Part shown: positions 1 to 64,000 of the stretch, one piece after another
How positions within the stretch are numbered: the first letter of the stretch is position 1
Layout: the number at the start of each line of letters is the position of its first letter
NCBI GenBank assembly: GCA_023664305.1
Contig: JAMPFT010000006.1
Span: forward strand, 104,003-168,002
Direction of reading: 5' to 3'
Length of the DNA: 64,000 nucleotides
DNA from: a bacterium
GTDB lineage: Bacteria > Bacillota > Clostridia > Lachnospirales > Lachnospiraceae
Notes under the pieces: model-generated
What the model saw: the letters and a program-made list of their open reading frames with translations, nothing else
Databases searched by the model: none
What the model was told of the DNA's origin: nothing
Position numbers and translations under genes: made by a program

Positions 1-4
1 GCAA

Positions 5-1312
5 TCACCGTGCCTTTCCGCAATCCTCAAACCTTACTTTAATGCTGTTTGCATGAGCCGTCAGTCCTTCGCTTTCGGCAAAGGCCTCGATATCCGTATG
101 TACCTTTTCCAACGCCTCCCTGGAGTAGGATATGATACTCGTCTTTTTGACAAAGTCGTCTACGCTTACAGGCGAGAAGAATTTGGCGGTGCCGTTGGTT
201 GGCAGGATATGATTCGGCCCCGCAAAGTAGTCTCCCAGCGGCTCGGAGGAATATTCACCGAGAAAGATTGCCCCGGCGTTTCGAATTTTAGTCATGATTT
301 GGAAGGGATCCGCCGTCAGGATCTCCAGGTGCTCCGATGCGATCTCGTTTACCGCGTCTATCGCCTCAGCCATATTCGGAGCGATCAGAATACAGCCGTA
401 GTTATCCAGGGATTTCCGGATGATCTCCTTTCGGGAAAGCGTTTCCGTAAACGCGTCGATCCGGCCGGATACTTTTTTAGCCAGTTCCTCCGAGGTCGTG
501 ATCAGAATTGCGCTGGCTAATTCGTCGTGCTCCGCCTGAGAGAGAAGGTCGGCGGCGACATAGTCCGGATTGGCGGTTTCATCCGCCAGAACAAGGATCT
601 CGCTCGGACCCGCAACGGAATCGATGCCCACATAGCCGTACACCGCCTTTTTTGCCAGCGCCACATAAATATTCCCGGGGCCGGTGATCTTATCTGCTTT
701 CGGGACGGACTGAGTGCCAAAGGCCATTGCGGCGATCGCCTGCGCGCCTCCAGCCCGATAAACGGCGTCTACCCCGGCGATATCCGCCGCCACCAATGTC
801 CCGGGATTAACCTTTCCGTCCGGGCCGGGCGGCGTCGTCATGATGATCTCAGGCACTCCCGCCACCCTGGCCGGTATTACATTCATCAGCACGCTGGACG
901 GATAGGCCGCTTTCCCTCCTGGCACATATACCCCGGCCCTGGCGATGGCAGTGAATTTCATTCCAAGGATCGTGCCGTCCTCCTTCGCGTCAAACCAGCT
1001 GTTCCGCAGCTGCTTCCTGTGAAAGGCGCGGATGTTTTCCGCGGACCGGCGGATGATTTCCACCAGATTTTTGTCCAGCGCCAAATACGCCTCTTCTATC
1101 TCCTGCCGCGTTACTTTTATGTTTTCCGCCGTCAGATGATATCCGTCATATTTCCAGGTATATTCAAAAAGGGCGCTGTCTCTCTGCTCTCTGACGCGTT
1201 CGACAATCTCCCGCACCGCTGACTCGTACTGCACATAGTGATTCGGGCTCCTCTTCAGAAGGTCATCCAGGATATTCTGTTTTGTTTCCGCTGTGAGTTC
1301 TCTTATTTTCAT
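5..1312 (-). CDS. hisD: Histidinol dehydrogenase
   Basis: Oxidises L-histidinol to L-histidine in two NAD-dependent steps, the last reactions of histidine synthesis, in the cytoplasm. The 435-residue protein has the usual length and carries the family's GPGN segment, a QAEHDE zinc-ligand segment, the catalytic ASEHLEI motif with its Glu-His pair, and a C-terminal LTAHANS histidine that is a zinc ligand in the family. I chose the ATG at 1312 because GAGG sits six bases before it; an ATG four codons upstream (1324) has no ribosome site. It follows hisG by about 25 bp and is the third gene of a hisZ-hisG-hisD operon that probably continues past the left edge. Identification is secure. Confidence 0.97.
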   Translation of the reverse strand: MKIRELTAETKQNILDDLLKRSPNHYVQYESAVREIVERVREQRDSALFEYTWKYDGYHLTAENIKVTRQEIEEAYLALDKNLVEIIRRSAENIRAFHRKQLRNSWFDAKEDGTILGMKFTAIARAGVYVPGGKAAYPSSVLMNVIPARVAGVPEIIMTTPPGPDGKVNPGTLVAADIAGVDAVYRAGGAQAIAAMAFGTQSVPKADKITGPGNIYVALAKKAVYGYVGIDSVAGPSEILVLADETANPDYVAADLLSQAEHDELASAILITTSEELAKKVSGRIDAFTETLSRKEIIRKSLDNYGCILIAPNMAEAIDAVNEIASEHLEILTADPFQIMTKIRNAGAIFLGEYSSEPLGDYFAGPNHILPTNGTAKFFSPVSVDDFVKKTSIISYSREALEKVHTDIEAFAESEGLTAHANSIKVRFEDCGKAR

Positions 1313-1336
1313 GGCAATCCTCATTTCTGGGTTGTT

Positions 1337-1996
1337 TTACGCCTGTCTTTCTTTTAGCTGTCTTCGAATACGCATTACCAGCTCCTTGATCCGCTCCGAT
1401 TCCATCTGCATACTGACCGGATTGACGATCATTCTGGCCGAGAGGGGACAGATCTCCTCCAGCACCTCCAGCCCGTTTTGACGCAGAGTCGAACCGGTTT
1501 CCACGATATCGACGATTACGTCCGACAGCTCCACCAGCGGGCCGAGCTCTACGGATCCGTTGAGCTTGATAATGTCAACCGTCTGGCGTTTTGTGTTGTA
1601 AAAATAATCTTTGGCGATGCCCGGATATTTGCTGGCCACCCGGATTCTCTCATGGTGAAGCAGAAGCTCTTTGGCCGAAGCCGGGCCGCAGACACACATT
1701 CTGCACCTCCCGAACCCGAGATCCAGAACCTCGTACACATTCCGGTTTTCCTCCAGAACCGTGTCTCTCCCAACCACTCCGATATCGGCGGCGCCGTACT
1801 CCACAAAGGTCGGTACGTCCGGTCCTTTTGCCAGAAAAAAGCGGAGCCTTAAGTCGTCGTTGACAAAAATCAGTTTTCTGGAATTTTTATCCTTCAGTTC
1901 CTCGCAGGTAATGCCGATCTGTTCAAAAAGCGCCAGGGTTTCCGACGCCAGACGTCCCTTCCCCAGGGCAAACGTCAGATATCTTTCCTCATTCAT
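1337..1996 (-). CDS. hisG: ATP phosphoribosyltransferase catalytic subunit, short form
   Basis: Catalyses the first step of histidine synthesis, condensing ATP with PRPP. At 219 residues it is the short form (HisG_S), which lacks the C-terminal regulatory ACT-like domain and needs HisZ for activity; hisZ lies directly upstream, which fits. Visible family features are LGKGRL near the N-terminus, GAADIGVVGRDT in the middle and the PRPP-binding segment DIVETGSTLRQNGL near residue 165. Histidine feedback would be expected to act through the HisZ-HisG complex. The gap to hisZ is 86 bp with no obvious terminator, so the three genes are probably co-transcribed. Confidence 0.97.
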   Translation of the reverse strand: MNEERYLTFALGKGRLASETLALFEQIGITCEELKDKNSRKLIFVNDDLRLRFFLAKGPDVPTFVEYGAADIGVVGRDTVLEENRNVYEVLDLGFGRCRMCVCGPASAKELLLHHERIRVASKYPGIAKDYFYNTKRQTVDIIKLNGSVELGPLVELSDVIVDIVETGSTLRQNGLEVLEEICPLSARMIVNPVSMQMESERIKELVMRIRRQLKERQA

Positions 1997-2082
1997 GATG
2001 TAAAACTCCTACCTGTGGCGTCACAAACGGATTTTCCGGAAGCTGGCGACTCCGAAAAAACGCCTGTCTTTCCGTTTCCAAC

Positions 2083-3210
2083 TCAGTCCCCGCGCGTCTC
2101 TTCCTCCGGGGTCAGCACGACGGCATGTCCCATGGCGCGCAGTTTTTCCGCCTCCGCAAGCTTTTCCGCAAAATCATCCCTGCCGTAGCTGACGGTACGG
2201 ATCGGCGCCGGCGGCGGTATTTGAGCTTTTTGTCTAAAAAGCGCTTCCAGAATATTGTCGATCACCATACAAAAACCGACGGCAGGCGCCTCTTTCCCAA
2301 ACTGACGCAGCAGATGATCGTATCTGCCGCCCTTGACAATCGCGTCACCTACGCCATAAGTGTAAACCTTAAATACGACGCCTGTGTAATATTTATATTT
2401 GCTCAGAAGCCCCAGGTCAAAGGACAGAAATTCCTCCGCGCCGTATTCCCGCAAAACCTCCTTCAGCCTTTTCAGTCTCTCGATCGCCGCCAGAGAACGC
2501 AGATTGCTTACCATATCGGCGGCCTGGGATAAGGAGCACATATCGCCGAACAGATCCGCAACCTTTAAAAGGCGGGAGCGATAAGGCTCCGCTACGCCTC
2601 TCTCCTGCAGCAGCTCCTGGGCGGCAAAGAAATTTTTCCCGGAAATACAGGATCTTAAATCCATCTCCGTCTCTTCGTCCAGACCGGCCTCCTCGCAGAG
2701 TCCCTTGAAATATTCCACCTCGCCGACCGTCACCTGAAAACGTTCTACCCCTGCGCATAAAAGAGACCGGATGACCAGGCTTATGATCTCCGCGTCCGCC
2801 TCCACGGAGGAATCCCCGATCAACTCGGCGCCCATCTGCGTGGCCTCGCTCAGCTTTCCCTGAAGCGCGGAGGTATTGGTAAAGGTACTTCCGCAATAAC
2901 AAAACCGCAGCGGGAGGCGGCTGTCGCAAAAATATTTGGCGGCGCACCTGGCGACTGACGGTGTGAAATCCGGCCGCAGTACCAGCGTATTGCCTTCCCT
3001 GTCAAAAAACTTATACAGCTCCCTGCTGGGCGTCGTTCCGATTTCTCTGGAAAAGACGTCAAAGAACTCAAAAACGGGCGTCTGTATATCCTCATACCCA
3101 AACAGACGGATGCTCTCGTGAAGCCTGCGCTCCACCTCCTGTTTGCGATAATATTCTTTCCCGTAAATATCTCTGACTCCCTCGGGAGTATGCAGTAACT
3201 GTCTGTTCAT
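2083..3210 (-). CDS. hisZ: ATP phosphoribosyltransferase regulatory subunit
   Basis: A 375-residue paralogue of histidyl-tRNA synthetase that lacks tRNA charging and instead forms a complex with short HisG, providing activity and histidine feedback. The class II synthetase-like core begins with TPEGVRDIYGKE, has the motif-2-like LRPDFTPSVAR around residue 80 and a late GGRYDHLLRQFG segment. It lacks the C-terminal anticodon-binding domain expected in HisS (about 420 residues), and its position directly before hisG makes HisZ much more likely than HisS. It is the first gene of the his operon. The start is the ATG at 3210, with AAGG about nine bases upstream. A near-consensus promoter lies 215 bp upstream. 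Confidence 0.95.
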   Translation of the reverse strand: MNRQLLHTPEGVRDIYGKEYYRKQEVERRLHESIRLFGYEDIQTPVFEFFDVFSREIGTTPSRELYKFFDREGNTLVLRPDFTPSVARCAAKYFCDSRLPLRFCYCGSTFTNTSALQGKLSEATQMGAELIGDSSVEADAEIISLVIRSLLCAGVERFQVTVGEVEYFKGLCEEAGLDEETEMDLRSCISGKNFFAAQELLQERGVAEPYRSRLLKVADLFGDMCSLSQAADMVSNLRSLAAIERLKRLKEVLREYGAEEFLSFDLGLLSKYKYYTGVVFKVYTYGVGDAIVKGGRYDHLLRQFGKEAPAVGFCMVIDNILEALFRQKAQIPPPAPIRTVSYGRDDFAEKLAEAEKLRAMGHAVVLTPEEETRGD

Positions 3211-3214
3211 CCTC

Positions 3215-3365
3215 TTTTACCTTATAGAAACTTCGATGTAACAAGGGAAGAATGCGAAGCATTCTTCTAAGCGAGCAAAGCTCGCTTTTTTACCTTATAG
3301 GAAACTTCGTCGCAGCAAGGGAAGAATGCAAAGCATTCTTCTAAGCGAGCAAAGCTCGCTTTTTT
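3215..3365 (-). repeat. Two tandem 73-bp double-hairpin units in the his leader
   Basis: Copy 1 starts at 3215 and copy 2 at 3288; they differ at only a few positions. Each unit holds two perfect inverted repeats: a 9-bp stem (GAAGAATGC / GCATTCTTC) and a 7-bp stem (AGCGAGC / GCTCGCT), each with a three-base loop. The region lies between the his promoter and hisZ, so it should be transcribed as about 150 nt of the 5' leader. I see no run of His codons, no T-box features and no terminator T tract on the minus strand. Confidence 0.9.
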
Positions 3366-3424
3366 ATCTTACGATTGCTTTAATACGCTGATTTGCTGAC
3401 GCAGCGCTGTAACAAACTATCCGT

Positions 3425-3453
3425 AGTATACCGAATGGATTCCCTTCTGTCAA
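3425..3453 (-). promoter_or_regulatory. Sigma-A type promoter of the his operon
   Basis: On the minus strand TTGACA (3448-3453) and TATACT (3425-3430) are separated by exactly 17 bp. The -35 overlaps the last codons of recU. Predicted transcription starts near 3418, giving a leader of about 208 nt before hisZ. Confidence 0.85.
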
Positions 3454-3992
3454 GATGATTCTTCCCTGTCCTCCAGATCCTTCTGTAAAACGTCGAGATA
3501 GGGGACAAGGATTCCGTGACGCTGCGGCAGGATGTAGGCCGGATTCAGCTCCTCGTAGCGAAAGCTTTTACGGCCGCCGTTTTGGGCTCTTTCCCAGAAA
3601 AAAAGAAGCATCTCCAACGGCAGATAGTACAGCACATCCTTGTGGGTGTAATAGATGAGAAAAAAAGAGATGCCCCCCTGCTTTTCGAACTTTTTCATAA
3701 ATTCCACCTGATGCGGATGAATGTTCTGGAGCGAAAAGGTATCGACCGCGCACTCTTTCGCGTCAAAACAGACCGGAAGCCCCTGTACCGCGCCGATGTA
3801 ATCCACGGTGCTCTTCTGTTCAAAGTAGGCCAGCGTGATCTGACGGTGCTCCTTATCCATCCGGATGGGCGTGATGGGGGTGGGAACCTTTTGGATCAGG
3901 GCCAGGCCCGCTTCAGCGTACTTTTCGTTTGTTCTGTTGATCATATCCTCCAAGGTGGAGCCTCTCAGTCCCCTGGAATTCCATGTGGCCAT
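3450..3992 (-). CDS. recU: RecU-type Holliday junction resolvase
   Basis: A 180-residue endonuclease of the PD-(D/E)XK fold that resolves four-way junctions in recombination and chromosome segregation. It begins with the family pattern RGLRGSTLEDMIN, then VPTPI, an acidic residue at D64 (VDYIG) and the metal-binding CFDAKE at residues 75-80, followed by HPHQVEFM. Length is slightly below the roughly 200 residues of Bacillus RecU because the N-terminal extension is short. GGGAGG precedes the ATG at 3992. It follows an RluA-family gene by 32 bp and is probably the last gene of the operon read from about 7.9 kb. The expected neighbour pbp1A is not present here. Confidence 0.92.
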   Translation of the reverse strand: MATWNSRGLRGSTLEDMINRTNEKYAEAGLALIQKVPTPITPIRMDKEHRQITLAYFEQKSTVDYIGAVQGLPVCFDAKECAVDTFSLQNIHPHQVEFMKKFEKQGGISFFLIYYTHKDVLYYLPLEMLLFFWERAQNGGRKSFRYEELNPAYILPQRHGILVPYLDVLQKDLEDREESS

Positions 3993-4024
3993 TTTCTGCC
4001 TCCCGTCTGTGATATCTCCCGGTT

Positions 4025-5080
4025 TCAGACCCGCCCGCCGAGACCGGCAAGGATCCTTTCAAATTCTGCCGTGTACGGCGTTTCCACCGCCCTTTGACTG
4101 AACGCCGCTCCGACGCCCTCCCCGCAGGGGGGAAAGATGACTCTGCAGGCGTGAAGCAGCTGATACCGTAAGCCGAACTGCTCCTTCATGATCCGGTTGA
4201 CGTCTTCTCTGCCGTACTTTGCGTCGCCGATCAGGGGATGCCCCAGGCTAGCCAGATGCGCGCGGATCTGATGGGGTTTTCCCGTAATCAGCTCCACCTC
4301 CAGCAGCGTGTATTCTCCCAAATACCGCAGCGGACGGTACGCGGTACGGATTTCTTCCCCCCGGCCGTCTCCGTCCCGCTGCGGACGGACCGTCACTTTG
4401 TTTTTGGCCTTATCCTTTTCCAGATAACCGTTTATTACCGCTTCCTCTTTTAGTCTTCCCACACAGACCGTTCGGTAAAATTTCCGGATACTCCGCTCTC
4501 TGATGCACTTGCTTAAGTATTGGGTTCCCGCCAGGGACCTGCCGCAAAGCACCAGTCCGCTGGTATTCCGGTCCAACCGGTTGCAGACGGAAGGGTGAAA
4601 GGTATCCAGATCTTTCTTCAACGCGGGATCCCTGGCTAAAAGATAACCGATCAGCCATTCGTTCAGGCTAAGGTCAGAAGGGTGAGCCTTCTGAGACAGG
4701 ATCCCCGCCGGTTTGGAAAGAACCAGAATATCGGCGGTCTCACAGACGACGCCGATTCCCTGTAACCTCCTGTAAGCCTGTTCGTATTCCTTTAGGGAGT
4801 CGGACGGCCTTTTCCCGCCGCAGTCTCTTTCACTGCCGTCTTCTGCATCCGCAGGCGCTCTCCCCGTAAACTTAAGAAAGGTTTCCTCCGAGAAAAAGAA
4901 AACGATGCTGTCCCCGGCTTTCAGGATTTCGGAGCCTTCCGCTTTCCTGCCGTTCAGGGTAATATTTTTCCGCCGCAGCATTTTATAGAGAAATCCGCTC
5001 CCTGCAGCAGGCATGTATTTCCGCAGGAATTTATCCAGACGCTGTCCCGCCTGGTTATTCCCGACCGTTACCGATTGCAT
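4025..5080 (-). CDS. RluA-family pseudouridine synthase
   Basis: Isomerises uridine to pseudouridine in rRNA or tRNA; the exact target cannot be read from sequence. The 351-residue protein has an N-terminal S4 RNA-binding domain (about residues 10-65) and a catalytic domain with the signature NRLDRNTSGLVL, whose Asp170 is the expected catalytic residue, then KPHQIRAHLASLGHPLIGD typical of RluC/RluD types. An insert at about residues 75-100 is acidic and poorly conserved in character. It lies between a small membrane protein gene (18 bp upstream) and recU (32 bp downstream) in what looks like one transcript. Confidence 0.93.
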   Translation of the reverse strand: MQSVTVGNNQAGQRLDKFLRKYMPAAGSGFLYKMLRRKNITLNGRKAEGSEILKAGDSIVFFFSEETFLKFTGRAPADAEDGSERDCGGKRPSDSLKEYEQAYRRLQGIGVVCETADILVLSKPAGILSQKAHPSDLSLNEWLIGYLLARDPALKKDLDTFHPSVCNRLDRNTSGLVLCGRSLAGTQYLSKCIRERSIRKFYRTVCVGRLKEEAVINGYLEKDKAKNKVTVRPQRDGDGRGEEIRTAYRPLRYLGEYTLLEVELITGKPHQIRAHLASLGHPLIGDAKYGREDVNRIMKEQFGLRYQLLHACRVIFPPCGEGVGAAFSQRAVETPYTAEFERILAGLGGRV

Positions 5081-5098
5081 CCCAAGCCTGTCTCCTTT

Positions 5099-5683
5099 TC
5101 ACAAAATAACGCTTTTCAGGGTTTCCGTCACCGCGCGGGTGCGCGCCGGATCGTCCTGCAGCAGCTTCATCTGCTCCAGCCGCTCCGTATATCTGGGAAG
5201 CGAGCGGAAAACCTTGACGGTGATATCCTTGTGGCCGTCCAATTTCAGGATATCCGAAATATGCTTATAAAACGCGCTTTCGTCAAAGGAAGCGTCCTCC
5301 GTGAAGCCACAGACGGCGCCGCCTCTGACCGCCAGATGATTTACTATATAATTCTTGCTGTAGGAAGTAAAAATACAGTCAAAGAGCGTGTCAAGACCGT
5401 CGTCATGTCTTTTGATTTCGGCGGCGTTCTCCGGCAGGCAGCTGTGATAGCGCAGAAACATGACGGCGCTCACGGCGCTCTTAGAGGCGGGAAGACAGCC
5501 GAGCACCGCAACCACCGTCAGCAGATTGAGACGGCTCTTCGTCTGAATCAACCCCGCAAGAAACAATGCGGCGGAGACGCCAAAATAGAGAACCGTCCGA
5601 AGAATTTCATATTTTTTCTGCGTAGCCAGATAATTTTGCGTCCCCTTGACGTCCGCGGTGGAAAACAGTCGTTTCAGCTGCAT
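5099..5683 (-). CDS. Small membrane protein of unknown function
   Basis: I do not recognise a named family. The 194-residue protein has two adjacent hydrophobic segments at about residues 28-46 and 53-75 and a cytoplasmic-type C-terminal half of mixed charge with no catalytic motif I can see. An upstream AAAGGA supports the ATG at 5683. It sits 4 bp after the dehydrogenase gene and 18 bp before the RluA-family gene, so it is co-transcribed with them. That clustering does not suggest a role. Confidence 0.75.
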   Translation of the reverse strand: MQLKRLFSTADVKGTQNYLATQKKYEILRTVLYFGVSAALFLAGLIQTKSRLNLLTVVAVLGCLPASKSAVSAVMFLRYHSCLPENAAEIKRHDDGLDTLFDCIFTSYSKNYIVNHLAVRGGAVCGFTEDASFDESAFYKHISDILKLDGHKDITVKVFRSLPRYTERLEQMKLLQDDPARTRAVTETLKSVIL

Positions 5684-5687
5684 TTTT

Positions 5688-6461
5688 CTACAGTCCTTTC
5701 TTTTTCAGGAAAGACGTTGCCTGCAGGATCAGATCATGCGGCAGCGCCTTAGACAACAGGTGAAATCCCCTGATGGGAAGACCGTAGACAGACACCGCCC
5801 GTCTGCGGTAGGAATCCCTAAGCGCCTGTGCCGCCACCCGCGCCGGATCCGCCATCACATACTTTTTCAGGGCGAGAGTGGTCCCTGTCTGTTCGGCAAT
5901 CTCAAAGAACGGGGTATCCACAGGGCCGGGACACACGCTTGTCACCGTGATATCCAGCGGACGCAGTTCCTCGTTCAGGGCTCTGGAAAAGCTCAGCACA
6001 TAAGCCTTTGTAGCCGCGTAGACGGCAAAATCGGGCTGCGGTAAAAATGCGGCGCTTGAGGCCATCTGGAGAATCCTGCTCCTCCTTCTCATATACGGGA
6101 TCATGCGGTGCGTCATCTCGGTCAGCGCCTCACAGTTTAAGCGGATCATGGAAAGTGCGCCTTCCGAGGGCAGCTCGCTGAAGCTGCCCATAAGTCCGAA
6201 GCCCGCGCAGTTGATTAACATTCTGACGACCGCGTTTTGCTCGATCAGCATATCCTCCAGCATATCCAGCTTTCCGGAGTCGGTGATATCCATCGGGATC
6301 ACTTTTGTCCGGTGGCGCAGACAACCCGCCGTTTCCTTCAGGCGCTCCTCATTTCTGGCGATCAGCCAAAACTCGTCGATATTCGTAAAATAAGGGTCAA
6401 GCTGCAGAGCAAATTCTCTGCCGATGCCGGAGGAAGCCCCGGTAATCAAAATCACATTCAT
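5688..6461 (-). CDS. Short-chain dehydrogenase/reductase
   Basis: A 257-residue classical SDR oxidoreductase. The N-terminal TGASSGIG (residues 7-14) is the dinucleotide-binding motif, NCAGFG is the NNAG-like segment, and YAATK carries the catalytic Tyr and Lys, with Ser in the preceding ASSAAF segment. CPGPVDTPFF follows, as in many family members. The substrate is not predictable; a lipid or keto-acyl substrate is possible because close relatives act on these. Its ATG overlaps the stop of the preceding HAD gene by four bases, indicating translational coupling. Confidence 0.9.
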   Translation of the reverse strand: MNVILITGASSGIGREFALQLDPYFTNIDEFWLIARNEERLKETAGCLRHRTKVIPMDITDSGKLDMLEDMLIEQNAVVRMLINCAGFGLMGSFSELPSEGALSMIRLNCEALTEMTHRMIPYMRRRSRILQMASSAAFLPQPDFAVYAATKAYVLSFSRALNEELRPLDITVTSVCPGPVDTPFFEIAEQTGTTLALKKYVMADPARVAAQALRDSYRRRAVSVYGLPIRGFHLLSKALPHDLILQATSFLKKKGL

Positions 6462-7216
6462 GTCAGACCGTCCTTTCCGCCGTCCGCCGGTTGAAACCGC
6501 AGACGCAAATTAACAGGTTTAAACAGTTCCGCGTAATCTTCAATATAATAGTCCGCACAGGCAATCTTGCGCTCTCTGTCATACCCGGAATATTCGTCTT
6601 CCACCGCGCAGACCTTCATCCCGGCATTTTTCCCCGCCCGGATGCCGGGAACAATATCTTCGAAGACGAGGCATCTGTCGGGATCCGTTTTCAGCTCCTT
6701 TGCCGCCGCCAGATAAATATCCGGCGCAGGCTTGCCGCGTTCCACGTCACTGCCCGTCATGATACAGGAAAAATAACCCTTCAGCCCGTGGACTCCGATC
6801 ACGTTCTCCGCCAGCTCCCTGGAATTACTGGTGGCGATGCCAAGACGGATTCCCCGCTTTCGACATTCTTTTAGAAAGCCCAAAACACCGGGCTTTAAGG
6901 GAACCTCGTTCGCGTATTTATCCCATGCCATTCGGTTCCAGTCCTGCTTGATCTGCTCTAAGGGATCGGGTATCCCGAATTTCTCCTTAAAGTAAACGGC
7001 TGTCTCGTGGAAGCTCATCCCCTCGATTTTCGACTGCAGATCCTCGGGAAGGGGAACACCGAATCTTCCGAGATATTCAATGTCGATGGCCCGCCAGAGC
7101 CACATGGAATCCACCAAAGATCCGTCCAGATCGAAGATCACTGCGTCGATATCCTGCAGCATGTCGGCAGCTTTTCCGGTATCCTTTTTGCAATCCCTAC
7201 ATTCCGACGGTTTCAT
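6458..7216 (-). CDS. HAD-superfamily phosphatase (beta-phosphoglucomutase-like)
   Basis: A 252-residue haloacid dehalogenase-type hydrolase. The nucleophile motif is FDLDGSLVDS with Asp29 and Asp31; motif II is ATSNSREL; GKPAPDIYL and VFEDIVPGIRAGKNAG give motifs III and IV. The helical cap after residue 40 is of the subclass I type seen in beta-phosphoglucomutase and sugar-phosphate phosphatases. The ATG at 7216 is preceded by GGGAGGTG and overlaps the end of the rRNA pseudouridine synthase gene; an ATG 18 codons downstream (7162) is a weaker alternative. Confidence 0.9.
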   Translation of the reverse strand: MKPSECRDCKKDTGKAADMLQDIDAVIFDLDGSLVDSMWLWRAIDIEYLGRFGVPLPEDLQSKIEGMSFHETAVYFKEKFGIPDPLEQIKQDWNRMAWDKYANEVPLKPGVLGFLKECRKRGIRLGIATSNSRELAENVIGVHGLKGYFSCIMTGSDVERGKPAPDIYLAAAKELKTDPDRCLVFEDIVPGIRAGKNAGMKVCAVEDEYSGYDRERKIACADYYIEDYAELFKPVNLRLRFQPADGGKDGLT

Positions 7217-7907
7217 GAAGAATCTGCACCTCCCTTTCTGTCAGCGGCCTGTATTCTCCGGGCGAAAGCCTCTCATCCAGCTTCAGCCCGCCAAAGGATG
7301 TCCTTTTTAAAGCCAGCACACGGTTATCTACCGCCTGAAGCATCCTCTTTACCTGATGGAATTTTCCCTCATGGATGGTGAGCAGTATTTTCCCGTCTTC
7401 CAGAGGCGTAACCTTTCCCGGCAGCGTCGGCCTGTCCTCTCCTATCTCGACCCCCTGCTCCAGCCGCAGGATATCCTGTTCCCCAAGCTCATGGCCGGGG
7501 GTGACAAGGTATGCTTTATCCACATGCCTTCCGGGGGATAACAGTCTGTGGGCGAGTCCGCCGTCGTTGGTCAACAGCAAAAGCCCCTCCGTGTCCTTAT
7601 CCAGTCTTCCCACCGGAAACAGTCCCCGCTGCCTGTCCTCCTGCCGCAGCAGCTCCACCACCGTCCCGGCGGTATTGTCCGTGACCGCCGACACTACGCC
7701 TGCGGGCTTGTTCAGCATATAATAGACATATTTCCGATAGCATACCTCTTCTCCCTGCACGCAGACAAGATCTGCTCCCTCCCGGAGCTTTTGGTCCGCT
7801 TTCCGCGCCGTTTCACCGTTTACGCTGACCTGTCCGCGCCGTATCATTTCCTTTACCTGGCTGCGTGTTCCCTTATTCATTTCACATAAAAAGCGGTCAA
7901 GACGCAT
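7197..7907 (-). CDS. RsuA/RluB-family rRNA pseudouridine synthase
   Basis: Modifies uridine in 16S or 23S rRNA. The 236-residue protein has an N-terminal S4 domain beginning MRLDRFLCEM, then NKPAGVVSA and the catalytic GRLDKDTEGLLLLTNDG with Asp103, and the C-terminal GEYRPLTEREVQIL characteristic of RsuA types. I start it at the ATG at 7907 because family members begin there; an upstream in-frame ATG at 7928 has no clear ribosome site. It is the first gene of the operon running to recU and is divergent from ylbJ, only about 60 bp away. Confidence 0.92.
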   Translation of the reverse strand: MRLDRFLCEMNKGTRSQVKEMIRRGQVSVNGETARKADQKLREGADLVCVQGEEVCYRKYVYYMLNKPAGVVSAVTDNTAGTVVELLRQEDRQRGLFPVGRLDKDTEGLLLLTNDGGLAHRLLSPGRHVDKAYLVTPGHELGEQDILRLEQGVEIGEDRPTLPGKVTPLEDGKILLTIHEGKFHQVKRMLQAVDNRVLALKRTSFGGLKLDERLSPGEYRPLTEREVQILHETVGM

Positions 7908-7969
7908 ATGCGAAAAATTCCCCTTCATATATTTGTAAAAAGCTTATTCCCTCTGTAAAGCGGCTGCCT

Positions 7970-8947
7970 ATGAAATTGATTACCCTTTTGTTTCTCGCAC
8001 TTACCTTCTGCATTCTGACGCATTCCCCCTTAAGTCTGTCCTATGCGTCGCTGGGGCTGGAGCTCTGGTTTGAAAAAATGATTCCGTCCCTTCTGCCCTT
8101 TATGATCCTTTCGGGCATTATGATCCGCATGGGGCTCACGGAAAAAATGTCCATGGCGCTTTTCCCCGTTCTGGGACCTCTTTACCGCGTGCGGAAAAAC
8201 GTAGTCTACTGTATGATGCTTGGCTTTCTCTGCGGATTCCCGATGGGCGCGAAGGTCGCCGCCGACCTGCTGGAGCGCGGTATGCTGACCCGAAAGGAAG
8301 GAGAATATCTGTTAGCCTTCTGCAATAATATCGGACCAGTCTATTTCTGCAGCTTTGTACTGCCCCTGCTGGGCCGACGTCTGATCCTGCCTTATCTTTT
8401 CGGAATGTACGGGATCCCGCTGCTCTACGGTCTTTTCCTGCGTTATACCCGTTTTCGGAACAGTCTGTACACGGAACGGGAATCCCTCCGAAAACCCGTC
8501 CGGGCAGAGCTTGTATGCTGCGGACAAAAAGACTGCCGCAAGCCGGACGCCGCAAAAGGCAGGGAAACCGCCCGCCGTCTGCTGGAGGCGGCGGACGAAT
8601 CGATTGTATCTTCCCTTGCGAGTATTCTGGCGCTGGGCGGATATATGGTTCTCTTTAATCTGTTGAATCTTCTGCCGCATCTTTTGCTGGGCAGGGAGCC
8701 GTCCCTGCTCGCCCCGGTTCTGGAGATCACGGGCGGCCTTGCCATGCTGGGCGGGAAGCTCCCCCTCTACAGCCTTCTTCTCCTGTCCTTCGGCGGCCTT
8801 TCCTGCATTGCCCAGACCTACAGCTGTATCAGGAAAACGGGGCTTTCCGTCGAAGACTACATATGTCATAAAATAATCCTTACCCTGCTTGGCGGCGTCT
8901 ACTACCTCTGCTGGTTTCTTCTCTCCCCGGCATCCTTTCTCCGCTGA
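7970..8947 (+). CDS. ylbJ: YlbJ-like sporulation integral membrane protein
   Basis: A 325-residue polytopic protein with about eight hydrophobic segments and the nucleoside-recognition/Gate-type segment GFLCGFPMGAKVAADL near residue 90. Bacillus YlbJ is made in the mother cell and is needed for heat-resistant spores; the biochemical role is not known. Genomic position next to coaD and rsmD matches the Bacillus ylbH-coaD-ylbJ order, which supports the name. The ATG at 7970 begins a typical hydrophobic N-terminus; reading further upstream gives a non-hydrophobic extension overlapping the divergent gene. Its last 46 bases overlap the end of the convergent amidase gene. Confidence 0.85.
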   Translation: MKLITLLFLALTFCILTHSPLSLSYASLGLELWFEKMIPSLLPFMILSGIMIRMGLTEKMSMALFPVLGPLYRVRKNVVYCMMLGFLCGFPMGAKVAADLLERGMLTRKEGEYLLAFCNNIGPVYFCSFVLPLLGRRLILPYLFGMYGIPLLYGLFLRYTRFRNSLYTERESLRKPVRAELVCCGQKDCRKPDAAKGRETARRLLEAADESIVSSLASILALGGYMVLFNLLNLLPHLLLGREPSLLAPVLEITGGLAMLGGKLPLYSLLLLSFGGLSCIAQTYSCIRKTGLSVEDYICHKIILTLLGGVYYLCWFLLSPASFLR

Positions 8948-10278
8948 CGTCTCCGCCGTCTTCTGTTTCGATAAGCGATGGCCTGTGAGATCAGCAGAAT
9001 GACAAACAGGATGATCATCACCGCCAGACAGATCTCCAGGAAGGTAAGTATGCTGACAGGGTGCTCCGCCTGCACGCTGTCCGTCAGCGCGGGCAGCGAT
9101 GCCTCCGGCATGTCTTCCCCTTCGGAAGGTACATCGACGTTTCCCGAAGCCGCTTCCTCCGGCAGGGGATTCGAAGCTTCCTCCTTCGGATAGAGGAACA
9201 TCCGGGGACTGTCGTAAGGATTGCTCTCCGTATACAGATCGTACAGATTATAGGCGCGCAGAACCACGAAAGGAGTCGTCCCGTCCGGGATCGGCAGACT
9301 TAAAAGAAAGGTGTCGTCATAGCCGCCGGACAGCGCGTCGCTTCCCGGCCAGGCAAACCTTTCGCTGTAGGATATCCCGCCGTCAAGGCTGTAGCTGTAA
9401 TACAAAAGCGGGGTGTCATAATCTGCCGCGGAAACGGTCAGATTCAGCATGCCTGCCTCGTAGTCCGCCCCCGCAAATTCCAGCAGACATACGTCCGGCG
9501 GCGTATCGTCCCGGAGGGTGGAGGCCACGGCGCTGCCCCGGTCGGCCCATGCAAGCGCATAATCCGAATAATCCACTCTTAGCGAGCTGCTCTTTAAGCC
9601 GAAATATTTTGCGACCGCCGTGGCGTCTTCCTTTCCAAAACGAATCAAATCCTCCTCACTGTCGCAGTAGCCGCCGTCACGGGCCTCATCCACATGACAG
9701 TGCTCCAGAATCACGGCGGGAACGCCTCGCGCCACGGATTCCCGGATAATCCCGTAATAATCGGTACCCCTGTCGTTCAGCCTTGTCTTGATGCCCCTCA
9801 AAAACAGTCCCTGCTCCCGCATGGCGGACAGAAACACCTGTCCGAACTGATAGCCGTAGTTGTTGTAAGGCGCTTCATGGGAAACCCAGATTTCCGAGCC
9901 GAAAAGCTCGTGGTTTTCCGATGCGTTGTAATGAATACTGAACAGGAAATCGGCGTTCACGCTCTCGGCAAAGATTGCGCGGTCCTCTATCCGCACCGTC
10001 TCGTCGTCCGTCCTGGTCAGGTATACGTCCACGCCGTCATATTGGCAGAGCTCCTGATACATTGCCAGGGCGGTGGTCATTGTCATATATTTTTCGTCCT
10101 GGTTGCCTTCTATTGTCCCCCTGTTATCGCCGCCGTGTCCGGGATCGATCACAATCACGGGACGCTCCGGCAGCTCCTGCAGTCTGTCCGCCGCATGCAC
10201 AGGCGCTGAAAAGATCGGAGAGATCAGGCATGCCGCCAAAAATAATTTCGTTACGATTATTCGAAATGCTCTGTTCAT
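8902..10278 (-). CDS. N-acetylmuramoyl-L-alanine amidase, membrane-anchored
   Basis: Cleaves the amide bond between muramic acid and the stem peptide of peptidoglycan, outside the membrane. A signal peptide (residues 1-29, ending PVHA) precedes an Amidase_3 domain with the zinc ligands His48 (DPGHGG), Glu62 and His116 (SIHYN) and the catalytic Glu192 (AVILEH). Residues 220-400 resemble no catalytic domain and may be an Ig-like spacer. Unusually there is a C-terminal transmembrane helix (about 415-437) followed by a very basic tail (RRRRRRQRRK), so the enzyme is likely tethered rather than released. The coding end overlaps ylbJ by 46 bp. No sporulation-specific motif marks it as CwlD. Confidence 0.9.
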   Translation of the reverse strand: MNRAFRIIVTKLFLAACLISPIFSAPVHAADRLQELPERPVIVIDPGHGGDNRGTIEGNQDEKYMTMTTALAMYQELCQYDGVDVYLTRTDDETVRIEDRAIFAESVNADFLFSIHYNASENHELFGSEIWVSHEAPYNNYGYQFGQVFLSAMREQGLFLRGIKTRLNDRGTDYYGIIRESVARGVPAVILEHCHVDEARDGGYCDSEEDLIRFGKEDATAVAKYFGLKSSSLRVDYSDYALAWADRGSAVASTLRDDTPPDVCLLEFAGADYEAGMLNLTVSAADYDTPLLYYSYSLDGGISYSERFAWPGSDALSGGYDDTFLLSLPIPDGTTPFVVLRAYNLYDLYTESNPYDSPRMFLYPKEEASNPLPEEAASGNVDVPSEGEDMPEASLPALTDSVQAEHPVSILTFLEICLAVMIILFVILLISQAIAYRNRRRRRRQRRKDAGERRNQQR

Positions 10279-10310
10279 TCAGGAACCTTTCTGTCTTGCA
10301 ATATGGACTG

Positions 10311-10344
10311 AAAGAACCGGCTCCCTTGCGAAAACCGGTTCTTT
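10311..10344 (-). terminator. Hairpin terminator after the coiled-coil gene
   Basis: A 10-bp perfect inverted repeat (AAAGAACCGG / CCGGTTCTTT) with a 14-base loop sits 20 bp after the stop of the minus-strand gene ending at 10365 and before the amidase gene. T-rich flanks on both strands mean it could act in either direction. Confidence 0.7.
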
Positions 10345-10364
10345 GTTTTCCCGCTTTTTAATTT

Positions 10365-10961
10365 CTAAATCACGTTCAATCCGTCCCCTGTCCCGTCCTC
10401 CAGAGACAGATCCTCAAATTCCTCCGACGGCTGCATGGCGCGCCGGTTCGCCTGGATCAGATCCTTGTACTGGTTCAGCGATCCCAGCAGACTGTCGTAA
10501 TTGGACGAGGCGGCATGTACGGCGGAAAGGACGACATTCTCCAATTCGGCCAGAAGTCCTTCCGTATATTGCGTCGCCTGCATCCGCAGCTCGTTTGCCT
10601 CAATCGTCGCCTTATCCAGAATTTCCTGCGCCTGCTGGGAAGCCATCGTCACCACTTCGTTTGCCTGCATATAGGCCTGCTGCATGATCTCATGCTCGCT
10701 GATCAGTTCGTTGGTATGGATCGTAGCGTCGCTGATCAGCTTTTCCGCTTTTTCCCGGGCGTCGTTTAAGATCGCTTCTTTATTGCTGATGATTTTCTGA
10801 TATCGCTTAATCTCGTCGGGGGTCTTCATGCGCAGCTCGCGGATCAGCTCGTCGATGTCCTCTTTGTTCACGATGATCTCCGTGTTGGACATAAACTTGG
10901 GCTTACAGCTTTCGATATATTCTTCCAACTCATCTATTATCTGCTCTATTCTGCTGCTCAT
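10365..10961 (-). CDS. Coiled-coil protein, DivIVA-like in composition
   Basis: A 198-residue hydrophilic protein, almost entirely alpha-helical with heptad patterns from about residue 45 to 160 and no membrane segment. Stretches such as LNDAREKAEKLISDA and AQEILDKATIEANELR resemble DivIVA/SepIVA and V-type ATPase subunit E/H coiled coils, but I cannot assign a family. The ATG at 10961 follows AAAAGGAG by seven bases; an in-frame start 13 codons upstream lacks this. It lies 60 bp after coaD. A scaffold role in division or envelope is a guess from shape only. Confidence 0.75.
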   Translation of the reverse strand: MSSRIEQIIDELEEYIESCKPKFMSNTEIIVNKEDIDELIRELRMKTPDEIKRYQKIISNKEAILNDAREKAEKLISDATIHTNELISEHEIMQQAYMQANEVVTMASQQAQEILDKATIEANELRMQATQYTEGLLAELENVVLSAVHAASSNYDSLLGSLNQYKDLIQANRRAMQPSEEFEDLSLEDGTGDGLNVI

Positions 10962-11020
10962 GCTGCTACTCCTTTTTTGATAATCCGGCGTTTCCCGCAT
11001 CCTGTTTTAAAGCTTTCGTG

Positions 11021-11527
11021 TCAAAGCTCTCCCCGTGTTTTTTTCCTGATACAATACTTCTCATAAATCAGATCCGCCACAAAATCGGGAACGCACTGGC
11101 TGATATCCCCGCCAAAGCTGGCAATTTCCTTTACGCTGGAGGAGCTGAGGTAAGCATACTCCAGACTGGTGGTCAAAAACATGGTATCCAGCTTCCCCTC
11201 GGAAAGCTTCCGATTCGTCTGGGCGATCTGCAGCTCATACTCAAAGTCCGTGATCGCGCGCAGACCGCGGATTGCCACATGAAGGTTATGCTCCGCCGCA
11301 TAATTGATCAGAAGACCGCTGAAGCTGTCTACTTTTACATTTGGCAGATCCTTTGTCGCCTCCTCTAATATCTTAACACGTTCCTCCACAGAAAACAACG
11401 GGGTCTTCTCTTTATTGTTCAAAACGCTGACGATCAGAACGTCAAACACTTCGGAAGCGCGCCTGATCACGTCCAGATGTCCGTAAGTCACCGGGTCAAA
11501 GCTTCCCGGATAAACCGCTCTCTTCAT
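11021..11527 (-). CDS. coaD: Phosphopantetheine adenylyltransferase
   Basis: Transfers AMP from ATP to 4'-phosphopantetheine to make dephospho-CoA, the penultimate step of coenzyme A synthesis. The protein of 168 residues opens with [16 protein letters not shown], containing the TxGH nucleotidyltransferase motif, has [15 protein letters not shown] in the middle and [13 protein letters not shown] near the C-terminus, all diagnostic. The ATG at 11527 follows AGAGAGGAG closely and lies inside the end of rsmD, so the two genes are translationally coupled. This pairing is common in Firmicutes. Confidence 0.97.
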
Positions 11528-12080
11528 AAGGCTCCTCTCTGCGGATAAACACATGCTTATTGGTCTTGTACCGCTTATCCTTCACGATCCGAAAACCGAT
11601 GGCGCCCAGATAAGAAAACTCCGTGTCAAGGGACGCCTCCGTGACAATCAGCGTATCGCGGGTGACATAAGGCATCCCGGAAAGCAGCTTTAGCACGTCC
11701 TTTTCGTATCCCAGATCATAGGGCGGGTCCAGGAAGATGACATCCGCTTCCGGTTCACGGACAGAATGCAGGGCTCCGCACACATCCTGTTTTAATACTA
11801 TAGCACGGTCCTGCAGTTTCGTAAAGGAAAGATTTTGCCGAATACAGTTGACCGCCTCGGAGGAACTGTCAACAAAGTATGCTTTTTGGGCTCCCCTGCT
11901 CAACGCCTCGATTCCGATTCCGCCGCTGCCGCTGAACAGATCCAGAAATACGGCATTCGGGATATCGGCCTGCAGCATATTAAAAAGCGTCTCCTTAATC
12001 CTGTCCGTGGTGGGTCTCGTATCCGTTCCCCGGGGCGTCTTCAGCGGAAGACTCCGGGCCGTTCCCGCGATTACTCTCAT
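11496..12080 (-). CDS. rsmD: 16S rRNA (guanine(966)-N(2))-methyltransferase
   Basis: Methylates G966 of 16S rRNA during 30S assembly. The 194-residue protein starts [13 protein letters not shown] as family members do, has the SAM-binding [19 protein letters not shown] (residues 44-62) and the catalytic LDPPYDLGY. Overlap of about 30 bp with coaD places both in one transcript. The gap to parC upstream is 85 bp and contains a GC-rich hairpin (12128-12146) without a T run. Confidence 0.95.
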
Positions 12081-12165
12081 ATCTTCTTGCTCCTGTCATT
12101 TCCCGCGCAAATCCGCTTCACTTTTGGCCTGCGGCGGTCCCGCAGGATTTCTGCCTTTGTCTGTC

Positions 12166-14409
12166 CTACACGCGGATCTTCGTCCCCTTCGTATCCCGCT
12201 TTGCGGCTTTCAGATTGTTCAGTATCACATTTTTACCCTTATATTCGATCGATGTCTCGACTCCGTTTGGCGTCAGATACACTCTTTCCACCTCGTCCTT
12301 TGCCCCGAGCTTCATCCCGCGGACGCCTACGGCCCCTTTCTTCTTCTCCGGGATTTCTTCCACGGAAAACCGCAGGAAAAAGCCTGCCCTGGTCTGCAGG
12401 ATGATATTCCGCTGTTCCAGAAGGGACATGACGCTGACGACCCTGTCTTCCTCTCCCAGCTTTGTGGCGGCAACCGTCCGCTTGGAGACGTCAAATTCCC
12501 CTCCGTCCACCAGCTTCATCATGGACTGGGCCGTCACAAACACCACCTGTCTCAAATTCAGCTCCGTCTGGCTTGTGAGGTAGACGATGGATTCCTTTTG
12601 GGAATTAAAGTTGCTGATGTTGTCGATGGGTATCCCCTTATCCCGGAACTTTCCGAAGGGCAGATCGGTCACCTTGATCGTATGAAGCAGCCCCGTATCG
12701 GTAAAAAGGCAGATTTTTCCCGTGTTCTTACAGGTAAACGCAAAGCGGCTCTCGGCGTCGGCCGCCTCCCTGTTGCGCTCATAGGCCGCAGGATCCACCG
12801 TTTTGGCATAGCCGAAGCGATCCATGAGAAATACGACCTCCGTCTCCTCGATCTCCTTTTCCCGGTAGACCGCCTCCTCGGCGTTCTCGATGGCTGTCCG
12901 CCTCTTTCTCCCGTACTCCTTCTTGAAACCGTCCAGTTCATTGATAATGACCTGCGTCATGGAGTCGCGGCGCTCTAAGATATCCTCATAGCGGTAAATA
13001 TTCGCCATGGTCTCCTCATGCTCATTGATCAGAGCCTCGATCTCCAGTCCGATCAGCTTATACAGACGCATATCCAGAATGGCGTTGGCCTGTCTCTCCG
13101 TAAACATAAGCTGTGTGGCCATAATTTTGGATTCCTTGGATTTAAAGCGGATCCCGTCGATCTTTCCTTCCGTCAGACAGGCCTTTGCCATGGCGCGGTC
13201 TTTGGACCCCCGCAGAATCTCGATGATCAGGTCGATGACGTTGCATGCCTTGATCAGGCCCTCCTGCACCTCTCTCTTCTCCGTCTCCCTGGCAAGCAGA
13301 TTGGTGTACTTTCTGGTGACCACCTGGAACTGAAAATCCACACATGCCTTCAAGACGTCGCGCAGTCCCATGATTTCCGGCCTGCCGTTATAAATGGCCA
13401 GCATATTGACGCCGAAGGTATCCTCCAGCCGGGTCTTCTTATACAGGAGGTTTACAAAATTTTCCGGATCCGCGTCCCTTCGCAGCTCGATCACGATGCG
13501 GATCCCCTCCTTGGAGGACTGGTTGGAAATATCCACGATATCCTGCGTCTTCTTCGATTCGGCGAGGGCTGCCACATCCTGTAAAAATTTGGCGATATTC
13601 ATGCCGATCATGGGATAGGGAATTTCCGTGATGACGACATTGGTTCTTCCGCCCTTTACCTTTTCATACTCCACCTTGCCACGGATTTTGATTTTTCCCG
13701 TCCCCGTCTCATAGATTCGTAAAAGCTCGTCCTTGTTGGTGACAATGCCGCCGGTGGGGAAATCCGGCCCCTTGACATAGCGCATCAGCTCCGCCGTGGT
13801 AATGTTTTCATCCAGCATATAGGCCTTCATGGCGTCGATGACCTCAGCCAGATTATGGGGCGGCGTGCTGGTGGTCATGCCGACGGCGATTCCCTCGGAA
13901 CCGTTTACCAGAAAATTCGGTATCCTGACCGGCAGCACGGAGGGCTCCTTCTCCGTCTCGTCAAAGTTCGGCACAAAGTCCACGACGTCCTTATCCAGAT
14001 CTGCCAGGAAAGCCTCCTGCGTGACCTTTTGAAGCCTTGCCTCCGTATATCGCATGGCGGCCTCGCCGTCCCCCTCGATATTGCCGAAATTGCCGTGTCC
14101 GTCCACGAGCGGCATTCCCTTTTTAAAATCCTGCGTCATCACCACCAGTGCGTCATAGATCGAGCTGTCCCCGTGGGGATGGTATTTACCCATGGTATCG
14201 CCCACGATACGCGCGCTCTTCCGGTAAGGTCTGTCGTAACGGATTCCCAGCTCGTACATATCGTAAAGGGTGCGCCGCTGCACCGGCTTTAAGCCGTCCC
14301 GCACGTCCGGCAGCGCCCTGGCGATAATGACGCTCATGGCATAGTCGATAAAGGACTTCTGCATCACCTCGGAATATTCCGTTTTTATAATCCTGCTGTT
14401 GTCTTCCAT
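12166..14409 (-). CDS. parC: Type IIA topoisomerase A subunit, probably topoisomerase IV
   Basis: DNA-cleaving subunit of a GyrA/ParC-type enzyme, 747 residues. The catalytic Tyr is in AMRYTEARL; the quinolone-resistance region reads HPHGDSSIYDAL, with the sensitive-type Ser and Asp at the positions equivalent to GyrA 83 and 87 of E. coli. The C-terminal beta-pinwheel begins around residue 510. I find no intact GyrA box (QRRGGKG); the corresponding place reads KFRDKGIP, which is why I favour ParC over GyrA. The late KGAVGVRGMKLG segment is a normal pinwheel blade. parE lies 135 bp upstream. The choice between ParC and a second gyrase is a judgement; the fold is certain. Confidence 0.85.
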   Translation of the reverse strand: MEDNSRIIKTEYSEVMQKSFIDYAMSVIIARALPDVRDGLKPVQRRTLYDMYELGIRYDRPYRKSARIVGDTMGKYHPHGDSSIYDALVVMTQDFKKGMPLVDGHGNFGNIEGDGEAAMRYTEARLQKVTQEAFLADLDKDVVDFVPNFDETEKEPSVLPVRIPNFLVNGSEGIAVGMTTSTPPHNLAEVIDAMKAYMLDENITTAELMRYVKGPDFPTGGIVTNKDELLRIYETGTGKIKIRGKVEYEKVKGGRTNVVITEIPYPMIGMNIAKFLQDVAALAESKKTQDIVDISNQSSKEGIRIVIELRRDADPENFVNLLYKKTRLEDTFGVNMLAIYNGRPEIMGLRDVLKACVDFQFQVVTRKYTNLLARETEKREVQEGLIKACNVIDLIIEILRGSKDRAMAKACLTEGKIDGIRFKSKESKIMATQLMFTERQANAILDMRLYKLIGLEIEALINEHEETMANIYRYEDILERRDSMTQVIINELDGFKKEYGRKRRTAIENAEEAVYREKEIEETEVVFLMDRFGYAKTVDPAAYERNREAADAESRFAFTCKNTGKICLFTDTGLLHTIKVTDLPFGKFRDKGIPIDNISNFNSQKESIVYLTSQTELNLRQVVFVTAQSMMKLVDGGEFDVSKRTVAATKLGEEDRVVSVMSLLEQRNIILQTRAGFFLRFSVEEIPEKKKGAVGVRGMKLGAKDEVERVYLTPNGVETSIEYKGKNVILNNLKAAKRDTKGTKIRV

Positions 14410-14544
14410 TTTCGTTTCCTTCTAAACTTCCTTTTTATCTGATTAAAAGCGTTTTCATCCGCCTCGCCTGCAGCATAAGCTTACGCCTCCCCGATTTCCT
14501 GCCAAACGGATATTCAGCCGCACAAGCGTCCCGCGTCCCGTCTC

Positions 14545-16467
14545 TCAGATATCCAGCTCCGCTTCCGTTGCGTACTTGTAAATGAAAGCTTTCCGGGGCG
14601 GCACCTCCGTCCCCATCAGAAGCTCCGTCATGTCCGAGGCCATCCTTGCGTCCTCGATTTCCACCAGCTTCATCCGGCGGGTCTCGGGGTTCAGGGTCGT
14701 CTCCCAGAGCTGCTGTGCGTCCATCTCGCCCAGACCCTTATACCGCTGCAGGGTAAAGGGTCCCTTGTGGCGCTTCCGGTACTTTTCCAGCGCCTTGTCG
14801 TCGTAGAGGTACTCCTCCTCCCCCTTGGAGGGCATGGCCTTGTACAGGGGCGGCATGGCGATATAGACATGGCCTTCAAAAATCAGCTCCGGCATAAACC
14901 GGTAAAACAGGGTCAGCAGCAGGTTTGAAATGTGCGCGCCGTCCACATCCGCATCCGCCATAATAATAATTTTGTCGTAGCGCAGCTTTGTAATATCGAA
15001 ATCATTGCCGTAGCCCTCGGAGAAGCCGCATCCGAACGCGTTGATCATGGTCTTGATCTCGGCGTTTGCAAGCACCTTGTCGATGCTTGCCTTCTCCACG
15101 TTCAGGATTTTGCCGCGGATGGGCAGAATCGCCTGATACATTCTGTTTCGGGCAGTTTTTGCGCTGCCGCCCGCGGAATCTCCCTCCACGATAAAGATCT
15201 CGCACTTGGACGGATCCTTCGACTCGCAGTTTGCCAGCTTCCCGTTGGAATCAAAGGAGAATTTCTGCTTTGTCAGCAGATTGGTCTTGGCCCTCTCCTC
15301 GGTCTTGCGGATCTTCGCCGCCTTTTCCGCACAGGAAATAATATTTTTCAGGGTATCCAGATTTCTGTCAAAAAAGCGGACGATTTCGTCTCCCGTAATC
15401 TTGCCGACCACCTTGGCGGCGTCCTGATTATCCAGCTTCGTCTTGGTCTGCCCCTCGAACCTCGGATCGGGGTGCTTGATGGAGATGACTGCCGTCATGC
15501 CGTTTCTCACATCCGCGCCGGTAAAATTCACATCCTTTTCCTTCAGGATCCCCAACTCCCTCGCATAGCTGTTGATCACGTTTGTAAACTGTGACTTAAA
15601 GCCCGTCAGATGCGTGCCGCCCTCCGAATTGTAGATATTGTTGCAGAATCCCAGCACATTTTCATGAAATTCATTGATGTACTGAAAGGCCACCTCGACG
15701 GAAATCCCCTCGCTCTCTCCGGAAAAATAGATTACCTCGTGAACGGCCTCCTGATTCTTGTTCATATCCTTGATAAAGCCCGTGATTCCCTCCGGCTCAT
15801 GATAGGTGACAGTCTCCGGCGCTTCCCCGCGCAGATCCCGGAAAACGATGGTCAGATTCGGGTTCAGGTAAGCCGTCTCGTGAAGTCGGCTTTTCACCTC
15901 GTCCTCCTTAAACCGGGTTTTGTCAAAAATCGTATCGTCGGGAAGGAAGCTGATCTCGGTTCCCGTCTCCCGGGTCTTACCCTTGACGGGCAAAAGGCCG
16001 TTTTCCAGCGGGGTAACCGGGTTGCCCCGCTCGTATTGGTCCTCATAAATAAAGCCGCCGGTTTTGACCGTTACGGTCAATCTCGTAGAGAGGGCGTTTA
16101 CCACGGAAGAGCCTACGCCGTGCAGGCCGCCGCTGGTCTTATAAACGGAATTATCAAATTTGCCGCCGGCATGGAGCGTCGTAAACACGAGACGTTCCGC
16201 GCTGATTCCCTTTTCATGCATTCCTACCGGGATCCCTCTGCCGTTGTCCGTGACGGTAGCGGAACCGTCCGCCTCCAGAGTCACCGTGATCGTATCGCAA
16301 TACCCCGCCAGATGCTCGTCCACCGCATTATCCACGATCTCATAGATCAGGTGGTTCAGGCCCTTTGTGGAAACGCTTCCGATATACATGCCCGGACGTT
16401 TTCTGACCGCCTCCAGCCCCTCCAGTACCGTGATGCTGGACGCGTCGTAATTACTTGTTTTTGCCAT
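14545..16467 (-). CDS. parE: Type IIA topoisomerase B subunit, probably topoisomerase IV
   Basis: ATPase subunit, 640 residues. The GHKL ATPase has EIVDNAVDE (43-51), DNGRGIPV and GGLHGVGSSVVNAL (113-125). The TOPRIM domain has EGDSAGG (428-434) and DADVDGAH (505-512), and the C-terminal QRYKGLGEMDAQQLW is the family signature. There is no dnaA, dnaN or recF nearby, as would be usual for gyrB, and the partner lacks a GyrA box, so topoisomerase IV fits better. It has its own promoter and a highly structured leader of about 140 nt. AAGGAG precedes the ATG at 16467. Confidence 0.87.
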   Translation of the reverse strand: MAKTSNYDASSITVLEGLEAVRKRPGMYIGSVSTKGLNHLIYEIVDNAVDEHLAGYCDTITVTLEADGSATVTDNGRGIPVGMHEKGISAERLVFTTLHAGGKFDNSVYKTSGGLHGVGSSVVNALSTRLTVTVKTGGFIYEDQYERGNPVTPLENGLLPVKGKTRETGTEISFLPDDTIFDKTRFKEDEVKSRLHETAYLNPNLTIVFRDLRGEAPETVTYHEPEGITGFIKDMNKNQEAVHEVIYFSGESEGISVEVAFQYINEFHENVLGFCNNIYNSEGGTHLTGFKSQFTNVINSYARELGILKEKDVNFTGADVRNGMTAVISIKHPDPRFEGQTKTKLDNQDAAKVVGKITGDEIVRFFDRNLDTLKNIISCAEKAAKIRKTEERAKTNLLTKQKFSFDSNGKLANCESKDPSKCEIFIVEGDSAGGSAKTARNRMYQAILPIRGKILNVEKASIDKVLANAEIKTMINAFGCGFSEGYGNDFDITKLRYDKIIIMADADVDGAHISNLLLTLFYRFMPELIFEGHVYIAMPPLYKAMPSKGEEEYLYDDKALEKYRKRHKGPFTLQRYKGLGEMDAQQLWETTLNPETRRMKLVEIEDARMASDMTELLMGTEVPPRKAFIYKYATEAELDI

Positions 16468-16500
16468 TGGGAAATACTCCTTATTTGTTTTGATTGTTAC

Positions 16501-16618
16501 ACTCGCAAACCCGCGCTTTCAGCGCTTTATTGCCTGCTTCGCAGGCTGTTTGCTCGTTACTAACCGCAGAAAAACAAATGTCTGCTTCGCAGCCGCTTGT
16601 TTTTCCTTTGCGGTTAGT
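16501..16618 (-). promoter_or_regulatory. Structured 5' leader of parE
   Basis: Read on the minus strand, the transcript should first form a long hairpin: a 10-bp stem (16609-16618 with 16559-16568), a 9-bp stem (16597-16605 with 16569-16577) and a CTGC-GAA-GCAG tip. Next comes a three-way junction: an outer 10-position stem (16548-16557 with 16501-16510) containing tandem G-A mismatches, enclosing two hairpins with GAA loops (16532-16546 and 16513-16525). The 309-bp stretch 16468-16776 holds no gene, only this leader, its promoter and the degV terminator. Confidence 0.75.
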
Positions 16619-16644
16619 ATACCATATTTTTTTGAATTTGTCAG
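16616..16644 (-). promoter_or_regulatory. Promoter of parE
   Basis: CTGACA (16639-16644) and TATACT (16616-16621) on the minus strand are spaced 17 bp apart, with TG one base before the -10. Transcription should start near 16609, exactly at the base of the long leader hairpin. Confidence 0.8.
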
Positions 16645-16693
16645 CAAAAAACAGCCGGAGATCGAAAATTTGTTCGAAGTTTTCGGTCTCCGG
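16645..16693 (-). terminator. Terminator after degV
   Basis: A 14-bp imperfect stem (CCGGAGACCGAAAA with TTTTCGATCTCCGG, minus strand) is followed by CTGTTTTTTGC. A second hairpin (16738-16776, AACAGAAG stem) abuts the degV stop. Together they isolate degV from parE. Confidence 0.8.
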
Positions 16694-16776
16694 TTCCAAT
16701 CCGATATTTGCCTGACAAGTCAATTGTAACTCTTATTAACAGAAGGGCAGTTCACAAAACATGCTGCTCTTCTGTT

Positions 16777-17658
16777 TCAGGAGGCGCTCCATGCCTCAAG
16801 CTTTTTGGAGCAGGTAACCGCCAGCGCGCCAGGGCCGATATGGCAGGCGACGCTTAAGGAAAGGGGATCCATGGGAATCTCAAAGCCGGGGAACGCCGCG
16901 CGCACCTCCTCGCGGAAAGCCTCTCCCGCCTCTCTGTCGCAGGTATAAGCCATGGCGATCCAATGCTTTTCGGGATCCGGAGCGCCTCCGAAACGGTTCT
17001 CCATATCGCTTCGGACAGCGTTTATCATAATATTTTTGCCCTGGGCCGTGGTCCTTGCCTTGGCAAAGGCGTCCAGCTTTTCCCCTTGGATCTGCAGTAC
17101 GGGCTTTAAACGGAGTACGGTGCCGATCGCGGCGGCTGCCGGAGTGATCCTGCCGCCCTTTTTCAGATAATAAAGGGTATCCAGCATAATATAGATGCTG
17201 CTGTTGAATTTATCCGCCTCCAGCGCATCCTTGATTTCCTTTGCGTTCATTCCCTTTGCCGCCAGAAGCTTTGCATCCAGACAGGACTGACGCTGGGTCA
17301 CGGAGATTCTCTGATTGTTCACCACCTGTACCCGTCCCGCAAAATCCTCCGCCAGCATCATGGCCGCCTGACAGGAACCGGACAGTCCGCTGCTCATGGG
17401 AATGTGGACGATCTCGTCATAATCCCGCAGCAATCCGCCCCAGAGCTTCAGAACCGATTCCGGGGACGGCTGACTGGTGGAGATATCGGCTCCCGTGGCC
17501 AGCTTCTCGTAAAATTCTTCCTGACTCAAATCAATATCTTCGAAGAACGTCTGCCCGTTGATCATAAAGGGCATGGGAAGGACACGGATTCCGAGCTCCC
17601 CCGCCTGACGCTGTGTGATCCCGCTGTTACTGTCCGTGGTAATTGCAATCTTTGACAT
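16777..17658 (-). CDS. DegV-family fatty-acid-binding protein (FakB-like)
   Basis: A 293-residue protein of the DegV fold. Family members bind a fatty acid and present it to the kinase FakA, which phosphorylates it for phospholipid synthesis. The N-terminus ITTDSNSGIT is the conserved opening, and HIPMSSGLSGSCQAA and MLDTLYYLKKGGRI are the other signature segments, with the Thr/Ser residues that contact the carboxylate in FakB. A FakA-like gene (19875-21560) lies two genes upstream, supporting this role. AAGGAG precedes the ATG. It has its own promoter and terminator. The ligand cannot be read from sequence. Confidence 0.88.
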   Translation of the reverse strand: MSKIAITTDSNSGITQRQAGELGIRVLPMPFMINGQTFFEDIDLSQEEFYEKLATGADISTSQPSPESVLKLWGGLLRDYDEIVHIPMSSGLSGSCQAAMMLAEDFAGRVQVVNNQRISVTQRQSCLDAKLLAAKGMNAKEIKDALEADKFNSSIYIMLDTLYYLKKGGRITPAAAAIGTVLRLKPVLQIQGEKLDAFAKARTTAQGKNIMINAVRSDMENRFGGAPDPEKHWIAMAYTCDREAGEAFREEVRAAFPGFEIPMDPLSLSVACHIGPGALAVTCSKKLEAWSAS

Positions 17659-17694
17659 AACCGTAACTCCTTTTCATTTTGTTTCACTGGTATC

Positions 17695-17723
17695 ATTCTA
17701 CCCGTAAATACCCGTAAAGTCAA
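17695..17723 (-). promoter_or_regulatory. Promoter of the degV-family gene
   Basis: Minus strand TTGACT (17718-17723) and TAGAAT (17695-17700) with a 17-bp spacer that itself contains two direct copies of TTACGGGT-like sequence. Start of transcription is expected near 17688, 30 bp before the ATG. Confidence 0.8.
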
Positions 17724-17733
17724 CACTAACCCC

Positions 17734-19791
17734 CTAAATCGTCCTGAAATCAACATTGTCCGCGGAAATCTCCGTGAGATGCCGGCGCAGCTTTTCATGC
17801 TCCGGGCGCTTTAGTCCGGGATCGCCGCGCAAAAGCCTGTCTACAGCCTCAGACGCCTGGCGGAGGACGTCGGCATCCGTATAGATATCCCCCAGGCGGA
17901 AGGAAAACTCGCCGCTTTGGCGGATACCGAACATATCCCCGGGGCCGCGCAGCTTCAAATCCTCGGAGGCAATCAGAAATCCGTCGTTGGAACGGTTTAA
18001 GATCTGCAGCCGTTCCACGGTCTCCGGTTTCTCCTGAGTATTGATAAAGATGCAGTAGCTTTGATGCTCTCCCCGTCCCACGCGCCCCCTCAGCTGATGA
18101 AGCTGCGCCAGACCGAACCGTTCCGCATTCTCCACCATCATCACCGTGGCGTTCGGCACATTGATCCCCACCTCGATCACCGTGGTGGAAATTAGGACGT
18201 CGATGGAGCGGGCGGCAAACTCTTCCATGATCCGATTCTTGTCCGCGGGACGCATTTTTCCGTGGAGAGAAGCCACCTGAATATCCGCCGGAAGAACGCC
18301 GCGCAGCTTTTCCGCATAATCCGTCACGTTTTCCAATCCCTCCATCTCCCCCTCTTCCACCTGAGGACAGATGACATAGGCCTGACGCCCCTCCTTTACC
18401 TGCTGTGCGATAAACTGATAGGCCTTCGCCCGATATGCCGTATTTACCACGCAGTTTTTGATGGGGAGTCTGTTGGCGGGCAGTTCGTCCACAACGGAAA
18501 TACGGAGGTCTCCGTACAGAATGATCGCCAGCGTGCGGGGGATAGGGGTTGCGCTCATGACGAGGATATGCGGACTTATGCCCTTTTCGCTCAGCGACTC
18601 GCGCTGGCGCACCCCGAAGCGGTGCTGCTCGTCCGTCACCACCAGGGCAAGCGAGCGGTAGACCACTTTTGCCTGAATCAGGGCGTGGGTGCCGATGATC
18701 AGATTGGCCTCCCCGGAAGCAATTTTTTCACAGGCCTGCCTTTTCTCCTTCGCCGTCATGGAGCCGACTAAAAGCACCGGGCGAAAGGCTGTGCCGTATT
18801 GCTCCACATAGCCGCAGACCGTCTCGTAATGCTGTGCCGCGAGCACCTCCGTCGGAGCCATAAGCGCCCCCTGAAAGCCGTTGGCCGCGGTCATAAGCAG
18901 CGCAAGAAGCGCCAGGACGGTTTTCCCCGATCCCACATCTCCCTGAATCAGACGGTTCATGCAAAACGGGCTTCCCAGATCGTCCCTGATTTCCTGCCAC
19001 ACCCTTTTCTGCGCTCCCGTCAGCGGGAAGGGAAGCTGCTCCAGAAACCGGACCGTGTCCGCCGTCTCAAACATCGGATAAGCGTTTTTCAATCCCTCGC
19101 TGAAGCTTTTGTTCTGTCTCAAAAGGAACAGGAAGGAAAAAAACTCGTCAAAAACCATCCGTCTTCTCGCCCGGGTAAGCGTTTCCATATCCTGCGGGAA
19201 GTGAATGTCCTGTACCGCCTGCTTCCTTTCGATGAGACGGTATGCTTCGACAAGCTCCTCCGGGTAATATTCTTCTTCAAAAACATATTGCGTAAGCGCC
19301 TGCCGTACCGCCTTGCGGAAGGCCTGGTTGGAAAGTCCCTTCGTCAGGGAGTATTTCGGAATCAGACAGTTTGTCTGGGCAAGGTAATCCTCCAGGGAAA
19401 AGATTTTCGGCTGCTCCATGAGCTTATGGCCGCCCCGGCTCTGTACCGCCCCGCGGAACACATAATAACCGCCCTGCCGCAGCGTTTTTTTCAGGAAGGG
19501 CATATTAAAAAAGGTCAGCTGCAGCACCCCGGTTCCGTCCGACACATTGACGTTCAGAATGCTCAATTTGCGCACCTTTTTTTCGCCCGGAATCACTGTC
19601 ACCGCCCCATAGACGGCGCAGACCTCCCCCGGGGTCAGCTGACTCACCTTAACCGGGTCCCTGTATATTTCATAATCCCTGGGATATGCCCCGAGAAGCT
19701 CTCCTACCGTCCTGATTTCCAGCCGCCCGAAAAGCTTTTGTGTTTTTTCTCCCACACCCTTTAACTCGATGATCGGTGTATTCTTCTCCAT
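17734..19791 (-). CDS. recG: ATP-dependent DNA helicase RecG
   Basis: Remodels stalled forks and Holliday junctions. The 685-residue protein has the N-terminal OB-fold wedge region (about 60-150), Walker A GDVGSGKTV, the DEQH box in TDEQHRFGVRQRE, motif III SATPIPRTLA, and helicase C-terminal motifs including GRVGRGEHQSYC. The C-terminal RecG wedge/anchor segment LRGPGDMFGIRQSG is present. I start at the ATG at 19791 (MEKNTPIIELKGVG), after GGGAG, because upstream residues run through the fakA terminator. It sits between the FakA-like gene and degV, matching the Firmicute yloU-yloV-recG order. Confidence 0.96.
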   Translation of the reverse strand: MEKNTPIIELKGVGEKTQKLFGRLEIRTVGELLGAYPRDYEIYRDPVKVSQLTPGEVCAVYGAVTVIPGEKKVRKLSILNVNVSDGTGVLQLTFFNMPFLKKTLRQGGYYVFRGAVQSRGGHKLMEQPKIFSLEDYLAQTNCLIPKYSLTKGLSNQAFRKAVRQALTQYVFEEEYYPEELVEAYRLIERKQAVQDIHFPQDMETLTRARRRMVFDEFFSFLFLLRQNKSFSEGLKNAYPMFETADTVRFLEQLPFPLTGAQKRVWQEIRDDLGSPFCMNRLIQGDVGSGKTVLALLALLMTAANGFQGALMAPTEVLAAQHYETVCGYVEQYGTAFRPVLLVGSMTAKEKRQACEKIASGEANLIIGTHALIQAKVVYRSLALVVTDEQHRFGVRQRESLSEKGISPHILVMSATPIPRTLAIILYGDLRISVVDELPANRLPIKNCVVNTAYRAKAYQFIAQQVKEGRQAYVICPQVEEGEMEGLENVTDYAEKLRGVLPADIQVASLHGKMRPADKNRIMEEFAARSIDVLISTTVIEVGINVPNATVMMVENAERFGLAQLHQLRGRVGRGEHQSYCIFINTQEKPETVERLQILNRSNDGFLIASEDLKLRGPGDMFGIRQSGEFSFRLGDIYTDADVLRQASEAVDRLLRGDPGLKRPEHEKLRRHLTEISADNVDFRTI

Positions 19792-19830
19792 GCTGCTCCC
19801 ATCCGTCCGCTCATGGCAGACGTTTCCTTC

Positions 19831-19864
19831 CAAAAAAGGAGACGGAAATCCTCCGTCTCCTTTT
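19831..19864 (-). terminator. Terminator after the FakA-like gene
   Basis: GGAGACGG and CCGTCTCC pair around a short loop, followed on the minus strand by TTTTTTGG. It lies 10 bp after the stop at 19875 and before recG, so recG expression may depend partly on read-through. Confidence 0.85.
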
Positions 19865-19874
19865 CCTGACCACA

Positions 19875-21560
19875 TTATTCGACCGACATCACATAATAGT
19901 AAATAGGCTGTCCGCCGTACTGCAGCTCCACATCGCAGGAAGAATGCATACGCGCGACTTCTCCGCGGAAGGCCTCCGCTTCCTCCTCCGTCACATCGCT
20001 GCCGTAATAGATGCTGATCAGCTCGGAATCCTCCGTAACCATCTGGGCGACGGTAGATGTGGCGACCTCGTTTACGGAACCGCCGACGGCAAGGATACCC
20101 TTGTCGCCGATCCCCATATAATCTCCTTTTTTGATCTCCTTATCGTCGATCACGGTATCCCGGACGGCGTAAGTCACCTGTCCGGTCTGCACATTGGCAA
20201 TCTCACGGATCATGTTTTCTTCGTTTTCATCCGCCGAAAGCTCCGGCACAAAATTGATCACCGCCGTGATGCCCTGCGGAATCGTTTTCGTGGGAATCAC
20301 GAACAGATCCTTGTCCGTAGTCAGCTCCGCGGCCTGGTTTGCGGCAAGAATGATATTTTTGTTGTTCGGGAGGATAAAGACCGTCTTCGCGTTTACCCGC
20401 TCCACCGCGTCCAGAATATCCGCCGTGCTGGGATTCATGGTCTGACCGCCCTCGATAATGTAATCCACTCCGAGACTTTTGAAGATCTCATTGACGCCGT
20501 CCCCCACGGAAACGGCAATAAATCCGAAATCCCTGGGCGGTTCCTGCGTCTTTGCGCCGGCGGCCTCTTCCTTTGTCTTTTCCTTCTCCGCCGCCTTAAA
20601 CAGCTTTTCCTGATGTTCCAGACGCATGTTGTCAATCTTCAGATTGGATAACGCACCATACTTCAATGCCTTCTGGATTGCAAGTCCCGGGTCATTGGTA
20701 TGTACATGTACCTTCACCACATCGTCGTCCGCCACACATACAATGGAATCGCCGATAGACTCCAGATAAGCCTTGAAATCCATCTCCGATTTAATATTAA
20801 AGGTTTTGTTCAGCATAATGATAAACTCGGTACAATAGCCGAATTTGATCTCTGCCTCCGCCTGCGCCTCCCTGGACGCTGCGCGGCCGTTTTCCGCGCC
20901 TGCAGCGGGCTGCGCTGTAAGCTTTAAGTCGATTTCCTTGCCGAGATAGGCGTCGAACGCGCCGGAAAGAACCTCTACCAGCCCCTGTCCGCCGGAGTCC
21001 ACAACGCCCGCCTGCTTTAACACCGGGAGCAGCTCCGGGGTTTTGCTCAACACCTCTTTCGCCTGCTCAAGCACGGAAGAAAGGAAAAGCTCCATGTCCT
21101 GCTCTCCGCCGTCCGCCAGCTCGCGCGCCTTTTCGGCCGCTCCCCGGGCCACCGTGAGAATCGTCCCCTCCTTCGGCTTCATGACCGCCTTATAAGCCGT
21201 CTCTACCGCTTTCTCCAGGGATTCCGCGAGAACGGGAACCGTCAGGTACTCTTCCTCCTTGATCCGCTTTGTAAAGCCTCTGAACAGCTGAGAAAGAATC
21301 ACCCCGGAATTTCCCCGTGCGCCGCGCAGGGAACCGCTGGAGACTGCCTTGCAGAGAGCGCCCATATCCGCGTTCTCTCCCAGCGCCAAAACCTCCTTTG
21401 CCGCAGACATGATCGTCATGGTCATATTCGTCCCGGTATCCCCGTCCGGAACGGGAAATACGTTCAGTTCGTTAATCCACTCTTTTTTGTTCTCTAAATT
21501 CTTCGCACCGGCTAAGAACATCCTGGAAAGCATCTTAGCGTCGATTTGCTGTACGCTCAC
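19875..21560 (-). CDS. DAK2/YloV-family kinase (FakA-like fatty acid kinase)
   Basis: A 561-residue protein of the type that phosphorylates fatty acids bound to FakB. The N-terminal DhaL-like domain carries VPDGDTGTNM (metal and ATP-binding Asp residues) and SLRGARGNSGVILSQ; the middle and C-terminal domains follow the YloV/FakA pattern with GGQTMNPS near residue 370. I place the start at GTG 21560 because AAGGAGG sits eight bases before it; an in-frame TTG seven codons earlier lacks this. It overlaps no gene but follows the Asp23-family gene by 13 bp. The degV gene two positions downstream is its likely partner. Confidence 0.9.
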   Translation of the reverse strand: MSVQQIDAKMLSRMFLAGAKNLENKKEWINELNVFPVPDGDTGTNMTMTIMSAAKEVLALGENADMGALCKAVSSGSLRGARGNSGVILSQLFRGFTKRIKEEEYLTVPVLAESLEKAVETAYKAVMKPKEGTILTVARGAAEKARELADGGEQDMELFLSSVLEQAKEVLSKTPELLPVLKQAGVVDSGGQGLVEVLSGAFDAYLGKEIDLKLTAQPAAGAENGRAASREAQAEAEIKFGYCTEFIIMLNKTFNIKSEMDFKAYLESIGDSIVCVADDDVVKVHVHTNDPGLAIQKALKYGALSNLKIDNMRLEHQEKLFKAAEKEKTKEEAAGAKTQEPPRDFGFIAVSVGDGVNEIFKSLGVDYIIEGGQTMNPSTADILDAVERVNAKTVFILPNNKNIILAANQAAELTTDKDLFVIPTKTIPQGITAVINFVPELSADENEENMIREIANVQTGQVTYAVRDTVIDDKEIKKGDYMGIGDKGILAVGGSVNEVATSTVAQMVTEDSELISIYYGSDVTEEEAEAFRGEVARMHSSCDVELQYGGQPIYYYVMSVE

Positions 21561-21573
21561 GATATCGTCCTCC

Positions 21574-21933
21574 TTAATCAATCACTCTGACACCGTCAAC
21601 ATAGATGTTGATCTTTTCAATTTCAAGGCCGGTGAATTCCTCCACCTTGTATTTGACACTGTCAATCAGGTTATCGGCAACTGCAAGAATACTGACGCCG
21701 TACGACACAATCACATGAAAGTCAAGAATCAGCTTATGATTGCTGAACGTCACGTTGATACCCCTCGTCAGGCTTTCCTTCTTCAACAGCTTCACAAAAC
21801 CGTCTTTCATGCTGACGCCGGCCATGCCCACGATTCCAAAGCATTCCACCGCAACGCTGCCGGCATACTGGGCGATCACTTCCCTGTCGATGACAATATT
21901 TCCCATATGGGTATTCATAGAGGAACCCTTCAT
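21574..21933 (-). CDS. Asp23/Gls24-family protein (YloU-like)
   Basis: A 119-residue protein of the alkaline-shock family found at the membrane in Firmicutes; its molecular role is unclear. The pattern GNIVIDREVIAQYAGSVAVECFGIVGM at the N-terminus and IEKINIYVDGVRV at the C-terminus are typical. Two starts are plausible: 21933, after AGGAAAGG at about ten bases, or 21918, with AAGGG seven bases upstream. It precedes the FakA-like gene by 13 bp, the same pairing as Bacillus yloU-yloV. A possible -10 (TACAAT, 22001-22006) lies upstream without a convincing -35. Confidence 0.9.
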   Translation of the reverse strand: MKGSSMNTHMGNIVIDREVIAQYAGSVAVECFGIVGMAGVSMKDGFVKLLKKESLTRGINVTFSNHKLILDFHVIVSYGVSILAVADNLIDSVKYKVEEFTGLEIEKINIYVDGVRVID

Positions 21934-22065
21934 ATTCTATAACCTTTCCTTTCCGAAAAAATTGTCCGACTCAGTGTTTCAAGACAGACATATATGTTTT
22001 ATTGTAACAGCTTTCCCTGAAAAAGGAAATATTAAAAACAAAAAATAAAAAAGTATTTTTTTTGC

Positions 22066-22094
22066 TTGCTTTTCCATCGCATTTCTGGTAAGAT
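22066..22094 (+). promoter_or_regulatory. Promoter of rpmB
   Basis: TTGCTT (22066-22071), 17-bp spacer, TAAGAT (22089-22094), with TG just upstream of the -10. AT-rich sequence precedes it, as expected of a strong ribosomal-protein promoter. The 200-bp gap between the Asp23 gene and rpmB holds this and the divergent promoter only. Confidence 0.75.
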
Positions 22095-22135
22095 ATCAAT
22101 GTTGTGATCTTACTTAACGGCGAGGAGGTGTCGGT

Positions 22136-22321
22136 ATGGCGAAGTGTGATATTTGTGGAAAAGGCGTTCATTTCGGTAACAACGTAAGCCATTCTCATAG
22201 AAGAAGCAATGCAATATGGAGCTCTAACGTAAAAAGAGTTAAATGCAAGGTAAACGGCTGTGCTAAGAGAATGCATGTCTGCACCAGCTGTCTGAAGTCA
22301 GGTAAAGTGGAAAGAGCGTAA
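22136..22321 (+). CDS. rpmB: 50S ribosomal protein L28
   Basis: A 61-residue L28 with the zinc-binding pairs CDIC (4-7) and CTSC, so this is the Zn-containing (C+) form. GAGGAGGTG lies seven bases upstream of the ATG. It is divergent from the Asp23/FakA operon, the same relation as Bacillus rpmB and yloU. A strong terminator follows. Confidence 0.97.
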   Translation: MAKCDICGKGVHFGNNVSHSHRRSNAIWSSNVKRVKCKVNGCAKRMHVCTSCLKSGKVERA

Positions 22322-22322
22322 C

Positions 22323-22373
22323 GAAAAAAAGGGCTGTCGCACAGGGTAATTGGCGTACAGCTCTGTTTTTTTG
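22323..22373. terminator. Bidirectional terminator between rpmB and a J-domain gene
   Basis: An 8-bp stem (22330-22337 with 22357-22364, one G-U) is flanked by seven A on the left and seven T on the right, so it can end rpmB on the plus strand and the converging gene on the minus strand. Confidence 0.85.
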
Positions 22374-22390
22374 TGTTAAATTGCCGGCTT

Positions 22391-22915
22391 TTAGAGCTCT
22401 TCTTTCCTTCTGACATATTCCCGGTTAATCATCTGTACCAGCTCTTCGTCCCCGAACAGGTTGTCCGGGTGAAAAATTTTGATCAGATCACGATACCGCT
22501 TACGCAGTGCAAGGGAATTATTGATCCCCGCAAAGAGCCTGTGAACCGTGTTTTCCGAAAAGTCTCCGCCATCCTGCAGCGACGGGGTCCTTTTTGCTTT
22601 GTTCAGGGATTCTTTCTGTTTCTCCAGTTCCTGCCTGTCCAAATCCAGCTGCCGGAATCCGTCCTGCAGAATCGCCATCTTTTTTTCAAAAAAAAGATTT
22701 TCTTCTCTGAGCCGTTTCCTCTCCTGTACCGTGCGGCGGTTCAGCTCCTCCAGCTCCCGTCTGAGCCGCAGCCTTTCGTTTAAAAATTTTTCCTGGGAAG
22801 CGGCAAGTTCCTTTTTCTCGTTTTCCAGACGCATATTTTCCTGAAAAAGCCATAGCTTCACAGCCTTGAGTTCGTCCTCGTTTTCCGTCCCGGCTATCTC
22901 TTCCCAATCAATCAT
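22391..22915 (-). CDS. Coiled-coil protein with a C-terminal J-domain-like segment
   Basis: A 174-residue protein I cannot name. Residues 20-105 form a long charged coiled coil rich in Glu, Arg and Lys. Residues about 130-174 read LALRKRYRDLIKIFHPDNLF, which has the YRDL...HPD pattern of helices II-III of DnaJ J-domains, followed by a helix EELVQMINREYV like J-domain helix IV. The usual order is reversed, the J-like part being at the C-terminus with no Gly/Phe or zinc domain. It could recruit Hsp70/DnaK, but that is an inference from the HPD motif. It converges on rpmB. Confidence 0.7.
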   Translation of the reverse strand: MIDWEEIAGTENEDELKAVKLWLFQENMRLENEKKELAASQEKFLNERLRLRRELEELNRRTVQERKRLREENLFFEKKMAILQDGFRQLDLDRQELEKQKESLNKAKRTPSLQDGGDFSENTVHRLFAGINNSLALRKRYRDLIKIFHPDNLFGDEELVQMINREYVRRKEEL

Positions 22916-22927
22916 TTGAATGTCCTC

Positions 22928-23068
22928 TCAATCACCGCAGAAGCAATTATAGCCCAAAAACAATAAAAGAGCGATTATAACCAAACCGATCAGACGGTTG
23001 TGGGTGACCAGCATGATCAGCATACCGATTGCAATCAAAAAAGCGGCAAGACCTATCAGCTTTTTCAT
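22928..23068 (-). CDS. 46-residue hydrophobic membrane protein
   Basis: A short open frame beginning MKKLIGLAAFLIAIGM and ending GYNCFCGD. Two hydrophobic segments (about residues 4-21 and 25-40) are separated by THNR, giving a helical hairpin with Cys42 and Cys44 near the C-terminus. GGGGA lies five bases before the ATG. It sits 60 bp after the gerW stop and 12 bp before the J-domain gene. No family recognised; a real gene is likely because the frame is amphipathic, well started and fits the operon spacing. Confidence 0.6.
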   Translation of the reverse strand: MKKLIGLAAFLIAIGMLIMLVTHNRLIGLVIIALLLFLGYNCFCGD

Positions 23069-23128
23069 GGCGTTCCCCGGCATCAGGCTGTCTGACGCCA
23101 TCTGTTCCTCGCTCCATTATATGCGGAA

Positions 23129-23545
23129 TCATTTCTCCGGATTCTTTTCTTTTTCGGGGAAAGCAATGTCCTTTACCTCTTCGTCGGACATCTCATCTTT
23201 CTCTTTGGGCTTTGTAAATTTATCCACAAGATCGGGAACCATATCGAGAAGCTTTGTGACCACATCCTGATTTCTCACGTTCACAAGCTTTGTATAACCG
23301 TCCCGGATCACAAGAACGGCGCTCGGCGTCATCTTGCCTCCCAGCCCGCCCCCTCCGGTCGCGGAATTTTTCTGGCCGTTGCTGCCCGCTCCCGCGCCGA
23401 CGCCAAAGGATACGTCAACCAAAGGCAGAATGATGGTATCTCCCACCTGCGTGGCCTCCCCTACGACGGTTTTTGTGGATAATACGGTGTCCATGCCCTT
23501 CAGCAGCGATTCTACGACACCCTGAATGTTCTCTTTATCTGCCAT
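23129..23545 (-). CDS. gerW: GerW/YtfJ-family sporulation protein
   Basis: A 138-residue member of the YtfJ family, made in the forespore in Bacillus and linked to normal germination. The signature is the Gly-rich centre VDVSFGVGAGAGSNG and TGGGGLGGKMTPSAVLVI, followed by a charged C-terminal tail rich in Lys and Glu. Its start overlaps the end of the DUF2953 gene by 11 bp; ytfI (DUF2953) and ytfJ are likewise adjacent in Bacillus. Presence supports a spore-forming host. Confidence 0.9.
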   Translation of the reverse strand: MADKENIQGVVESLLKGMDTVLSTKTVVGEATQVGDTIILPLVDVSFGVGAGAGSNGQKNSATGGGGLGGKMTPSAVLVIRDGYTKLVNVRNQDVVTKLLDMVPDLVDKFTKPKEKDEMSDEEVKDIAFPEKEKNPEK

Positions 23546-24623
23546 CTTGTTTCCTCCCGGCTTTCATCATTTTTATAAATTTATGCAGCTTCCTGTCCAA
23601 AAGCAGCCTTAACCCGTTCCACATCAGGACAACTCCGGTGATATGTCCTGAAATATCCGCCTCGCCCTGCAGAACCGCCTGCGTGAAATCAGGCGTCACG
23701 CTGACATCAGCGCCCAAAAGCGGCGAAAACATCCAAAAAGCGCCGTACAGATATCCGGTGGTATCCGGAGACGCCGCGCCAAAAAGAATTTTGGCCCTGA
23801 TATGCCTCGGACGGATATTCTTAAAAATCTTTGACAGCCTTAATCTTACATGTCCCCACAGCTTTACCGTATTGTCTTCCTGCAGAAGCTGAGCGTAATA
23901 GGATATGTTTTCCCAAATTTCCTTTATTTTATCACATAACTTCCGAATTGTGTACTTTAACTTGAGGAATTTTCCCCAAATATTGGATTTTTGCTCCTCC
24001 CCGGCCCCGTCTTGGATATCTTTTGCAGAATCTTTTTCCTGATCGGGGAGCTTTTCGGCAGCGGACTTTTCTTCCGTTTCTTTGCTCTTTGCCTCTTTGG
24101 CTGCCGGATTCCCGGCATATTCCCGCTGTTTTTCGGCGGTTTTCGGCTCAGCTGCCTTTCGCGCTTCTTTGTCTTTCGCTTCTTTGTTTTCCGCTGTTTT
24201 GCTCTTTGCTTCTTCGTTTTCTGCTTTTTTGCTTTCCGCTTCTTTGTTTTCTGTTTCTTTACTCTTTTCTTCTCCTGCCGCTTTTCCGCTCGGAGCAGCT
24301 TCTTTTTCGGCTTGCGGCGTTTTCTTTTCCGCGTCTGCGGTTTCTTTGGAGCTCTGCTTTTTCACGGAAGAGTCAAAGACGGTTTTCCACAGAATTTTGA
24401 CGGTAAGCTTTCCCGGCTCCGGATAAGCGTAACGCACCCGCAGCACGCCGAAAAGCCAGTCGGCTTTCGCGGAAAGCTTCGTCTCCTCCGGCGTCCTGCT
24501 TCCCCGCACGCGGTAAACTACAGGGCAGAACAGAAAAACAAGAACCGCCAGAAGGACCAGACCGAGAAGGACGAGCAGAAGGATTCCGATTATCGTCAAA
24601 ATTCGTAAAGTCATGTCCCACAT
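23535..24623 (-). CDS. DUF2953 membrane protein (YtfI-like) with low-complexity linker
   Basis: A 362-residue protein with one N-terminal transmembrane helix (about residues 5-32). The DUF2953 part includes the segment ADWLFGVLRVRYAY early on and, near the C-terminus, LFGAASPDTTGYLYGAFWMFSPLLGADV. Between them residues about 80-200 form a Lys/Glu/Ala-rich stretch with repeats such as KEAKDKEA and SKTAENKEA, longer than usual for the family. AAGGAG supports the ATG at 24623, which overlaps the preceding gene. Function unknown; pairing with gerW suggests a sporulation link. Confidence 0.85.
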   Translation of the reverse strand: MWDMTLRILTIIGILLLVLLGLVLLAVLVFLFCPVVYRVRGSRTPEETKLSAKADWLFGVLRVRYAYPEPGKLTVKILWKTVFDSSVKKQSSKETADAEKKTPQAEKEAAPSGKAAGEEKSKETENKEAESKKAENEEAKSKTAENKEAKDKEARKAAEPKTAEKQREYAGNPAAKEAKSKETEEKSAAEKLPDQEKDSAKDIQDGAGEEQKSNIWGKFLKLKYTIRKLCDKIKEIWENISYYAQLLQEDNTVKLWGHVRLRLSKIFKNIRPRHIRAKILFGAASPDTTGYLYGAFWMFSPLLGADVSVTPDFTQAVLQGEADISGHITGVVLMWNGLRLLLDRKLHKFIKMMKAGRKQDGR

Positions 24624-24940
24624 AACAGATACTCCTTCAGGGCACAGTCGCCTCTCTCCCGCAGGCATTCCTGCACCAGCCGTTCTACCAGTCCCACCGC
24701 CTCGTTATAATCTCCGGCGATCCCCACTATATACGGCGGATTGTTCATATAATACCTTTGCGCCAGCTGTCCGGCCTCGTAAATTTCAAGCTGATCTCTC
24801 GGATTCCTGGAAAGCGCGATCAGAAAGACACCGGCAAACAGAGGCCTGTTTTCCAGCTTTCTCTTTATTTTATCCAGTTTTTTTACGGGAATGCTTTCCC
24901 CCAGATATAAACCCGGATGATACATAAGGTTTACCGCCAT
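24611..24940 (-). CDS. Conserved hypothetical protein
   Basis: A 109-residue soluble protein with no motif I can assign. It has a basic N-terminal third (KKLDKIKRKLE) and an ordered-looking remainder including the segments FAGVFLIALSRNPRDQLEIY and YIVGIAGDYNEAVGLVERL. It overlaps the DUF2953 gene by 13 bp and follows the NUDIX gene by 69 bp, so it is in the same operon. The size and lack of a signal peptide suggest a cytoplasmic accessory protein. Confidence 0.75.
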   Translation of the reverse strand: MAVNLMYHPGLYLGESIPVKKLDKIKRKLENRPLFAGVFLIALSRNPRDQLEIYEAGQLAQRYYMNNPPYIVGIAGDYNEAVGLVERLVQECLRERGDCALKEYLLCGT

Positions 24941-25009
24941 GCCTCAGATCCCTTCCGGCCCGCGCAGCCGCCTGTTTTTCTTTTGGGTACAAACACAGCC
25001 AGGAATACG

Positions 25010-25462
25010 CTAAAAGTATTTCCGGCTGCCCCATAAATTGTTTTTCTTCAATTCCAGATATTCGTTATATGCTCTTTCCAGAATTTGTTTCTCGTTTGCA
25101 AATCGCAAAAGATGATACGCTTCATGGTATTTGTAAAACCCGGAGTCTAAAAAGAACTCTTCCCTTTGCGGCTTGCTGTAATAACTGTCCGCCATCATTA
25201 AATACCAGTGGACCTCTTTCTCCACGGTATCTTCCGGAACGTTAAAAGAATACTCGCTCTTTCCGATGTATTTCATGATGGTAGCTTTCGCTCCCGATTC
25301 CTCCAACACCTCGCGCAGCGCGGTATCCTTAAATTCCTCTCCCTGCTCGACCGTGCCTTTCGGCAAAACCCATCCCTCATATTTATTTTTGTAATTCTTA
25401 TACAAAAGAAGGATTTTTCCACGAAATATTACCACACCGCCGCAGCTTGTTGCTTCTATCAT
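25010..25462 (-). CDS. NUDIX hydrolase
   Basis: A 150-residue NUDIX enzyme; the box at residues 36-58 matches the consensus, running from GTVEQGEEF through REVLEESG. The protein is close to the minimal domain with a short C-terminal helical tail. Such enzymes hydrolyse nucleoside diphosphate-linked compounds; the substrate is not predictable. AGGAGG precedes the ATG. It has its own promoter and leads an operon through the hypothetical, DUF2953 and gerW genes. Confidence 0.9.
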   Translation of the reverse strand: MIEATSCGGVVIFRGKILLLYKNYKNKYEGWVLPKGTVEQGEEFKDTALREVLEESGAKATIMKYIGKSEYSFNVPEDTVEKEVHWYLMMADSYYSKPQREEFFLDSGFYKYHEAYHLLRFANEKQILERAYNEYLELKKNNLWGSRKYF

Positions 25463-25506
25463 TGCAATTCCTCCTGACTGGTGTGTCTCTGTATCTGACT
25501 AAAATC

Positions 25507-25535
25507 AGTATAGTCCAATCATTCGGGAAGCGCAA
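25507..25535 (-). promoter_or_regulatory. Promoter of the NUDIX-gerW operon
   Basis: Minus strand TTGCGC (25530-25535) and TATACT (25507-25512) with a 17-bp spacer, about 45 bp before the NUDIX start. The 110-bp gap contains nothing else evident. Confidence 0.75.
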
Positions 25536-25573
25536 CTGATTTTTACCCGAAAGTTTTTCTTTTCGCGCCTAAT

Positions 25574-27949
25574 TTATTCCACGCCGCGTCTTTCGTGGCC
25601 GGTGGTATGGGCCGGAAGTTTTTGTCTGCCGTCGGCCAGGAAAGCGTCCAGAATCTGCACTGACTCTTCCCCGCTCTCCACCGTAAAATTGATCCGCAGC
25701 CTGACGCGGCTCTCCCATTCGGCGCACTCTGACGCCAGAGAAAGCGGCACGCTGTTATAGATGACATTGAAGCAGCTTTTACAGTTTACCGCCACCGGAA
25801 ATTCCTTTCGGTAGCGGTCGATCAAAACGGTCTCCGCCCGGCTTTCTTTCCCCTTCAGACATTTTCCCGTTGTGTGCAGCAGACAGTTTGCGGTGATCAT
25901 CATGGGAATCCTGCCGTAGACAATTTTCTCAAAATCCGCCTCGGTCCCGGAAACTGTCACGCCGCCCTTCAGCAAAGCGCGCTGCTGTGCCGCCGTCAGC
26001 TCAAGCGGAAGACAAAACCCCGTGGCTCCCGCTTGAGCAAGCTGCACCGCAGCCGCTCGGTTCCAGGTATAGACGTTGGCGTCCAACTGTCGGAGAGCTC
26101 TTTTGTCCGCGCCGCGCAGAAAACCGAGACCGTCTGCGGAACGGACGAGATAACCCGCAAAAGGCTTTCCCTCTCCCGCCAGAGACAGTAAGGGAGTCAG
26201 ACGTTTTTCATCCCTCCGGCGCAGAATATACGGCAGCGCCAAAAGCAGAGGACCAAAGCCCGCCAGCTCTCCGACAGCATTCCGGATCTCCTCGCCGCCC
26301 TGTAAGACCAGCTCTCCCGATACATAGATGCCGGAAAGCTTCCGATTCGGATGGTTTTTCAGCCAGGCAGCCGCCGCGCAAAGCTGTTCTTCTGTCTCCA
26401 GCAGAATGCTGTATCCTTTCGACGTACTGCGGTTCCCGTCGAATGCTTCCGCGGCTCCTGCGCTTTGCGGATTCCCTTTTACCCCAATGTTTCTGCCGCA
26501 GTCTGCGCCTTCCGCCGCGGTATCGCGGAAGCGCCACTCCCCGTCCGGCGCGCTTTCCGCTGTGGCGTCCGACTCGCAGTCTGCAGATTCCGGTGCTTTT
26601 TCTGTCACGGCGGAAAACGTTCCGTATCCTCTGCTTCGAAGGATTTCCTCCTCCAGCCTCCGGATTCCTTCGCGCCTCAGTTCGTTTATCTGCTTCAACG
26701 GATAAAAAGCGTCCCCGTCCGCGGTCAGCTCCAGTTTTTGAAGAGCAAAGACACTGTCGCCCAGCTTTCCCAGCTGTCTGCGGATGTTTTCCTCTGTCAC
26801 CGGCTGCTTCCTGGCCGCTTCCACCGCTCCGCCCGAAACCGTCACATTGATATCTTTACACTGCAGGGTGAGGCTTGCCGGTTCTCCCGTCCGAAAACAG
26901 GCCTCCATGAAAACGGGAAGCTTTTTTTGCTCTGTGAGATACCGGTCGTGAATCGCACAGAGCAGCTCTTCATCACACTTTTTGTAGGACGGATCCTTCA
27001 GCGTTATCATCTCCGGGCCGTTTCGCCTGAAATAATAGCCGTCCTGAACCTCGCTGCGGATATAAAGGGTGTTCAGCTTTCTTACGTCCTCCCGCTCCAC
27101 CGAAAAACGCTCCGCCGCTTCCGCTTTTCCGAATTTTTCCGAAAGCTGCAGATAGCGGTCCATGTAGCTGCGGTAGATAGCGGTAACCCCCGCGGTATAT
27201 TCCGGACGCTTCATCCGTCCCTCGATCTTAAAAGAGTCTATCCCGGCCTCTATCAGCTCAGGCAGATGTTCCACGGTACACAGGTCCTTCAGACTTAAGT
27301 AATACCCCTCCCGCCCCGTGCCATCCTTTGTCCGCACGCGGTAGGGAAGTCTGCAGGGCTGGGCGCATCGGCCTCTGTTGCCGCTGCGGCCGCCCAGGAT
27401 GCTGCTGAAAAGACATTGCCCCGAATAGCAGTAACACATGGCTCCGTGAACAAAGGTCTCCAGCTCGATATCTGTCTGCGAACGGATTACCCTCAATTCC
27501 TCCAGCGAAAGCTCCCGGGCGGGTACGATCCGGCTTGCACCCATCCCGCGAAGCATTTCCGCGCCGAAGCTGCTGCACAAAGTCATCTGGGTGCTGGCAT
27601 GTATCCTCAAATCCGGAAACCATTCCCGGATTCTTCGCAGCGCGCCGAAATCCTGCACGATCACGGCATCCAGTCCGGCCTCATAAGCAGGATATAAACA
27701 GTCGTACAGTTCCGTAAGCTCCGGCTCTCTCATCAAGGTATTTACCGTAAGATAAATTTTTTTCCCGAAAAGATGGCCGTAACGGATGCACCGCAAAATC
27801 TCTTCCGCCGTAAAATTTTCCGCGTAGGCTCTGGCTCCGAACCGTGTTGCCCCTAAATATACCGCGTCCGCCCCCGCGTTCACCGCCGCGTAAAACGCTT
27901 CCGGATTTCCCGCCGGAGCCAGCAGCTCCGGAACTCTGTCTTTCCCCAT
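25574..27949 (-). CDS. Peptidase U32-family RNA hydroxylation-type protein
   Basis: A 791-residue member of the U32 family with the DUF3656 middle region. The signature at residues 162-182 is ELETFVHGAMCYCYSGQC, and further Cys at 195 and 199 (NRGRCAQPC) complete the set believed to hold an iron-sulfur cluster. Family members RlhA and TrhP add hydroxyl groups to 23S rRNA C2501 or tRNA wobble uridines using prephenate; which one applies here is not clear, though length and the DUF3656 region resemble RlhA. A stretch at about residues 450-515 is low in complexity. It follows zapA after a terminator. Confidence 0.88.
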   Translation of the reverse strand: MGKDRVPELLAPAGNPEAFYAAVNAGADAVYLGATRFGARAYAENFTAEEILRCIRYGHLFGKKIYLTVNTLMREPELTELYDCLYPAYEAGLDAVIVQDFGALRRIREWFPDLRIHASTQMTLCSSFGAEMLRGMGASRIVPARELSLEELRVIRSQTDIELETFVHGAMCYCYSGQCLFSSILGGRSGNRGRCAQPCRLPYRVRTKDGTGREGYYLSLKDLCTVEHLPELIEAGIDSFKIEGRMKRPEYTAGVTAIYRSYMDRYLQLSEKFGKAEAAERFSVEREDVRKLNTLYIRSEVQDGYYFRRNGPEMITLKDPSYKKCDEELLCAIHDRYLTEQKKLPVFMEACFRTGEPASLTLQCKDINVTVSGGAVEAARKQPVTEENIRRQLGKLGDSVFALQKLELTADGDAFYPLKQINELRREGIRRLEEEILRSRGYGTFSAVTEKAPESADCESDATAESAPDGEWRFRDTAAEGADCGRNIGVKGNPQSAGAAEAFDGNRSTSKGYSILLETEEQLCAAAAWLKNHPNRKLSGIYVSGELVLQGGEEIRNAVGELAGFGPLLLALPYILRRRDEKRLTPLLSLAGEGKPFAGYLVRSADGLGFLRGADKRALRQLDANVYTWNRAAAVQLAQAGATGFCLPLELTAAQQRALLKGGVTVSGTEADFEKIVYGRIPMMITANCLLHTTGKCLKGKESRAETVLIDRYRKEFPVAVNCKSCFNVIYNSVPLSLASECAEWESRVRLRINFTVESGEESVQILDAFLADGRQKLPAHTTGHERRGVE

Positions 27950-28018
27950 TTTAATGACCGTGCCCTTCCGCAGCCTGCATATTTTCTGATAACAAAAACG
28001 CAGGCTCTCTGTTTTATG

Positions 28019-28050
28019 TTAAAAAGAAAAGCTGCCCTTTCGGACAGCCG
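28019..28050 (-). terminator. Terminator after zapA
   Basis: GCTGTCC and GGGCAGC pair around a GAAA tetraloop, followed on the minus strand by TTTTCTTTTT. It lies immediately after the zapA stop, so the U32 gene is read mainly by read-through or another start. Confidence 0.9.
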
Positions 28051-28053
28051 ACT

Positions 28054-28455
28054 TTATTTTTTCTTTAATTCCGTCTCCAGCCTGACGATATTTTTCGCGT
28101 TTTCATTTAAATCCTGCTGCAGCGTCTTTACCTGCTCCTGGGAGCTCTCCAGCTTGATCTGTGCGGAAATCAACTCATGCTTCAAATCGTACAGTTCCTT
28201 TTCCTTCGCCTGAAGCTCCTCCTCCAGTATGGAAATCTGCTTCTTTGCCTTAAAATAATCGTCGGCAATATTCAGTTGAAGGAGTACGCCCTGCGTATCC
28301 ATCGGCTGTCTGCGGAAGCTGTCAACCTTATTGTATTCGTTGATCTTGTTGTTGATATAAGAGGCCACCCTCTGCAGGTAATCCTCGCTCTCATAGCCGC
28401 TCAGGGTAAAAACCTTACCGCCTATGATCACTTCCGTATCTGTTTTCGAAGACAT
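28054..28455 (-). CDS. zapA: Cell division protein ZapA
   Basis: A 133-residue FtsZ-ring-associated protein that bundles FtsZ filaments. The globular N-terminal domain contains TEVIIGGKVFTLSGYESEDY and YINNKINEY, and the C-terminal half (about residues 75-133) is a long coiled coil, as in ZapA. Position after ruvB is common in Clostridia. AAAGGAG precedes the ATG. It has its own near-consensus promoter. Confidence 0.92.
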   Translation of the reverse strand: MSSKTDTEVIIGGKVFTLSGYESEDYLQRVASYINNKINEYNKVDSFRRQPMDTQGVLLQLNIADDYFKAKKQISILEEELQAKEKELYDLKHELISAQIKLESSQEQVKTLQQDLNENAKNIVRLETELKKK

Positions 28456-28496
28456 ACACGCACTCCTTTTGTAAAAAAGACCCGCCTATTTGATTC

Positions 28497-28525
28497 ATTA
28501 TAGCGCATTATCTTCTCACAGGCAA
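28497..28525 (-). promoter_or_regulatory. Promoter of zapA
   Basis: Minus strand TTGCCT (28520-28525) and TATAAT (28497-28502) with a 17-bp spacer, about 40 bp before the zapA start. Confidence 0.8.
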
Positions 28526-28599
28526 GCAAAATATTATACTTTTAGTCAATACTTTGGAGCAGTATATCCCGGCAATTTATCGCTGATTTCTTCCAATCC

Positions 28600-29607
28600 T
28601 CAATTTTCCCATAAATTCTCCAGCCCCAAATGGCTGTAGGCCAGCTCCGTGGCGATCCGCCCCCGGGGAGTACGGTTGATCAGGCCGTTCTTCAAAAGAT
28701 ACGGCTCATACACGTCTTCGATGGTTCCCGCGTCCTCGCCGATGGCCGCCGCAAGGGTATCCAGCCCCACCGGCCCGCCGTTAAACTTACGGATCATGGT
28801 GAGAAGCATATTGCGGTCGATATGATCCAGCCCCAGCTTATCGACGTCCATCAGATCCAGGGCGGTACGGGCGACCTCCTCCGTAATCACGCCCTCGTAT
28901 TTTACCTGGGCAAAGTCCCTCACGCGCTTTAAAATCCGGTTGGCAAGCCTGGGCGTACCCCGGCTTCTTCTCGCCATCTCCAGCGCGCCGCCCGGCTCGA
29001 TCTCCACGTTCAGCACACCGGCGGAACGCATGATAATAATCTGCAGCTCCTCCACCGTATAAAATTCCAGCCGCTGAATCATGCCAAACCGATCCCGCAG
29101 GGGCGCGGTCAGAAGCCCGGCCCGCGTCGTCGCCCCCACCAGGGTAAACTTCGGCAGCTCTAACCGCACGGAACGGGCAGTGGAGCCTTTCCCGATCATG
29201 ATATCGATGCAGTAATCCTCCATGGCCGGATAAAGTACCTCCTCCACCTGACGGTTCAGGCGGTGGATCTCGTCCACAAACAAAAGATCTCCTTCCTCCA
29301 GCCCGTTTAAAATCGCCGCCATCTCCCCCGGTTTTTCGATAGCCGGTCCGCTGGTCACCCTCAGGTGTACCCCCATCTCGTTGGCGATGATGCCCGCCAG
29401 AGTCGTCTTGCCCAACCCCGGAGGCCCGTAAAAGAGCACATGATCCAGAGCGTCTCCCCGCTGCTTTGCCGCCTCGATGTAGACCTTCAGGTTTTCCTTG
29501 ATCTTTGATTGACCGATATAGTCATTCAGAGTCTGAGGACGCAGCGTCCCCTCGATCCTGATATCCTCTTCCGTTATGTTTGTCTCGATCATTCTCTTCG
29601 TCGGCAT
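28600..29607 (-). CDS. ruvB: Holliday junction branch-migration ATPase RuvB
   Basis: Hexameric AAA+ motor that drives branch migration with RuvA. The 335-residue protein has [12 protein letters not shown] at the N-terminus, Walker [10 protein letters not shown] (61-69), Walker B DEIHRL (from 112), sensor-1 VGATTRAG and the C-terminal winged helix (about 255-330, RTPRGRIAT). Follows ruvA by 121 bp in the same direction. Confidence 0.97.
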
Positions 29608-29728
29608 ATTTTATCCTCGATATATCTCATCCTCGATCGCATTCGTCAATCCGCAATATGGTATTATTCTTTGAATTTCTTTTAAGCCTTCCCCGAAGCG
29701 CTTCCATTTTCCGGCTCACAAACAGCTC

Positions 29729-30337
29729 TCAGAAAATTTTCTTCAATGCCGCCTTTAAGACCGCGCCGGAATCCATCTCTTCGATTCCCTCGATCGAATT
29801 GACGGCCTTCATGCTCTCCGCCTGTCCGTAGCCCAGCGCTACCAGCGCCTCTACCGCTTCCTTCTTCTGGGGCGTATCCGCCCCTGCGCCGCCCGCCGCC
29901 GTGGCGGCGATCTCCCGGCCGATCAGGACGTCGTCGATCGTGATCTTGTCCTTCAGATCGAGAATCACCCGCTGCGCCGTCTTCGCGCCGATCCCCGGCG
30001 CTTTCGCCAGCGCCTTCGCGTCCCCTGACATAATCGCGTATCGGAGGGAATCCGCGTCCATGACAGACAGGATCGCAAGGCCGCCCTTAGGGCCGATCCC
30101 GTTCACCGTGATCAGCTTCTTAAAGATTTCCAGATCGCTGCGGGTCAGAAAACCGTACAGCCAGAAAGCGTCCTCCCGGACACAGGTATAGGTATAAAGC
30201 TTTACCGGCTCTCCGCCCCGTGGAAGCCGGGACGCCGTATCCGCGGATATTTTCACGTTTATCCCCATCCCGTTTACATCGACTACCACGTTATCCTCTG
30301 CGATATCCTCCACGATCCCCTTTACAAACGCTATCAT
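29729..30337 (-). CDS. ruvA: Holliday junction DNA-binding protein RuvA
   Basis: Tetrameric junction-binding partner of RuvB. The 202-residue protein has the N-terminal OB fold (MIAFVKGIVEDI), two helix-hairpin-helix motifs (VNGIGPKGGLAIL and APGIGAKTAQRVILDL), and the small C-terminal RuvB-contact domain (VEALVALGYGQAES). AAGGAG lies ten bases before the ATG. A promoter and LexA-like site lie upstream. Confidence 0.97.
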   Translation of the reverse strand: MIAFVKGIVEDIAEDNVVVDVNGMGINVKISADTASRLPRGGEPVKLYTYTCVREDAFWLYGFLTRSDLEIFKKLITVNGIGPKGGLAILSVMDADSLRYAIMSGDAKALAKAPGIGAKTAQRVILDLKDKITIDDVLIGREIAATAAGGAGADTPQKKEAVEALVALGYGQAESMKAVNSIEGIEEMDSGAVLKAALKKIF

Positions 30338-30358
30338 ATTGTTTCTCTCCTTCGCTTT

Positions 30359-30372
30359 GGGACATCTGTTCC
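30359..30372 (-). promoter_or_regulatory. LexA-like box upstream of ruvA
   Basis: GGGAC-ATCT-GTTCC on the plus strand matches 7 of 10 positions of the Firmicute LexA consensus CGAAC-N4-GTTCG. It lies 14 bp downstream of the ruvA -10, near the expected start of transcription, so repression is plausible. The site is imperfect. Confidence 0.4.
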
Positions 30373-30385
30373 GCCAGCTTTTTTT

Positions 30386-30414
30386 ATTATATCGCCAAAA
30401 GCCTTTTCTTACAA
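30386..30414 (-). promoter_or_regulatory. Promoter of ruvA
   Basis: Minus strand TTGTAA (30409-30414) and TATAAT (30386-30391) with a 17-bp spacer, about 50 bp before the ruvA start. Confidence 0.75.
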
Positions 30415-30460
30415 CAAAAATCCTTTCAAACCGTCATACCCATGGCTTTCCGGGCCGAAC

Positions 30461-31834
30461 TCATCCGCCTTTTATCTCCGTCCTCAGCAGCTTCCGATAC
30501 ACAATCAGGAAACAGACCATATGTACCGCAAAGGTCAGCGCCCAGCTGATGGGATAGGAAATATAAAGGCATTCCAGCGTTCGCTGGCGTTGAAAGACCG
30601 TATAAATCCAAACCACCCGGAACAGGCAGGCTCCCGTCAGGGATACCAGCATGGGCATGATCGAATAGCCGATGCCGCGCAGCACTCCCACCATGACGTC
30701 CATCATACCGCAGAGGAAGTAAGGCGCGCAGACATAGGTCATACGCCGGATGCCGTAGCGGATAACCTCCGCGTCCGGCGTATAAAGCTTTAAAAGCGTC
30801 CCCGCGAAGAAATAGGCTCCGTTCCCCATCAACAACCCCACCGCGATGACAAGTCCCTCGCAGATCAGCATGACCCGGCCTACCCGGCGGTATTTCAGGG
30901 CTCCGTAATTCTGCCCGCAGAAGCTGATGGCCGCCTGATAAAAGGAATTCATGGCCGTATAGACAAAGCCCTCGATATTGCTGCCCGCCGTATTTCCCGC
31001 CATAGCGACGGAGCCGAAGCTGTTGACGGAGGACTGGATCAACACGTTGGAGATCGAAAACAGGGAGCCCTGAAGCCCCGCGGGAATACCGATCTGAATC
31101 ATTTTAAGCAGCTTGTCCTTCCGGAGCCGGAGTCCGTTCAGCTCCAGACGGTATACGCCGTCCGTTTTTATCAGGCAGCGAAGAACCAGCACGGCGGAGA
31201 TCGCCTGGGAAACCACCGTAGCCACGGCCACCCCGGCCACGCCCATGGAAAAGGCAATCACAAAAAGCAGATTCAACGCGACGTTCACCACGCCTGCCGC
31301 CAGCAGATAATACAGAGGACGTCTGGTGTCTCCCACCGCCCGCAAAACCGCCGCTCCAAAGTTATAGGCCATCATAAAGGGCATTCCGGCAAAATAAATC
31401 CGCATGTAGAGGACAGACTGACCGATGACATCCTCCGGCGTCCCCATCAGGGCAAGCGCCGGGCGGGAAGCAAAAAGCCCCACAAAGATCAGCAGGACTC
31501 CGCCGATCACCGAAGTGGCCACCGCCGTCTGCACCGTCTCCCGCAGCTCCTTCTCCTGTCCCGCCCCGTAAAATCTCGACACCAGCACATTGGCGCCCAC
31601 GGACAGTCCGATAAACAAATTGACCAAAAGATTGGTCAGGGAGCCGGTGGAGCCCACCGCCGCAAGGGCCTCGTTTCCCGCAAATCTCCCCACCACCACA
31701 ATATCCGCCGCGTTAAACAAAAGCTGTAAAATCCCGGAAAGCATCAGGGGAAAATAAAAAATCAGAATCTTTCCCAAAAGCGGCCCGTTGCACATATCGA
31801 TCTCATACTTTCCGGTTTTCCTTTGAGTGCTCAT
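30461..31834 (-). CDS. MATE-family multidrug exporter
   Basis: A 457-residue inner-membrane antiporter with the twelve-helix MATE pattern: two MatE repeats, the first beginning PLLGKILIFYFPLMLSGILQ and the second near LLKMIQIGIPAGLQGS, both characteristic. It probably exports cationic compounds driven by Na+ or H+, but the substrate is unknown. I start at the ATG at 31834 because GGAGGGATCCT precedes it and the protein then begins normally; upstream in-frame sequence is repeat-rich. It follows leuD after 200 bp. Confidence 0.92.
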   Translation of the reverse strand: MSTQRKTGKYEIDMCNGPLLGKILIFYFPLMLSGILQLLFNAADIVVVGRFAGNEALAAVGSTGSLTNLLVNLFIGLSVGANVLVSRFYGAGQEKELRETVQTAVATSVIGGVLLIFVGLFASRPALALMGTPEDVIGQSVLYMRIYFAGMPFMMAYNFGAAVLRAVGDTRRPLYYLLAAGVVNVALNLLFVIAFSMGVAGVAVATVVSQAISAVLVLRCLIKTDGVYRLELNGLRLRKDKLLKMIQIGIPAGLQGSLFSISNVLIQSSVNSFGSVAMAGNTAGSNIEGFVYTAMNSFYQAAISFCGQNYGALKYRRVGRVMLICEGLVIAVGLLMGNGAYFFAGTLLKLYTPDAEVIRYGIRRMTYVCAPYFLCGMMDVMVGVLRGIGYSIMPMLVSLTGACLFRVVWIYTVFQRQRTLECLYISYPISWALTFAVHMVCFLIVYRKLLRTEIKGG

Positions 31835-31889
31835 AGGATCCCTCCATACCCGCCTGCGAGTACACTCCCTCGGGGAATCTATCGTTCCC

Positions 31890-32012
31890 ACACGGAACCA
31901 TTCGGTTCCACAGAATCTGTTGATCCCACGGAATCTGTTGATTCCGGAAGAATCGCCTCTCAAAGAGGCGGGCTGCGTCCGCAAACAGGGTCTGCGGCTT
32001 CCCGCAGACCCC
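31890..32012 (-). repeat. Short repeats and a hairpin between leuD and the MATE gene
   Basis: The 200-bp gap 31835-32033 holds no gene. It contains an inverted repeat (GGAACC / GGTTCC), a direct repeat of about 18 bp around GGAATCTGTTGAT, and a perfect 9-bp stem GGTCTGCGG-CTTC-CCGCAGACC (31989-32010). The last lies 24 bp after the leuD stop and may end leuCD transcription, although the T tract is weak. Confidence 0.6.
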
Positions 32013-32033
32013 GTAACGCTTATCACGCTTGTC

Positions 32034-32522
32034 TTATTTACTGTTAATATAGTTGATCAAACCCTCGGATGCGATAATCTTCTGCATAAACTCTGGGAAC
32101 GCCTGCCCCTTGAAGGTAGTTCCCCTCGTCACATTAGTAATCATCCCCGTGTCAAAGTTGACCTCCACCTCGTCGCCGGCCTCGATCCCCTTGCTGGCCT
32201 CGGGACACTCGATGATGGGAAGGCCGATATTGATGGCGTTCCGGTAAAAGATCCGGGCAAAGGTCTCCGCGATAACACAGCTGACCCCCGCCGCCTTGAT
32301 GGCGATGGGCGCGTGCTCCCGGGAGGAGCCGCAGCCGAAATTCTTCTCCGCCACGATAATGTCTCCCTTTTTGACTTTCCCGATAAATTCCCGGTCAATA
32401 TCCTCCATGCAATGGGAGGCGAGCTCCGCAGGATCGGATGAGTTAAGATATCTGGCGGGAATGATGACGTCTGTATCCACGTTGTCACCGTATTTAAAAA
32501 CCGTTCCCCTTGCGTTTTTCAT
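32034..32522 (-). CDS. leuD: 3-isopropylmalate dehydratase small subunit
   Basis: Small (swivel) subunit of the enzyme that isomerises 2- to 3-isopropylmalate in leucine synthesis. The 162-residue protein has [14 protein letters not shown] at the N-terminus and [19 protein letters not shown] in the middle, both diagnostic of the bacterial/archaeal short LeuD. AAGGAGG seven bases upstream defines the ATG at 32522; sequence upstream to 32732 is open but overlaps the end of leuC and is not coding. Works with LeuC encoded just before it. Confidence 0.95.
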
Positions 32523-32712
32523 GATTATACCTCCTTGCGCGCTTCGGCAGTTTGCCGCTTCGATGATTATACCCACCCTGGCGGGTTCCCTTCGTTTTAA
32601 CCGGCATTCCGGCGTGTTACGCCAATCTCCGCCCAACAATAAAATGCTGTCTGTGCCCCGGTTCGGCGATCGCAGGCTCTTTTTCCTGAACGGATGTCGG
32701 CTCCTCCTTTTA

Positions 32713-33975
32713 CTACTCCTCCGGCGCGGCAATCACGCCCGCGATGGCGCTGGCCGCCGCTACGGCGGGACTTGCCAGATAAATCTCAGAGGTAACGTGT
32801 CCCATCCGGCCTACAAAATTGCGGTTCGTGGTGGAAACGCACCTCTCGCCCTCCGCCAGAATCCCCATATAGCCTCCCAGACAGGGACCGCAAGTCGGGG
32901 TGCTGACAATCGCGCCCGCCTGAATAAAGGTTTTCAGAAGCCCCTCCTCCATGGCCTGCAGATAGATCGCCTGAGTGGCGGGAATAATAATACACCGCAT
33001 CCCCTCCGCCACATGCCGACCCTTTAAGATCTCCGCCGCCGTCCGCAGATCGTCCAGTCTGCCGTTAGTGCAGGAGCCGATAACTACCTGATCGATCCGA
33101 ATCTCATCCATGGCCTTTATCTCGTCGATGGTGTGCGTGTTCTCCGGCAGATGGGGAAACGCCACCGTAGGGCGCAGGGCTCCCAGATCGACGGTATACT
33201 CCGCGTCATAAACCGCGTCCTCGTCCGCCTCGTAAACTTTATAAGATCTTTCGGAATGTTCCTTTATGTATTGCTCCGCCAGCGCGTCCACCGGGAAAAT
33301 CCCGTTCTTTCCGCCCGCCTCGATGGCCATGTTCGCGATGGTAAACCGATCGTCCATGGTCAGATTTGCGATTCCGTCCCCCGTAAATTCCATGGATTTA
33401 TACAGCGCGCCGTCCACCCCGATCATGCCGATAATGTGAAGGATGACGTCCTTGCCGCTGACATATTTCGCCGGCTTCCCGGTAAGGTTGAAACGGATCG
33501 CGGAGGGCACCTTGAACCAGGCCTTGCCCGTAGCCATCCCGGCGGCCATGTCCGTGCTGCCGACGCCGGTGGAAAAAGCGCCCAGCGCGCCATAGGTACA
33601 GGTGTGGGAATCCGCGCCGATGATGACGTCCCCCGCCACAGTCAGTCCCTTTTCCGGCAGGAGGGCGTGCTCGATCCCCATCTCGCCTACCTCAAAGTAA
33701 TTTGTGATCTCATTTTTCCGGGCAAACTCCCGCACGCACTTACAATGCTCCGCGGACTTGATATCCTTGTTCGGCACAAAGTGATCCGGCACCAGAGCGA
33801 TTTTATCCTTGTCGAACACGCCCTTTACCGTAAACTTTTCCATCTCCTTAATGGCTACGGGGCTGGTGATATCGTTGCCCAGCACCAGATCAAGCTCCGC
33901 CTCGATCAGCTGTCCGGCCTCCACATGCTCCAGGCCCGCCGCCGCGGCGAGAATCTTCTGCGTCATTGTCATTCC
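32713..33975 (-). CDS. leuC: 3-isopropylmalate dehydratase large subunit
   Basis: Iron-sulfur aconitase-family subunit, 420 residues, partner of Leu[29 protein letters not shown] and [14 protein letters not shown] carry the cysteines that bind the 4Fe-4S cluster. I favour the ATG at 33975 ([11 protein letters not shown]), where related proteins start; an in-frame ATG at 34002 adds nine residues and sits directly beneath a leader hairpin. Neither has a strong ribosome site, which may be significant. First gene of leuCD. The single-chain type matches archaeal/clostridial LeuC rather than the longer proteobacterial one. Confidence 0.94.
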
Positions 33976-34007
33976 CATATTCGTCACCATACCTTCCGCC
34001 ATGTAGA

Positions 34008-34034
34008 ATTACCGACCACCTTGTGGCCGGTAAT
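34008..34034 (-). promoter_or_regulatory. 12-bp hairpin in the leuC leader
   Basis: ATTACCGGCCAC and GTGGTCGGTAAT on the minus strand pair over 12 positions (one G-U) around a three-base loop. It lies in a leader of about 50-75 nt and ends six bases before an in-frame ATG. It could occlude translation initiation or be a protein operator. No T-box or terminator is visible. Confidence 0.6.
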
Positions 34035-34058
34035 CCCCAAAATGTCTGTACAATTGAC

Positions 34059-34087
34059 ATGATAACACAATCCGTCCCATTGTTCAA
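34059..34087 (-). promoter_or_regulatory. Promoter of leuCD
   Basis: Minus strand TTGAAC (34082-34087) and TATCAT (34059-34064) with a 17-bp spacer. Transcription should begin near 34052. Confidence 0.75.
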
Positions 34088-34141
34088 ACATTACTTCTTG
34101 ATTTTTTTTATCTTACCAAAAGCTTCGCTTGCGGCACTTTT

Positions 34142-36835
34142 TTATGCCTGCCCGCTTTCTCCTGTCTTCAGCTTCCAGACGGTCGTCGCCTTAAACAGAT
34201 CCCCGTCCACCTCCAGGGTAAGCTCCCCGCCCTGCAGCTGTGTGAAGCTTTTGGCGATGGCAAGACCCAGCCCGGAGCCCTCCGTATTCCGGGAAGCGTC
34301 TCCCCGGACAAAGCGCTCCGTAAGCTCCGCGGAATCCACCGTGATCTCCTGGGCGGAAATGTTTTTCAGGGTGATCACCACGGTATCGTCGATCCGGAAC
34401 CCGTTCACATAAACCCTGGTTCCCCGCATGGCGTACTTGGCGATGTTTCCGAAGAGATTCTCATAAATCCGATAGGTCTTCTGGCTGTCGAGGGATAACA
34501 GCACCTTCTCCTCCGTCAGGTTCATTCTTACGTCAAGCCCCGCCTCCTGCAGCTTGTCGCCCATCTCAAAGACCACCTGCTTCAATAGGCTCATGATATC
34601 CACCTCCGTCAGGTTCAGCGTGATATTCTGGGAGTTTGCCTTGCTGACCTCGAACAAATCCTCTATCAGACATTTCAACCGCAGGGATTTCGACTCCAGA
34701 ATCTTCAGATATTCCTTTCTCTGCTGCTCGGTGATGCCATCCTCCTGCAGCAGGTTCACATAGGTGATAATCGCGGTCAGGGGCGTCTTCAGGTCGTGGG
34801 AGACGTTGGTGATCAGCTCCGCCTTCATCCGCTGGCTCTTTACCTCCTCGTCCACCGCCCGTCTGAAGCCATCCTGAATCCGGATGAAATGGGGCTTAAA
34901 GGGCTCGAATACCCCCAGATCCTCCTCGATCGTAACGTTCAGCCGACCCTCCGCCATCTCATTGGCAGCCCGCAGCAGAATCCGGTACTTCTTCTGCAGA
35001 TCGCTGACATATTTTCGCAGGATCAGGTACATGAGGCCGGAATAGATGATCGTCACAAAAAAGCCGCCGAACCAGAGACTGCTGATGACGAACAGGATCA
35101 CCGCGTTGATCAGAAGGAGCTTCAGTATCGTCCTGTGCGCGTCCTGCGTCAGGTCCAGATGCTGCACCGCGTCGTAAACGCCAAGGATTTTCTCCTTAAG
35201 GAAAGGGAAGAAGCGGTAGATCAGGCTTCGCTTCCTGATATACTCCCTGATCCCCATCCGAGACACCGCTCTCGCGCAGATTCCCAGATACCAAAAAGCA
35301 AAGAAGAAAAGGCCAAGCACCAAAAGATTATAGGCCTGCGCAAGAAAAGCCGCAAAATCCCCGTCCCCGATGCTCTCCGACAGGCGGCTTTCCGCCAGAC
35401 CGCTGGCCAAAAAGGCAACATGCTGCTCCAGCAGGGACAGACAGACAAAGAAAAACAGCCCAAGACCAAGCAAGATTTCAAGGGGCAGGGAGCAGACGGC
35501 GCTGTCCTCCCAGGGCCTTGTATCCTTCAGAACAGGAAGCAGCAGACCGAGAAGAACAAAAAGCACGGACAGACAAAACAGGATTCCAAACAGTCCCACC
35601 GAATCGTACGCATCCAGGGACACGACGCCGTCTCCCAAAAAATAGTTTTTGCTGTAATACAGATGAAATTCCCCATTGCCGGAAAAATAACGGTCAGAAG
35701 AAAGAATGATCTCCCCGTCAAAGCCTGACATAAAGTCCGCGGAGGCGGCATAAATCACGGTACAGTCCTTCGGCCCCTCCACGTTTCCGTACTGTCTGAA
35801 CAGGCTCATCTGTGTCCTGATCAGGGAAGACAGCGTATTTTCTCTGACAATCTCATTTGCCAGCTTGCGCAAACCGTCTGCATTTTCGCCGCGCACCTCC
35901 CCGACGGAAATATTTCCGACGCCGTCAAAACGAAAAGTCAGGAGAAAATAACGCCGATATCCGGCAAGGTTGTTTATCACATATTCCGCGTCCTCCGCCG
36001 CCATATTCGTCACATAATTTCCGGTGACATTGTCCGTTACAATATAGTCAAAGATACTGTTCAGGGTTCTGAAATCGCCCTCCAGGCTGTTAAAATAGCC
36101 TTTCAGATTCTGGGTTTCCTGCAAAATTTCGTACGCCTCCTGCTGCATGGCTACCGCTTCGTCCCACATCTCCGGCGTCTCTTCACCTTCCCCCTCGTCC
36201 CCGTAGTAAACGCTTTCGCTTCTGCGCTCCAGCTCCTTCTCGTCCAAAAGCCATTCATACCCCGCCTCGGGATTTAAATAAAGCCGGCTGTAGTCCAACT
36301 GCGTGCTGTTCTGGGCGTTATAGAGATCCTTGTACAGAAGATAGGTGTTCTGATAAAGCAGGGAAACCATATCCTCGCTTTCCAGCAGATTCCCCTGCCA
36401 TCTTCTGGCGCTCTCGTCGAGGATGCCGTAAAAACAGGTAAAAATAACCGCTCCGGTCAGACAGACTGCAATTCCCCAGCCTGCCCAGCGGGGAATTTTT
36501 CTCTTTTCCCCGGAAGCAGCTTTTTTCTTTCGATCTGATTTCTCCTTCGAATCCGGCTTCTCCCTTGTATCCTTTCTTTCCCCTGCAGCTGTCCTTTTCT
36601 TCGCGTCTGAATTTTCCTTCGGATCCGACTTCTCCCTTGTATCCTTTCTTTCCCCTGTATCTGTCCCTTCCTTCACGTCTGAATTTTCCTTCGGATTCGG
36701 CTTCTCCCTTGTATCCTTTCTTTCCCCTGTATCTGTCCTTTTCTTCGCGTCTGAATTTTCCTTCGAATCCGAATTTTCCCCGGCAGCTGCATTAATCTCC
36801 GCAGATGCCTTCTCCTGCCTCTTCCGCCATTCCAT
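34142..36835 (-). CDS. Large membrane sensor histidine kinase
   Basis: An 897-residue two-component kinase. The N-terminal 110 residues are cytoplasmic and carry three 24-residue repeats (KENSDAKKRT...GERKDTREK). One transmembrane helix follows (about 115-138), then a 270-residue extracytoplasmic sensor region, then five or six more helices (about 412-605), a HisKA domain with the phospho-acceptor in NVSHDLKTPLTAI (about residue 678) and a HATPase_c domain with NIAKYA (N box) and GSGLGLAIAKSF (G box). GGAGG precedes the ATG at 36835. The response regulator gene lies just upstream. The signal is unknown. Confidence 0.92.
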   Translation of the reverse strand: MEWRKRQEKASAEINAAAGENSDSKENSDAKKRTDTGERKDTREKPNPKENSDVKEGTDTGERKDTREKSDPKENSDAKKRTAAGERKDTREKPDSKEKSDRKKKAASGEKRKIPRWAGWGIAVCLTGAVIFTCFYGILDESARRWQGNLLESEDMVSLLYQNTYLLYKDLYNAQNSTQLDYSRLYLNPEAGYEWLLDEKELERRSESVYYGDEGEGEETPEMWDEAVAMQQEAYEILQETQNLKGYFNSLEGDFRTLNSIFDYIVTDNVTGNYVTNMAAEDAEYVINNLAGYRRYFLLTFRFDGVGNISVGEVRGENADGLRKLANEIVRENTLSSLIRTQMSLFRQYGNVEGPKDCTVIYAASADFMSGFDGEIILSSDRYFSGNGEFHLYYSKNYFLGDGVVSLDAYDSVGLFGILFCLSVLFVLLGLLLPVLKDTRPWEDSAVCSLPLEILLGLGLFFFVCLSLLEQHVAFLASGLAESRLSESIGDGDFAAFLAQAYNLLVLGLFFFAFWYLGICARAVSRMGIREYIRKRSLIYRFFPFLKEKILGVYDAVQHLDLTQDAHRTILKLLLINAVILFVISSLWFGGFFVTIIYSGLMYLILRKYVSDLQKKYRILLRAANEMAEGRLNVTIEEDLGVFEPFKPHFIRIQDGFRRAVDEEVKSQRMKAELITNVSHDLKTPLTAIITYVNLLQEDGITEQQRKEYLKILESKSLRLKCLIEDLFEVSKANSQNITLNLTEVDIMSLLKQVVFEMGDKLQEAGLDVRMNLTEEKVLLSLDSQKTYRIYENLFGNIAKYAMRGTRVYVNGFRIDDTVVITLKNISAQEITVDSAELTERFVRGDASRNTEGSGLGLAIAKSFTQLQGGELTLEVDGDLFKATTVWKLKTGESGQA
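36557..36772 (-). repeat. Three 72-bp tandem repeats in the kinase gene
   Basis: Copies begin at 36557, 36629 and 36701. Each encodes 24 residues, so changes in copy number keep the reading frame. The encoded stretch is highly charged and probably disordered, located before the first membrane helix. Confidence 0.92.
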
Positions 36836-36993
36836 TCCCAATCTCCTCCGTCCCAAAGCCACCGCCTGGATATCCTGTTGCCGGACCCTCTTACCGCGCC
36901 ATTTCCCGAATTACCGCAAAGCGTCAGTCTATGTCCCGTTTCGCCCTCTTTCCCGTCTGCTTTCCAACGGTCTGCCTCATGCGGCCGGCAGTC

Positions 36994-37107
36994 GCTCCGC
37001 CATTCTCCCGCTGCTGCTTATCGATCCTAAACGCTCCGCCATTCTCCTGCTGCTGCTTATCAATCCTAAACGCTCCGCCATTCTCCCTCTACTGCTTGTC
37101 GATCTTA
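36994..37107 (-). repeat. Three 39-bp repeats at the end of the response regulator gene
   Basis: Copies begin at 36994, 37033 and 37072. The copy at 37072 includes the last codons of the response regulator (KIDKQ-stop). In the other two copies the base corresponding to the stop codon reads CAG rather than TAG, and the frame stays open to 36924. The 253-bp gap between the two genes holds only this and about 90 bp of nondescript sequence. Confidence 0.9.
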
Positions 37108-37799
37108 TAACCCACGCCCCAGACTACCTTCAGATACTTTGGATTTTTGGGATCGATCTCAATTTTTTCGCGTATATTCCTCACATGTACCATGATGGTA
37201 TCGGTATTGACCGCCTTTTCGTTCCAGACACGCTCGTAGATCTCGTCCGCGGAAAATACTCTTCCGGGACTTTTGATCAAAAGCTGTACAATTTTAAATT
37301 CCATGGGAGTGAGCTTGACCGGCTCGCCGTCCACCGATACCTCCACAGTGTCCTCGTTCAGCTCCAGACCGCCGATGGTGTAAATATGTTCTCTGCCGCC
37401 CTCGTCCTCTAAGGCCGCCAGATACTTGGCATACCGCCGCAGATGGGAATTTACCCTGGCCAAAAGCTCCAGCGGCGTAAAGGGCTTTGTCACATAATCG
37501 TCCGCACCCATGTTCAGTCCCATGATCTTATCAACTTCTTCCGACTTCGCGGAGAGCATGATCACCGGGAACTCACATTCCATGGCCCGCAGCTTCATCA
37601 GCATGGTAACGCCGTCCATCACCGGCATCATAATATCAATGATGGCAAGGTGCAGCTCCTCCTGCTCCACAACTTTAAGCCCCTCCGCCCCGTTGGCGGC
37701 CTGAAACACCTCATAGCCCTGATTGCGCAGATAAATCTCCACACCCTCCCGGATCTCCTTGTCGTCCTCCACCACCAAAATCCTGTACTTTGAAATCAT
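37089..37799 (-). CDS. OmpR/PhoB-family response regulator
   Basis: A 236-residue two-component regulator. The receiver domain has the acidic pair in VVEDDKE (residues 9-15), the phosphorylated Asp55 in AIIDIMMPVMDG, and Lys105 in VTKPFTPLELL. The C-terminal winged helix (about 135-234) includes VKLTPMEFKIVQLLI and the recognition helix region VNTDTIMVHVRNIREKIE. It should be phosphorylated by the kinase encoded after it. The stop codon falls inside a tandem repeat. Confidence 0.95.
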   Translation of the reverse strand: MISKYRILVVEDDKEIREGVEIYLRNQGYEVFQAANGAEGLKVVEQEELHLAIIDIMMPVMDGVTMLMKLRAMECEFPVIMLSAKSEEVDKIMGLNMGADDYVTKPFTPLELLARVNSHLRRYAKYLAALEDEGGREHIYTIGGLELNEDTVEVSVDGEPVKLTPMEFKIVQLLIKSPGRVFSADEIYERVWNEKAVNTDTIMVHVRNIREKIEIDPKNPKYLKVVWGVGYKIDKQ

Positions 37800-37826
37800 C
37801 GTTTTATCCCCCCGGATCTTATTTTT

Positions 37827-37936
37827 CAGCCGCTGCAGATACGGCTACACCATGCCGCCGTCCGCAGCCCCTCAGTCCTTTCAGCCGCCCGCAGATACGG
37901 TTACATCATGCCGCCGTCCGCAGCCTTCCGTCCTTT
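37827..37936 (-). repeat. Two 55-bp tandem repeats upstream of the response regulator
   Basis: Copies begin at 37827 and 37882, with part of a third after 37937. They fill most of the 156-bp gap between the glycosyltransferase gene and the response regulator start, exactly where its promoter or ribosome site would be; the last 28 bp before the ATG are unique. No clear promoter hexamers are visible inside. Confidence 0.85.
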
Positions 37937-37955
37937 CATCTGCCCGCAGGCGAGC

Positions 37956-39140
37956 TCACACCGCCGCATCCGCCGTCAGAGACAAAGCGCGCGACCGAAC
38001 CACTACCTCATTATAAACTTCAAGCGCCCGACGCGCAACTGCATCTTCCCGATAGCTCAATCCCGTGTGAAGCGCATTTTCGGCCATGGCCGCCCGGTCA
38101 AACGCAGGGTCCAGAAAATGCAGTATCATATCCGCATATTTTTCGTTGTCCTCTCCGGTCAACATGCCGTTGACTCCATCGGTCACCAAATCCTCCACTC
38201 CCGACGCCCTTATCGCCAGCACCGGCGTGCCTCCCGCAAAGGCCTCCAGCACCACAATCCCCTGCGTTTCGGTTTTAGAGGCAAAGAGAAAGGCGTCCGC
38301 CGCCGCGAAATAGGCTGCCGTATCCCGGTTGGAAACCGTTCCCGTAAAGATTACCTCGTCCTGTAACCCCAGCCTGCGGCACATCCGCTCATACTCTGCC
38401 CTGTGGGAGCCGTCCCCTACCATCAGCATCCGAAACGGCTTCCGATACCCGGCCTTGAAACCGGCGAGACTTTCGATCAGAAAATCCACGTTTTTTTCCG
38501 GCCCCATCCTGGATACCGTGAGGAAAAACGGTACATCCTCCGCCCCGTACCTTCTGCGGATTTTTAGTTTTTCGGAATCGGTAATTTCAAAATTATGCTC
38601 CTCGATCCCGGTGGGCAGAACGCCGGTTCTCTCCTCCCCGATCCCGCAGATATCCGTCAGATAGCCGCGGATCCCTTCCGTAGGCGCAAAAATGTAGCTG
38701 CAGCGCTTCAAAAACGGTTTCAGATAAAGAGGCATCAGTCTGTCGGCCTTTAACAGTCCCTTTGTGTAACATTCCACATATTTTTCATATCTGGTATGGT
38801 AAGTAAAGACAAGGGGAATCCTGTATTTTCGGGAGAGATAAGCGGCCGTTCTCCCCACAAGCATGGGATGATGTACATGGATCACGTCAAAGCGCTGCTT
38901 ACTGAACTCTCTCTCGATCCGCAGATCAAAGGGATTCGGGATTACAATCCCGCCGATAAAACGGTGCAGCAGCGTACCGTACCGGAAGACATTTTCCTCT
39001 TCCTCCTGCTCCCGATAGGTAGGCGCGAAAACCGTCACCTCATGCCCCTGCGCCCGCAGGCCGCCAGCCAGCCTCTCGATCGAGATGGGAACGCCGCCCG
39101 TCACAGGCTTGTAGTTATTTGTCATCAAGGCTATCCTCAT
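37956..39140 (-). CDS. Family 4 glycosyltransferase
   Basis: A 394-residue GT-B retaining glycosyltransferase. The N-terminal glycine loop GGVPISIERLAGGL and VIHVHHPMLVGRTAAYLSR are acceptor-side features; SRMGPEKNVDFLIESL and the E-x7-E motif in KTETQGIVVLEAFAGG are donor-side. It resembles enzymes that glucosylate diacylglycerol to make membrane glycolipids, but this is similarity of pattern only. GGGGTG precedes the ATG at 39140, with an inverted repeat (39172-39197) just upstream. It precedes the two-component genes. Confidence 0.88.
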   Translation of the reverse strand: MRIALMTNNYKPVTGGVPISIERLAGGLRAQGHEVTVFAPTYREQEEEENVFRYGTLLHRFIGGIVIPNPFDLRIEREFSKQRFDVIHVHHPMLVGRTAAYLSRKYRIPLVFTYHTRYEKYVECYTKGLLKADRLMPLYLKPFLKRCSYIFAPTEGIRGYLTDICGIGEERTGVLPTGIEEHNFEITDSEKLKIRRRYGAEDVPFFLTVSRMGPEKNVDFLIESLAGFKAGYRKPFRMLMVGDGSHRAEYERMCRRLGLQDEVIFTGTVSNRDTAAYFAAADAFLFASKTETQGIVVLEAFAGGTPVLAIRASGVEDLVTDGVNGMLTGEDNEKYADMILHFLDPAFDRAAMAENALHTGLSYREDAVARRALEVYNEVVVRSRALSLTADAAV

Positions 39141-39271
39141 AATTACACCCCTTTGCGCGCTCCATAGGAGGGTGTGCAAACACCCCTCTTTGCGCACCAA
39201 TCAAAATTTGAAAATTTAGCTTCTCCGCCGATTCTTCTGCGTTTTCTGACATGCTGTCTGTTGCGCTCTTC

Positions 39272-39329
39272 CCGGAATGAAGATTTTCTTTGTCAGCGTA
39301 TTTGGCTGACTTAAGAAATCTTCATTCCG
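39272..39329. repeat. Long near-perfect hairpin between DedA and glycosyltransferase genes
   Basis: GGAATGAAGATT and AATCTTCATTCC-type arms, then TTCTT/AAGAA and GTCAGC/GCTGAC, pair almost without interruption around a six-base loop, giving a stem of more than 20 bp. It directly follows the DedA stop at 39331. There is no T run on either strand, so it is not a classical terminator. The rest of the 190-bp gap 39141-39330 holds a smaller inverted repeat at 39172-39197 and nothing else I can name. Confidence 0.75.
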
Positions 39330-39330
39330 T

Positions 39331-39846
39331 TCACACTGCTCCGAACAACCGGAATACCTGATCCCCCATCACATATCCCGCGCCCACAAACACAAAATTC
39401 CAAAGAAAAATCCCACAGGTGGAGCTGATCACATATTTCCCCAGATTCATCTTCACCACGCCCGCGGGGATCGACACCAGCGTCCGGATCATGGGCACAA
39501 GCTTTCCCAAAAACACTCCCATGCAGCCCTTACGCCGGATCCACTCCAGATTCTTCTCCAGCGTCTCCTTCTGCTTCGGAAAGCGTCTTGTATAAGCGTT
39601 CAGAAATACCTCTCCGCCCTTCCGCCCCAAGGCGTACAGCATCAGGCTGCCCAACAGTCCTGCCGCGACGGTGATCACCATGACCCAGAAAAAGTGAATG
39701 TTTCCCTTCGCCGCCATGATACCCGACAACGGCATGATAATCCCCGCGGGAAAGCCCGGCAGATTCAGGTATTCCAGAAAGACAATAACAAAAATGGCAA
39801 TCGCGCCGTATCTGGTAAAATAATAAGTGACCGTTGACAAATCCAT
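39331..39846 (-). CDS. DedA-family membrane protein
   Basis: A 171-residue polytopic protein of the DedA/SNARE-associated family, thought to flip phospholipids or undecaprenyl phosphate. Hydrophobic segments are at about residues 10-30, 45-70, 130-150 and 150-168. The family pattern appears as FPAGIIMPLSGIMAAKG and LGKLVPMIRTLVSIPAGVVKM. I give the ATG at 39846; a GTG four codons upstream (39858) is immediately preceded by GGAAGGA and is a real alternative. It lies between ilvC and the glycosyltransferase, separated from ilvC by a strong terminator. Confidence 0.9.
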   Translation of the reverse strand: MDLSTVTYYFTRYGAIAIFVIVFLEYLNLPGFPAGIIMPLSGIMAAKGNIHFFWVMVITVAAGLLGSLMLYALGRKGGEVFLNAYTRRFPKQKETLEKNLEWIRRKGCMGVFLGKLVPMIRTLVSIPAGVVKMNLGKYVISSTCGIFLWNFVFVGAGYVMGDQVFRLFGAV

Positions 39847-39937
39847 CGTGATACTCACTCCTTCCTTTTCTCATACTATAAACGGGAAACCTAAATACAT
39901 GCGCCAGAGAAAAGCAAAGATTTTCTAAAGAGATATT

Positions 39938-39985
39938 AAAAAAAGAAGCGCACCCGACCGATTTCCGGTCTGAGTACGCTTCTTC
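39938..39985 (-). terminator. Terminator after ilvC
   Basis: Minus-strand stem GAAGCG.AC...GACCG with CGGTC...GT.GCGCTTC followed by TTTTTTTAA, 50 bp after the ilvC stop. Confidence 0.9.
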
Positions 39986-40035
39986 TCTGTCTGTTTGCAA
40001 TTCTTTTTTGGCATATTCCAACTGTTTCAGAGCTT

Positions 40036-41076
<1,041 letters not shown>

Positions 41077-41176
41077 CTATGACTATATTTTAACTGACAG
41101 GATAACCCTGGAGCTAACGATATGATTCCGCTGTTTTCTTTTCGACACGCCTGTAAAACGCCCTTTCTGCCAGGCT

Positions 41177-41698
41177 TCAGACAAGGCCGTCACGGCCCGA
41201 CTCCTCGTAGGCGATATGCTCCGTGCCTCTTCCCAGGCCCGCGATCCCGGTTCTGGCCAGCTCCAGAATACCGTATTCCTGCATCAGGATGATAAACGCC
41301 TCCAGCTTCTTCTGGTCTCCCGTAAGCTCGATCGTCAGGCTCTCCGGAGCAAAGTCAATGATATTCGCCCGAAAGCTTTCCACCACGGCGATAATCCCCT
41401 GGCGCTGCGGCGCCGTCACGCGAACCTTGATCAGCATCAGCTCGCGATAGACGCTCTCCTGAGGCTTTAATTCCTGAATATAGCGAACATCCACCAGCTT
41501 GGCCACCTGCTTCTCGATCTGCTCCAGAATCTCGTCGTCCCCGGAGGCCACGATGGTCAGTCGGCTGAGTCCCGGAATGGTCGTTCCGCCCGCGGTGATA
41601 CTCTCGATATTGTATCCCCGTCTGGAAAACAGGCCGGAGATACGGCTGAGCACGCCGGACGTATTGTCCGCCAGTAACTGAAACACTTTTTTCTGCAT
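41177..41698 (-). CDS. ilvN: Acetolactate synthase small subunit, copy 1
   Basis: A 173-residue regulatory subunit with an N-terminal ACT domain (FQLLADNTSGVLSRISGLFS) that binds valine and a C-terminal domain (from about residue 80, KVRVTAPQRQGIIAVVESF) that contacts the large subunit. AAGGAG eight bases upstream fixes the ATG at 41698. It has its own consensus promoter and leads ilvC, apart from the ilvB gene. A second, divergent copy lies 220 bp away. Confidence 0.93.
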   Translation of the reverse strand: MQKKVFQLLADNTSGVLSRISGLFSRRGYNIESITAGGTTIPGLSRLTIVASGDDEILEQIEKQVAKLVDVRYIQELKPQESVYRELMLIKVRVTAPQRQGIIAVVESFRANIIDFAPESLTIELTGDQKKLEAFIILMQEYGILELARTGIAGLGRGTEHIAYEESGRDGLV

Positions 41699-41726
41699 GA
41701 AATTTCTCCTTTTTTCCCTGAACACT

Positions 41727-41755
41727 AATATAGCAATTTCCCGTCCGAATGTCAA
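41727..41755 (-). promoter_or_regulatory. Promoter of ilvN-ilvC
   Basis: Minus strand TTGACA (41750-41755), exactly 17 bp, TATATT (41727-41732). The best promoter match in the window. Confidence 0.88.
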
Positions 41756-41756
41756 C

Positions 41757-41772
41757 CGGACAATTTAGTCCG
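41757..41772 (-). promoter_or_regulatory. Inverted repeat next to the ilvN-ilvC -35 element
   Basis: CGGAC-AATTTA-GTCCG, a perfect 5-bp dyad with a 6-bp centre, ends one base from the -35. The position suits a regulator binding site. The rest of the 220-bp gap 41699-41918 has three small hairpins (about 41845-41890) and no gene. Confidence 0.55.
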
Positions 41773-41918
41773 TTAAAACTTTAAATTGCTGCAACCGCCG
41801 ATAAATCTGCCGCTGTCAACGCCCGCAGGGTTTACCGTGAGCACAGGACGCTCATGGCATTTATGGCCATCCGGCCTTTTCCTGCCGGAAATACGGACTG
41901 ACTTTTTTCTGTCCCGCG

Positions 41919-42422
41919 TCACCGGCTCTCGTCGTTCTCGATGCACTTCGCAAGAGCCAGCGTCCCCGTCCGCGCCACCTCCACGATGCTGATGGTCTGC
42001 AGCATATTGATCAGAAGCTCTACCCGCTCCGGGGTATCGCAGATCTGAAGCATGAGAAAATGCTTTGACATATCCACGATCTCCACCCTCATAATCTCGC
42101 AGAGCTCCATGATCTCCCGGCGATTGTTTTTATTGTATTTGATCTTGATCAGCATCAGCTCCCGAGTAATGCACTGCTGCTCCGCGAAGGTTTTGACCTT
42201 GATCACATCCAGCTTTTTGTTCAACTGCTTTTCGATCTGCTCGATGGTCCGCTCGTCACCGCTGCTGACGATAGTCATACAGGACACCGTCGGATCGTCC
42301 GTCTCGCCTACGGCAAGGCTGTCAATATTAAAGCACCTTCTGGAGAAAAGTCCCGCCACCTTACAGAGCACGCCGGAACGGTTCTCCACCAGCACGGAAT
42401 AAATCCTCTTTTTCATCTTCAT
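41919..42422 (-). CDS. ilvN: Acetolactate synthase small subunit, copy 2
   Basis: A 167-residue ACT-domain protein resembling IlvN: VLVENRSGVLCKVAGLFSRR then FNIDSLAVGETDDPTVSCM at the N-terminus, and a C-terminal ELMLIKIKYNKNNRREIMELCEI domain. It differs widely from copy 1 but has the same two-domain plan. It follows ilvB by about 80 bp and is therefore its likely regulatory partner. AGAGGATAGCAGA precedes the ATG at 42422. Confidence 0.9.
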   Translation of the reverse strand: MKMKKRIYSVLVENRSGVLCKVAGLFSRRCFNIDSLAVGETDDPTVSCMTIVSSGDERTIEQIEKQLNKKLDVIKVKTFAEQQCITRELMLIKIKYNKNNRREIMELCEIMRVEIVDMSKHFLMLQICDTPERVELLINMLQTISIVEVARTGTLALAKCIENDESR

Positions 42423-42503
42423 TCTGCTATCCTCTCCGCTCTTCTCACTCTCCGGAAATCTTCAACCCGCTCAGACCTTTGAGAGCCTAAACGGCCTCTC
42501 TCT

Positions 42504-44120
42504 TTACTTCACCGTATCCATGGGATCGATGACGCATTCCAACAGCACGGACCGATCCTCCCTCAAAAATTCCCGGATCGCTTCGTCGCAGCGTTCCATG
42601 TTCTCCAGCCGCAGGAAGGGAATCCCGTAAGCGGCGGACAGCTTTTCCAGGTCGGGACTGCCGGACAGCTCCACCACGGAATACCGGTCCTTATAGGTGT
42701 AGTGCTGGTATTCTCTCACCATGCCCAGATAATTATTTTTCAGGACAACGATTTTGACCGGAATCTTATGCTGACGCATGGTGGCAAGCTCCATCATGGA
42801 CATCTGGAAGGAGCCGTCCCCGCAGACCGCCACTACCTGCCTGTCCGGAGCCGCCGTCTTTGCCCCCATGGCCGCAGGGATGGAATAGCCCATGGTTCCC
42901 ATGCCGCCGGAGGTGAAAAATTTCCCTTTTTTTACCTCCGCGTAGCCGCAGGACCAGATCTGATTCTGTCCCACATCCGCCACATAGACGGCGTCCTCCT
43001 CCATAGCCCGGGAAAGCCTTGTGATAAAGGCCGCCGGGTCCACAAAATCGGGGGACGGATTTCTTTTCGGCGTCATCGTGTTCCGGTAATCCTTTAGGGT
43101 TTCCAGCCAGTCCTCACAGCTGCATTCGATCTCTTCCTTTGCAAAATCCCGAAAAATATGTCTGGCGTCGCCCACCAGAGGAATGGTGGGACCGGCGTTT
43201 TTGCCGATCTCCGCGGGATCCACGTCGATGTGTACCAGCACCTTGTTTCTGGTAATCAGATCGGGCTGGCTGACGGCGCGGTCCGCCACCCGCGCCCCTA
43301 CCATGATCAAAAGGTCAGATTCGTTCATAGCCCGGTTGGCGCACGGCTTTCCGTTATTCCCCACCATGCCGAAATACAGAGGATGGGCGGTGGGCATGAC
43401 GCCGATTCCCATCATAGTGGAGACCACCGGGATCCGGTTCTTTTCCGCAAAGGTTCTGATTTCTTCCTGGGCGTCGCTCAAAAGGACGCCGCCGCCGACG
43501 CAGAGGATGGGGCGCTTTGCCTTCTCCAGCTCCCGTATCACCTTCTTGATCTGCACCGCGTGCCCCTTTACCGTAGGCTTGTAGGTCCGCAGAGACACCT
43601 CCTCCGGATATTTGAACTTGCTTATCGGAGCGTTCTGGATATCGATCGGGACGTCGATGAGCACGGGGCCTTTTCTCCCGGTATTTGCAATGTGAAACGC
43701 CTCCTTAAAGACGCGGGGTATATCGTTTACGTTTTTGATCAGATAGCTGTATTTTACAAAAGACTCCACCGCCCCGGTGATATCTGCCTCCTGAAACACA
43801 TCGCTGCCCAAAAGCTCGCTGTTGACCTGGCCCGTGATACAGATCAGCGGGATGCTGTCCGCAAAGGCGGTGGCGATTCCGGTGATCACGTTCGTCGCGC
43901 CGGGACCGCTGGTTACCGCGCATACCCCCGGCCTTCCCGTGATTCTGGCCACACCGCTGGCCGCATGGGCCGCGTTCTGCTCCGTGCGGATCAGCACAGT
44001 GCGGATCTCTGATTCCAATATACTGTTATAAAAGGGACAGATGGCAACCCCGGGGTAGCCGAACACCGTTTCGACCCCCTCCTCCTCAAGACATTTGACG
44101 ATGGCGTCTGCTCCTATCAT
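42504..44120 (-). CDS. ilvB: Acetolactate synthase large subunit
   Basis: Thiamine-diphosphate enzyme that joins two pyruvates, or pyruvate and 2-ketobutyrate. The 538-residue protein has the catalytic Glu47 (RTEQNAAH), GPGATNVITGIATAFADS, the FAD-region segments of AHAS enzymes, and the ThDP/Mg motif starting GDGSFQMSMMELATM and ending in NNYLGMVREYQ. It is slightly short at the C-terminus relative to 550-570 residues. The operon ilvB-ilvN(copy 2) is separate from ilvN(copy 1)-ilvC. Catabolic acetolactate synthase is less likely because of the small subunit next to it. Confidence 0.93.
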   Translation of the reverse strand: MIGADAIVKCLEEEGVETVFGYPGVAICPFYNSILESEIRTVLIRTEQNAAHAASGVARITGRPGVCAVTSGPGATNVITGIATAFADSIPLICITGQVNSELLGSDVFQEADITGAVESFVKYSYLIKNVNDIPRVFKEAFHIANTGRKGPVLIDVPIDIQNAPISKFKYPEEVSLRTYKPTVKGHAVQIKKVIRELEKAKRPILCVGGGVLLSDAQEEIRTFAEKNRIPVVSTMMGIGVMPTAHPLYFGMVGNNGKPCANRAMNESDLLIMVGARVADRAVSQPDLITRNKVLVHIDVDPAEIGKNAGPTIPLVGDARHIFRDFAKEEIECSCEDWLETLKDYRNTMTPKRNPSPDFVDPAAFITRLSRAMEEDAVYVADVGQNQIWSCGYAEVKKGKFFTSGGMGTMGYSIPAAMGAKTAAPDRQVVAVCGDGSFQMSMMELATMRQHKIPVKIVVLKNNYLGMVREYQHYTYKDRYSVVELSGSPDLEKLSAAYGIPFLRLENMERCDEAIREFLREDRSVLLECVIDPMDTVK

Positions 44121-44247
44121 TTCTCGTTTTCTCCTTTCCGTTTGCGCGGGCCGCGCGGCATAACCGCCAAAGCCCTGTCAGTCCTGCTTCCCGCGTTTTC
44201 AAGACAAAGCCGGTCTCCCCGGATTCAACAGTCCGGCAGCATCCGAT

Positions 44248-46785
44248 TTAACTGTCCGTCAGCCTCCGGGCAAGCTTTACCGCCTCGGCGGCGTCCCGGG
44301 AATATCCGTCCGCGCCGATTTCATCCGCGTATTCCTGCGTGATGACTGCGCCGCCGATCATGATTTTTGCCGAAAGCTTCTGCTCTCTGGCGGACGCAAC
44401 GATCTCCTTCATCCTCTGCATCGTAGTCGTCATCAGGGCCGACAGGGCAATGATCTGCGCATTGTTTTCCCTTGCCGCCCGAAGGATCTCCTCCTCCGGC
44501 ACATCCTTGCCCAGATCGATCACCCGGAAGCCGTAATTCTTTAACATCAGCGCCACCAGATTCTTCCCGATATCATGAATATCGCCTTCCACCGTGGCAA
44601 TCACGACGGTCGGCATTTCGGACGCGTCGTTTTCCTTTTGTAACAGCGGCTCCAACACCCCGATGGCGTTTTTCATGGCCTCCGCGCCGGCGATCAGCTG
44701 CGGCAGAAAGTATTTTCCCCGGTCAAAGAGCTCTCCCACTTCATTGATGGCGGGGAGCAGCACATCGTTTAAAACCGCCTCCGGCTCCTCCCCCTGCTCA
44801 AGAGCTTCTCTCGTAAGCGCTTCGATTCCCTTGCGGTTTCCCTTCAGAACGGCGTTATAGAGATTGCGTCCCGCGGAGGACGCGTTACCCGGATTCGGTC
44901 CCTGGCCGTCCGCCTTACTGGCCGCCTGTCCCTGTTCCGATTTCTTTTCCTTTTCGACACCGTAATCCCTGTCCGGCTTCTGAATACTCTCCCTGCGCTG
45001 CTGTCTGGCGGCTTTCCGCTCTCTTCTCTCCTCCGCCTGACCGGCATACTCAATATATCGGATGTCCGCCCCGTCCCTTGCCAGCAGCAGATCCGCCGCC
45101 AGCGCACAGCTGACGAGAAGCTCCTGAGAGGGATTGGAGATTGCCATCGTCAGCCCTTCCCGGATTGCAAGGGTTAAAAAGGTAGTATTTACATAGCTTC
45201 TCTCCGGCATACCGAAGGAAATATTAGACAGTCCGCAGATCGTCGCAAGACCCTTTTCCCGGCAGTACCTGACAGTCTCCAGCGTCTCCAGCGCCGCCCT
45301 GCCGTTGGCACCGACGGTGGTTACAAGACCGTCTACAATCACATCCTCCTTCTTCAGCCCCAGGCTGTATGCTCTCTCCAGAATCCCCTCGATCATCCCG
45401 ATCTTCTCTTCCAGATTCTGCGGCAGCCCCTTGTCCGAAAGCGGCAGAAGAATGAACATGGCTCCGTATTTCTTTACGAGGGGAAGCAGCTTATCCAGCT
45501 TTTCCTTTTCCATGGAAACGGAATTGACCAACGCCCGCCCCGGGTAATGCCGCAAGGCCGCCTCCAGAACGTCCACATGGCTGGAATCGAGGGAAAGGGG
45601 AAGGTTTGTGACGCCGCATACTTCCTCCACGGCCCGCAGCATCATCTGCTTTTCGTCGATGCCGCTCATACCCATATTGATATCCAGCACCTCCGCCCCG
45701 TCTCTCTCCTGCTCCTCCGCCATTTCCAGAACCTGATCCATACACCCTTCCCGCAGTTCGGCCTGTAACAGCTTTTTCCCCGTGGGGTTGATCCTCTCCC
45801 CCACAAGAATAAACTTTCCGTTCAGTCCAAAGCGCAGGGTCTTACGCTCCGAAGTCAGGCAGCGAATGCCAGGCTCCAGTCTTTTTGGACGGCATAGGAT
45901 ATCTCTGCCAAAGCTTTCGCAAAGACTTCGAATAAATTCCGGATCGGTGCCGCAGCATCCGCCCAGGACGGTGGCTCCCGCCTCTGTCAGCAGCTTCATC
46001 TCCTCCGTAAAATCGGCCGCATTCATACTGTAACAGGTTTTTCCCTGCTCGTCCAGAAAAGGGAGTCCGGCGTTTGGCTTTGCGATGATCGGGACAGACC
46101 CGGTCGCCCCGGCCATGGCCGCCACAACGTCCCGCATCCCCGCGGGGCCTGTGGAGCAGTTCACGCCGATGGCGCAGGCTCCCAGACTTTCCAACACCAC
46201 AGCCGCCGTCTCCGCATCCGTGCCGTAGAGCGTTCTGCCGTCCGCCTCGAAGGTCAGCGTCACCATCACCGGGAGATCGCATACTTCCCTGGCGGCGATC
46301 AACGCCGCCCTGGCCTCCCCCAGGCTCATCATGGTTTCAATTACCAGCAGATCCGCCCCCGCCTCGCAAAGCGCCCTGATCTGCTCCAGGTATATTTCAA
46401 TCAACTCTTCCAGCTCCAGAGAACCGACAGGCTGCAGCTGTTCGCCCGTCATGGTGATATCTCCCGCCACATACACAGGCCGCTTTGCCGAAGAAGCCGC
46501 CTCCCTGGAAATCGCCACAAGCCTGCGCGTCATGTCCGTAAGCTCATCCTGCAGTCCGTATTCCGCCAGCTTGATCCGGTTGGCCGTAAACGTGGGCGCA
46601 TAAAGGATATCCGTTCCCGCCTCCACATAACGCTTCTGAAGCTTTAGCATAACCTCCCGGTGCTCCAGAATCCATTTTTCCGGGCATACGCCGGAGGGCA
46701 TGCCTGCTTTTACCAGGTTCGAGCCCGTTGCGCCGTCCAGATACAGATAGGTTTGAGATATCCTCTGAAATTCATCGCGTGTCAT
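44248..46785 (-). CDS. metH: Cobalamin-dependent methionine synthase without reactivation domain
   Basis: Transfers methyl from methyltetrahydrofolate to homocysteine. The 845-residue protein has a homocysteine-binding barrel (1-300) with zinc cysteines C210, C277 and C278 (GGCCGTD), a pterin-binding domain (about 320-585, VGERINPTG, DINMGMSG), a low-complexity linker (585-640), and a B12 domain (640-845) with EGDIHDIGKN, His737 being the cobalt ligand. The SAM-dependent reactivation domain of full MetH (about 1200 residues) is absent, as in many Clostridia, so reactivation must come from another protein. AAAAGGGG precedes the ATG. Confidence 0.93.
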   Translation of the reverse strand: MTRDEFQRISQTYLYLDGATGSNLVKAGMPSGVCPEKWILEHREVMLKLQKRYVEAGTDILYAPTFTANRIKLAEYGLQDELTDMTRRLVAISREAASSAKRPVYVAGDITMTGEQLQPVGSLELEELIEIYLEQIRALCEAGADLLVIETMMSLGEARAALIAAREVCDLPVMVTLTFEADGRTLYGTDAETAAVVLESLGACAIGVNCSTGPAGMRDVVAAMAGATGSVPIIAKPNAGLPFLDEQGKTCYSMNAADFTEEMKLLTEAGATVLGGCCGTDPEFIRSLCESFGRDILCRPKRLEPGIRCLTSERKTLRFGLNGKFILVGERINPTGKKLLQAELREGCMDQVLEMAEEQERDGAEVLDINMGMSGIDEKQMMLRAVEEVCGVTNLPLSLDSSHVDVLEAALRHYPGRALVNSVSMEKEKLDKLLPLVKKYGAMFILLPLSDKGLPQNLEEKIGMIEGILERAYSLGLKKEDVIVDGLVTTVGANGRAALETLETVRYCREKGLATICGLSNISFGMPERSYVNTTFLTLAIREGLTMAISNPSQELLVSCALAADLLLARDGADIRYIEYAGQAEERRERKAARQQRRESIQKPDRDYGVEKEKKSEQGQAASKADGQGPNPGNASSAGRNLYNAVLKGNRKGIEALTREALEQGEEPEAVLNDVLLPAINEVGELFDRGKYFLPQLIAGAEAMKNAIGVLEPLLQKENDASEMPTVVIATVEGDIHDIGKNLVALMLKNYGFRVIDLGKDVPEEEILRAARENNAQIIALSALMTTTMQRMKEIVASAREQKLSAKIMIGGAVITQEYADEIGADGYSRDAAEAVKLARRLTDS

Positions 46786-46814
46786 AAAATCCCCTTTTCA
46801 AAACTTATTTTCCT

Positions 46815-46844
46815 ATGATACCACAGACCTGATTTCGCCGTAAA
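46815..46844 (-). promoter_or_regulatory. Probable promoter of metH
   Basis: Minus strand TTTACG (46839-46844) and TATCAT (46815-46820), 18-bp spacer. No SAM or cobalamin riboswitch is recognisable in the 182-bp gap to the divergent lipoprotein gene, and the leader would be only about 25 nt. Confidence 0.5.
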
Positions 46845-46967
46845 GGGAAGGATTTAACCATTTTCTATTGCCTTATAGTACAAAATGTGATAAATTTAAT
46901 GAATACGATGTCTTTTTTTATCTTATCAGGCAGTTTCCTGAAAGTTTTATGATCGGAGGATCAAACA

Positions 46968-47438
46968 GTGAAAAGAAGAATACAGGCGCTCCTGTCCGCC
47001 ATGCTGGCCGCGTTCCTTTTATCCGCCTGCGGCGAGGACCCGGAGCTGACACAGTTCCATAAAAGTATCGACGACTTCTGTACCCGGATTTCCGAAATCG
47101 ACAATTCTATCAACAGCATCGATCCTGCTTCCGATGACGCCGTGTCCGAGCTTTTAAGCTGTCTGGACGATTTGGATCTTGTTTTTCAGAATTTCGGGAA
47201 GCTGGATTTTCCGGAAGAATTTGATTATCTGGAGGACACCGCCAAAGAGGCCAGCGAATACATGACGACCGCCGTGGAAAAATTTCACGAGGCCTACAGT
47301 AATGATTCCTATAACGAATACACGGCGGAATATGCCCAGGGAAATTACAACAGAGCCTATAAGAGAGTTCAGATCATTATCTCCTTCCTGCACGGAACCA
47401 CTCCGGAGGATGTAGATTTAACCATGGAAGAGGACTGA
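46968..47438 (+). CDS. Small lipoprotein of unknown function
   Basis: A 156-residue secreted protein. The N-terminus is a lipoprotein signal with lipobox LLSAC (Cys at about residue 21), so it should be anchored to the outer face of the membrane. The mature part is acidic and helical with repeated hydrophobic spacing (ISEIDNSINSI, FHEAYSNDSYNEY). The start is GTG at 46968, preceded by GGAGG. I do not recognise the family. It is alone on the plus strand between metH and a converging DUF2752 gene. Confidence 0.8.
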   Translation: MKRRIQALLSAMLAAFLLSACGEDPELTQFHKSIDDFCTRISEIDNSINSIDPASDDAVSELLSCLDDLDLVFQNFGKLDFPEEFDYLEDTAKEASEYMTTAVEKFHEAYSNDSYNEYTAEYAQGNYNRAYKRVQIIISFLHGTTPEDVDLTMEED

Positions 47439-47541
47439 CCCGCGGGGCGGTCCTTTTAAAAATGGAATTTTGTGTATTCCTGTTCTCACCGCGAATCGAA
47501 ACATAAGGACAGCACGCTTCGGAAAATGTCCTTATGTAAAA
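47434..47541. terminator. Hairpins between lipoprotein and DUF2752 genes
   Basis: A GC-rich hairpin at 47434-47456 (GGAC...GTCC) overlaps the lipoprotein stop and is followed by TTTT. A second, perfect 11-bp stem ACATAAGGACA / TGTCCTTATGT (47501-47511, 47527-47537) lies beyond. They separate two convergent genes. Confidence 0.6.
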
Positions 47542-47561
47542 AGGACGGCACTCGCCGCCCC

Positions 47562-47978
47562 TTACATCAATATCCCAAAGCCGAGCCTCAGAATGTTCTT
47601 GAATATAAAATTCACACAAATCAGTATGACTCCCACCCAAAGATACCAGTTATGAAATTTCCATCCCCTGATTTTCCCGCGGCTTAACCGGCAAAGCCCT
47701 TGGGAGACCATGAACCCGAGATACATCACTGCCGCGTAGGGCACGAGGGGATGATACCAGACCGCCAAAAGAATCCGTCCGTGCAGCAGGGCCGCCAGCG
47801 CCCTCGTACCGCCGCAGCCCGGGCAGTACATGCCGAATACGGTTGAGAAAACGCAAAATCCTGCCGGAAGGAACTTCCCCGCCAGCCAGACACACGGCAG
47901 GAAGACGGCTGCGGCAACAGGAACAGCCGCCAGCCCTATCAGGAAAAGCTCGTCTTCCAGCGTTTTTACTTTTCTCAT
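47562..47978 (-). CDS. DUF2752 membrane protein
   Basis: A 138-residue protein with three or four hydrophobic segments and the hallmark CPGCGGTRALAALLHG (residues 52-67), typical of DUF2752 proteins of unknown function. Its ATG overlaps the stop of the preceding DUF4190-type gene by four bases, indicating coupled expression. Confidence 0.88.
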   Translation of the reverse strand: MRKVKTLEDELFLIGLAAVPVAAAVFLPCVWLAGKFLPAGFCVFSTVFGMYCPGCGGTRALAALLHGRILLAVWYHPLVPYAAVMYLGFMVSQGLCRLSRGKIRGWKFHNWYLWVGVILICVNFIFKNILRLGFGILM

Positions 47979-48394
47979 CTCAACACATGCATCTGAATAA
48001 AGTAATAGATATCATAGCCCATCTGATCAAGAAGATCCACGAAAGGTCCCGTTCCCTCGTAAAGTCCCTGATACACTCCCACAAACACATAGCCGAAATA
48101 GATCGCCATGATCACGCCGAAGACCGTCGCGATAATCGAACAGATAAGGCCTGCGATACCGATCCCGGAGCCCCTGTTCTTCCTGTTGCCGACAAGGGCC
48201 AGAATCAAACCGATCACTCCTAAAATAAGCCCAAGACCGTAACAGCAGCACGCGGGGATACCGATGATTCCCAATACAAGCCCGGCCACCTGACAGCCGT
48301 TCGCGCCGGAAGGGGCATTGTTCACCGGCGGCTGATACGAAGCATTGGAAGTGTAGTCCTGATAGTTATTCTGTTGATTGTTCTGTCCGTCCAT
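47975..48394 (-). CDS. DUF4190-type membrane protein
   Basis: A 139-residue protein: a Gln/Asn-rich polar N-terminus (about residues 1-32), then two hydrophobic hairpins (GLVLGIIGIPACCCYGLGLIL and GIGIAGLICSIIATVFGVIMA) and a short tail. This is the DUF4190 plan. GGAGGAG eight bases upstream supports the ATG at 48394; upstream in-frame ATGs lie within the promoter leader. Function unknown; paired with the DUF2752 gene. Confidence 0.82.
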   Translation of the reverse strand: MDGQNNQQNNYQDYTSNASYQPPVNNAPSGANGCQVAGLVLGIIGIPACCCYGLGLILGVIGLILALVGNRKNRGSGIGIAGLICSIIATVFGVIMAIYFGYVFVGVYQGLYEGTGPFVDLLDQMGYDIYYFIQMHVLR

Positions 48395-48434
48395 TTTTCT
48401 CTCCTCCGTCATAAAATTCACGAACTTTAAGCTG

Positions 48435-48463
48435 ATTTTATCATAAGGGACCGGCAAATGCAA
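48435..48463 (-). promoter_or_regulatory. Promoter of the DUF4190-DUF2752 pair
   Basis: Minus strand TTGCAT (48458-48463), 17-bp spacer, TAAAAT (48435-48440) with TG before the -10. It overlaps the space just after the large VWA gene. Confidence 0.6.
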
Positions 48464-48484
48464 CCGTATTATTTCATTCTGTGC

Positions 48485-51400
48485 CTACCCGTTTCTCTGG
48501 TCCTTCTTCTTTAAAAGCGCCGAGGTATCCAGACCCTGATTCTCCTTTTTCCCGGCCTTCTCTTTGCGGTTCCTCTTTTTTGCCTTTCCTCCTGCGGACG
48601 GTTCCGCATCCGTTCCCTGTGTATTCCCGCCGTTTTCCGCTGCTTTTCCCGCCGATCCGGCCCTTTGGGAATCCGGATCGGCAGATGTGTCTGCCCTGGC
48701 GCTTCCCGATGCCGCCGCGCTTCCCCCTGCGCCTGCTCCTTTAGCGTTTCTTCTCTCCCGCCAGAACTCACGGAGTCTGCGGTAGAGTCTCGTGTCCTGA
48801 GGCAGGAAATGGAACCTTCTGAAGGCGATATCCAGAACGAAAAGGATGATGGCGGCCAGAATCAGCCATTTCGTCAGCTCGTACCGTTCCCTTGTCCCGC
48901 TCCTTCGCTGTCTCCAGAAATTTTCGTCTTCCTCCAGCAGTCTTCCGTAGCGCTCCACAAAGCTTACGAACCCGGCGGTTCCCACGCCGAACTTATACTC
49001 GTCGGAATACTGCACTACGGCGGCGGTAGTCACCGCGTTCGTCACGTTTTCCCCGTCCAGCCGCCGCACGCTGAGGTTGTAAAAGCCGGTGAGATCCGTA
49101 TTTAGCTTCGCCTCGAACCGTCCCGGCGCCGACGGCTGAAGGGAAACGGTATTTGTGTTTCCTTCCGGATCGGTGTAAACCGCCTCGACCCGGGTCTGCT
49201 CCCCGTAGTCCACGGCATGGTAGACAAGATCCGTGTATCCTCCCGCCGTCGCGACGTCCACGGAGTCCTCGCCGATGGAGGTATTGCCCGCGCTGTAATC
49301 AATCAGGCGTTTCCAGAGCTGCACATAGTCCTCCAGCCCCGCAAAGCCCGCCGTCCACTGATTCGTCACGTCCGTATTCCAGGCCACCGTGTGTCCCAGG
49401 CCGTACTGCATCACCGTGAGAACGGGATCGTCCTTTTCGGAGGCGATCAGCACGCTGGAAGCATTCTTCGGCGTTGCGCTGACATAGCCGTACAGGATGG
49501 GCCAGCCCCCCTCAAACAGTCCCCCGGTGATCTCGCTGCCGCCGTTTACCGCCAGCCCAAACTCGCCGTTCTGCAGATAGGTATCGCCGCTTAAAAATAC
49601 CTCCTGGGCAAATATCCTCGGAATCTCCGACGCTATGTCTGTGTAATAATACCGTCCGCCGCAATTCTCCGCAACCCTCTTTAAGAGTCCGGCCTCTGCG
49701 CCCTCGCCCACGGCCACCGCGGAAAGCGTCACGGAAGCGTCCTGATAGGCGGCGATTACATCGTTATAGTTCCTGCTCTCTCCCTGGCCGTCCGTCAAAA
49801 GGACCACATGCCGGATACTCACGTCGCAGTCCTTCACCTTTGCAAGCGCCTCCCACAGGGCGGGCTGGATCGTGGTTCCGCCGCCGGAAGGGATGCTGTC
49901 AATCAGATCCTTGATCTGCTCCCTGTCCTCCACGGTCGTAGGCTCCACCGCCCAGGAATATTTATCGTCAAAGGTCAGGACCCCTACATAATCCTCGCTC
50001 CGCATCTGATCTACCGCCGTCTTGGCGGCCGTTACGGCCAGATCCAGACTGGTGGCGTCCCCTCCGGTATTGACGCCCATGCTGCCGGAATGGTCGATCA
50101 CCATAATCATGGCCGTCTTGGGGACCTCGTCCACGCCCCTTAACTCCATATCCACGGGCAGCACCGTCTCCAACACGCTCTCCCGGTAGCCGCCCAGGGC
50201 GTAGCTGCTGCGTCCGCCGCAGCAGATCAGTCCGCATCCGTAATCCTTTACATAGGTCTCTATGTTTTTCAGGAATCCATCCGGCAAATCGGAGAGGAAA
50301 ACATTTTCCAGAATAATACTCTTAAATTCCAGCAGTCCGTCCAGCGATTCCGGCGCGTTGGCCGCGGAGACCTTACTGTAATTGCAGCCCGCGGCGCGCA
50401 GAACGGTTTCAAACGGTGCGGTGTCTTCTCCCTTTCCGGAGATCAGAAGAGTCTTGGGCAGGGCGTCCACCACGGAATACGCATGGTAGCCGTTGTTTTC
50501 CTCACAGGTATCTCCCGCCGCCACGACCCTGACCTCAAAGCTCTCGATATTCTCTCCCCTGACCTCCTGGCGGAAACGGAACCGGTTTGTGCCGCGGTTT
50601 AAGTGTACGTCATAGCTTTCCGTCTGTGTGGAGCCCATCCAGATTTGAATCTGGGCGTCGGTATCGTAATTGCTCTCCACCGTCACCGTCATGGAATAAG
50701 CGTCGTTTTGGTACAGATAGCCCGGCAGCTCCACATTTTCCACATAAGCGTCCTGTCCCTGGTACACTTCATAGACCGAGGCGAGCACCTCGATCTGTCT
50801 CGACACCAGCGCGGAGGCCGTATTCGCCAGGTTCCCTTTGGTCTCCTTCCCGTCGGTCAGAATGACAATGCGCCCCGCGCCGTCCCCGGGAATCATGGCC
50901 AAAGCTCTGGATACCGCCTCCTCAAAATTAGTGGCGGACTTATCCGGCAGCGACAAAATCCTCGAAAAACTGTTTTCTCCGGTCAGAAACTGCTCCACCA
51001 GAGAGTTTTTTCCAAAGGTGACAATCCCGTATCGGTTGTCTGCCGGCATCCGGCCGATCGCCTTGTCAAGGTATGCTTCGATCTGCTCCAGATTCTGCTC
51101 GTTGCTGTTGGAGATATCCACCAGAAAAACCGTAGTGTTTACGTTGTCCCGCCTGCTGACGGAAAATCCCGCCAGGGCAAGACAGACAAGCGCCGTCACG
51201 CCGATCCGCACGCCGAAATAAAATTTGCTGCGGCTCCCGCTCTGGCGCACATAAAGAACCCATTCCAGCACAAGCAGGAGCAGGATGAGAACAAGCAGAA
51301 GACTGCGCAGCTGCTTCTTCACCAGCCCCGTATTCTCCGTCGCGGCGGTGGCGGTGCTCTCCGCCACCAAACGGCCGTCCGACTCGCTTTGGGCGGCAAA

Positions 51401-53074
51401 ACGCACCACATACTGCTCCGTGATCCCGTTGGCGTTCACCTCGTACAGCCCCGCCTTATCGGTCCGGGCGGTCAGCCCGTTCACATCGAAATCCGCCTGG
51501 GGATGAAACAGCACCGTATCCCCCGCCTGATAGATATTCCCCGCCAAAAGGGAGGTGTCCCCCAAAAAACGAATGACGTTCGCCATGAAAATCGGAAATT
51601 CCGCCTTTAACGGGAAGTCGGACTCCCGGATGTCAAAGCCCACCGCCACGGTCTTAATGCCGTCGTGCTCCCCGTAATAAGCGGCGCACTCCTCTCCCGC
51701 CCAGAGAAAACCGATCCCCCAGTCCGGAACCTCATAGGTTTTCGTCTCGTTGACGCCTATGGAGAAGGAGGACAGTCCCGACGTCAGATCACACCCCGTC
51801 ACGGTGAGCAGCACACGCTCCGCGGAGCCGGACACCCCGGCTCCGCCGCCGAAGATCAGTCCGCCCTCCTCCGCCTCTCCTCCCGCGTCGTAGATGCGGA
51901 CCGTCTGAGAGTCTTCCTCCGCGTCCTCCGGCCTGACCTTCGTGAGGCTCATCCCCGTCGCCGCCTGATAAGCCTTCTCGATATAAGTATTGCCGTCTCC
52001 TACCAGCACGGCCCGAATCTGCGCCGCCGTGTCAGGGATGGCGTACGCTGCGTTGTCCTGGGCAAGAGAGTCCCCGCTCTCTTCTCCCTCAAACCGGACG
52101 GAGGATACCTCGCTTCGAAGCGGCTCTCCCATCCAGCGGATTTCCTCAAAAAAGCAAAGGGTTGTCTCCCCCGCCCCCAGGGTCAGCCGCCTGATCTCCA
52201 GAAGCCGCCTGCCCTCGTAGAGGCTGATTTCCATGGAAGCGTCCGAATTACTGTAATTAGTCAGGCTGGAGGCGCAGACAATCCTTCTGCCAGACTCCTG
52301 TCCGCTCAAATCCCCGTCCGGGCTTTCCGCTCCGTCCTCCCCGACAGCGTCTTCTTCCGTCACGTCCACATAGGAGAGAAAATTATTCGAAACATTGCTT
52401 ACCGCTTCCCCAATCACGCAGATCTGCGCGTCAAAATAACGGGAGAAGCTCCCGGCATCCTCCGCCCCGTCTGCGTCCGTAAACAGGATCACCTCTGTCT
52501 TCGAGGCGTTTTCCGCCGTCTCCCCGGCCGCGCCCCGCAGTGTCTCCACCACGCTCTCGGCATCCTGTAAGCTGCCGGGCCCGTCGCTGCATTCAATCCG
52601 GTTCAAAACTGCCAGAAGGCTGTTTTTATCCTTTACCCCAACCGCCAGCAGATTGGTTCCCATACAGTCGTTTGTGAGGACGGAAAAGGCGGTCTCCTCC
52701 GAGGAAGACACGATTTCCCTGGCCTGATCCAGCGCCTCCTCCAGACGGCTCCTGCCGTTACCCGTATCATGCTGCATACTGCCGCTGGTATCCAGTATTA
52801 GGATCACATTTCCCCGGTTCCTGCCCTGTCCGTGAAAATACGGGGACATCAGCGAGAGCACGAGAAGCAGCAGAATAAAGATCTGCAGATACATCAGGAT
52901 GTTGTGGATAAATTTCTCCAGAAACGTTTTCGACTGCAGATTTCGAAACAGCTGGTTCCAAAGCAGATTGGAAGAAATCCGATAGTCCTTCCCCCGCGGT
53001 TTTAACAAATATAAAATGATTACCACCGGCACCGTCGCAAGCAGGGCCAGCGGCCATAAGCTCTCAAATATCAT
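48485..53074 (-). CDS. Giant membrane protein with three VWA domains
   Basis: A 1529-residue protein. Residues 5-24 and 58-78 are membrane helices around a BatA-type N-terminus (LKPRGKDYRISSNLLWNQ). VWA-1 has MIDAS motif DTSGS (95-99). Two helices (about 590-607, 621-637) precede VWA-2 (DISNS, 653-657), a glutamine-amidotransferase-like fold (about 870-980, GLICCGGRSSYALGGY) and VWA-3 (DHSGS, 994-998, with GGGTT and LLTDGQG). A last helix (1401-1417) is followed by a Lys/Gly/Ser-rich tail. The first 625 and last 900 residues each look like a complete BatA-like protein, so this is probably a fusion. Last gene of the seven-gene cluster; overlaps the DUF58 gene by 11 bp. Confidence 0.88.
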   Translation of the reverse strand: MIFESLWPLALLATVPVVIILYLLKPRGKDYRISSNLLWNQLFRNLQSKTFLEKFIHNILMYLQIFILLLLVLSLMSPYFHGQGRNRGNVILILDTSGSMQHDTGNGRSRLEEALDQAREIVSSSEETAFSVLTNDCMGTNLLAVGVKDKNSLLAVLNRIECSDGPGSLQDAESVVETLRGAAGETAENASKTEVILFTDADGAEDAGSFSRYFDAQICVIGEAVSNVSNNFLSYVDVTEEDAVGEDGAESPDGDLSGQESGRRIVCASSLTNYSNSDASMEISLYEGRRLLEIRRLTLGAGETTLCFFEEIRWMGEPLRSEVSSVRFEGEESGDSLAQDNAAYAIPDTAAQIRAVLVGDGNTYIEKAYQAATGMSLTKVRPEDAEEDSQTVRIYDAGGEAEEGGLIFGGGAGVSGSAERVLLTVTGCDLTSGLSSFSIGVNETKTYEVPDWGIGFLWAGEECAAYYGEHDGIKTVAVGFDIRESDFPLKAEFPIFMANVIRFLGDTSLLAGNIYQAGDTVLFHPQADFDVNGLTARTDKAGLYEVNANGITEQYVVRFAAQSESDGRLVAESTATAATENTGLVKKQLRSLLLVLILLLLVLEWVLYVRQSGSRSKFYFGVRIGVTALVCLALAGFSVSRRDNVNTTVFLVDISNSNEQNLEQIEAYLDKAIGRMPADNRYGIVTFGKNSLVEQFLTGENSFSRILSLPDKSATNFEEAVSRALAMIPGDGAGRIVILTDGKETKGNLANTASALVSRQIEVLASVYEVYQGQDAYVENVELPGYLYQNDAYSMTVTVESNYDTDAQIQIWMGSTQTESYDVHLNRGTNRFRFRQEVRGENIESFEVRVVAAGDTCEENNGYHAYSVVDALPKTLLISGKGEDTAPFETVLRAAGCNYSKVSAANAPESLDGLLEFKSIILENVFLSDLPDGFLKNIETYVKDYGCGLICCGGRSSYALGGYRESVLETVLPVDMELRGVDEVPKTAMIMVIDHSGSMGVNTGGDATSLDLAVTAAKTAVDQMRSEDYVGVLTFDDKYSWAVEPTTVEDREQIKDLIDSIPSGGGTTIQPALWEALAKVKDCDVSIRHVVLLTDGQGESRNYNDVIAAYQDASVTLSAVAVGEGAEAGLLKRVAENCGGRYYYTDIASEIPRIFAQEVFLSGDTYLQNGEFGLAVNGGSEITGGLFEGGWPILYGYVSATPKNASSVLIASEKDDPVLTVMQYGLGHTVAWNTDVTNQWTAGFAGLEDYVQLWKRLIDYSAGNTSIGEDSVDVATAGGYTDLVYHAVDYGEQTRVEAVYTDPEGNTNTVSLQPSAPGRFEAKLNTDLTGFYNLSVRRLDGENVTNAVTTAAVVQYSDEYKFGVGTAGFVSFVERYGRLLEEDENFWRQRRSGTRERYELTKWLILAAIILFVLDIAFRRFHFLPQDTRLYRRLREFWRERRNAKGAGAGGSAAASGSARADTSADPDSQRAGSAGKAAENGGNTQGTDAEPSAGGKAKKRNRKEKAGKKENQGLDTSALLKKKDQRNG

Positions 53075-54017
53075 AGATCTCCCTTAAATCCTGAAAAATA
53101 AGCTCTCCTCTGTCCTTTCCCGCGTCGCAGAGCACATAGGCTCCGCCGCAGGCCGCACAGCCCTTTTTCATACGTTCCACAAGCTGTCTCAGCTGCCGCT
53201 CGTAGCTGTCTACGGTCTTTGCGTCCACCGTCAGCCGAAGCCTTGAGCCGTTCTCCGCGTCGATCAGGTTATAGGCCCCCGCCAGCGTGACCCGAAGCTC
53301 CTCCGCCGCCAGCGTATGCAGGATCACGGGGCGCTGTCTGCAGTAAATCAGATACCGTAACAGCTTTTCATAGCTCGAAGGCCCCTTCCCTTCCGCCTTT
53401 TCCTGCGCCGTCCGCGCCCTGCCGTCCCGGTTCGTTTTCCCTGCCGCCCCCGGCTCCTCCTCCGGAAGCATATCCGGGTGAAGAAAATCGCTGACAATTA
53501 CCGTCACCCCGGGGCCGTGTCCCTGCATCTGCCGGGCCGCCGACAGCATATCCGTCTCCCCGGAAAATTCCAGCCCCTCCAGCCAGCGGAGTACTCTCGG
53601 AAAGGCATTTTTGCCGCCGCCTGCCGAAAGGCATCTGTTTGGGTCCTTCATGTCATATAAATAGAGCCGGTCCATATTGTTCAGCGCCAGAAAGCTTACC
53701 GCGGCCGCCAGATCCCTCGCCAGCTCCGCCTTGCTCTTTTCGCCGTAGTCCATGGATGCGCTGGTATCCACCAGCACGGAGACGACGGCCTCCTTCTCCT
53801 CCATATACTGCCGGATATAAAGCTTATCCAGTCTCGCGTAGGCGTTCCAGTCCATCCGGCGCAGATCGTCCCCCGGCCTGTACTCACGGAAGTCGGAAAA
53901 CTCCGCGGAGCTTCCCTTTTGCACCGACTTGCGGTTTCCGGTAAGGTTCAGACTGCTCTTATGAGACATATGAAGCTTGAGCCTGGATAAGGTATCGTAA
54001 AATTTTGCGTCAAGCAT
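53064..54017 (-). CDS. DUF58 protein
   Basis: A 317-residue soluble protein. FREYRPGDDLRRMDWNAYARL (residues 43-63) is the DUF58 signature, and DTSASM (84-89) resembles a VWA MIDAS start. Such proteins are encoded next to MoxR ATPases and are thought to be their client or partner. The start overlaps the stop of the moxR gene and the end overlaps the VWA gene, so all three are coupled. Biochemical role not established. Confidence 0.93.
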   Translation of the reverse strand: MLDAKFYDTLSRLKLHMSHKSSLNLTGNRKSVQKGSSAEFSDFREYRPGDDLRRMDWNAYARLDKLYIRQYMEEKEAVVSVLVDTSASMDYGEKSKAELARDLAAAVSFLALNNMDRLYLYDMKDPNRCLSAGGGKNAFPRVLRWLEGLEFSGETDMLSAARQMQGHGPGVTVIVSDFLHPDMLPEEEPGAAGKTNRDGRARTAQEKAEGKGPSSYEKLLRYLIYCRQRPVILHTLAAEELRVTLAGAYNLIDAENGSRLRLTVDAKTVDSYERQLRQLVERMKKGCAACGGAYVLCDAGKDRGELIFQDLREIYDI

Positions 54018-54966
54018 AGAGATTCTTTTCCTTTGCCTCGATGATCCGACGGATTACGTCGTCCTGGGTCACGCCCTCCGATATCGCGTCAAAGCTTAAA
54101 ATCAGCCTGTGGCGCAGTACGGGATAAGCCACGCTCTTTACGTCCTCAAAGGACACGTTCAGCCTGCCCTCCATAAAGGCTCTCGCCCTGGCGGTGCGGA
54201 TCAGCGACTGCGCCGCACGGGGACTCGCACCCTCCCTGATATAGGGATTTTCCCCGTGAGTGGCCATCACAAGCTCCAGAATGTAATCCATGACCGCATC
54301 CGCAATGGGAATCCCGGATACGAGAGCCCTCGCCTTTAAAAGCTCCCCGCCGTTCATCAGACTCCTGATCTGCGGCGGCTGTTCTCCCTCGGTCAGCCCA
54401 ACGATGCCGCGCAGCTCCTCTTTCCCCGGAAACTTTACCAGCACCTTCAGCATAAAACGGTCCAGCTGCGCCTCCGGCAGAGGATAGGTTCCCTCCTGCT
54501 CTATGGGGTTCTGCGTCGCCAGGACTAAAAAAGGCTCCTCCAGGGAATAGCTCTCGCTGCCAACGGTCACGGTGTGCTCCTGCATGGCCTCCAGAAGCGC
54601 CGACTGGGTTTTTGGCGTCGCGCGGTTGATCTCGTCCGCCAGCACAAGATTTGCAAAGACAGGCCCCTTTTGAAAGCGAAAGCTTCCCGCGCCATCCTCC
54701 TTCACCAGGATGTTCGTCCCCGTCACATCGCTGGGCATCAGATCAGGCGTAAACTGAATCCGCTTGAAGGAAAGCAGAAACACCTGGCCGACCGTGCGCA
54801 CCAGCATGGTCTTGCCGAGCCCCGGCATCCCCTCCAGAAGCACGTTTCCTCCCGACAGAAGCGCCAGCATGACCTGCCGGATAATATCTCTCTGTCCGAT
54901 GATCCCTTTCCCGATCTCCCGCTCGCATTCCATTACCTTTTGCTGATAAATTTCATATTCTGACAT
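54010..54966 (-). CDS. MoxR-family AAA+ ATPase
   Basis: A 318-residue AAA+ ATPase, proposed to be a chaperone for assembly of metal-binding or VWA proteins. Walker A GMPGLGKT (46-53), Walker B LVLADEINRA (D111, E112), LEAMQEHTVTV, TQNPIEQEGTYPLPEAQLDRF (the MoxR signature) and a C-terminal lid with ASPRAAQSLIR. AGGAG six bases upstream fixes the ATG at 54966. It lies between the Gly-rich membrane gene (61 bp) and the DUF58 gene (overlap). Confidence 0.95.
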   Translation of the reverse strand: MSEYEIYQQKVMECEREIGKGIIGQRDIIRQVMLALLSGGNVLLEGMPGLGKTMLVRTVGQVFLLSFKRIQFTPDLMPSDVTGTNILVKEDGAGSFRFQKGPVFANLVLADEINRATPKTQSALLEAMQEHTVTVGSESYSLEEPFLVLATQNPIEQEGTYPLPEAQLDRFMLKVLVKFPGKEELRGIVGLTEGEQPPQIRSLMNGGELLKARALVSGIPIADAVMDYILELVMATHGENPYIREGASPRAAQSLIRTARARAFMEGRLNVSFEDVKSVAYPVLRHRLILSFDAISEGVTQDDVIRRIIEAKEKNLYA

Positions 54967-55027
54967 TGCGTTCTCCTCGCTTATTCCTTTTTCACGACAA
55001 CCGAAATCTCTGCGAAGCACAAACCTG

Positions 55028-56392
55028 TCATTGGCTTCCCGGCTTGTTCAGACTCTCAAAGTAATCCCGGATGACGGATTCCATTCCGTTCGGGTACTTG
55101 CCTGTGGCAATGCCCTCGTAGGCGTTGTCCGTATATTCCCCGATCACGGTGTCATAATCCACATGCTCCCCTTCCCAGGCCAGACCGTTCTGTCTGCGGT
55201 AATACTCGGAATCCTGATCGCCGCTTTTGTCGCCTGTCAGGGAAGCGTCGTTTCCCACCCCGTTCGGCACGCTGACGTAATCGCGCTCCGCGTTGCTGCT
55301 CCCGGTGCCCCGCCCGGGGGCGTTTCCGTTACCCTGACCCTGTCCGAAGCCCTGACCGCTTCCCTCGCCGCCGCTTCCGTCACCCTGGCCGTCGCCGTTT
55401 CCGCTTCCCTGGCCCTGGCCCTCGCCGCCGCTTCCGCTTCCCTGACCCTGCCCCGAGCCCTGACCGCTTCCCTCGCCGGAACCGTCTCCGTCTCCTTCGC
55501 CGTCTTCTCCGCTGCCTTCCTGCTTTTCACCGCCGTCACCGCTTCCCGCCGTCCCAGAGGAGGCCGTCTGCTGTCCTCTTTTGTTTGCGGCAGCTTTGGC
55601 AAACGCCTGCGCCGCGGCAAGGCCCGCGTTCTCCTGATTTTCCGTCTGCGAGGCAAGGGACGCCAGCGACTGCGCCGTCTGGCCGTATTTATAGTCCAGC
55701 TTCTCCAGCGCCGTATCCAGGCTTTCCCAGGAATCGGCCCTTTCCAGCTCCTCCCCGGAAAGCTTCATGGCCTCTAAAAGCTCCTGAAGCTGCGCCCGTT
55801 CCTCCTCCGTCAGGCTTTCCATGTCGATTTTTTCCATGGCCTCCAAAAGCTCCTCCAGCTTCTCCTTCTCTTCCTCCGCCTGCTCCCGCACCTCATGCAG
55901 GAGCTCTGCCTGCTCCCGCACGGGGGAGGGAACCAGGCAAAGCGCCCCTGTCACGGCAGCCGCAAGAAGAAACGCACAAAGATGCCTTTTGTCCGGAAGA
56001 AGCGGGATTTTAATCTGTTCCCGGATTCTGTCATAATGACGGACCGCGTCTTCCCGCTGCAAAACGGCAAATTCCTTCTCGCTGTCAATCTGTTCCCAGG
56101 CGGTAATCATCCGCTCCTTCAGCCCGAAGGAATCCAGCTTTCCCGCAGCCCGCCTCATATCCGCCCGCCGGTACACAGCGCAGCCGATTCCGGCCGCAAA
56201 ACCTGCCGCAAAGCAAATCCCCGCCGCCAGATGCGCATGATAAAAGGGCCGGATCAGGGACCAGACCTCACAAAAGATCCCGAAGATCCCGCCTGCCGCC
56301 GCAAACAGGATCCCACTGTCTAAAATCTTTGCAATATTCAGCTTCCGTCTGCATTTTCGAATCTGCTCCGTCAGGTATCTCCTGCTGTCCAT
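55028..56392 (-). CDS. Three-helix membrane protein with Gly/Ser/Asp-rich repeat region
   Basis: A 454-residue protein. Membrane helices are at about 22-42, 54-74 and 137-155; a coiled coil rich in Glu and Leu occupies about 157-255. Residues about 275-370 are a Gly, Ser, Asp, Gln-rich run of short repeats (GSGQGQGSG). The last 60 residues (YTDNAYEGIATGKYPNGM) look ordered. The plan recalls DUF4175-type proteins found with MoxR/DUF58 systems, but I cannot confirm the family. It follows the permease gene by five bases. Confidence 0.75.
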   Translation of the reverse strand: MDSRRYLTEQIRKCRRKLNIAKILDSGILFAAAGGIFGIFCEVWSLIRPFYHAHLAAGICFAAGFAAGIGCAVYRRADMRRAAGKLDSFGLKERMITAWEQIDSEKEFAVLQREDAVRHYDRIREQIKIPLLPDKRHLCAFLLAAAVTGALCLVPSPVREQAELLHEVREQAEEEKEKLEELLEAMEKIDMESLTEEERAQLQELLEAMKLSGEELERADSWESLDTALEKLDYKYGQTAQSLASLASQTENQENAGLAAAQAFAKAAANKRGQQTASSGTAGSGDGGEKQEGSGEDGEGDGDGSGEGSGQGSGQGQGSGSGGEGQGQGSGNGDGQGDGSGGEGSGQGFGQGQGNGNAPGRGTGSSNAERDYVSVPNGVGNDASLTGDKSGDQDSEYYRRQNGLAWEGEHVDYDTVIGEYTDNAYEGIATGKYPNGMESVIRDYFESLNKPGSQ

Positions 56393-56397
56393 ACGCC

Positions 56398-57327
56398 TTA
56401 CCTCTTAGGTTTTTTCTGCTTTCTGCCACGGATGGGATTAATCCGCCTTGCAGCCAGGGCCAAAAACAGAAGTGACACCGCCACAAACAGGATTGTGGAA
56501 AAGATGAGCCACCGGTTGCCTGTCGCGATATAGCGGATCGGCCCGCTGATCCGGCGGTAGCTTGTGCCGCTGGCGATAGCGTCTACCACCGACTGTCCCG
56601 TCATGATCTGCCCGAAAAATTCCGTCAGGTACACCGCGGGATTCAGCAAAAGAAACAGAGCCCAGTTTTCCCCGTAGCTGTTCAGGGTCGTCTGCGTCAC
56701 GCCGTTATAGGTATAATAGCGCATATTCTCCGTCAGATTATAGATCAGGTAAGGCAGAAAGGTGACCACAAAGAACACCAGATAAAAGCCGTAGGACAAA
56801 ATCACCGCGCTGATCGTCTTTTTACAGAGGGAGGAGCACAAAATTCCGATGCTGGCCGCAAAGAGCGACACCAGAAGCGCCACGCCCAGAAACAGGAACA
56901 GATAGCTCCAGGACATGCCCCCGATGATGAAGCACAGCGCCATGATCGGCATACTCGCCACCACAAAAAACATACTCTGGACGATGGCCGTCATCACCTT
57001 GCCCAGCACCACCGCAAAGGGCGTCATAGAGGTCGTCATCATGATATCAAAGGTCTGGCGCTCCTTCTCTCCCGAGATGGAGGAGGCCGTCCGCACCGGC
57101 ACCACCACGCCTAAGATTACCAGCTGGGACACGGCCAGGATGGGGTACAGCCACACCATATAGCTGTAAATGTTTTCGGTGGAATACCTTCTCTCCTGTC
57201 CGATGATGAACATGGCAAAGAAAAAGATCAGCGCCAGAATCAGTTCGTAAAAGAACACGCCCAGACACATTTTTATGCTGCGGGCCTGTACCCGCACATC
57301 CTTTTTAACGATGGGATTCAGCTGCAT
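56398..57327 (-). CDS. ABC-2 type transporter permease
   Basis: A 309-residue permease with about six helices, beginning MQLNPIVKKDVRVQAR and containing GEKERQTFDIMMTTSMTPFAVVLGK, the typical coupling-helix segment of NosY/YhaP-like ABC-2 permeases. AGAAGG precedes the ATG at 57327, which lies within the end of the ATPase gene (23-bp overlap). It forms an exporter with that ATPase. Substrate unknown; in this cluster it may move a partner of the secreted protein, but that is inference. Confidence 0.92.
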   Translation of the reverse strand: MQLNPIVKKDVRVQARSIKMCLGVFFYELILALIFFFAMFIIGQERRYSTENIYSYMVWLYPILAVSQLVILGVVVPVRTASSISGEKERQTFDIMMTTSMTPFAVVLGKVMTAIVQSMFFVVASMPIMALCFIIGGMSWSYLFLFLGVALLVSLFAASIGILCSSLCKKTISAVILSYGFYLVFFVVTFLPYLIYNLTENMRYYTYNGVTQTTLNSYGENWALFLLLNPAVYLTEFFGQIMTGQSVVDAIASGTSYRRISGPIRYIATGNRWLIFSTILFVAVSLLFLALAARRINPIRGRKQKKPKR

Positions 57328-58270
57328 TTTCCTTCTCTCCCTTCTGCTCTTTGTCATCCTCCGTGACGCGCATGAACAGCGTCTCCAGATTGCCCTCCTG
57401 CTTGTGGAAGCCCGTCACCACCACGTCGTTGGCGATCATTGTGCCGATCATCTTCGCGATTTCCTGCTTCGTCATGGTGTGGGACAGCCGGATCTCATTC
57501 TCGCCCACGGATTCTATCTTTACCTTCGCGTGCTCGTTGGCGATCCGCACCGCCGTGTCCCGGCCTTCCTCCAGGGTGACGATCAGGCGGTTGCTGCCGA
57601 ACACCCCTTCCATCACATCCTCGATTTTACCCGCCGCCACAAGGTTTCCGTGATCCATGATACCGATGCTGTTGCACATCTCCGACAGCTCCGAGAGAAT
57701 GTGGGAGCTGATCACAATGGTCTTTCCCATGCTCTTCAGATTCAAAAGCAGCTCCTTCATCTCCACTCTCGCCCTGGGGTCCAGCCCGGAATTGGGCTCG
57801 TCCAGCACCAACAGGACAGGATTGTGGATCAGCGCCCTCGCCACGCAGAGACGCTGCTTCATCCCTCTCGACAGGGTATCCACAAAAACCTCCTTTTTGT
57901 CGGACAGATTCACCAGCTCCAGAAGATCGTCTGCTATTTTCCCGATCTCCCTCGAATTCATACGGTACATGGAGCCGTAAAAATCCATGTACTCCTTAAC
58001 CTTCAGATTGTCATAGACCCCGAAAAAGTCCGGCACATAGCCGATCTGTCTGCGCAGCTGCCTCTGGTGCCTGAGCGCGTCCACGCCGTTGATCCGGATA
58101 CTCCCGGCGTTTGGAAGCATCAGTCCGCACACCATGCGGATGGTCGTCGTCTTGCCCGCGCCGTTTGGCCCCACGAAGCCGAACAGATCGCCCTTGGGAA
58201 TGTGAAGCGTCAGATCGCTGACAGCCTGAAACTTACCGTAGCTTTTATATAAATGATCGATTTGAAGCAT
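57305..58270 (-). CDS. ABC transporter ATP-binding protein
   Basis: A 321-residue CcmA-type ATPase: Walker A GPNGAGKTTTIRMVCGL, Q-loop VPDFFGVYDNLKVKEYMDFY, signature LSRGMKQRLCVARAL and Walker B VLLVLDEPNSGLD. The C-terminal extension (about 230-321) is common in ATPases partnered by ABC-2 permeases. GGGAGGAG precedes the ATG at 58270; upstream in-frame sequence is not coding. The gene follows the secreted-protein gene by 22 bp. Confidence 0.95.
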   Translation of the reverse strand: MLQIDHLYKSYGKFQAVSDLTLHIPKGDLFGFVGPNGAGKTTTIRMVCGLMLPNAGSIRINGVDALRHQRQLRRQIGYVPDFFGVYDNLKVKEYMDFYGSMYRMNSREIGKIADDLLELVNLSDKKEVFVDTLSRGMKQRLCVARALIHNPVLLVLDEPNSGLDPRARVEMKELLLNLKSMGKTIVISSHILSELSEMCNSIGIMDHGNLVAAGKIEDVMEGVFGSNRLIVTLEEGRDTAVRIANEHAKVKIESVGENEIRLSHTMTKQEIAKMIGTMIANDVVVTGFHKQEGNLETLFMRVTEDDKEQKGEKENAAESHR

Positions 58271-58292
58271 TCCGCTCCTCCCTTCTCCCGTC

Positions 58293-60323
58293 CTAATCCA
58301 TATTCGCATAGGAATAGAAACAGCCGTAAGACACCTCGCTGCACTTTCCCGCCACAGCCTTTTCATAATCCGCCGCGACGCCCACAATCACCGCCTGTGA
58401 CTGAGACGGATTCTTTTCGACGGCGCTTCCAAGCCCGATGAACAGAGCCGCCATGCAGCTGCGGTCATAGCTTTCCGTCTGCGTCCAGTAATTGAATACC
58501 ATACTGCTCAGCAGGTTGCTGTAGTCGTAGTCAAAGGATCCGTTCGCCGTATCCTGATAGACGCGTCTGCCGTCTGCGACGGCCTGCGACAAGTCCAGCT
58601 CTTCTCCCGCTTTGACATCCGAAAAAACCGCAATTCCGGAATTATACCAGACTGCCATATAATCCAGATCAAGACCCGTCTCATTCCGAACCGTTCCCGT
58701 CAGATTCTGTCCGAAATGCGACAGTCCGACTCCCTGCAGATTCCCTCTGCCCTGTGTCCTTCCGCCGGCGTAGAGATAAGCGTTTTCAAAGTTTTCCTGA
58801 GGCTTGATTCCCATGAAAACACCTTCCGCGGCCTCCCGCACGGTATAGAGGTAGTCGCTCACGTTCGTCGAATTACTCCAATAGCCGTATCCGGTCAGCC
58901 CGGGTCCCGCCACACTGTAGCTGTCGTCCAGCAAAAGCTCCCAGGATTTCACTCCCGCCTGATAGGCCAGAAAATAAGTATCCCTCCAGGTGCTGTCCGT
59001 CTGCTGGACCGCAACGGAATACACCTTTGGCTCTCTCACCCGGACGTCCCTGCCGAAGAAGTAGACCCCCAGGATAAACACAAGCCCCATAACCGGGACC
59101 CCCGCCCAGTACCACTCGCTTTTCTTACATTTGCGCAGGATCAGATACAGAATCGGTCCCACCAAAACGACGTATACTCCGATCAGCACCTCCAGCCAGG
59201 TGAAATCCAGATCTGTCTGTCTGTTATCCAGAAAGGCAAGGGCCCTCTGTCCCGTATACTGCAGACTGTCATAGTAGGTACTGTAGGTTCTGTAGCTGTC
59301 TGAGGTATACATGACATCCGAAAACATATTCTGCACGGCGTACCCGTCCATCTTTTGAAGCTCCTTCTCGCCAAAGGAAAAAAGAAAGACTCCCACCGCG
59401 CCGTCTCCGACATCCCCGAGCAGGACCGGGTTATCGCTGCTTTCCCGATAGACGCGCTGGCTGGTATACTCCAGCGAGGCGATAGCCATCTGCGTAAAAT
59501 CCACTTCCCAGTCCTGATAATAATAATAGAATCCGTAATTCTCCATTTCCGCGGAGACAAGATTTTCTTCCCCGGGCTGGCTGATCTCCAGAATGTTCAG
59601 CGCCAGGAAATCCTCCGAGAATCCGGAGAGCGTCTGTTCCGCATAGGCTCCTGTGCCGATCAGAAGCCAGCCGCCGTTCTCCACCCACTTCTGGATCGCC
59701 TGAATGCTCTCCCCGTCCAAAGACGCCACGTTAAACTGATCGATCACCAGAAAATACAGGCCGTCCAGCTGCTGCTTCAGGTTGTCGCCGTTTAACTCGA
59801 CGAGGCTTAAAGGCATATTGACCGCGCCCCTGATGGAAAAATTCTCCCCGCCCGCGTCCAGCCAGGTAAGGTCGGCGTAATTGTCGGACAGAATACCGAC
59901 GGAAATACCGTTCGCCGTGCTGCCGAACACGTTTTTTAACTGAAGCGACTGCAAAAGCCGCCCCTTCTGATCCAGAAAATTCAGCGCGCAGAGTCCCCGG
60001 ACCGTCTCTGCGGCCTGCTCCGTCACGGTTATCGTAAACTGCTTCTTCCCCCGGGACGGCAGCGTAATATCCGTATTGTAGGCACAGTTTTGAAACCCGT
60101 TGCTGGCAAAGATCACCTGCACCGTGCCCGTAAAATCTTCTCCGTCGTTCTGTACCGTCACCTGCATGACATAATTGCCGTTTTCCTGCTTGAGCAGCCC
60201 GACGCTTCCAAAAAGCGTGTCTACCATGCCTTCGTCCGCGGCGGCAGCCCGCGCCGCGCCTCCCGTCCACAGTAAAGCCACGCAAAACAACAGGAGCAGT
60301 CCGGCCGTAATTTTTCTCCGCAT
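58293..60323 (-). CDS. Secreted membrane-anchored protein of the MoxR/ABC cluster
   Basis: A 676-residue protein I do not recognise as a named family. A signal peptide (1-29) is followed by a beta-rich region (about 50-135, GNYVMQVTVQNDGEDFTG), then a fold like a type-1 glutamine-amidotransferase (188-225, DGLYFLVIDQ...WVENGGWLLIGTG) without an evident catalytic Cys, then two membrane helices (about 376-397 and 406-424) and a long C-terminal domain. The amidotransferase-like part resembles that in the giant VWA protein encoded by the last gene of the cluster. First gene of the cluster. Confidence 0.75.
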   Translation of the reverse strand: MRRKITAGLLLLFCVALLWTGGAARAAAADEGMVDTLFGSVGLLKQENGNYVMQVTVQNDGEDFTGTVQVIFASNGFQNCAYNTDITLPSRGKKQFTITVTEQAAETVRGLCALNFLDQKGRLLQSLQLKNVFGSTANGISVGILSDNYADLTWLDAGGENFSIRGAVNMPLSLVELNGDNLKQQLDGLYFLVIDQFNVASLDGESIQAIQKWVENGGWLLIGTGAYAEQTLSGFSEDFLALNILEISQPGEENLVSAEMENYGFYYYYQDWEVDFTQMAIASLEYTSQRVYRESSDNPVLLGDVGDGAVGVFLFSFGEKELQKMDGYAVQNMFSDVMYTSDSYRTYSTYYDSLQYTGQRALAFLDNRQTDLDFTWLEVLIGVYVVLVGPILYLILRKCKKSEWYWAGVPVMGLVFILGVYFFGRDVRVREPKVYSVAVQQTDSTWRDTYFLAYQAGVKSWELLLDDSYSVAGPGLTGYGYWSNSTNVSDYLYTVREAAEGVFMGIKPQENFENAYLYAGGRTQGRGNLQGVGLSHFGQNLTGTVRNETGLDLDYMAVWYNSGIAVFSDVKAGEELDLSQAVADGRRVYQDTANGSFDYDYSNLLSSMVFNYWTQTESYDRSCMAALFIGLGSAVEKNPSQSQAVIVGVAADYEKAVAGKCSEVSYGCFYSYANMD

Positions 60324-60460
60324 AGCCCTCTTTTCCTTTCCGCAAATTCATTTGACACGGTCTGCCGCCTCCCGGCATCCGGGCAGACTGACAGATTATA
60401 TTTATGATAACACGCCTTGTCCGCAATGTCCCGCAAAATCTCTAAATAAACTTTAAGATT

Positions 60461-60901
60461 TTATAAAATGTCCGTCTCCCCGAACAGGTCCCCCTCCAGG
60501 GAAAAGATATGTTCTATGGGCAGAACCGTCCCGTCCGCAAACAAAAGCTCGCGCCGATATCCTTCAATCCGCTTTGCCTTTCCCTGTTTTGTCCGATAGG
60601 CGCCGCCGCTTTTCCTCTCGTCCGCCTCAAAGTAAGTAACCGTTATCTCCTGCTCTCCGTCCTCCAGCCGCCTGCCCAGAAAGGAAAGCCTCCGGTCCAG
60701 CCATTCCTTCCTGTCCTCGTCCAGCTCTGCAAACGCCTCCGTCCGCCGCTCCGTCTCCCGGATCGCCGCCTCATGCCCCGTGAGCGCCGCAAAGGGCGAA
60801 AACTGCGCGGCCCTGTCCGCGAGCGGCATCTGCGGGTGATTTTTCGAGACATGCCGCGGCAGATTTATGATATCGTCATATTTATGGCTTCCGTTATCCA
60901 T
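60461..60901 (-). CDS. YolD-like protein
   Basis: A 146-residue protein with the YolD-family opening YDDIINLPRHVSKNHPQMPLADRAAQFSPFAALTGHEAAI. YolD-like proteins are commonly paired with Y-family polymerases of the UvrX type; here it lies 11 bp after such a gene and should be co-transcribed. The molecular role is not established, so a link to lesion bypass is by association. Confidence 0.88.
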   Translation of the reverse strand: MDNGSHKYDDIINLPRHVSKNHPQMPLADRAAQFSPFAALTGHEAAIRETERRTEAFAELDEDRKEWLDRRLSFLGRRLEDGEQEITVTYFEADERKSGGAYRTKQGKAKRIEGYRRELLFADGTVLPIEHIFSLEGDLFGETDIL

Positions 60902-60912
60902 TCATAAACCTC

Positions 60913-62442
60913 CTATGCTTTATGTCCTCCGATCTGGCGGTTGCGTTCCATGGTTGTGGCTCCCTCCTGCAGATCCGTCCCTTTCAGGATGGCATTTTTG
61001 CCGTACTTTTTCTTGACGGACAGCATAGCCTCCTGAAGCTTCCTCTCCCTGGCAAGCTTTTCCTCTTCCGCCTTTTTCTCCTTCTCCAAAGCGTCGTAAT
61101 CCGTAAACAAATCCAGCTGCTCGAAGCTTTCCTCCTTCCGGGCCGCGCTCTCATCCGTCAGCCGGTTTGCCGCCACCGTTATCCGCCGCACCAAAAGTCC
61201 CGGATCCACAATCCGGTCGTACAGCTCCATGACGGCGTCCAGAATCACCCGGGTGGAGGAGGTAGGCGATTTCAGGTTTACGGTTCCGTGGGCATGCTTC
61301 GGCACCTTTCTTCCGTAGCGGTCTACCGTAACCTCTCCCCGATAGCTGTCCCGGATCCGCGCATCGGTCAGATTATCGACGTCATACCCCACGGTGAGCA
61401 CCATCTGATCCGTCACCACCCGCTTCTCCACCAGGTCCAGGACCAATAAATCCGCCATCTCCCGCACAATCACCCGCGCCTTTTCAAAGTCATAAGGGCA
61501 CTGCAGCACCTGTCCGGAGCTGATGCTGCTCGTCTCCGGCCTGTAGGCCTTGATCAGATCCATGGTCACAGGCTCCCAGCCCCAGGCATGGTCTATGAGA
61601 AGCTCCGCGTTGACCCCGAACATTTTGTACAAAAGCTCCTCGTTATAGTAATCGCCGTCCCCGCCCAGAGAACAGCGGGCGATATCTCCCATGGTAAAAA
61701 GCCCCGCCTCCTCCAGCTTCTTTTGATATCCATGCCCCACTCTCCAGAAATCCGTCAGCGGCCTGTGATCCCATAAAAGCCGCCGATAACTCATCTCGTT
61801 TAGCTGTCCGATCCGAACGCCGTTTTGATCCGGCGCGGCATGCTTTGCCACAATATCCATGGCCGCCTTGCTAAGATACAGATTTGTGCCGATTCCCGCG
61901 GCGGCGGTGATTCCCGTGACCTCGAAAACCTCCCGGATCATCTTGCTCGCCAGCTCCTTTGCCGACATCCTGTAGGTATCCAGATAGTCGGTCACATCCA
62001 GAAACACCTCATCGATGGAATAGACATGCATGTCCTCCGGCGCGATATATTTCAGGTAGACGTCATAGATCACCGTGCTGTATTCCACATAAAGAGCCAT
62101 ACGGGGCGTCGCCGTGATATAGGCCGCCTCCAGCTCCGGATGTTCCTTAAGCTCCGGTGCCTGAAAAGAAGAGCCGCTAAAACGCTGCCCCGGCGCATGT
62201 AAAAGCCGCCCGGCATTGACCTCCCTCACCCTCCTGCTCACCTCAAACAGCCTTGCCCTACCCGGGATCCCGTAGGCCTTCAGCGAAGGAGAAACCGCAA
62301 GGCAGATCGTCTTCTCCGTCCGCTCCGCGTCCGCCACCACCAGATTGGTCGTCAGGGGATTCAGCTTCCGCTCCACACACTCCACCGATGCGTAAAAAGA
62401 TTTCAGATCGATTGCCACATAGGTACGCTGCCGTTCTCCCAT
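60913..62442 (-). CDS. Y-family DNA polymerase (UvrX/ImuB-like lesion-bypass type)
   Basis: A 509-residue translesion polymerase. DLKSFYASVECVERKLNP (near residue 10) gives the first catalytic acidic residue and the SFYASVE motif, and YSIDEVFLDVTDYLD gives the second pair. The little-finger and C-terminal region (about 230-420) is conserved in type, with a charged tail ending KYGKNAILKGTDLQEGATTMERNRQ. GGGG precedes the ATG at 62442. A promoter with an overlapping LexA-like site lies upstream, consistent with SOS control. Length exceeds DinB (about 350-420), favouring the UvrX type. Confidence 0.92.
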   Translation of the reverse strand: MGERQRTYVAIDLKSFYASVECVERKLNPLTTNLVVADAERTEKTICLAVSPSLKAYGIPGRARLFEVSRRVREVNAGRLLHAPGQRFSGSSFQAPELKEHPELEAAYITATPRMALYVEYSTVIYDVYLKYIAPEDMHVYSIDEVFLDVTDYLDTYRMSAKELASKMIREVFEVTGITAAAGIGTNLYLSKAAMDIVAKHAAPDQNGVRIGQLNEMSYRRLLWDHRPLTDFWRVGHGYQKKLEEAGLFTMGDIARCSLGGDGDYYNEELLYKMFGVNAELLIDHAWGWEPVTMDLIKAYRPETSSISSGQVLQCPYDFEKARVIVREMADLLVLDLVEKRVVTDQMVLTVGYDVDNLTDARIRDSYRGEVTVDRYGRKVPKHAHGTVNLKSPTSSTRVILDAVMELYDRIVDPGLLVRRITVAANRLTDESAARKEESFEQLDLFTDYDALEKEKKAEEEKLARERKLQEAMLSVKKKYGKNAILKGTDLQEGATTMERNRQIGGHKA

Positions 62443-62551
62443 AGTCTGTCCCCTTTCCGCCGCGGCCTTAGCCGCCCGATTCTTTCTATCCGCCGCAAAA
62501 TTCCCGCAAGCTGAAACGCGTCCCTGACACTGAAAAGCTGCGTCTGAAAAC

Positions 62552-62573
62552 ATTATAACAGAAAATGTGTTCG
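62552..62573 (-). promoter_or_regulatory. Promoter and LexA-like box of the Y-family polymerase
   Basis: On the minus strand the -10 TATAAT is at 62552-62557. Just upstream, CGAAC-ACAT-TTTCT (62560-62573) matches 8 of 10 positions of CGAAC-N4-GTTCG, with one half-site perfect, placing a repressor between the -10 and -35. The -35 (near 62575-62580) is weak. Confidence 0.55.
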
Positions 62574-62663
62574 ATTATCACCCTTTTTTTGTTTTACGGG
62601 TAATTTTTCTTTCCACATTCTTATTTTTTCCTTTTCCCTGCCCGTCAAAACATCCCGCAGGCC

Positions 62664-62728
62664 AAAAACCGGGAACCTGTTTACAGACTCCCGGTTCAAA
62701 AAAAGGCAGCCGAATCCCCGGCCGCCCT
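62664..62728 (-). terminator. Two tandem terminators after the last gene
   Basis: First, GGCGGCCG with CGGCTGCC followed by TTTTTTTG (62698-62728); second, AACCGGGA with TCCCGGTT followed by TTTGG (62667-62696). Both follow the stop at 62743 on the minus strand. The 190-bp gap 62553-62742 holds no gene. Confidence 0.85.
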
Positions 62729-62742
62729 TACTATTCAAAATT

Positions 62743-63933
62743 TTAATACCCCTCGTTTATCACCTTCCAGCCGCCGTCCTCCAGCCGTAAAAAGGCGGTG
62801 CGGTTGGGCTCCTGTATTTCGCCGCCTTTGCTGACGCAGACCGAAAACACAATCTCGCTTTCCGTCCGGCTTTCCAATTCCACGGAAACGACCTCAAAGA
62901 CCGTAGCCGCATAATATTCCCGGGCAGCCTTTTCCGCCGCCGAAAGCGCTTCGGCCGACTCTTCTGCCGATCCCTCTTCGTCTCTCTCCTCCGCACGGTC
63001 TGCAGGCCGCGAACTCTCCGCCCCGTCAGGAATACGGTTCCCCTCCGGCTGCGGCATATCGTCTACCGCGCCGCCCGGAACCGGGTCTCCGTTGCCCGAA
63101 ACCGGGTCTTCGCCGTCCGGAACCGGGGTTTCATCGCCCGAAACCGGGTCTTCATTACCGAAAACCGACTCTCCTTCGCCTGAAGCTTGGCTCCCGTCAG
63201 GGCCGCCTCCCTGCACAGAAAAAATCTCCCGCGGAATCGGGGTGCTGTCCGCACGCTTTAAAAAGTCGTCTTTTTCGCTGATTTCATAGGAATCAAGGCT
63301 GGCGAAGAAGGTTCCGTCCTCCAAAAGGGAGACCGTAATCGCTTTTACGGCGGTTTTACCGTTTGCAAACGTAATTTCCATAACGATCAGATCCTCCCGC
63401 AGCTCTGCCGGGAGCGCCGAGGCGGTGGCTTCCGCATGATCCGTCAGCTCCCGGATTGTCCCGTTTGGAACCCAGTCAACCGTCAGGTAGTAGTACTCGC
63501 TTTCATCCTCTCCGTAAGGCACCGTAAAATTCTGAGCGTTTCCGTACTCGTCCCGCTTCCCGGTCCAGTCCGTAAAACTGATCTGTTGGTTTTTGCAGGA
63601 GAAGCGGACTGTCTCAATCCCCCTGCCGGAAAGATAGAACATCAACGGATGCCCTTTCATCTCTCCCGTGTCGCTGATTGTCCCCGTGCAGAGCACAGCC
63701 CCTGCCTCCGTAATTTCTTCATCCGTCCCGCGAGCATAAACCCTTACCGCCGTTCCTCTGTGAGAAAAAATGACGCCGCAGCCGAAAATAAGTCCCGCAA
63801 GACAGGCCGCCAGAACGCCCCACAAAATCCGGCCCTTATTTTTGGCTTCCCTCTTTTGCCCGTAATTCAATGCCTCCTCGACATACTTACTGTCGAGCTC
63901 ACTCATAGCGGCGGAAAATTGCTCTGTGTTCAT
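62743..63933 (-). CDS. Membrane-anchored protein with heptad repeats
   Basis: A 396-residue protein. The N-terminus MNTEQFSAAMSELDSKYVEEAL is typical of proteins encoded directly after ECF sigma factors in Lachnospiraceae, often called anti-sigma-like; this is a resemblance only. A single membrane helix (about 34-56) is followed by a 160-residue extracytoplasmic domain, then a linker of 21-bp repeats encoding heptads such as EDPVSGN, a low-complexity acidic stretch, and a folded C-terminal domain (SVELESRTESEIVFSV). AGGAGAGAGG precedes the ATG. The gene upstream is outside the window. Confidence 0.7.
   Translation of the reverse strand: MNTEQFSAAMSELDSKYVEEALNYGQKREAKNKGRILWGVLAACLAGLIFGCGVIFSHRGTAVRVYARGTDEEITEAGAVLCTGTISDTGEMKGHPLMFYLSGRGIETVRFSCKNQQISFTDWTGKRDEYGNAQNFTVPYGEDESEYYYLTVDWVPNGTIRELTDHAEATASALPAELREDLIVMEITFANGKTAVKAITVSLLEDGTFFASLDSYEISEKDDFLKRADSTPIPREIFSVQGGGPDGSQASGEGESVFGNEDPVSGDETPVPDGEDPVSGNGDPVPGGAVDDMPQPEGNRIPDGAESSRPADRAEERDEEGSAEESAEALSAAEKAAREYYAATVFEVVSVELESRTESEIVFSVCVSKGGEIQEPNRTAFLRLEDGGWKVINEGY
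63074..63178 (-). repeat. Five 21-bp tandem repeats inside the last gene
   Basis: Copies begin at 63074, 63095, 63116, 63137 and 63158 with alternating variants of CCCGAAACCGGG. Each encodes seven residues (for example EDPVSGN, ETPVPDG). Copy-number change would keep the frame. Confidence 0.9.
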
Positions 63934-64000
63934 AGGGACACCTCTCTCCTAATATATAAGTGTAGGGTTTCAGTACCCAACAGCCAGTTGGGACTTAATC

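What the first reader, a model, noticed from the sequence alone, without database searches (positions are those of the whole stretch)
48485..60323. Seven-gene MoxR / ABC exporter / triple-VWA membrane system
A secreted anchored protein, an ABC-2 ATPase and permease, a three-helix Gly/Ser-rich protein, MoxR, DUF58 and a giant triple-VWA protein form a tight operon (gaps of 61 bp or less, four junctions of 5 bp or less or overlapping). The parts are each known, but coupling an exporter to the MoxR-DUF58-VWA module with two proteins bearing amidotransferase-like folds suggests an assembly machine for envelope or surface structures whose role I cannot name.
Basis: inference. Interest (0 to 1): 0.75.

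Follow-up and report, generated by a model that had tools for sequence, protein, structure and literature searches.

The report
Conserved seven-gene cell-envelope machine
Seven neighbouring bacterial genes seem to encode one membrane machine, with two ATP-burning motors inside the cell and large binding domains outside; the same set recurs in the same order in distant bacteria and is kept even where the cluster has broken up, but its task is unknown.

Summary
In detail: seven co-directional genes (60323-48485, minus strand), packed as described. The grouping is not accidental. Of 56 relatives of the giant VWA gene with enough upstream DNA, 49 carry the other six genes in the same order. In 118 genomes of the window's class, G4 occurs in 17 and G7b in 16, 16 shared. 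Where the operon is broken, the parts are kept: MoxR-DUF58 elsewhere in 5 of 5 genomes; a G1-G5/G6-G7 split in 4 of 4 carriers of one family. The same order occurs in 8 of 20 Chloroflexota loci. The giant protein is a fusion of two genes; its third VWA sits inside a GATase-like fold whose cysteine is not conserved. G4 and G7 end in conserved tips. Best reading: a Gld-like ABC module coupled to a MoxR/DUF58 remodelling module on a shared cell-surface complex, serving envelope upkeep. Contacts, export, substrate and role are inferred. Ten full-text searches found no description of the set.

The parts
58293..60323 (-). G1, 676 aa: signal peptide, beta-sandwich domain, GATase1/IFT52-like domain, TM hairpin (about 377-425), C-terminal mainly beta domain outside; GldG/DUF4350-like
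   Evidence: (DUF4350 in 11 of 35 relatives, DUF7408 in 12 of 35; no family in the window protein itself)
59301..59906 (-). G1 residues 140-341, GATase1-like fold, no cysteine at the elbow
57305..58270 (-). G2, 321 aa: ABC ATPase (DrrA/GldA-like); Walker A, signature and Walker B intact
   Evidence: (TIGR01188 238.5 bits, TIGR03522 GldA 212.5 bits, both below their cut-offs)
56398..57357 (-). G3: ABC-2 type permease, six predicted TM; start at 57357 (319 aa) or 57327 (309 aa)
55028..56392 (-). G4, 454 aa: three TM, charged helical stretch, Gly/Ser-rich linker, conserved C-terminal tip
55040..55174 (-). G4 C-terminal tip (about residues 407-451): V416, Y420, A424, P434, Y444, F445 invariant in 33 of 33 aligned
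54010..54966 (-). G5, 318 aa: MoxR AAA+ ATPase
53064..54017 (-). G6, 317 aa: DUF58 protein without predicted TM, VWA MIDAS (DxSxS)
   Evidence: D, S, S each in 73 of 73
48485..53074 (-). G7, 1529 aa: fusion of BatA-VWA1 (G7a) and VWA2-[GATase-like with VWA3 inside] (G7b), five predicted TM, cytosolic tail
52460..53074 (-). G7 BatA N-terminal TM hairpin and VWA1
   Evidence: D95 and S99 in 40 of 40; 97 is S in 36 and T in 4
50705..51136 (-). G7 VWA2, MIDAS D653 S655 S657 T715 D741
   Evidence: D, S, S, D in 26 of 26; 715 is T in 23 and S in 3
49283..50464 (-). G7 GATase-like domain (residues 871-1264) with VWA3 inserted (about 985-1169; MIDAS D994 S996 S998 T1067 D1095, 26 of 26)
48491..48532 (-). 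G7 cytosolic C-terminal motif LDTSALLKKKDQRN, a short helix predicted at low confidence after a disordered linker
   Evidence: (pLDDT 51-60)
60395..60423 (-). promoter-like site upstream of G1 (CGGACA-17-TATAAT, 10 of 12); weak evidence, 9 such sites found in the region against 5.8 expected

Best explanation
The seven proteins work as one envelope machine with two cytosolic motors. G2-G3 with the anchored surface protein G1 form an ABC module of the GldA-GldF-GldG kind that passes the energy of ATP (or a cargo) across the membrane. G5 (MoxR ring) with G6 (DUF58, a soluble VWA adaptor) forms a remodelling chaperone that acts on the membrane scaffold G7, probably by gripping its conserved cytosolic tail. 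Outside, the metal-binding VWA domains and the probably non-catalytic GATase-like domains of G7 and G1 serve as binding surfaces, one of which probably holds the conserved tip of the tethered protein G4. The cycle assembles, opens or takes apart this surface complex, in the upkeep of the cell envelope. Shown: the set is conserved, co-occurs and is kept when dispersed; domain folds; intact ATPase and MIDAS motifs; conserved tips. Inferred: all contacts, the division of labour between the two motors, any transport, and the envelope role.
For: Gene order conserved in 49 of 56 testable relatives and in 8 of 20 Chloroflexota loci. In 118 genomes of the window's class: G4 and G7b both in 16, G4 only in 1 (cut by a contig end), G7b only in 0, neither in 101; Fisher p = 7e-19, not corrected for kinship. 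Dispersal with retention in two ways: G5-G6 elsewhere in 5 of 5 genomes, with G5 profile scores of 498-509 against at most 377 for the seven other-type MoxR genes that were scored; G1-G5 and G6-G7 apart in 4 of 4 carriers in family f20, and apparently the same break in the genome of L091. Walker motifs of G2 and G5 and the MIDAS of G6 and of VWA1-3 are invariant or nearly so. The positive-inside rule puts the VWA/GATase domains, the G1 domains and the G4 tip outside and the G7 tail inside. Published principle: in NorQD the VWA MIDAS is likely to bind the target and the MoxR ring drives remodelling (PMC9976466, passages). A related archaeal set (DUF4350/GldG-like + MoxR + secreted VWA) was predicted to be a secretion or membrane-remodelling complex (PMC5898192, section 3.2 read). 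The R. leguminosarum operon RL3499-RL3502 affects envelope integrity and morphology (as cited in PMC3893208 and PMC5700661, passages; the original is not held).
Against: No contact was tested. G1-G3 occur without the rest in many Lachnospiraceae (23 of 33 G1 loci show no G4-G7 downstream, some of them on short contigs), and G4-G7 occur without G1-G3 in 4 of 20 Chloroflexota loci, so the two halves can exist alone. L138's genome has G4-G7 but no G1 match. The aspartate of the G7 tail is D in only 13 of 26, so binding of the tail by the G6 MIDAS is a guess, and some relatives lack the tail motif. The tail's LL-K core is partly kept where G5-G6 are not adjacent, so its partner could be another protein. 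In G106 the locus has in-frame stops and lacks G5 and G6, and the two MoxR genes scored there are of another type.
Confidence: 0.5

Rival explanations
1. A dedicated ABC exporter (G1-G3) for one unknown lipid, glycan or peptide, with G4-G7 as a maturation factor for that exporter only; no mechanical machine.
For: G2 scores best with a daunorubicin-exporter-type model (TIGR01188, 238.5 bits, cut-off 312.45). The G1-G3 trio without G4-G7, behind a two-component pair, is common in Lachnospiraceae (histidine kinase upstream in 24 of 33 G1 loci; family calls for one pair).
Against: No flanking gene family is found in more than 19 of 80 loci, so no conserved cargo or synthesis gene was seen. G4-G7 also occur without G1-G3 (4 of 20 Chloroflexota loci; L138).
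Confidence: 0.25
2. A sporulation-stage machine of endospore formers (engulfment, coat or cortex).
For: Spo0A in 17 of 17 carriers and SpoIVA in 16 of 17. In the four f20 carriers the G1-G5 block lies within about 5-13 kb of spo0A (positions).
Against: Not significant against the background (Spo0A p = 0.13, SpoIVA p = 0.07); 74 of 101 non-carriers also have a SpoIVA match. The full order occurs in Chloroflexota; that these form no endospores is general knowledge, not tested. The spo0A closeness was noticed in one family only.
Confidence: 0.08
3. A biological-conflict (anti-phage) system like the MoxR-vWA ternary systems.
For: MoxR-vWA pairs are the core of such systems (PMC7159879, passages and section 8).
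Against: No variable effector was seen; content and order are stable. PADLOC gives 13 hits for the ABC ATPase (best mad3 7.5e-28), one weak hit for MoxR (DolB 8.3e-5) and one for G4 (LmuB 8.3e-4), none for G1, G3, G6, G7. bpMoxR matches only at 1.3e-9 against 7e-63 for AAA_3.
Confidence: 0.04
4. Two independent operons side by side (G1-G3 and G4-G7), co-inherited but not acting together.
For: Each half occurs alone.
Against: The same order and tight spacing in two phyla. The breaks seen do not follow the G3|G4 border: they fall at G5|G6, or take out G5-G6 and leave G1-G4 with G7.
Confidence: 0.1

Closest known systems
Predicted arCOG01314 (DUF4350/GldG-like) - MoxR - vWA secretion/membrane-remodelling complex of archaea (PMC5898192)
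   Same: GldG-like extracytoplasmic protein, MoxR ATPase and secreted VWA protein in one operon; mostly membrane or surface parts.
   Different: In the section and table read no ABC ATPase/permease pair, DUF58 or G4-like protein is listed; Ig-like and S-layer-like proteins are.
Bat (Bacteroides aerotolerance) operon and Rhizobium cmdABCD (RL3499-RL3502)
   Different: As described Bat loci also carry BatD, TPR and SH3 domains; no ABC module is mentioned in the passages read. The original Rhizobium paper was not read.
GldA-GldF-GldG ABC transporter of gliding Bacteroidota
   Same: ATPase, permease and an anchored protein with a GATase/flavodoxin-type domain.
   Different: Scores far below the GldA and GldF cut-offs (212.5 against 402.6; 18.8 against 288.5); different G1 architecture; tied here to MoxR-DUF58-VWA.
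NorQ-NorD, RavA-ViaA, CoxD-CoxE MoxR/VWA chaperones
   Same: MoxR with a VWA partner of intact MIDAS.
   Different: Those are described as acting on particular enzymes; here the pair is tied to a membrane scaffold and an ABC module. RavA profile 47 bits against a cut-off of 681.

Membership tests
GldAFG gliding ABC transporter | ATPase over the GldA equivalog cut-off | tested here: not met
   TIGR03522 212.5 bits, cut-off 402.6
GldAFG gliding ABC transporter | permease over the GldF equivalog cut-off | tested here: not met
   TIGR03518 18.8 bits, cut-off 288.5
GldAFG gliding ABC transporter | third subunit of the GldG / ABC_transp_aux fold | tested here: inconclusive
   ABC_transp_aux in 1 of 35 G1 relatives at E 0.035, DUF4350 in 11 of 35; GATase/IFT52-like fold in the model
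Archaeal DUF4350-MoxR-vWA complex (PMC5898192) | DUF4350 protein, anchored, large domain outside | tested here: inconclusive
   DUF4350 hits in 11 of 35 relatives, not in the window protein; signal peptide plus a TM hairpin rather than one C-terminal TM
Archaeal DUF4350-MoxR-vWA complex (PMC5898192) | MoxR ATPase and VWA protein in the operon | tested here: met
Archaeal DUF4350-MoxR-vWA complex (PMC5898192) | pfam07760 membrane proteins with Ig-like domain | tested here: not met
   no pfam07760 among the Pfam hits (E up to 0.1) of the seven proteins
Bat operon | MoxR, DUF58 and BatA N-terminal domain with VWA | tested here: met
   AAA_3, DUF58, BatA 36.5 bits over 25.9
Bat operon | BatD and TPR (BatC/E) proteins | tested here: not met
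   none among the Pfam hits of the seven proteins and the two downstream neighbours
MoxR-vWA ternary conflict systems | third conserved component (VMAP, iSTAND, FtsH or beta-propeller) with variable effectors | tested here: not met
   no such domain by Pfam in the seven proteins; PADLOC; content stable over loci
GATase1 enzymes | conserved cysteine at the nucleophile elbow | tested here: not met
   G7 position 951: A 10, C 6, M 5, I 2, V 2, F 1; 952: T 8, V 6, I 5, S 3, C 2, A 2, of 26. The window protein has C at both, so its own activity is not excluded. G1 consensus GTG
RavA | MoxR protein over the RavA equivalog cut-off | tested here: not met
   NF010054 47 bits, cut-off 681
cmdABCD operon of Rhizobium leguminosarum | gene-by-gene homology and envelope phenotype | not tested
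   known here only through citing papers; original not held

The most novel reading that the evidence does not exclude
A previously undescribed, cross-phylum dual-motor envelope machine, in which an ABC ATPase/permease and a MoxR AAA+ ring work on one membrane-spanning scaffold, with docking by short conserved tips: the G7 tail inside to the AAA+ side, and the G4 tip outside to VWA/GATase-like domains.
Probability: 0.4. Interest if true: 0.82.

Novelty: new variant of a known kind. Interest (0 to 1): 0.64.

Why it matters
MoxR-DUF58-VWA operons are widespread and, as far as the papers seen here tell, the DUF58 protein and the target are often unknown. Here the module is tied by order, co-occurrence and retention after dispersal to a defined ABC transporter and a small tethered protein, so its target becomes a short list that can be tested. 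If the dual-motor reading holds, it adds an envelope machine, present in Lachnospiraceae, Clostridium, Paenibacillus and Chloroflexota, in which an AAA+ and an ABC motor share one complex.

Tried and rejected
Defence system: the PADLOC scan gave 13 hits for the ABC ATPase, one weak hit each for MoxR and G4, none for the other four; taken as generic and rejected. Sporulation: Spo0A and SpoIVA are not significantly more frequent in carriers; left open at low weight. Chance grouping: rejected. A conserved partner gene outside the seven: clustering of flanking ORFs of the 80 loci gave one cluster in 19 loci (response-regulator-like proteins) and the next in 6. G1 by sequence against solved structures: no hit. 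Homology for G4: Pfam hits of single members are scattered (TrAA12 in 7 of 33, best 1.4e-4; DUF4175 in 2 of 33, best 0.0054; one Collagen hit of 1.3e-8 on the Gly-rich stretch). The structure comparison of the G7 C-terminal part is filled by VWA and GATase rows; VWA2 and the beta parts were hardly tested. Foldseek's own top rows for G1 have low TM-scores (0.18 or less against the whole query). A tree of G2 (70 rows) places the two dispersed groups apart and the two-component trios among Lachnospiraceae, but its root is by midpoint and lies on one very long row (L058), so I drew no conclusion on which state is older. A paper on Anaerolineaceae (PMC10937449, passages) lists a MoxR and a VWA protein among proteins found only in thermophiles; whether they belong to this set was not checked.
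Full report
WHAT IS THERE. The window lies in a genome (G000) whose nearest named relatives in the G7 scan are called Lachnospiraceae. Seven minus-strand genes run from 60323 down to 48485: G1 secreted/anchored protein, G2 ABC ATPase, G3 ABC-2 permease, G4 three-TM protein, G5 MoxR, G6 DUF58, G7 giant VWA protein. Junctions: +22, -53 (or -23), +5, +61 (or +7), -8, -11 bp. The likely starts have purine-rich stretches upstream. A promoter-like site lies before G1, but such sites are common by chance in the region.

ARE THE SEVEN ONE UNIT? Of 56 loci with at least 7.8 kb upstream of G7, 49 have G1-G2-G3-G4-G5-G6 in order on the same strand before it: 46 exact, two with extra G1 copies (L074, L107), one with G4 in two frames (L080). 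The seven exceptions are L091, L127, L135, L137, L138, L141 and L147. L127 appears to be the same contig as L051 (both 247986 bases long), where G1-G4 are present before a 5 kb insert. L147 is cut at a contig end. (b) In 118 genomes of the window's class (searched with a completeness filter of 90%), G7b matches with E under 1e-100 occur in 16 and G4 matches with E under 1e-50 in 17; 16 are shared; the 17th, G161, has G4 at a contig end. Fisher p = 7e-19, without correction for kinship. (c) Loci of the 16 carriers other than the window's genome: all seven together in 9 (in G212 G4 is interrupted and G1 is cut by the stretch fetched), dispersed in 4, cut by contig ends in 2 (G161, G175), and decayed in 1 (G106: in-frame stops, no G5/G6 at the locus).

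BROKEN BUT KEPT. In L135, L137, L139 and L141 G4 is followed by G7a-G7b without G5-G6; L136 begins at G7a, so what precedes it is not seen. In all five genomes one MoxR far above the other matches sits on another contig, with a DUF58 gene beside it. Their G5 profile scores are 498-509 and G6 scores 271-290; six MoxR genes of other type, in G000, G106, G212 and G225, score 270-354 (G5) and their neighbours 16-37 (G6), and one in G222 with no G6 hit scores 377 (some weaker-ranked MoxR genes were not scored). In the four f20 genomes that have the system (a fifth searched, G152, has neither G4 nor G7b) the break is at G5|G6: G1-G5 in one place and G6-G7a-G7b in another, about 330 kb apart in the single-contig genome G221. 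The genome of L091 seems to have the same break, with G4 divided by contig ends. Retention after different breaks is, in my view, better evidence for joint function than order alone.

HOW FAR IT REACHES. Named holders of the full order include Clostridium, Paenibacillus and Saccharibacillus records. In 151 genomes of the phylum of L142's genome (record title: Chloroflexi), 65 have a G7b-type protein at E up to 1e-60. Of 20 loci fetched, 8 have G1-G2-G3-G4-G5-(G6)-G7a-G7b in order (in L197 no G6 frame was seen, in L210 it is in two frames), 4 have G4-G7 without G1-G3, and 8 have G7b with or without G7a. A Verrucomicrobia record (L147) has G4-G7 at a contig end, and G1-G2 lie on another contig of that genome. 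The titles 'Calditrichales' (L133) and 'Muribaculum' (L116) look wrong, since both rows fall among Clostridia in the G2 tree.

THE TWO HALVES. In 100 genomes of the window's family G1 is found in 33, the window's own included. Of 33 G1 loci examined from the other 32 genomes, 10 show G4 or more downstream; 24 have a histidine kinase upstream, among them 3 of the 10 (Pfam confirms regulator and kinase in L041). So the ABC trio also exists alone behind a two-component pair, and in Chloroflexota G4-G7 exist without it. The system is best seen as two modules that are joined in most of the close relatives found.

HOW IT MOST LIKELY WORKS. The ATPase motifs of G2 and G5 and the MIDAS of G6 are kept, so both motors should run. 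By the positive-inside rule the G7 tail and the G1 and G4 loops are inside, and the G1 domains, the G7 VWA/GATase domains and the G4 tip are outside; G2, G5 and G6 have no predicted TM. In NorQD the VWA MIDAS is likely to bind the target and the MoxR ring drives remodelling (PMC9976466, passages). By analogy G5-G6 should act on a cytosolic handle of the scaffold, best the G7 tail, while the outer VWAs hold a partner, for which the G4 tip is the best candidate; the ABC module G1-G3 would couple to the same complex. Each contact is inference. Role: envelope upkeep, from the reported phenotype of the Rhizobium MoxR operon (as cited) and from topology.

COMPARED WITH WHAT IS KNOWN. The parts are known kinds. 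The nearest described combination is the predicted archaeal DUF4350-MoxR-vWA complex (PMC5898192), for which the section and table read list no ABC pair, DUF58 or G4. The set is not GldAFG (cut-offs not met), not a full Bat operon and not a conflict system. Ten full-text searches of the open library found no description of the whole set (listings, with passages read in six papers and sections in two of them); most subscription journals are not in that library, and Snider and Houry 2006, which classified MoxR operons, was not read.

On re-reading the calls I corrected four points: the window protein itself has cysteines at the GATase elbow; the f20 count is 4 of 4 carriers, not of all members; G1 of G212 is cut by my fetch, not interrupted; and the PADLOC hits are given in full.

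Noticed in passing
L036 (own genome, contig C41, about 7 kb before the window start): A second MoxR gene of another type (G5 score about 317, neighbour G6 score about 16), with one-TM and six-TM neighbours that have no Pfam hit at 1e-5.
   Followed up: partly
L038-L070: G1-G2-G3 trios without G4-G7 sit behind a response regulator and histidine kinase in many Lachnospiraceae loci: a separate two-component/ABC system.
   Followed up: partly
L169, L171, L173, L175 (family f20): The G1-G5 block lies within about 5-13 kb of spo0A in four of four carriers; probably shared ancestry, but worth a look.
   Followed up: no
L074, L107: Extra copies of G1 in front of the seven genes.
   Followed up: no
L051 (= L127), L105, L081: One to several kb lie between G4 and G5; in L051 (5 kb) the stretch holds a radical SAM and a peptidase S51 gene.
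   Followed up: partly
L178 (G106), L177 (G212): In-frame stops in G4 and G7b (G106) and in G4 (G212) in one genus: decay or sequencing error.
   Followed up: partly
L116, L133: Record titles 'Muribaculum' and 'Calditrichales' look wrong; both rows group with Clostridia.
   Followed up: partly
window 47562-48463: Two small membrane proteins downstream of the operon on the same strand: DUF2752 (1.4e-16) and a weak MpPF26/DUF4190-like match; no match to them appeared in the relatives.
   Followed up: partly
window 60461-62553: Y-family DNA polymerase (IMS) with a 146-aa gene between it and the operon on the same strand; that gene has no Pfam hit at 1e-5 (it resembles YolD-type proteins, recalled).
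   Followed up: partly
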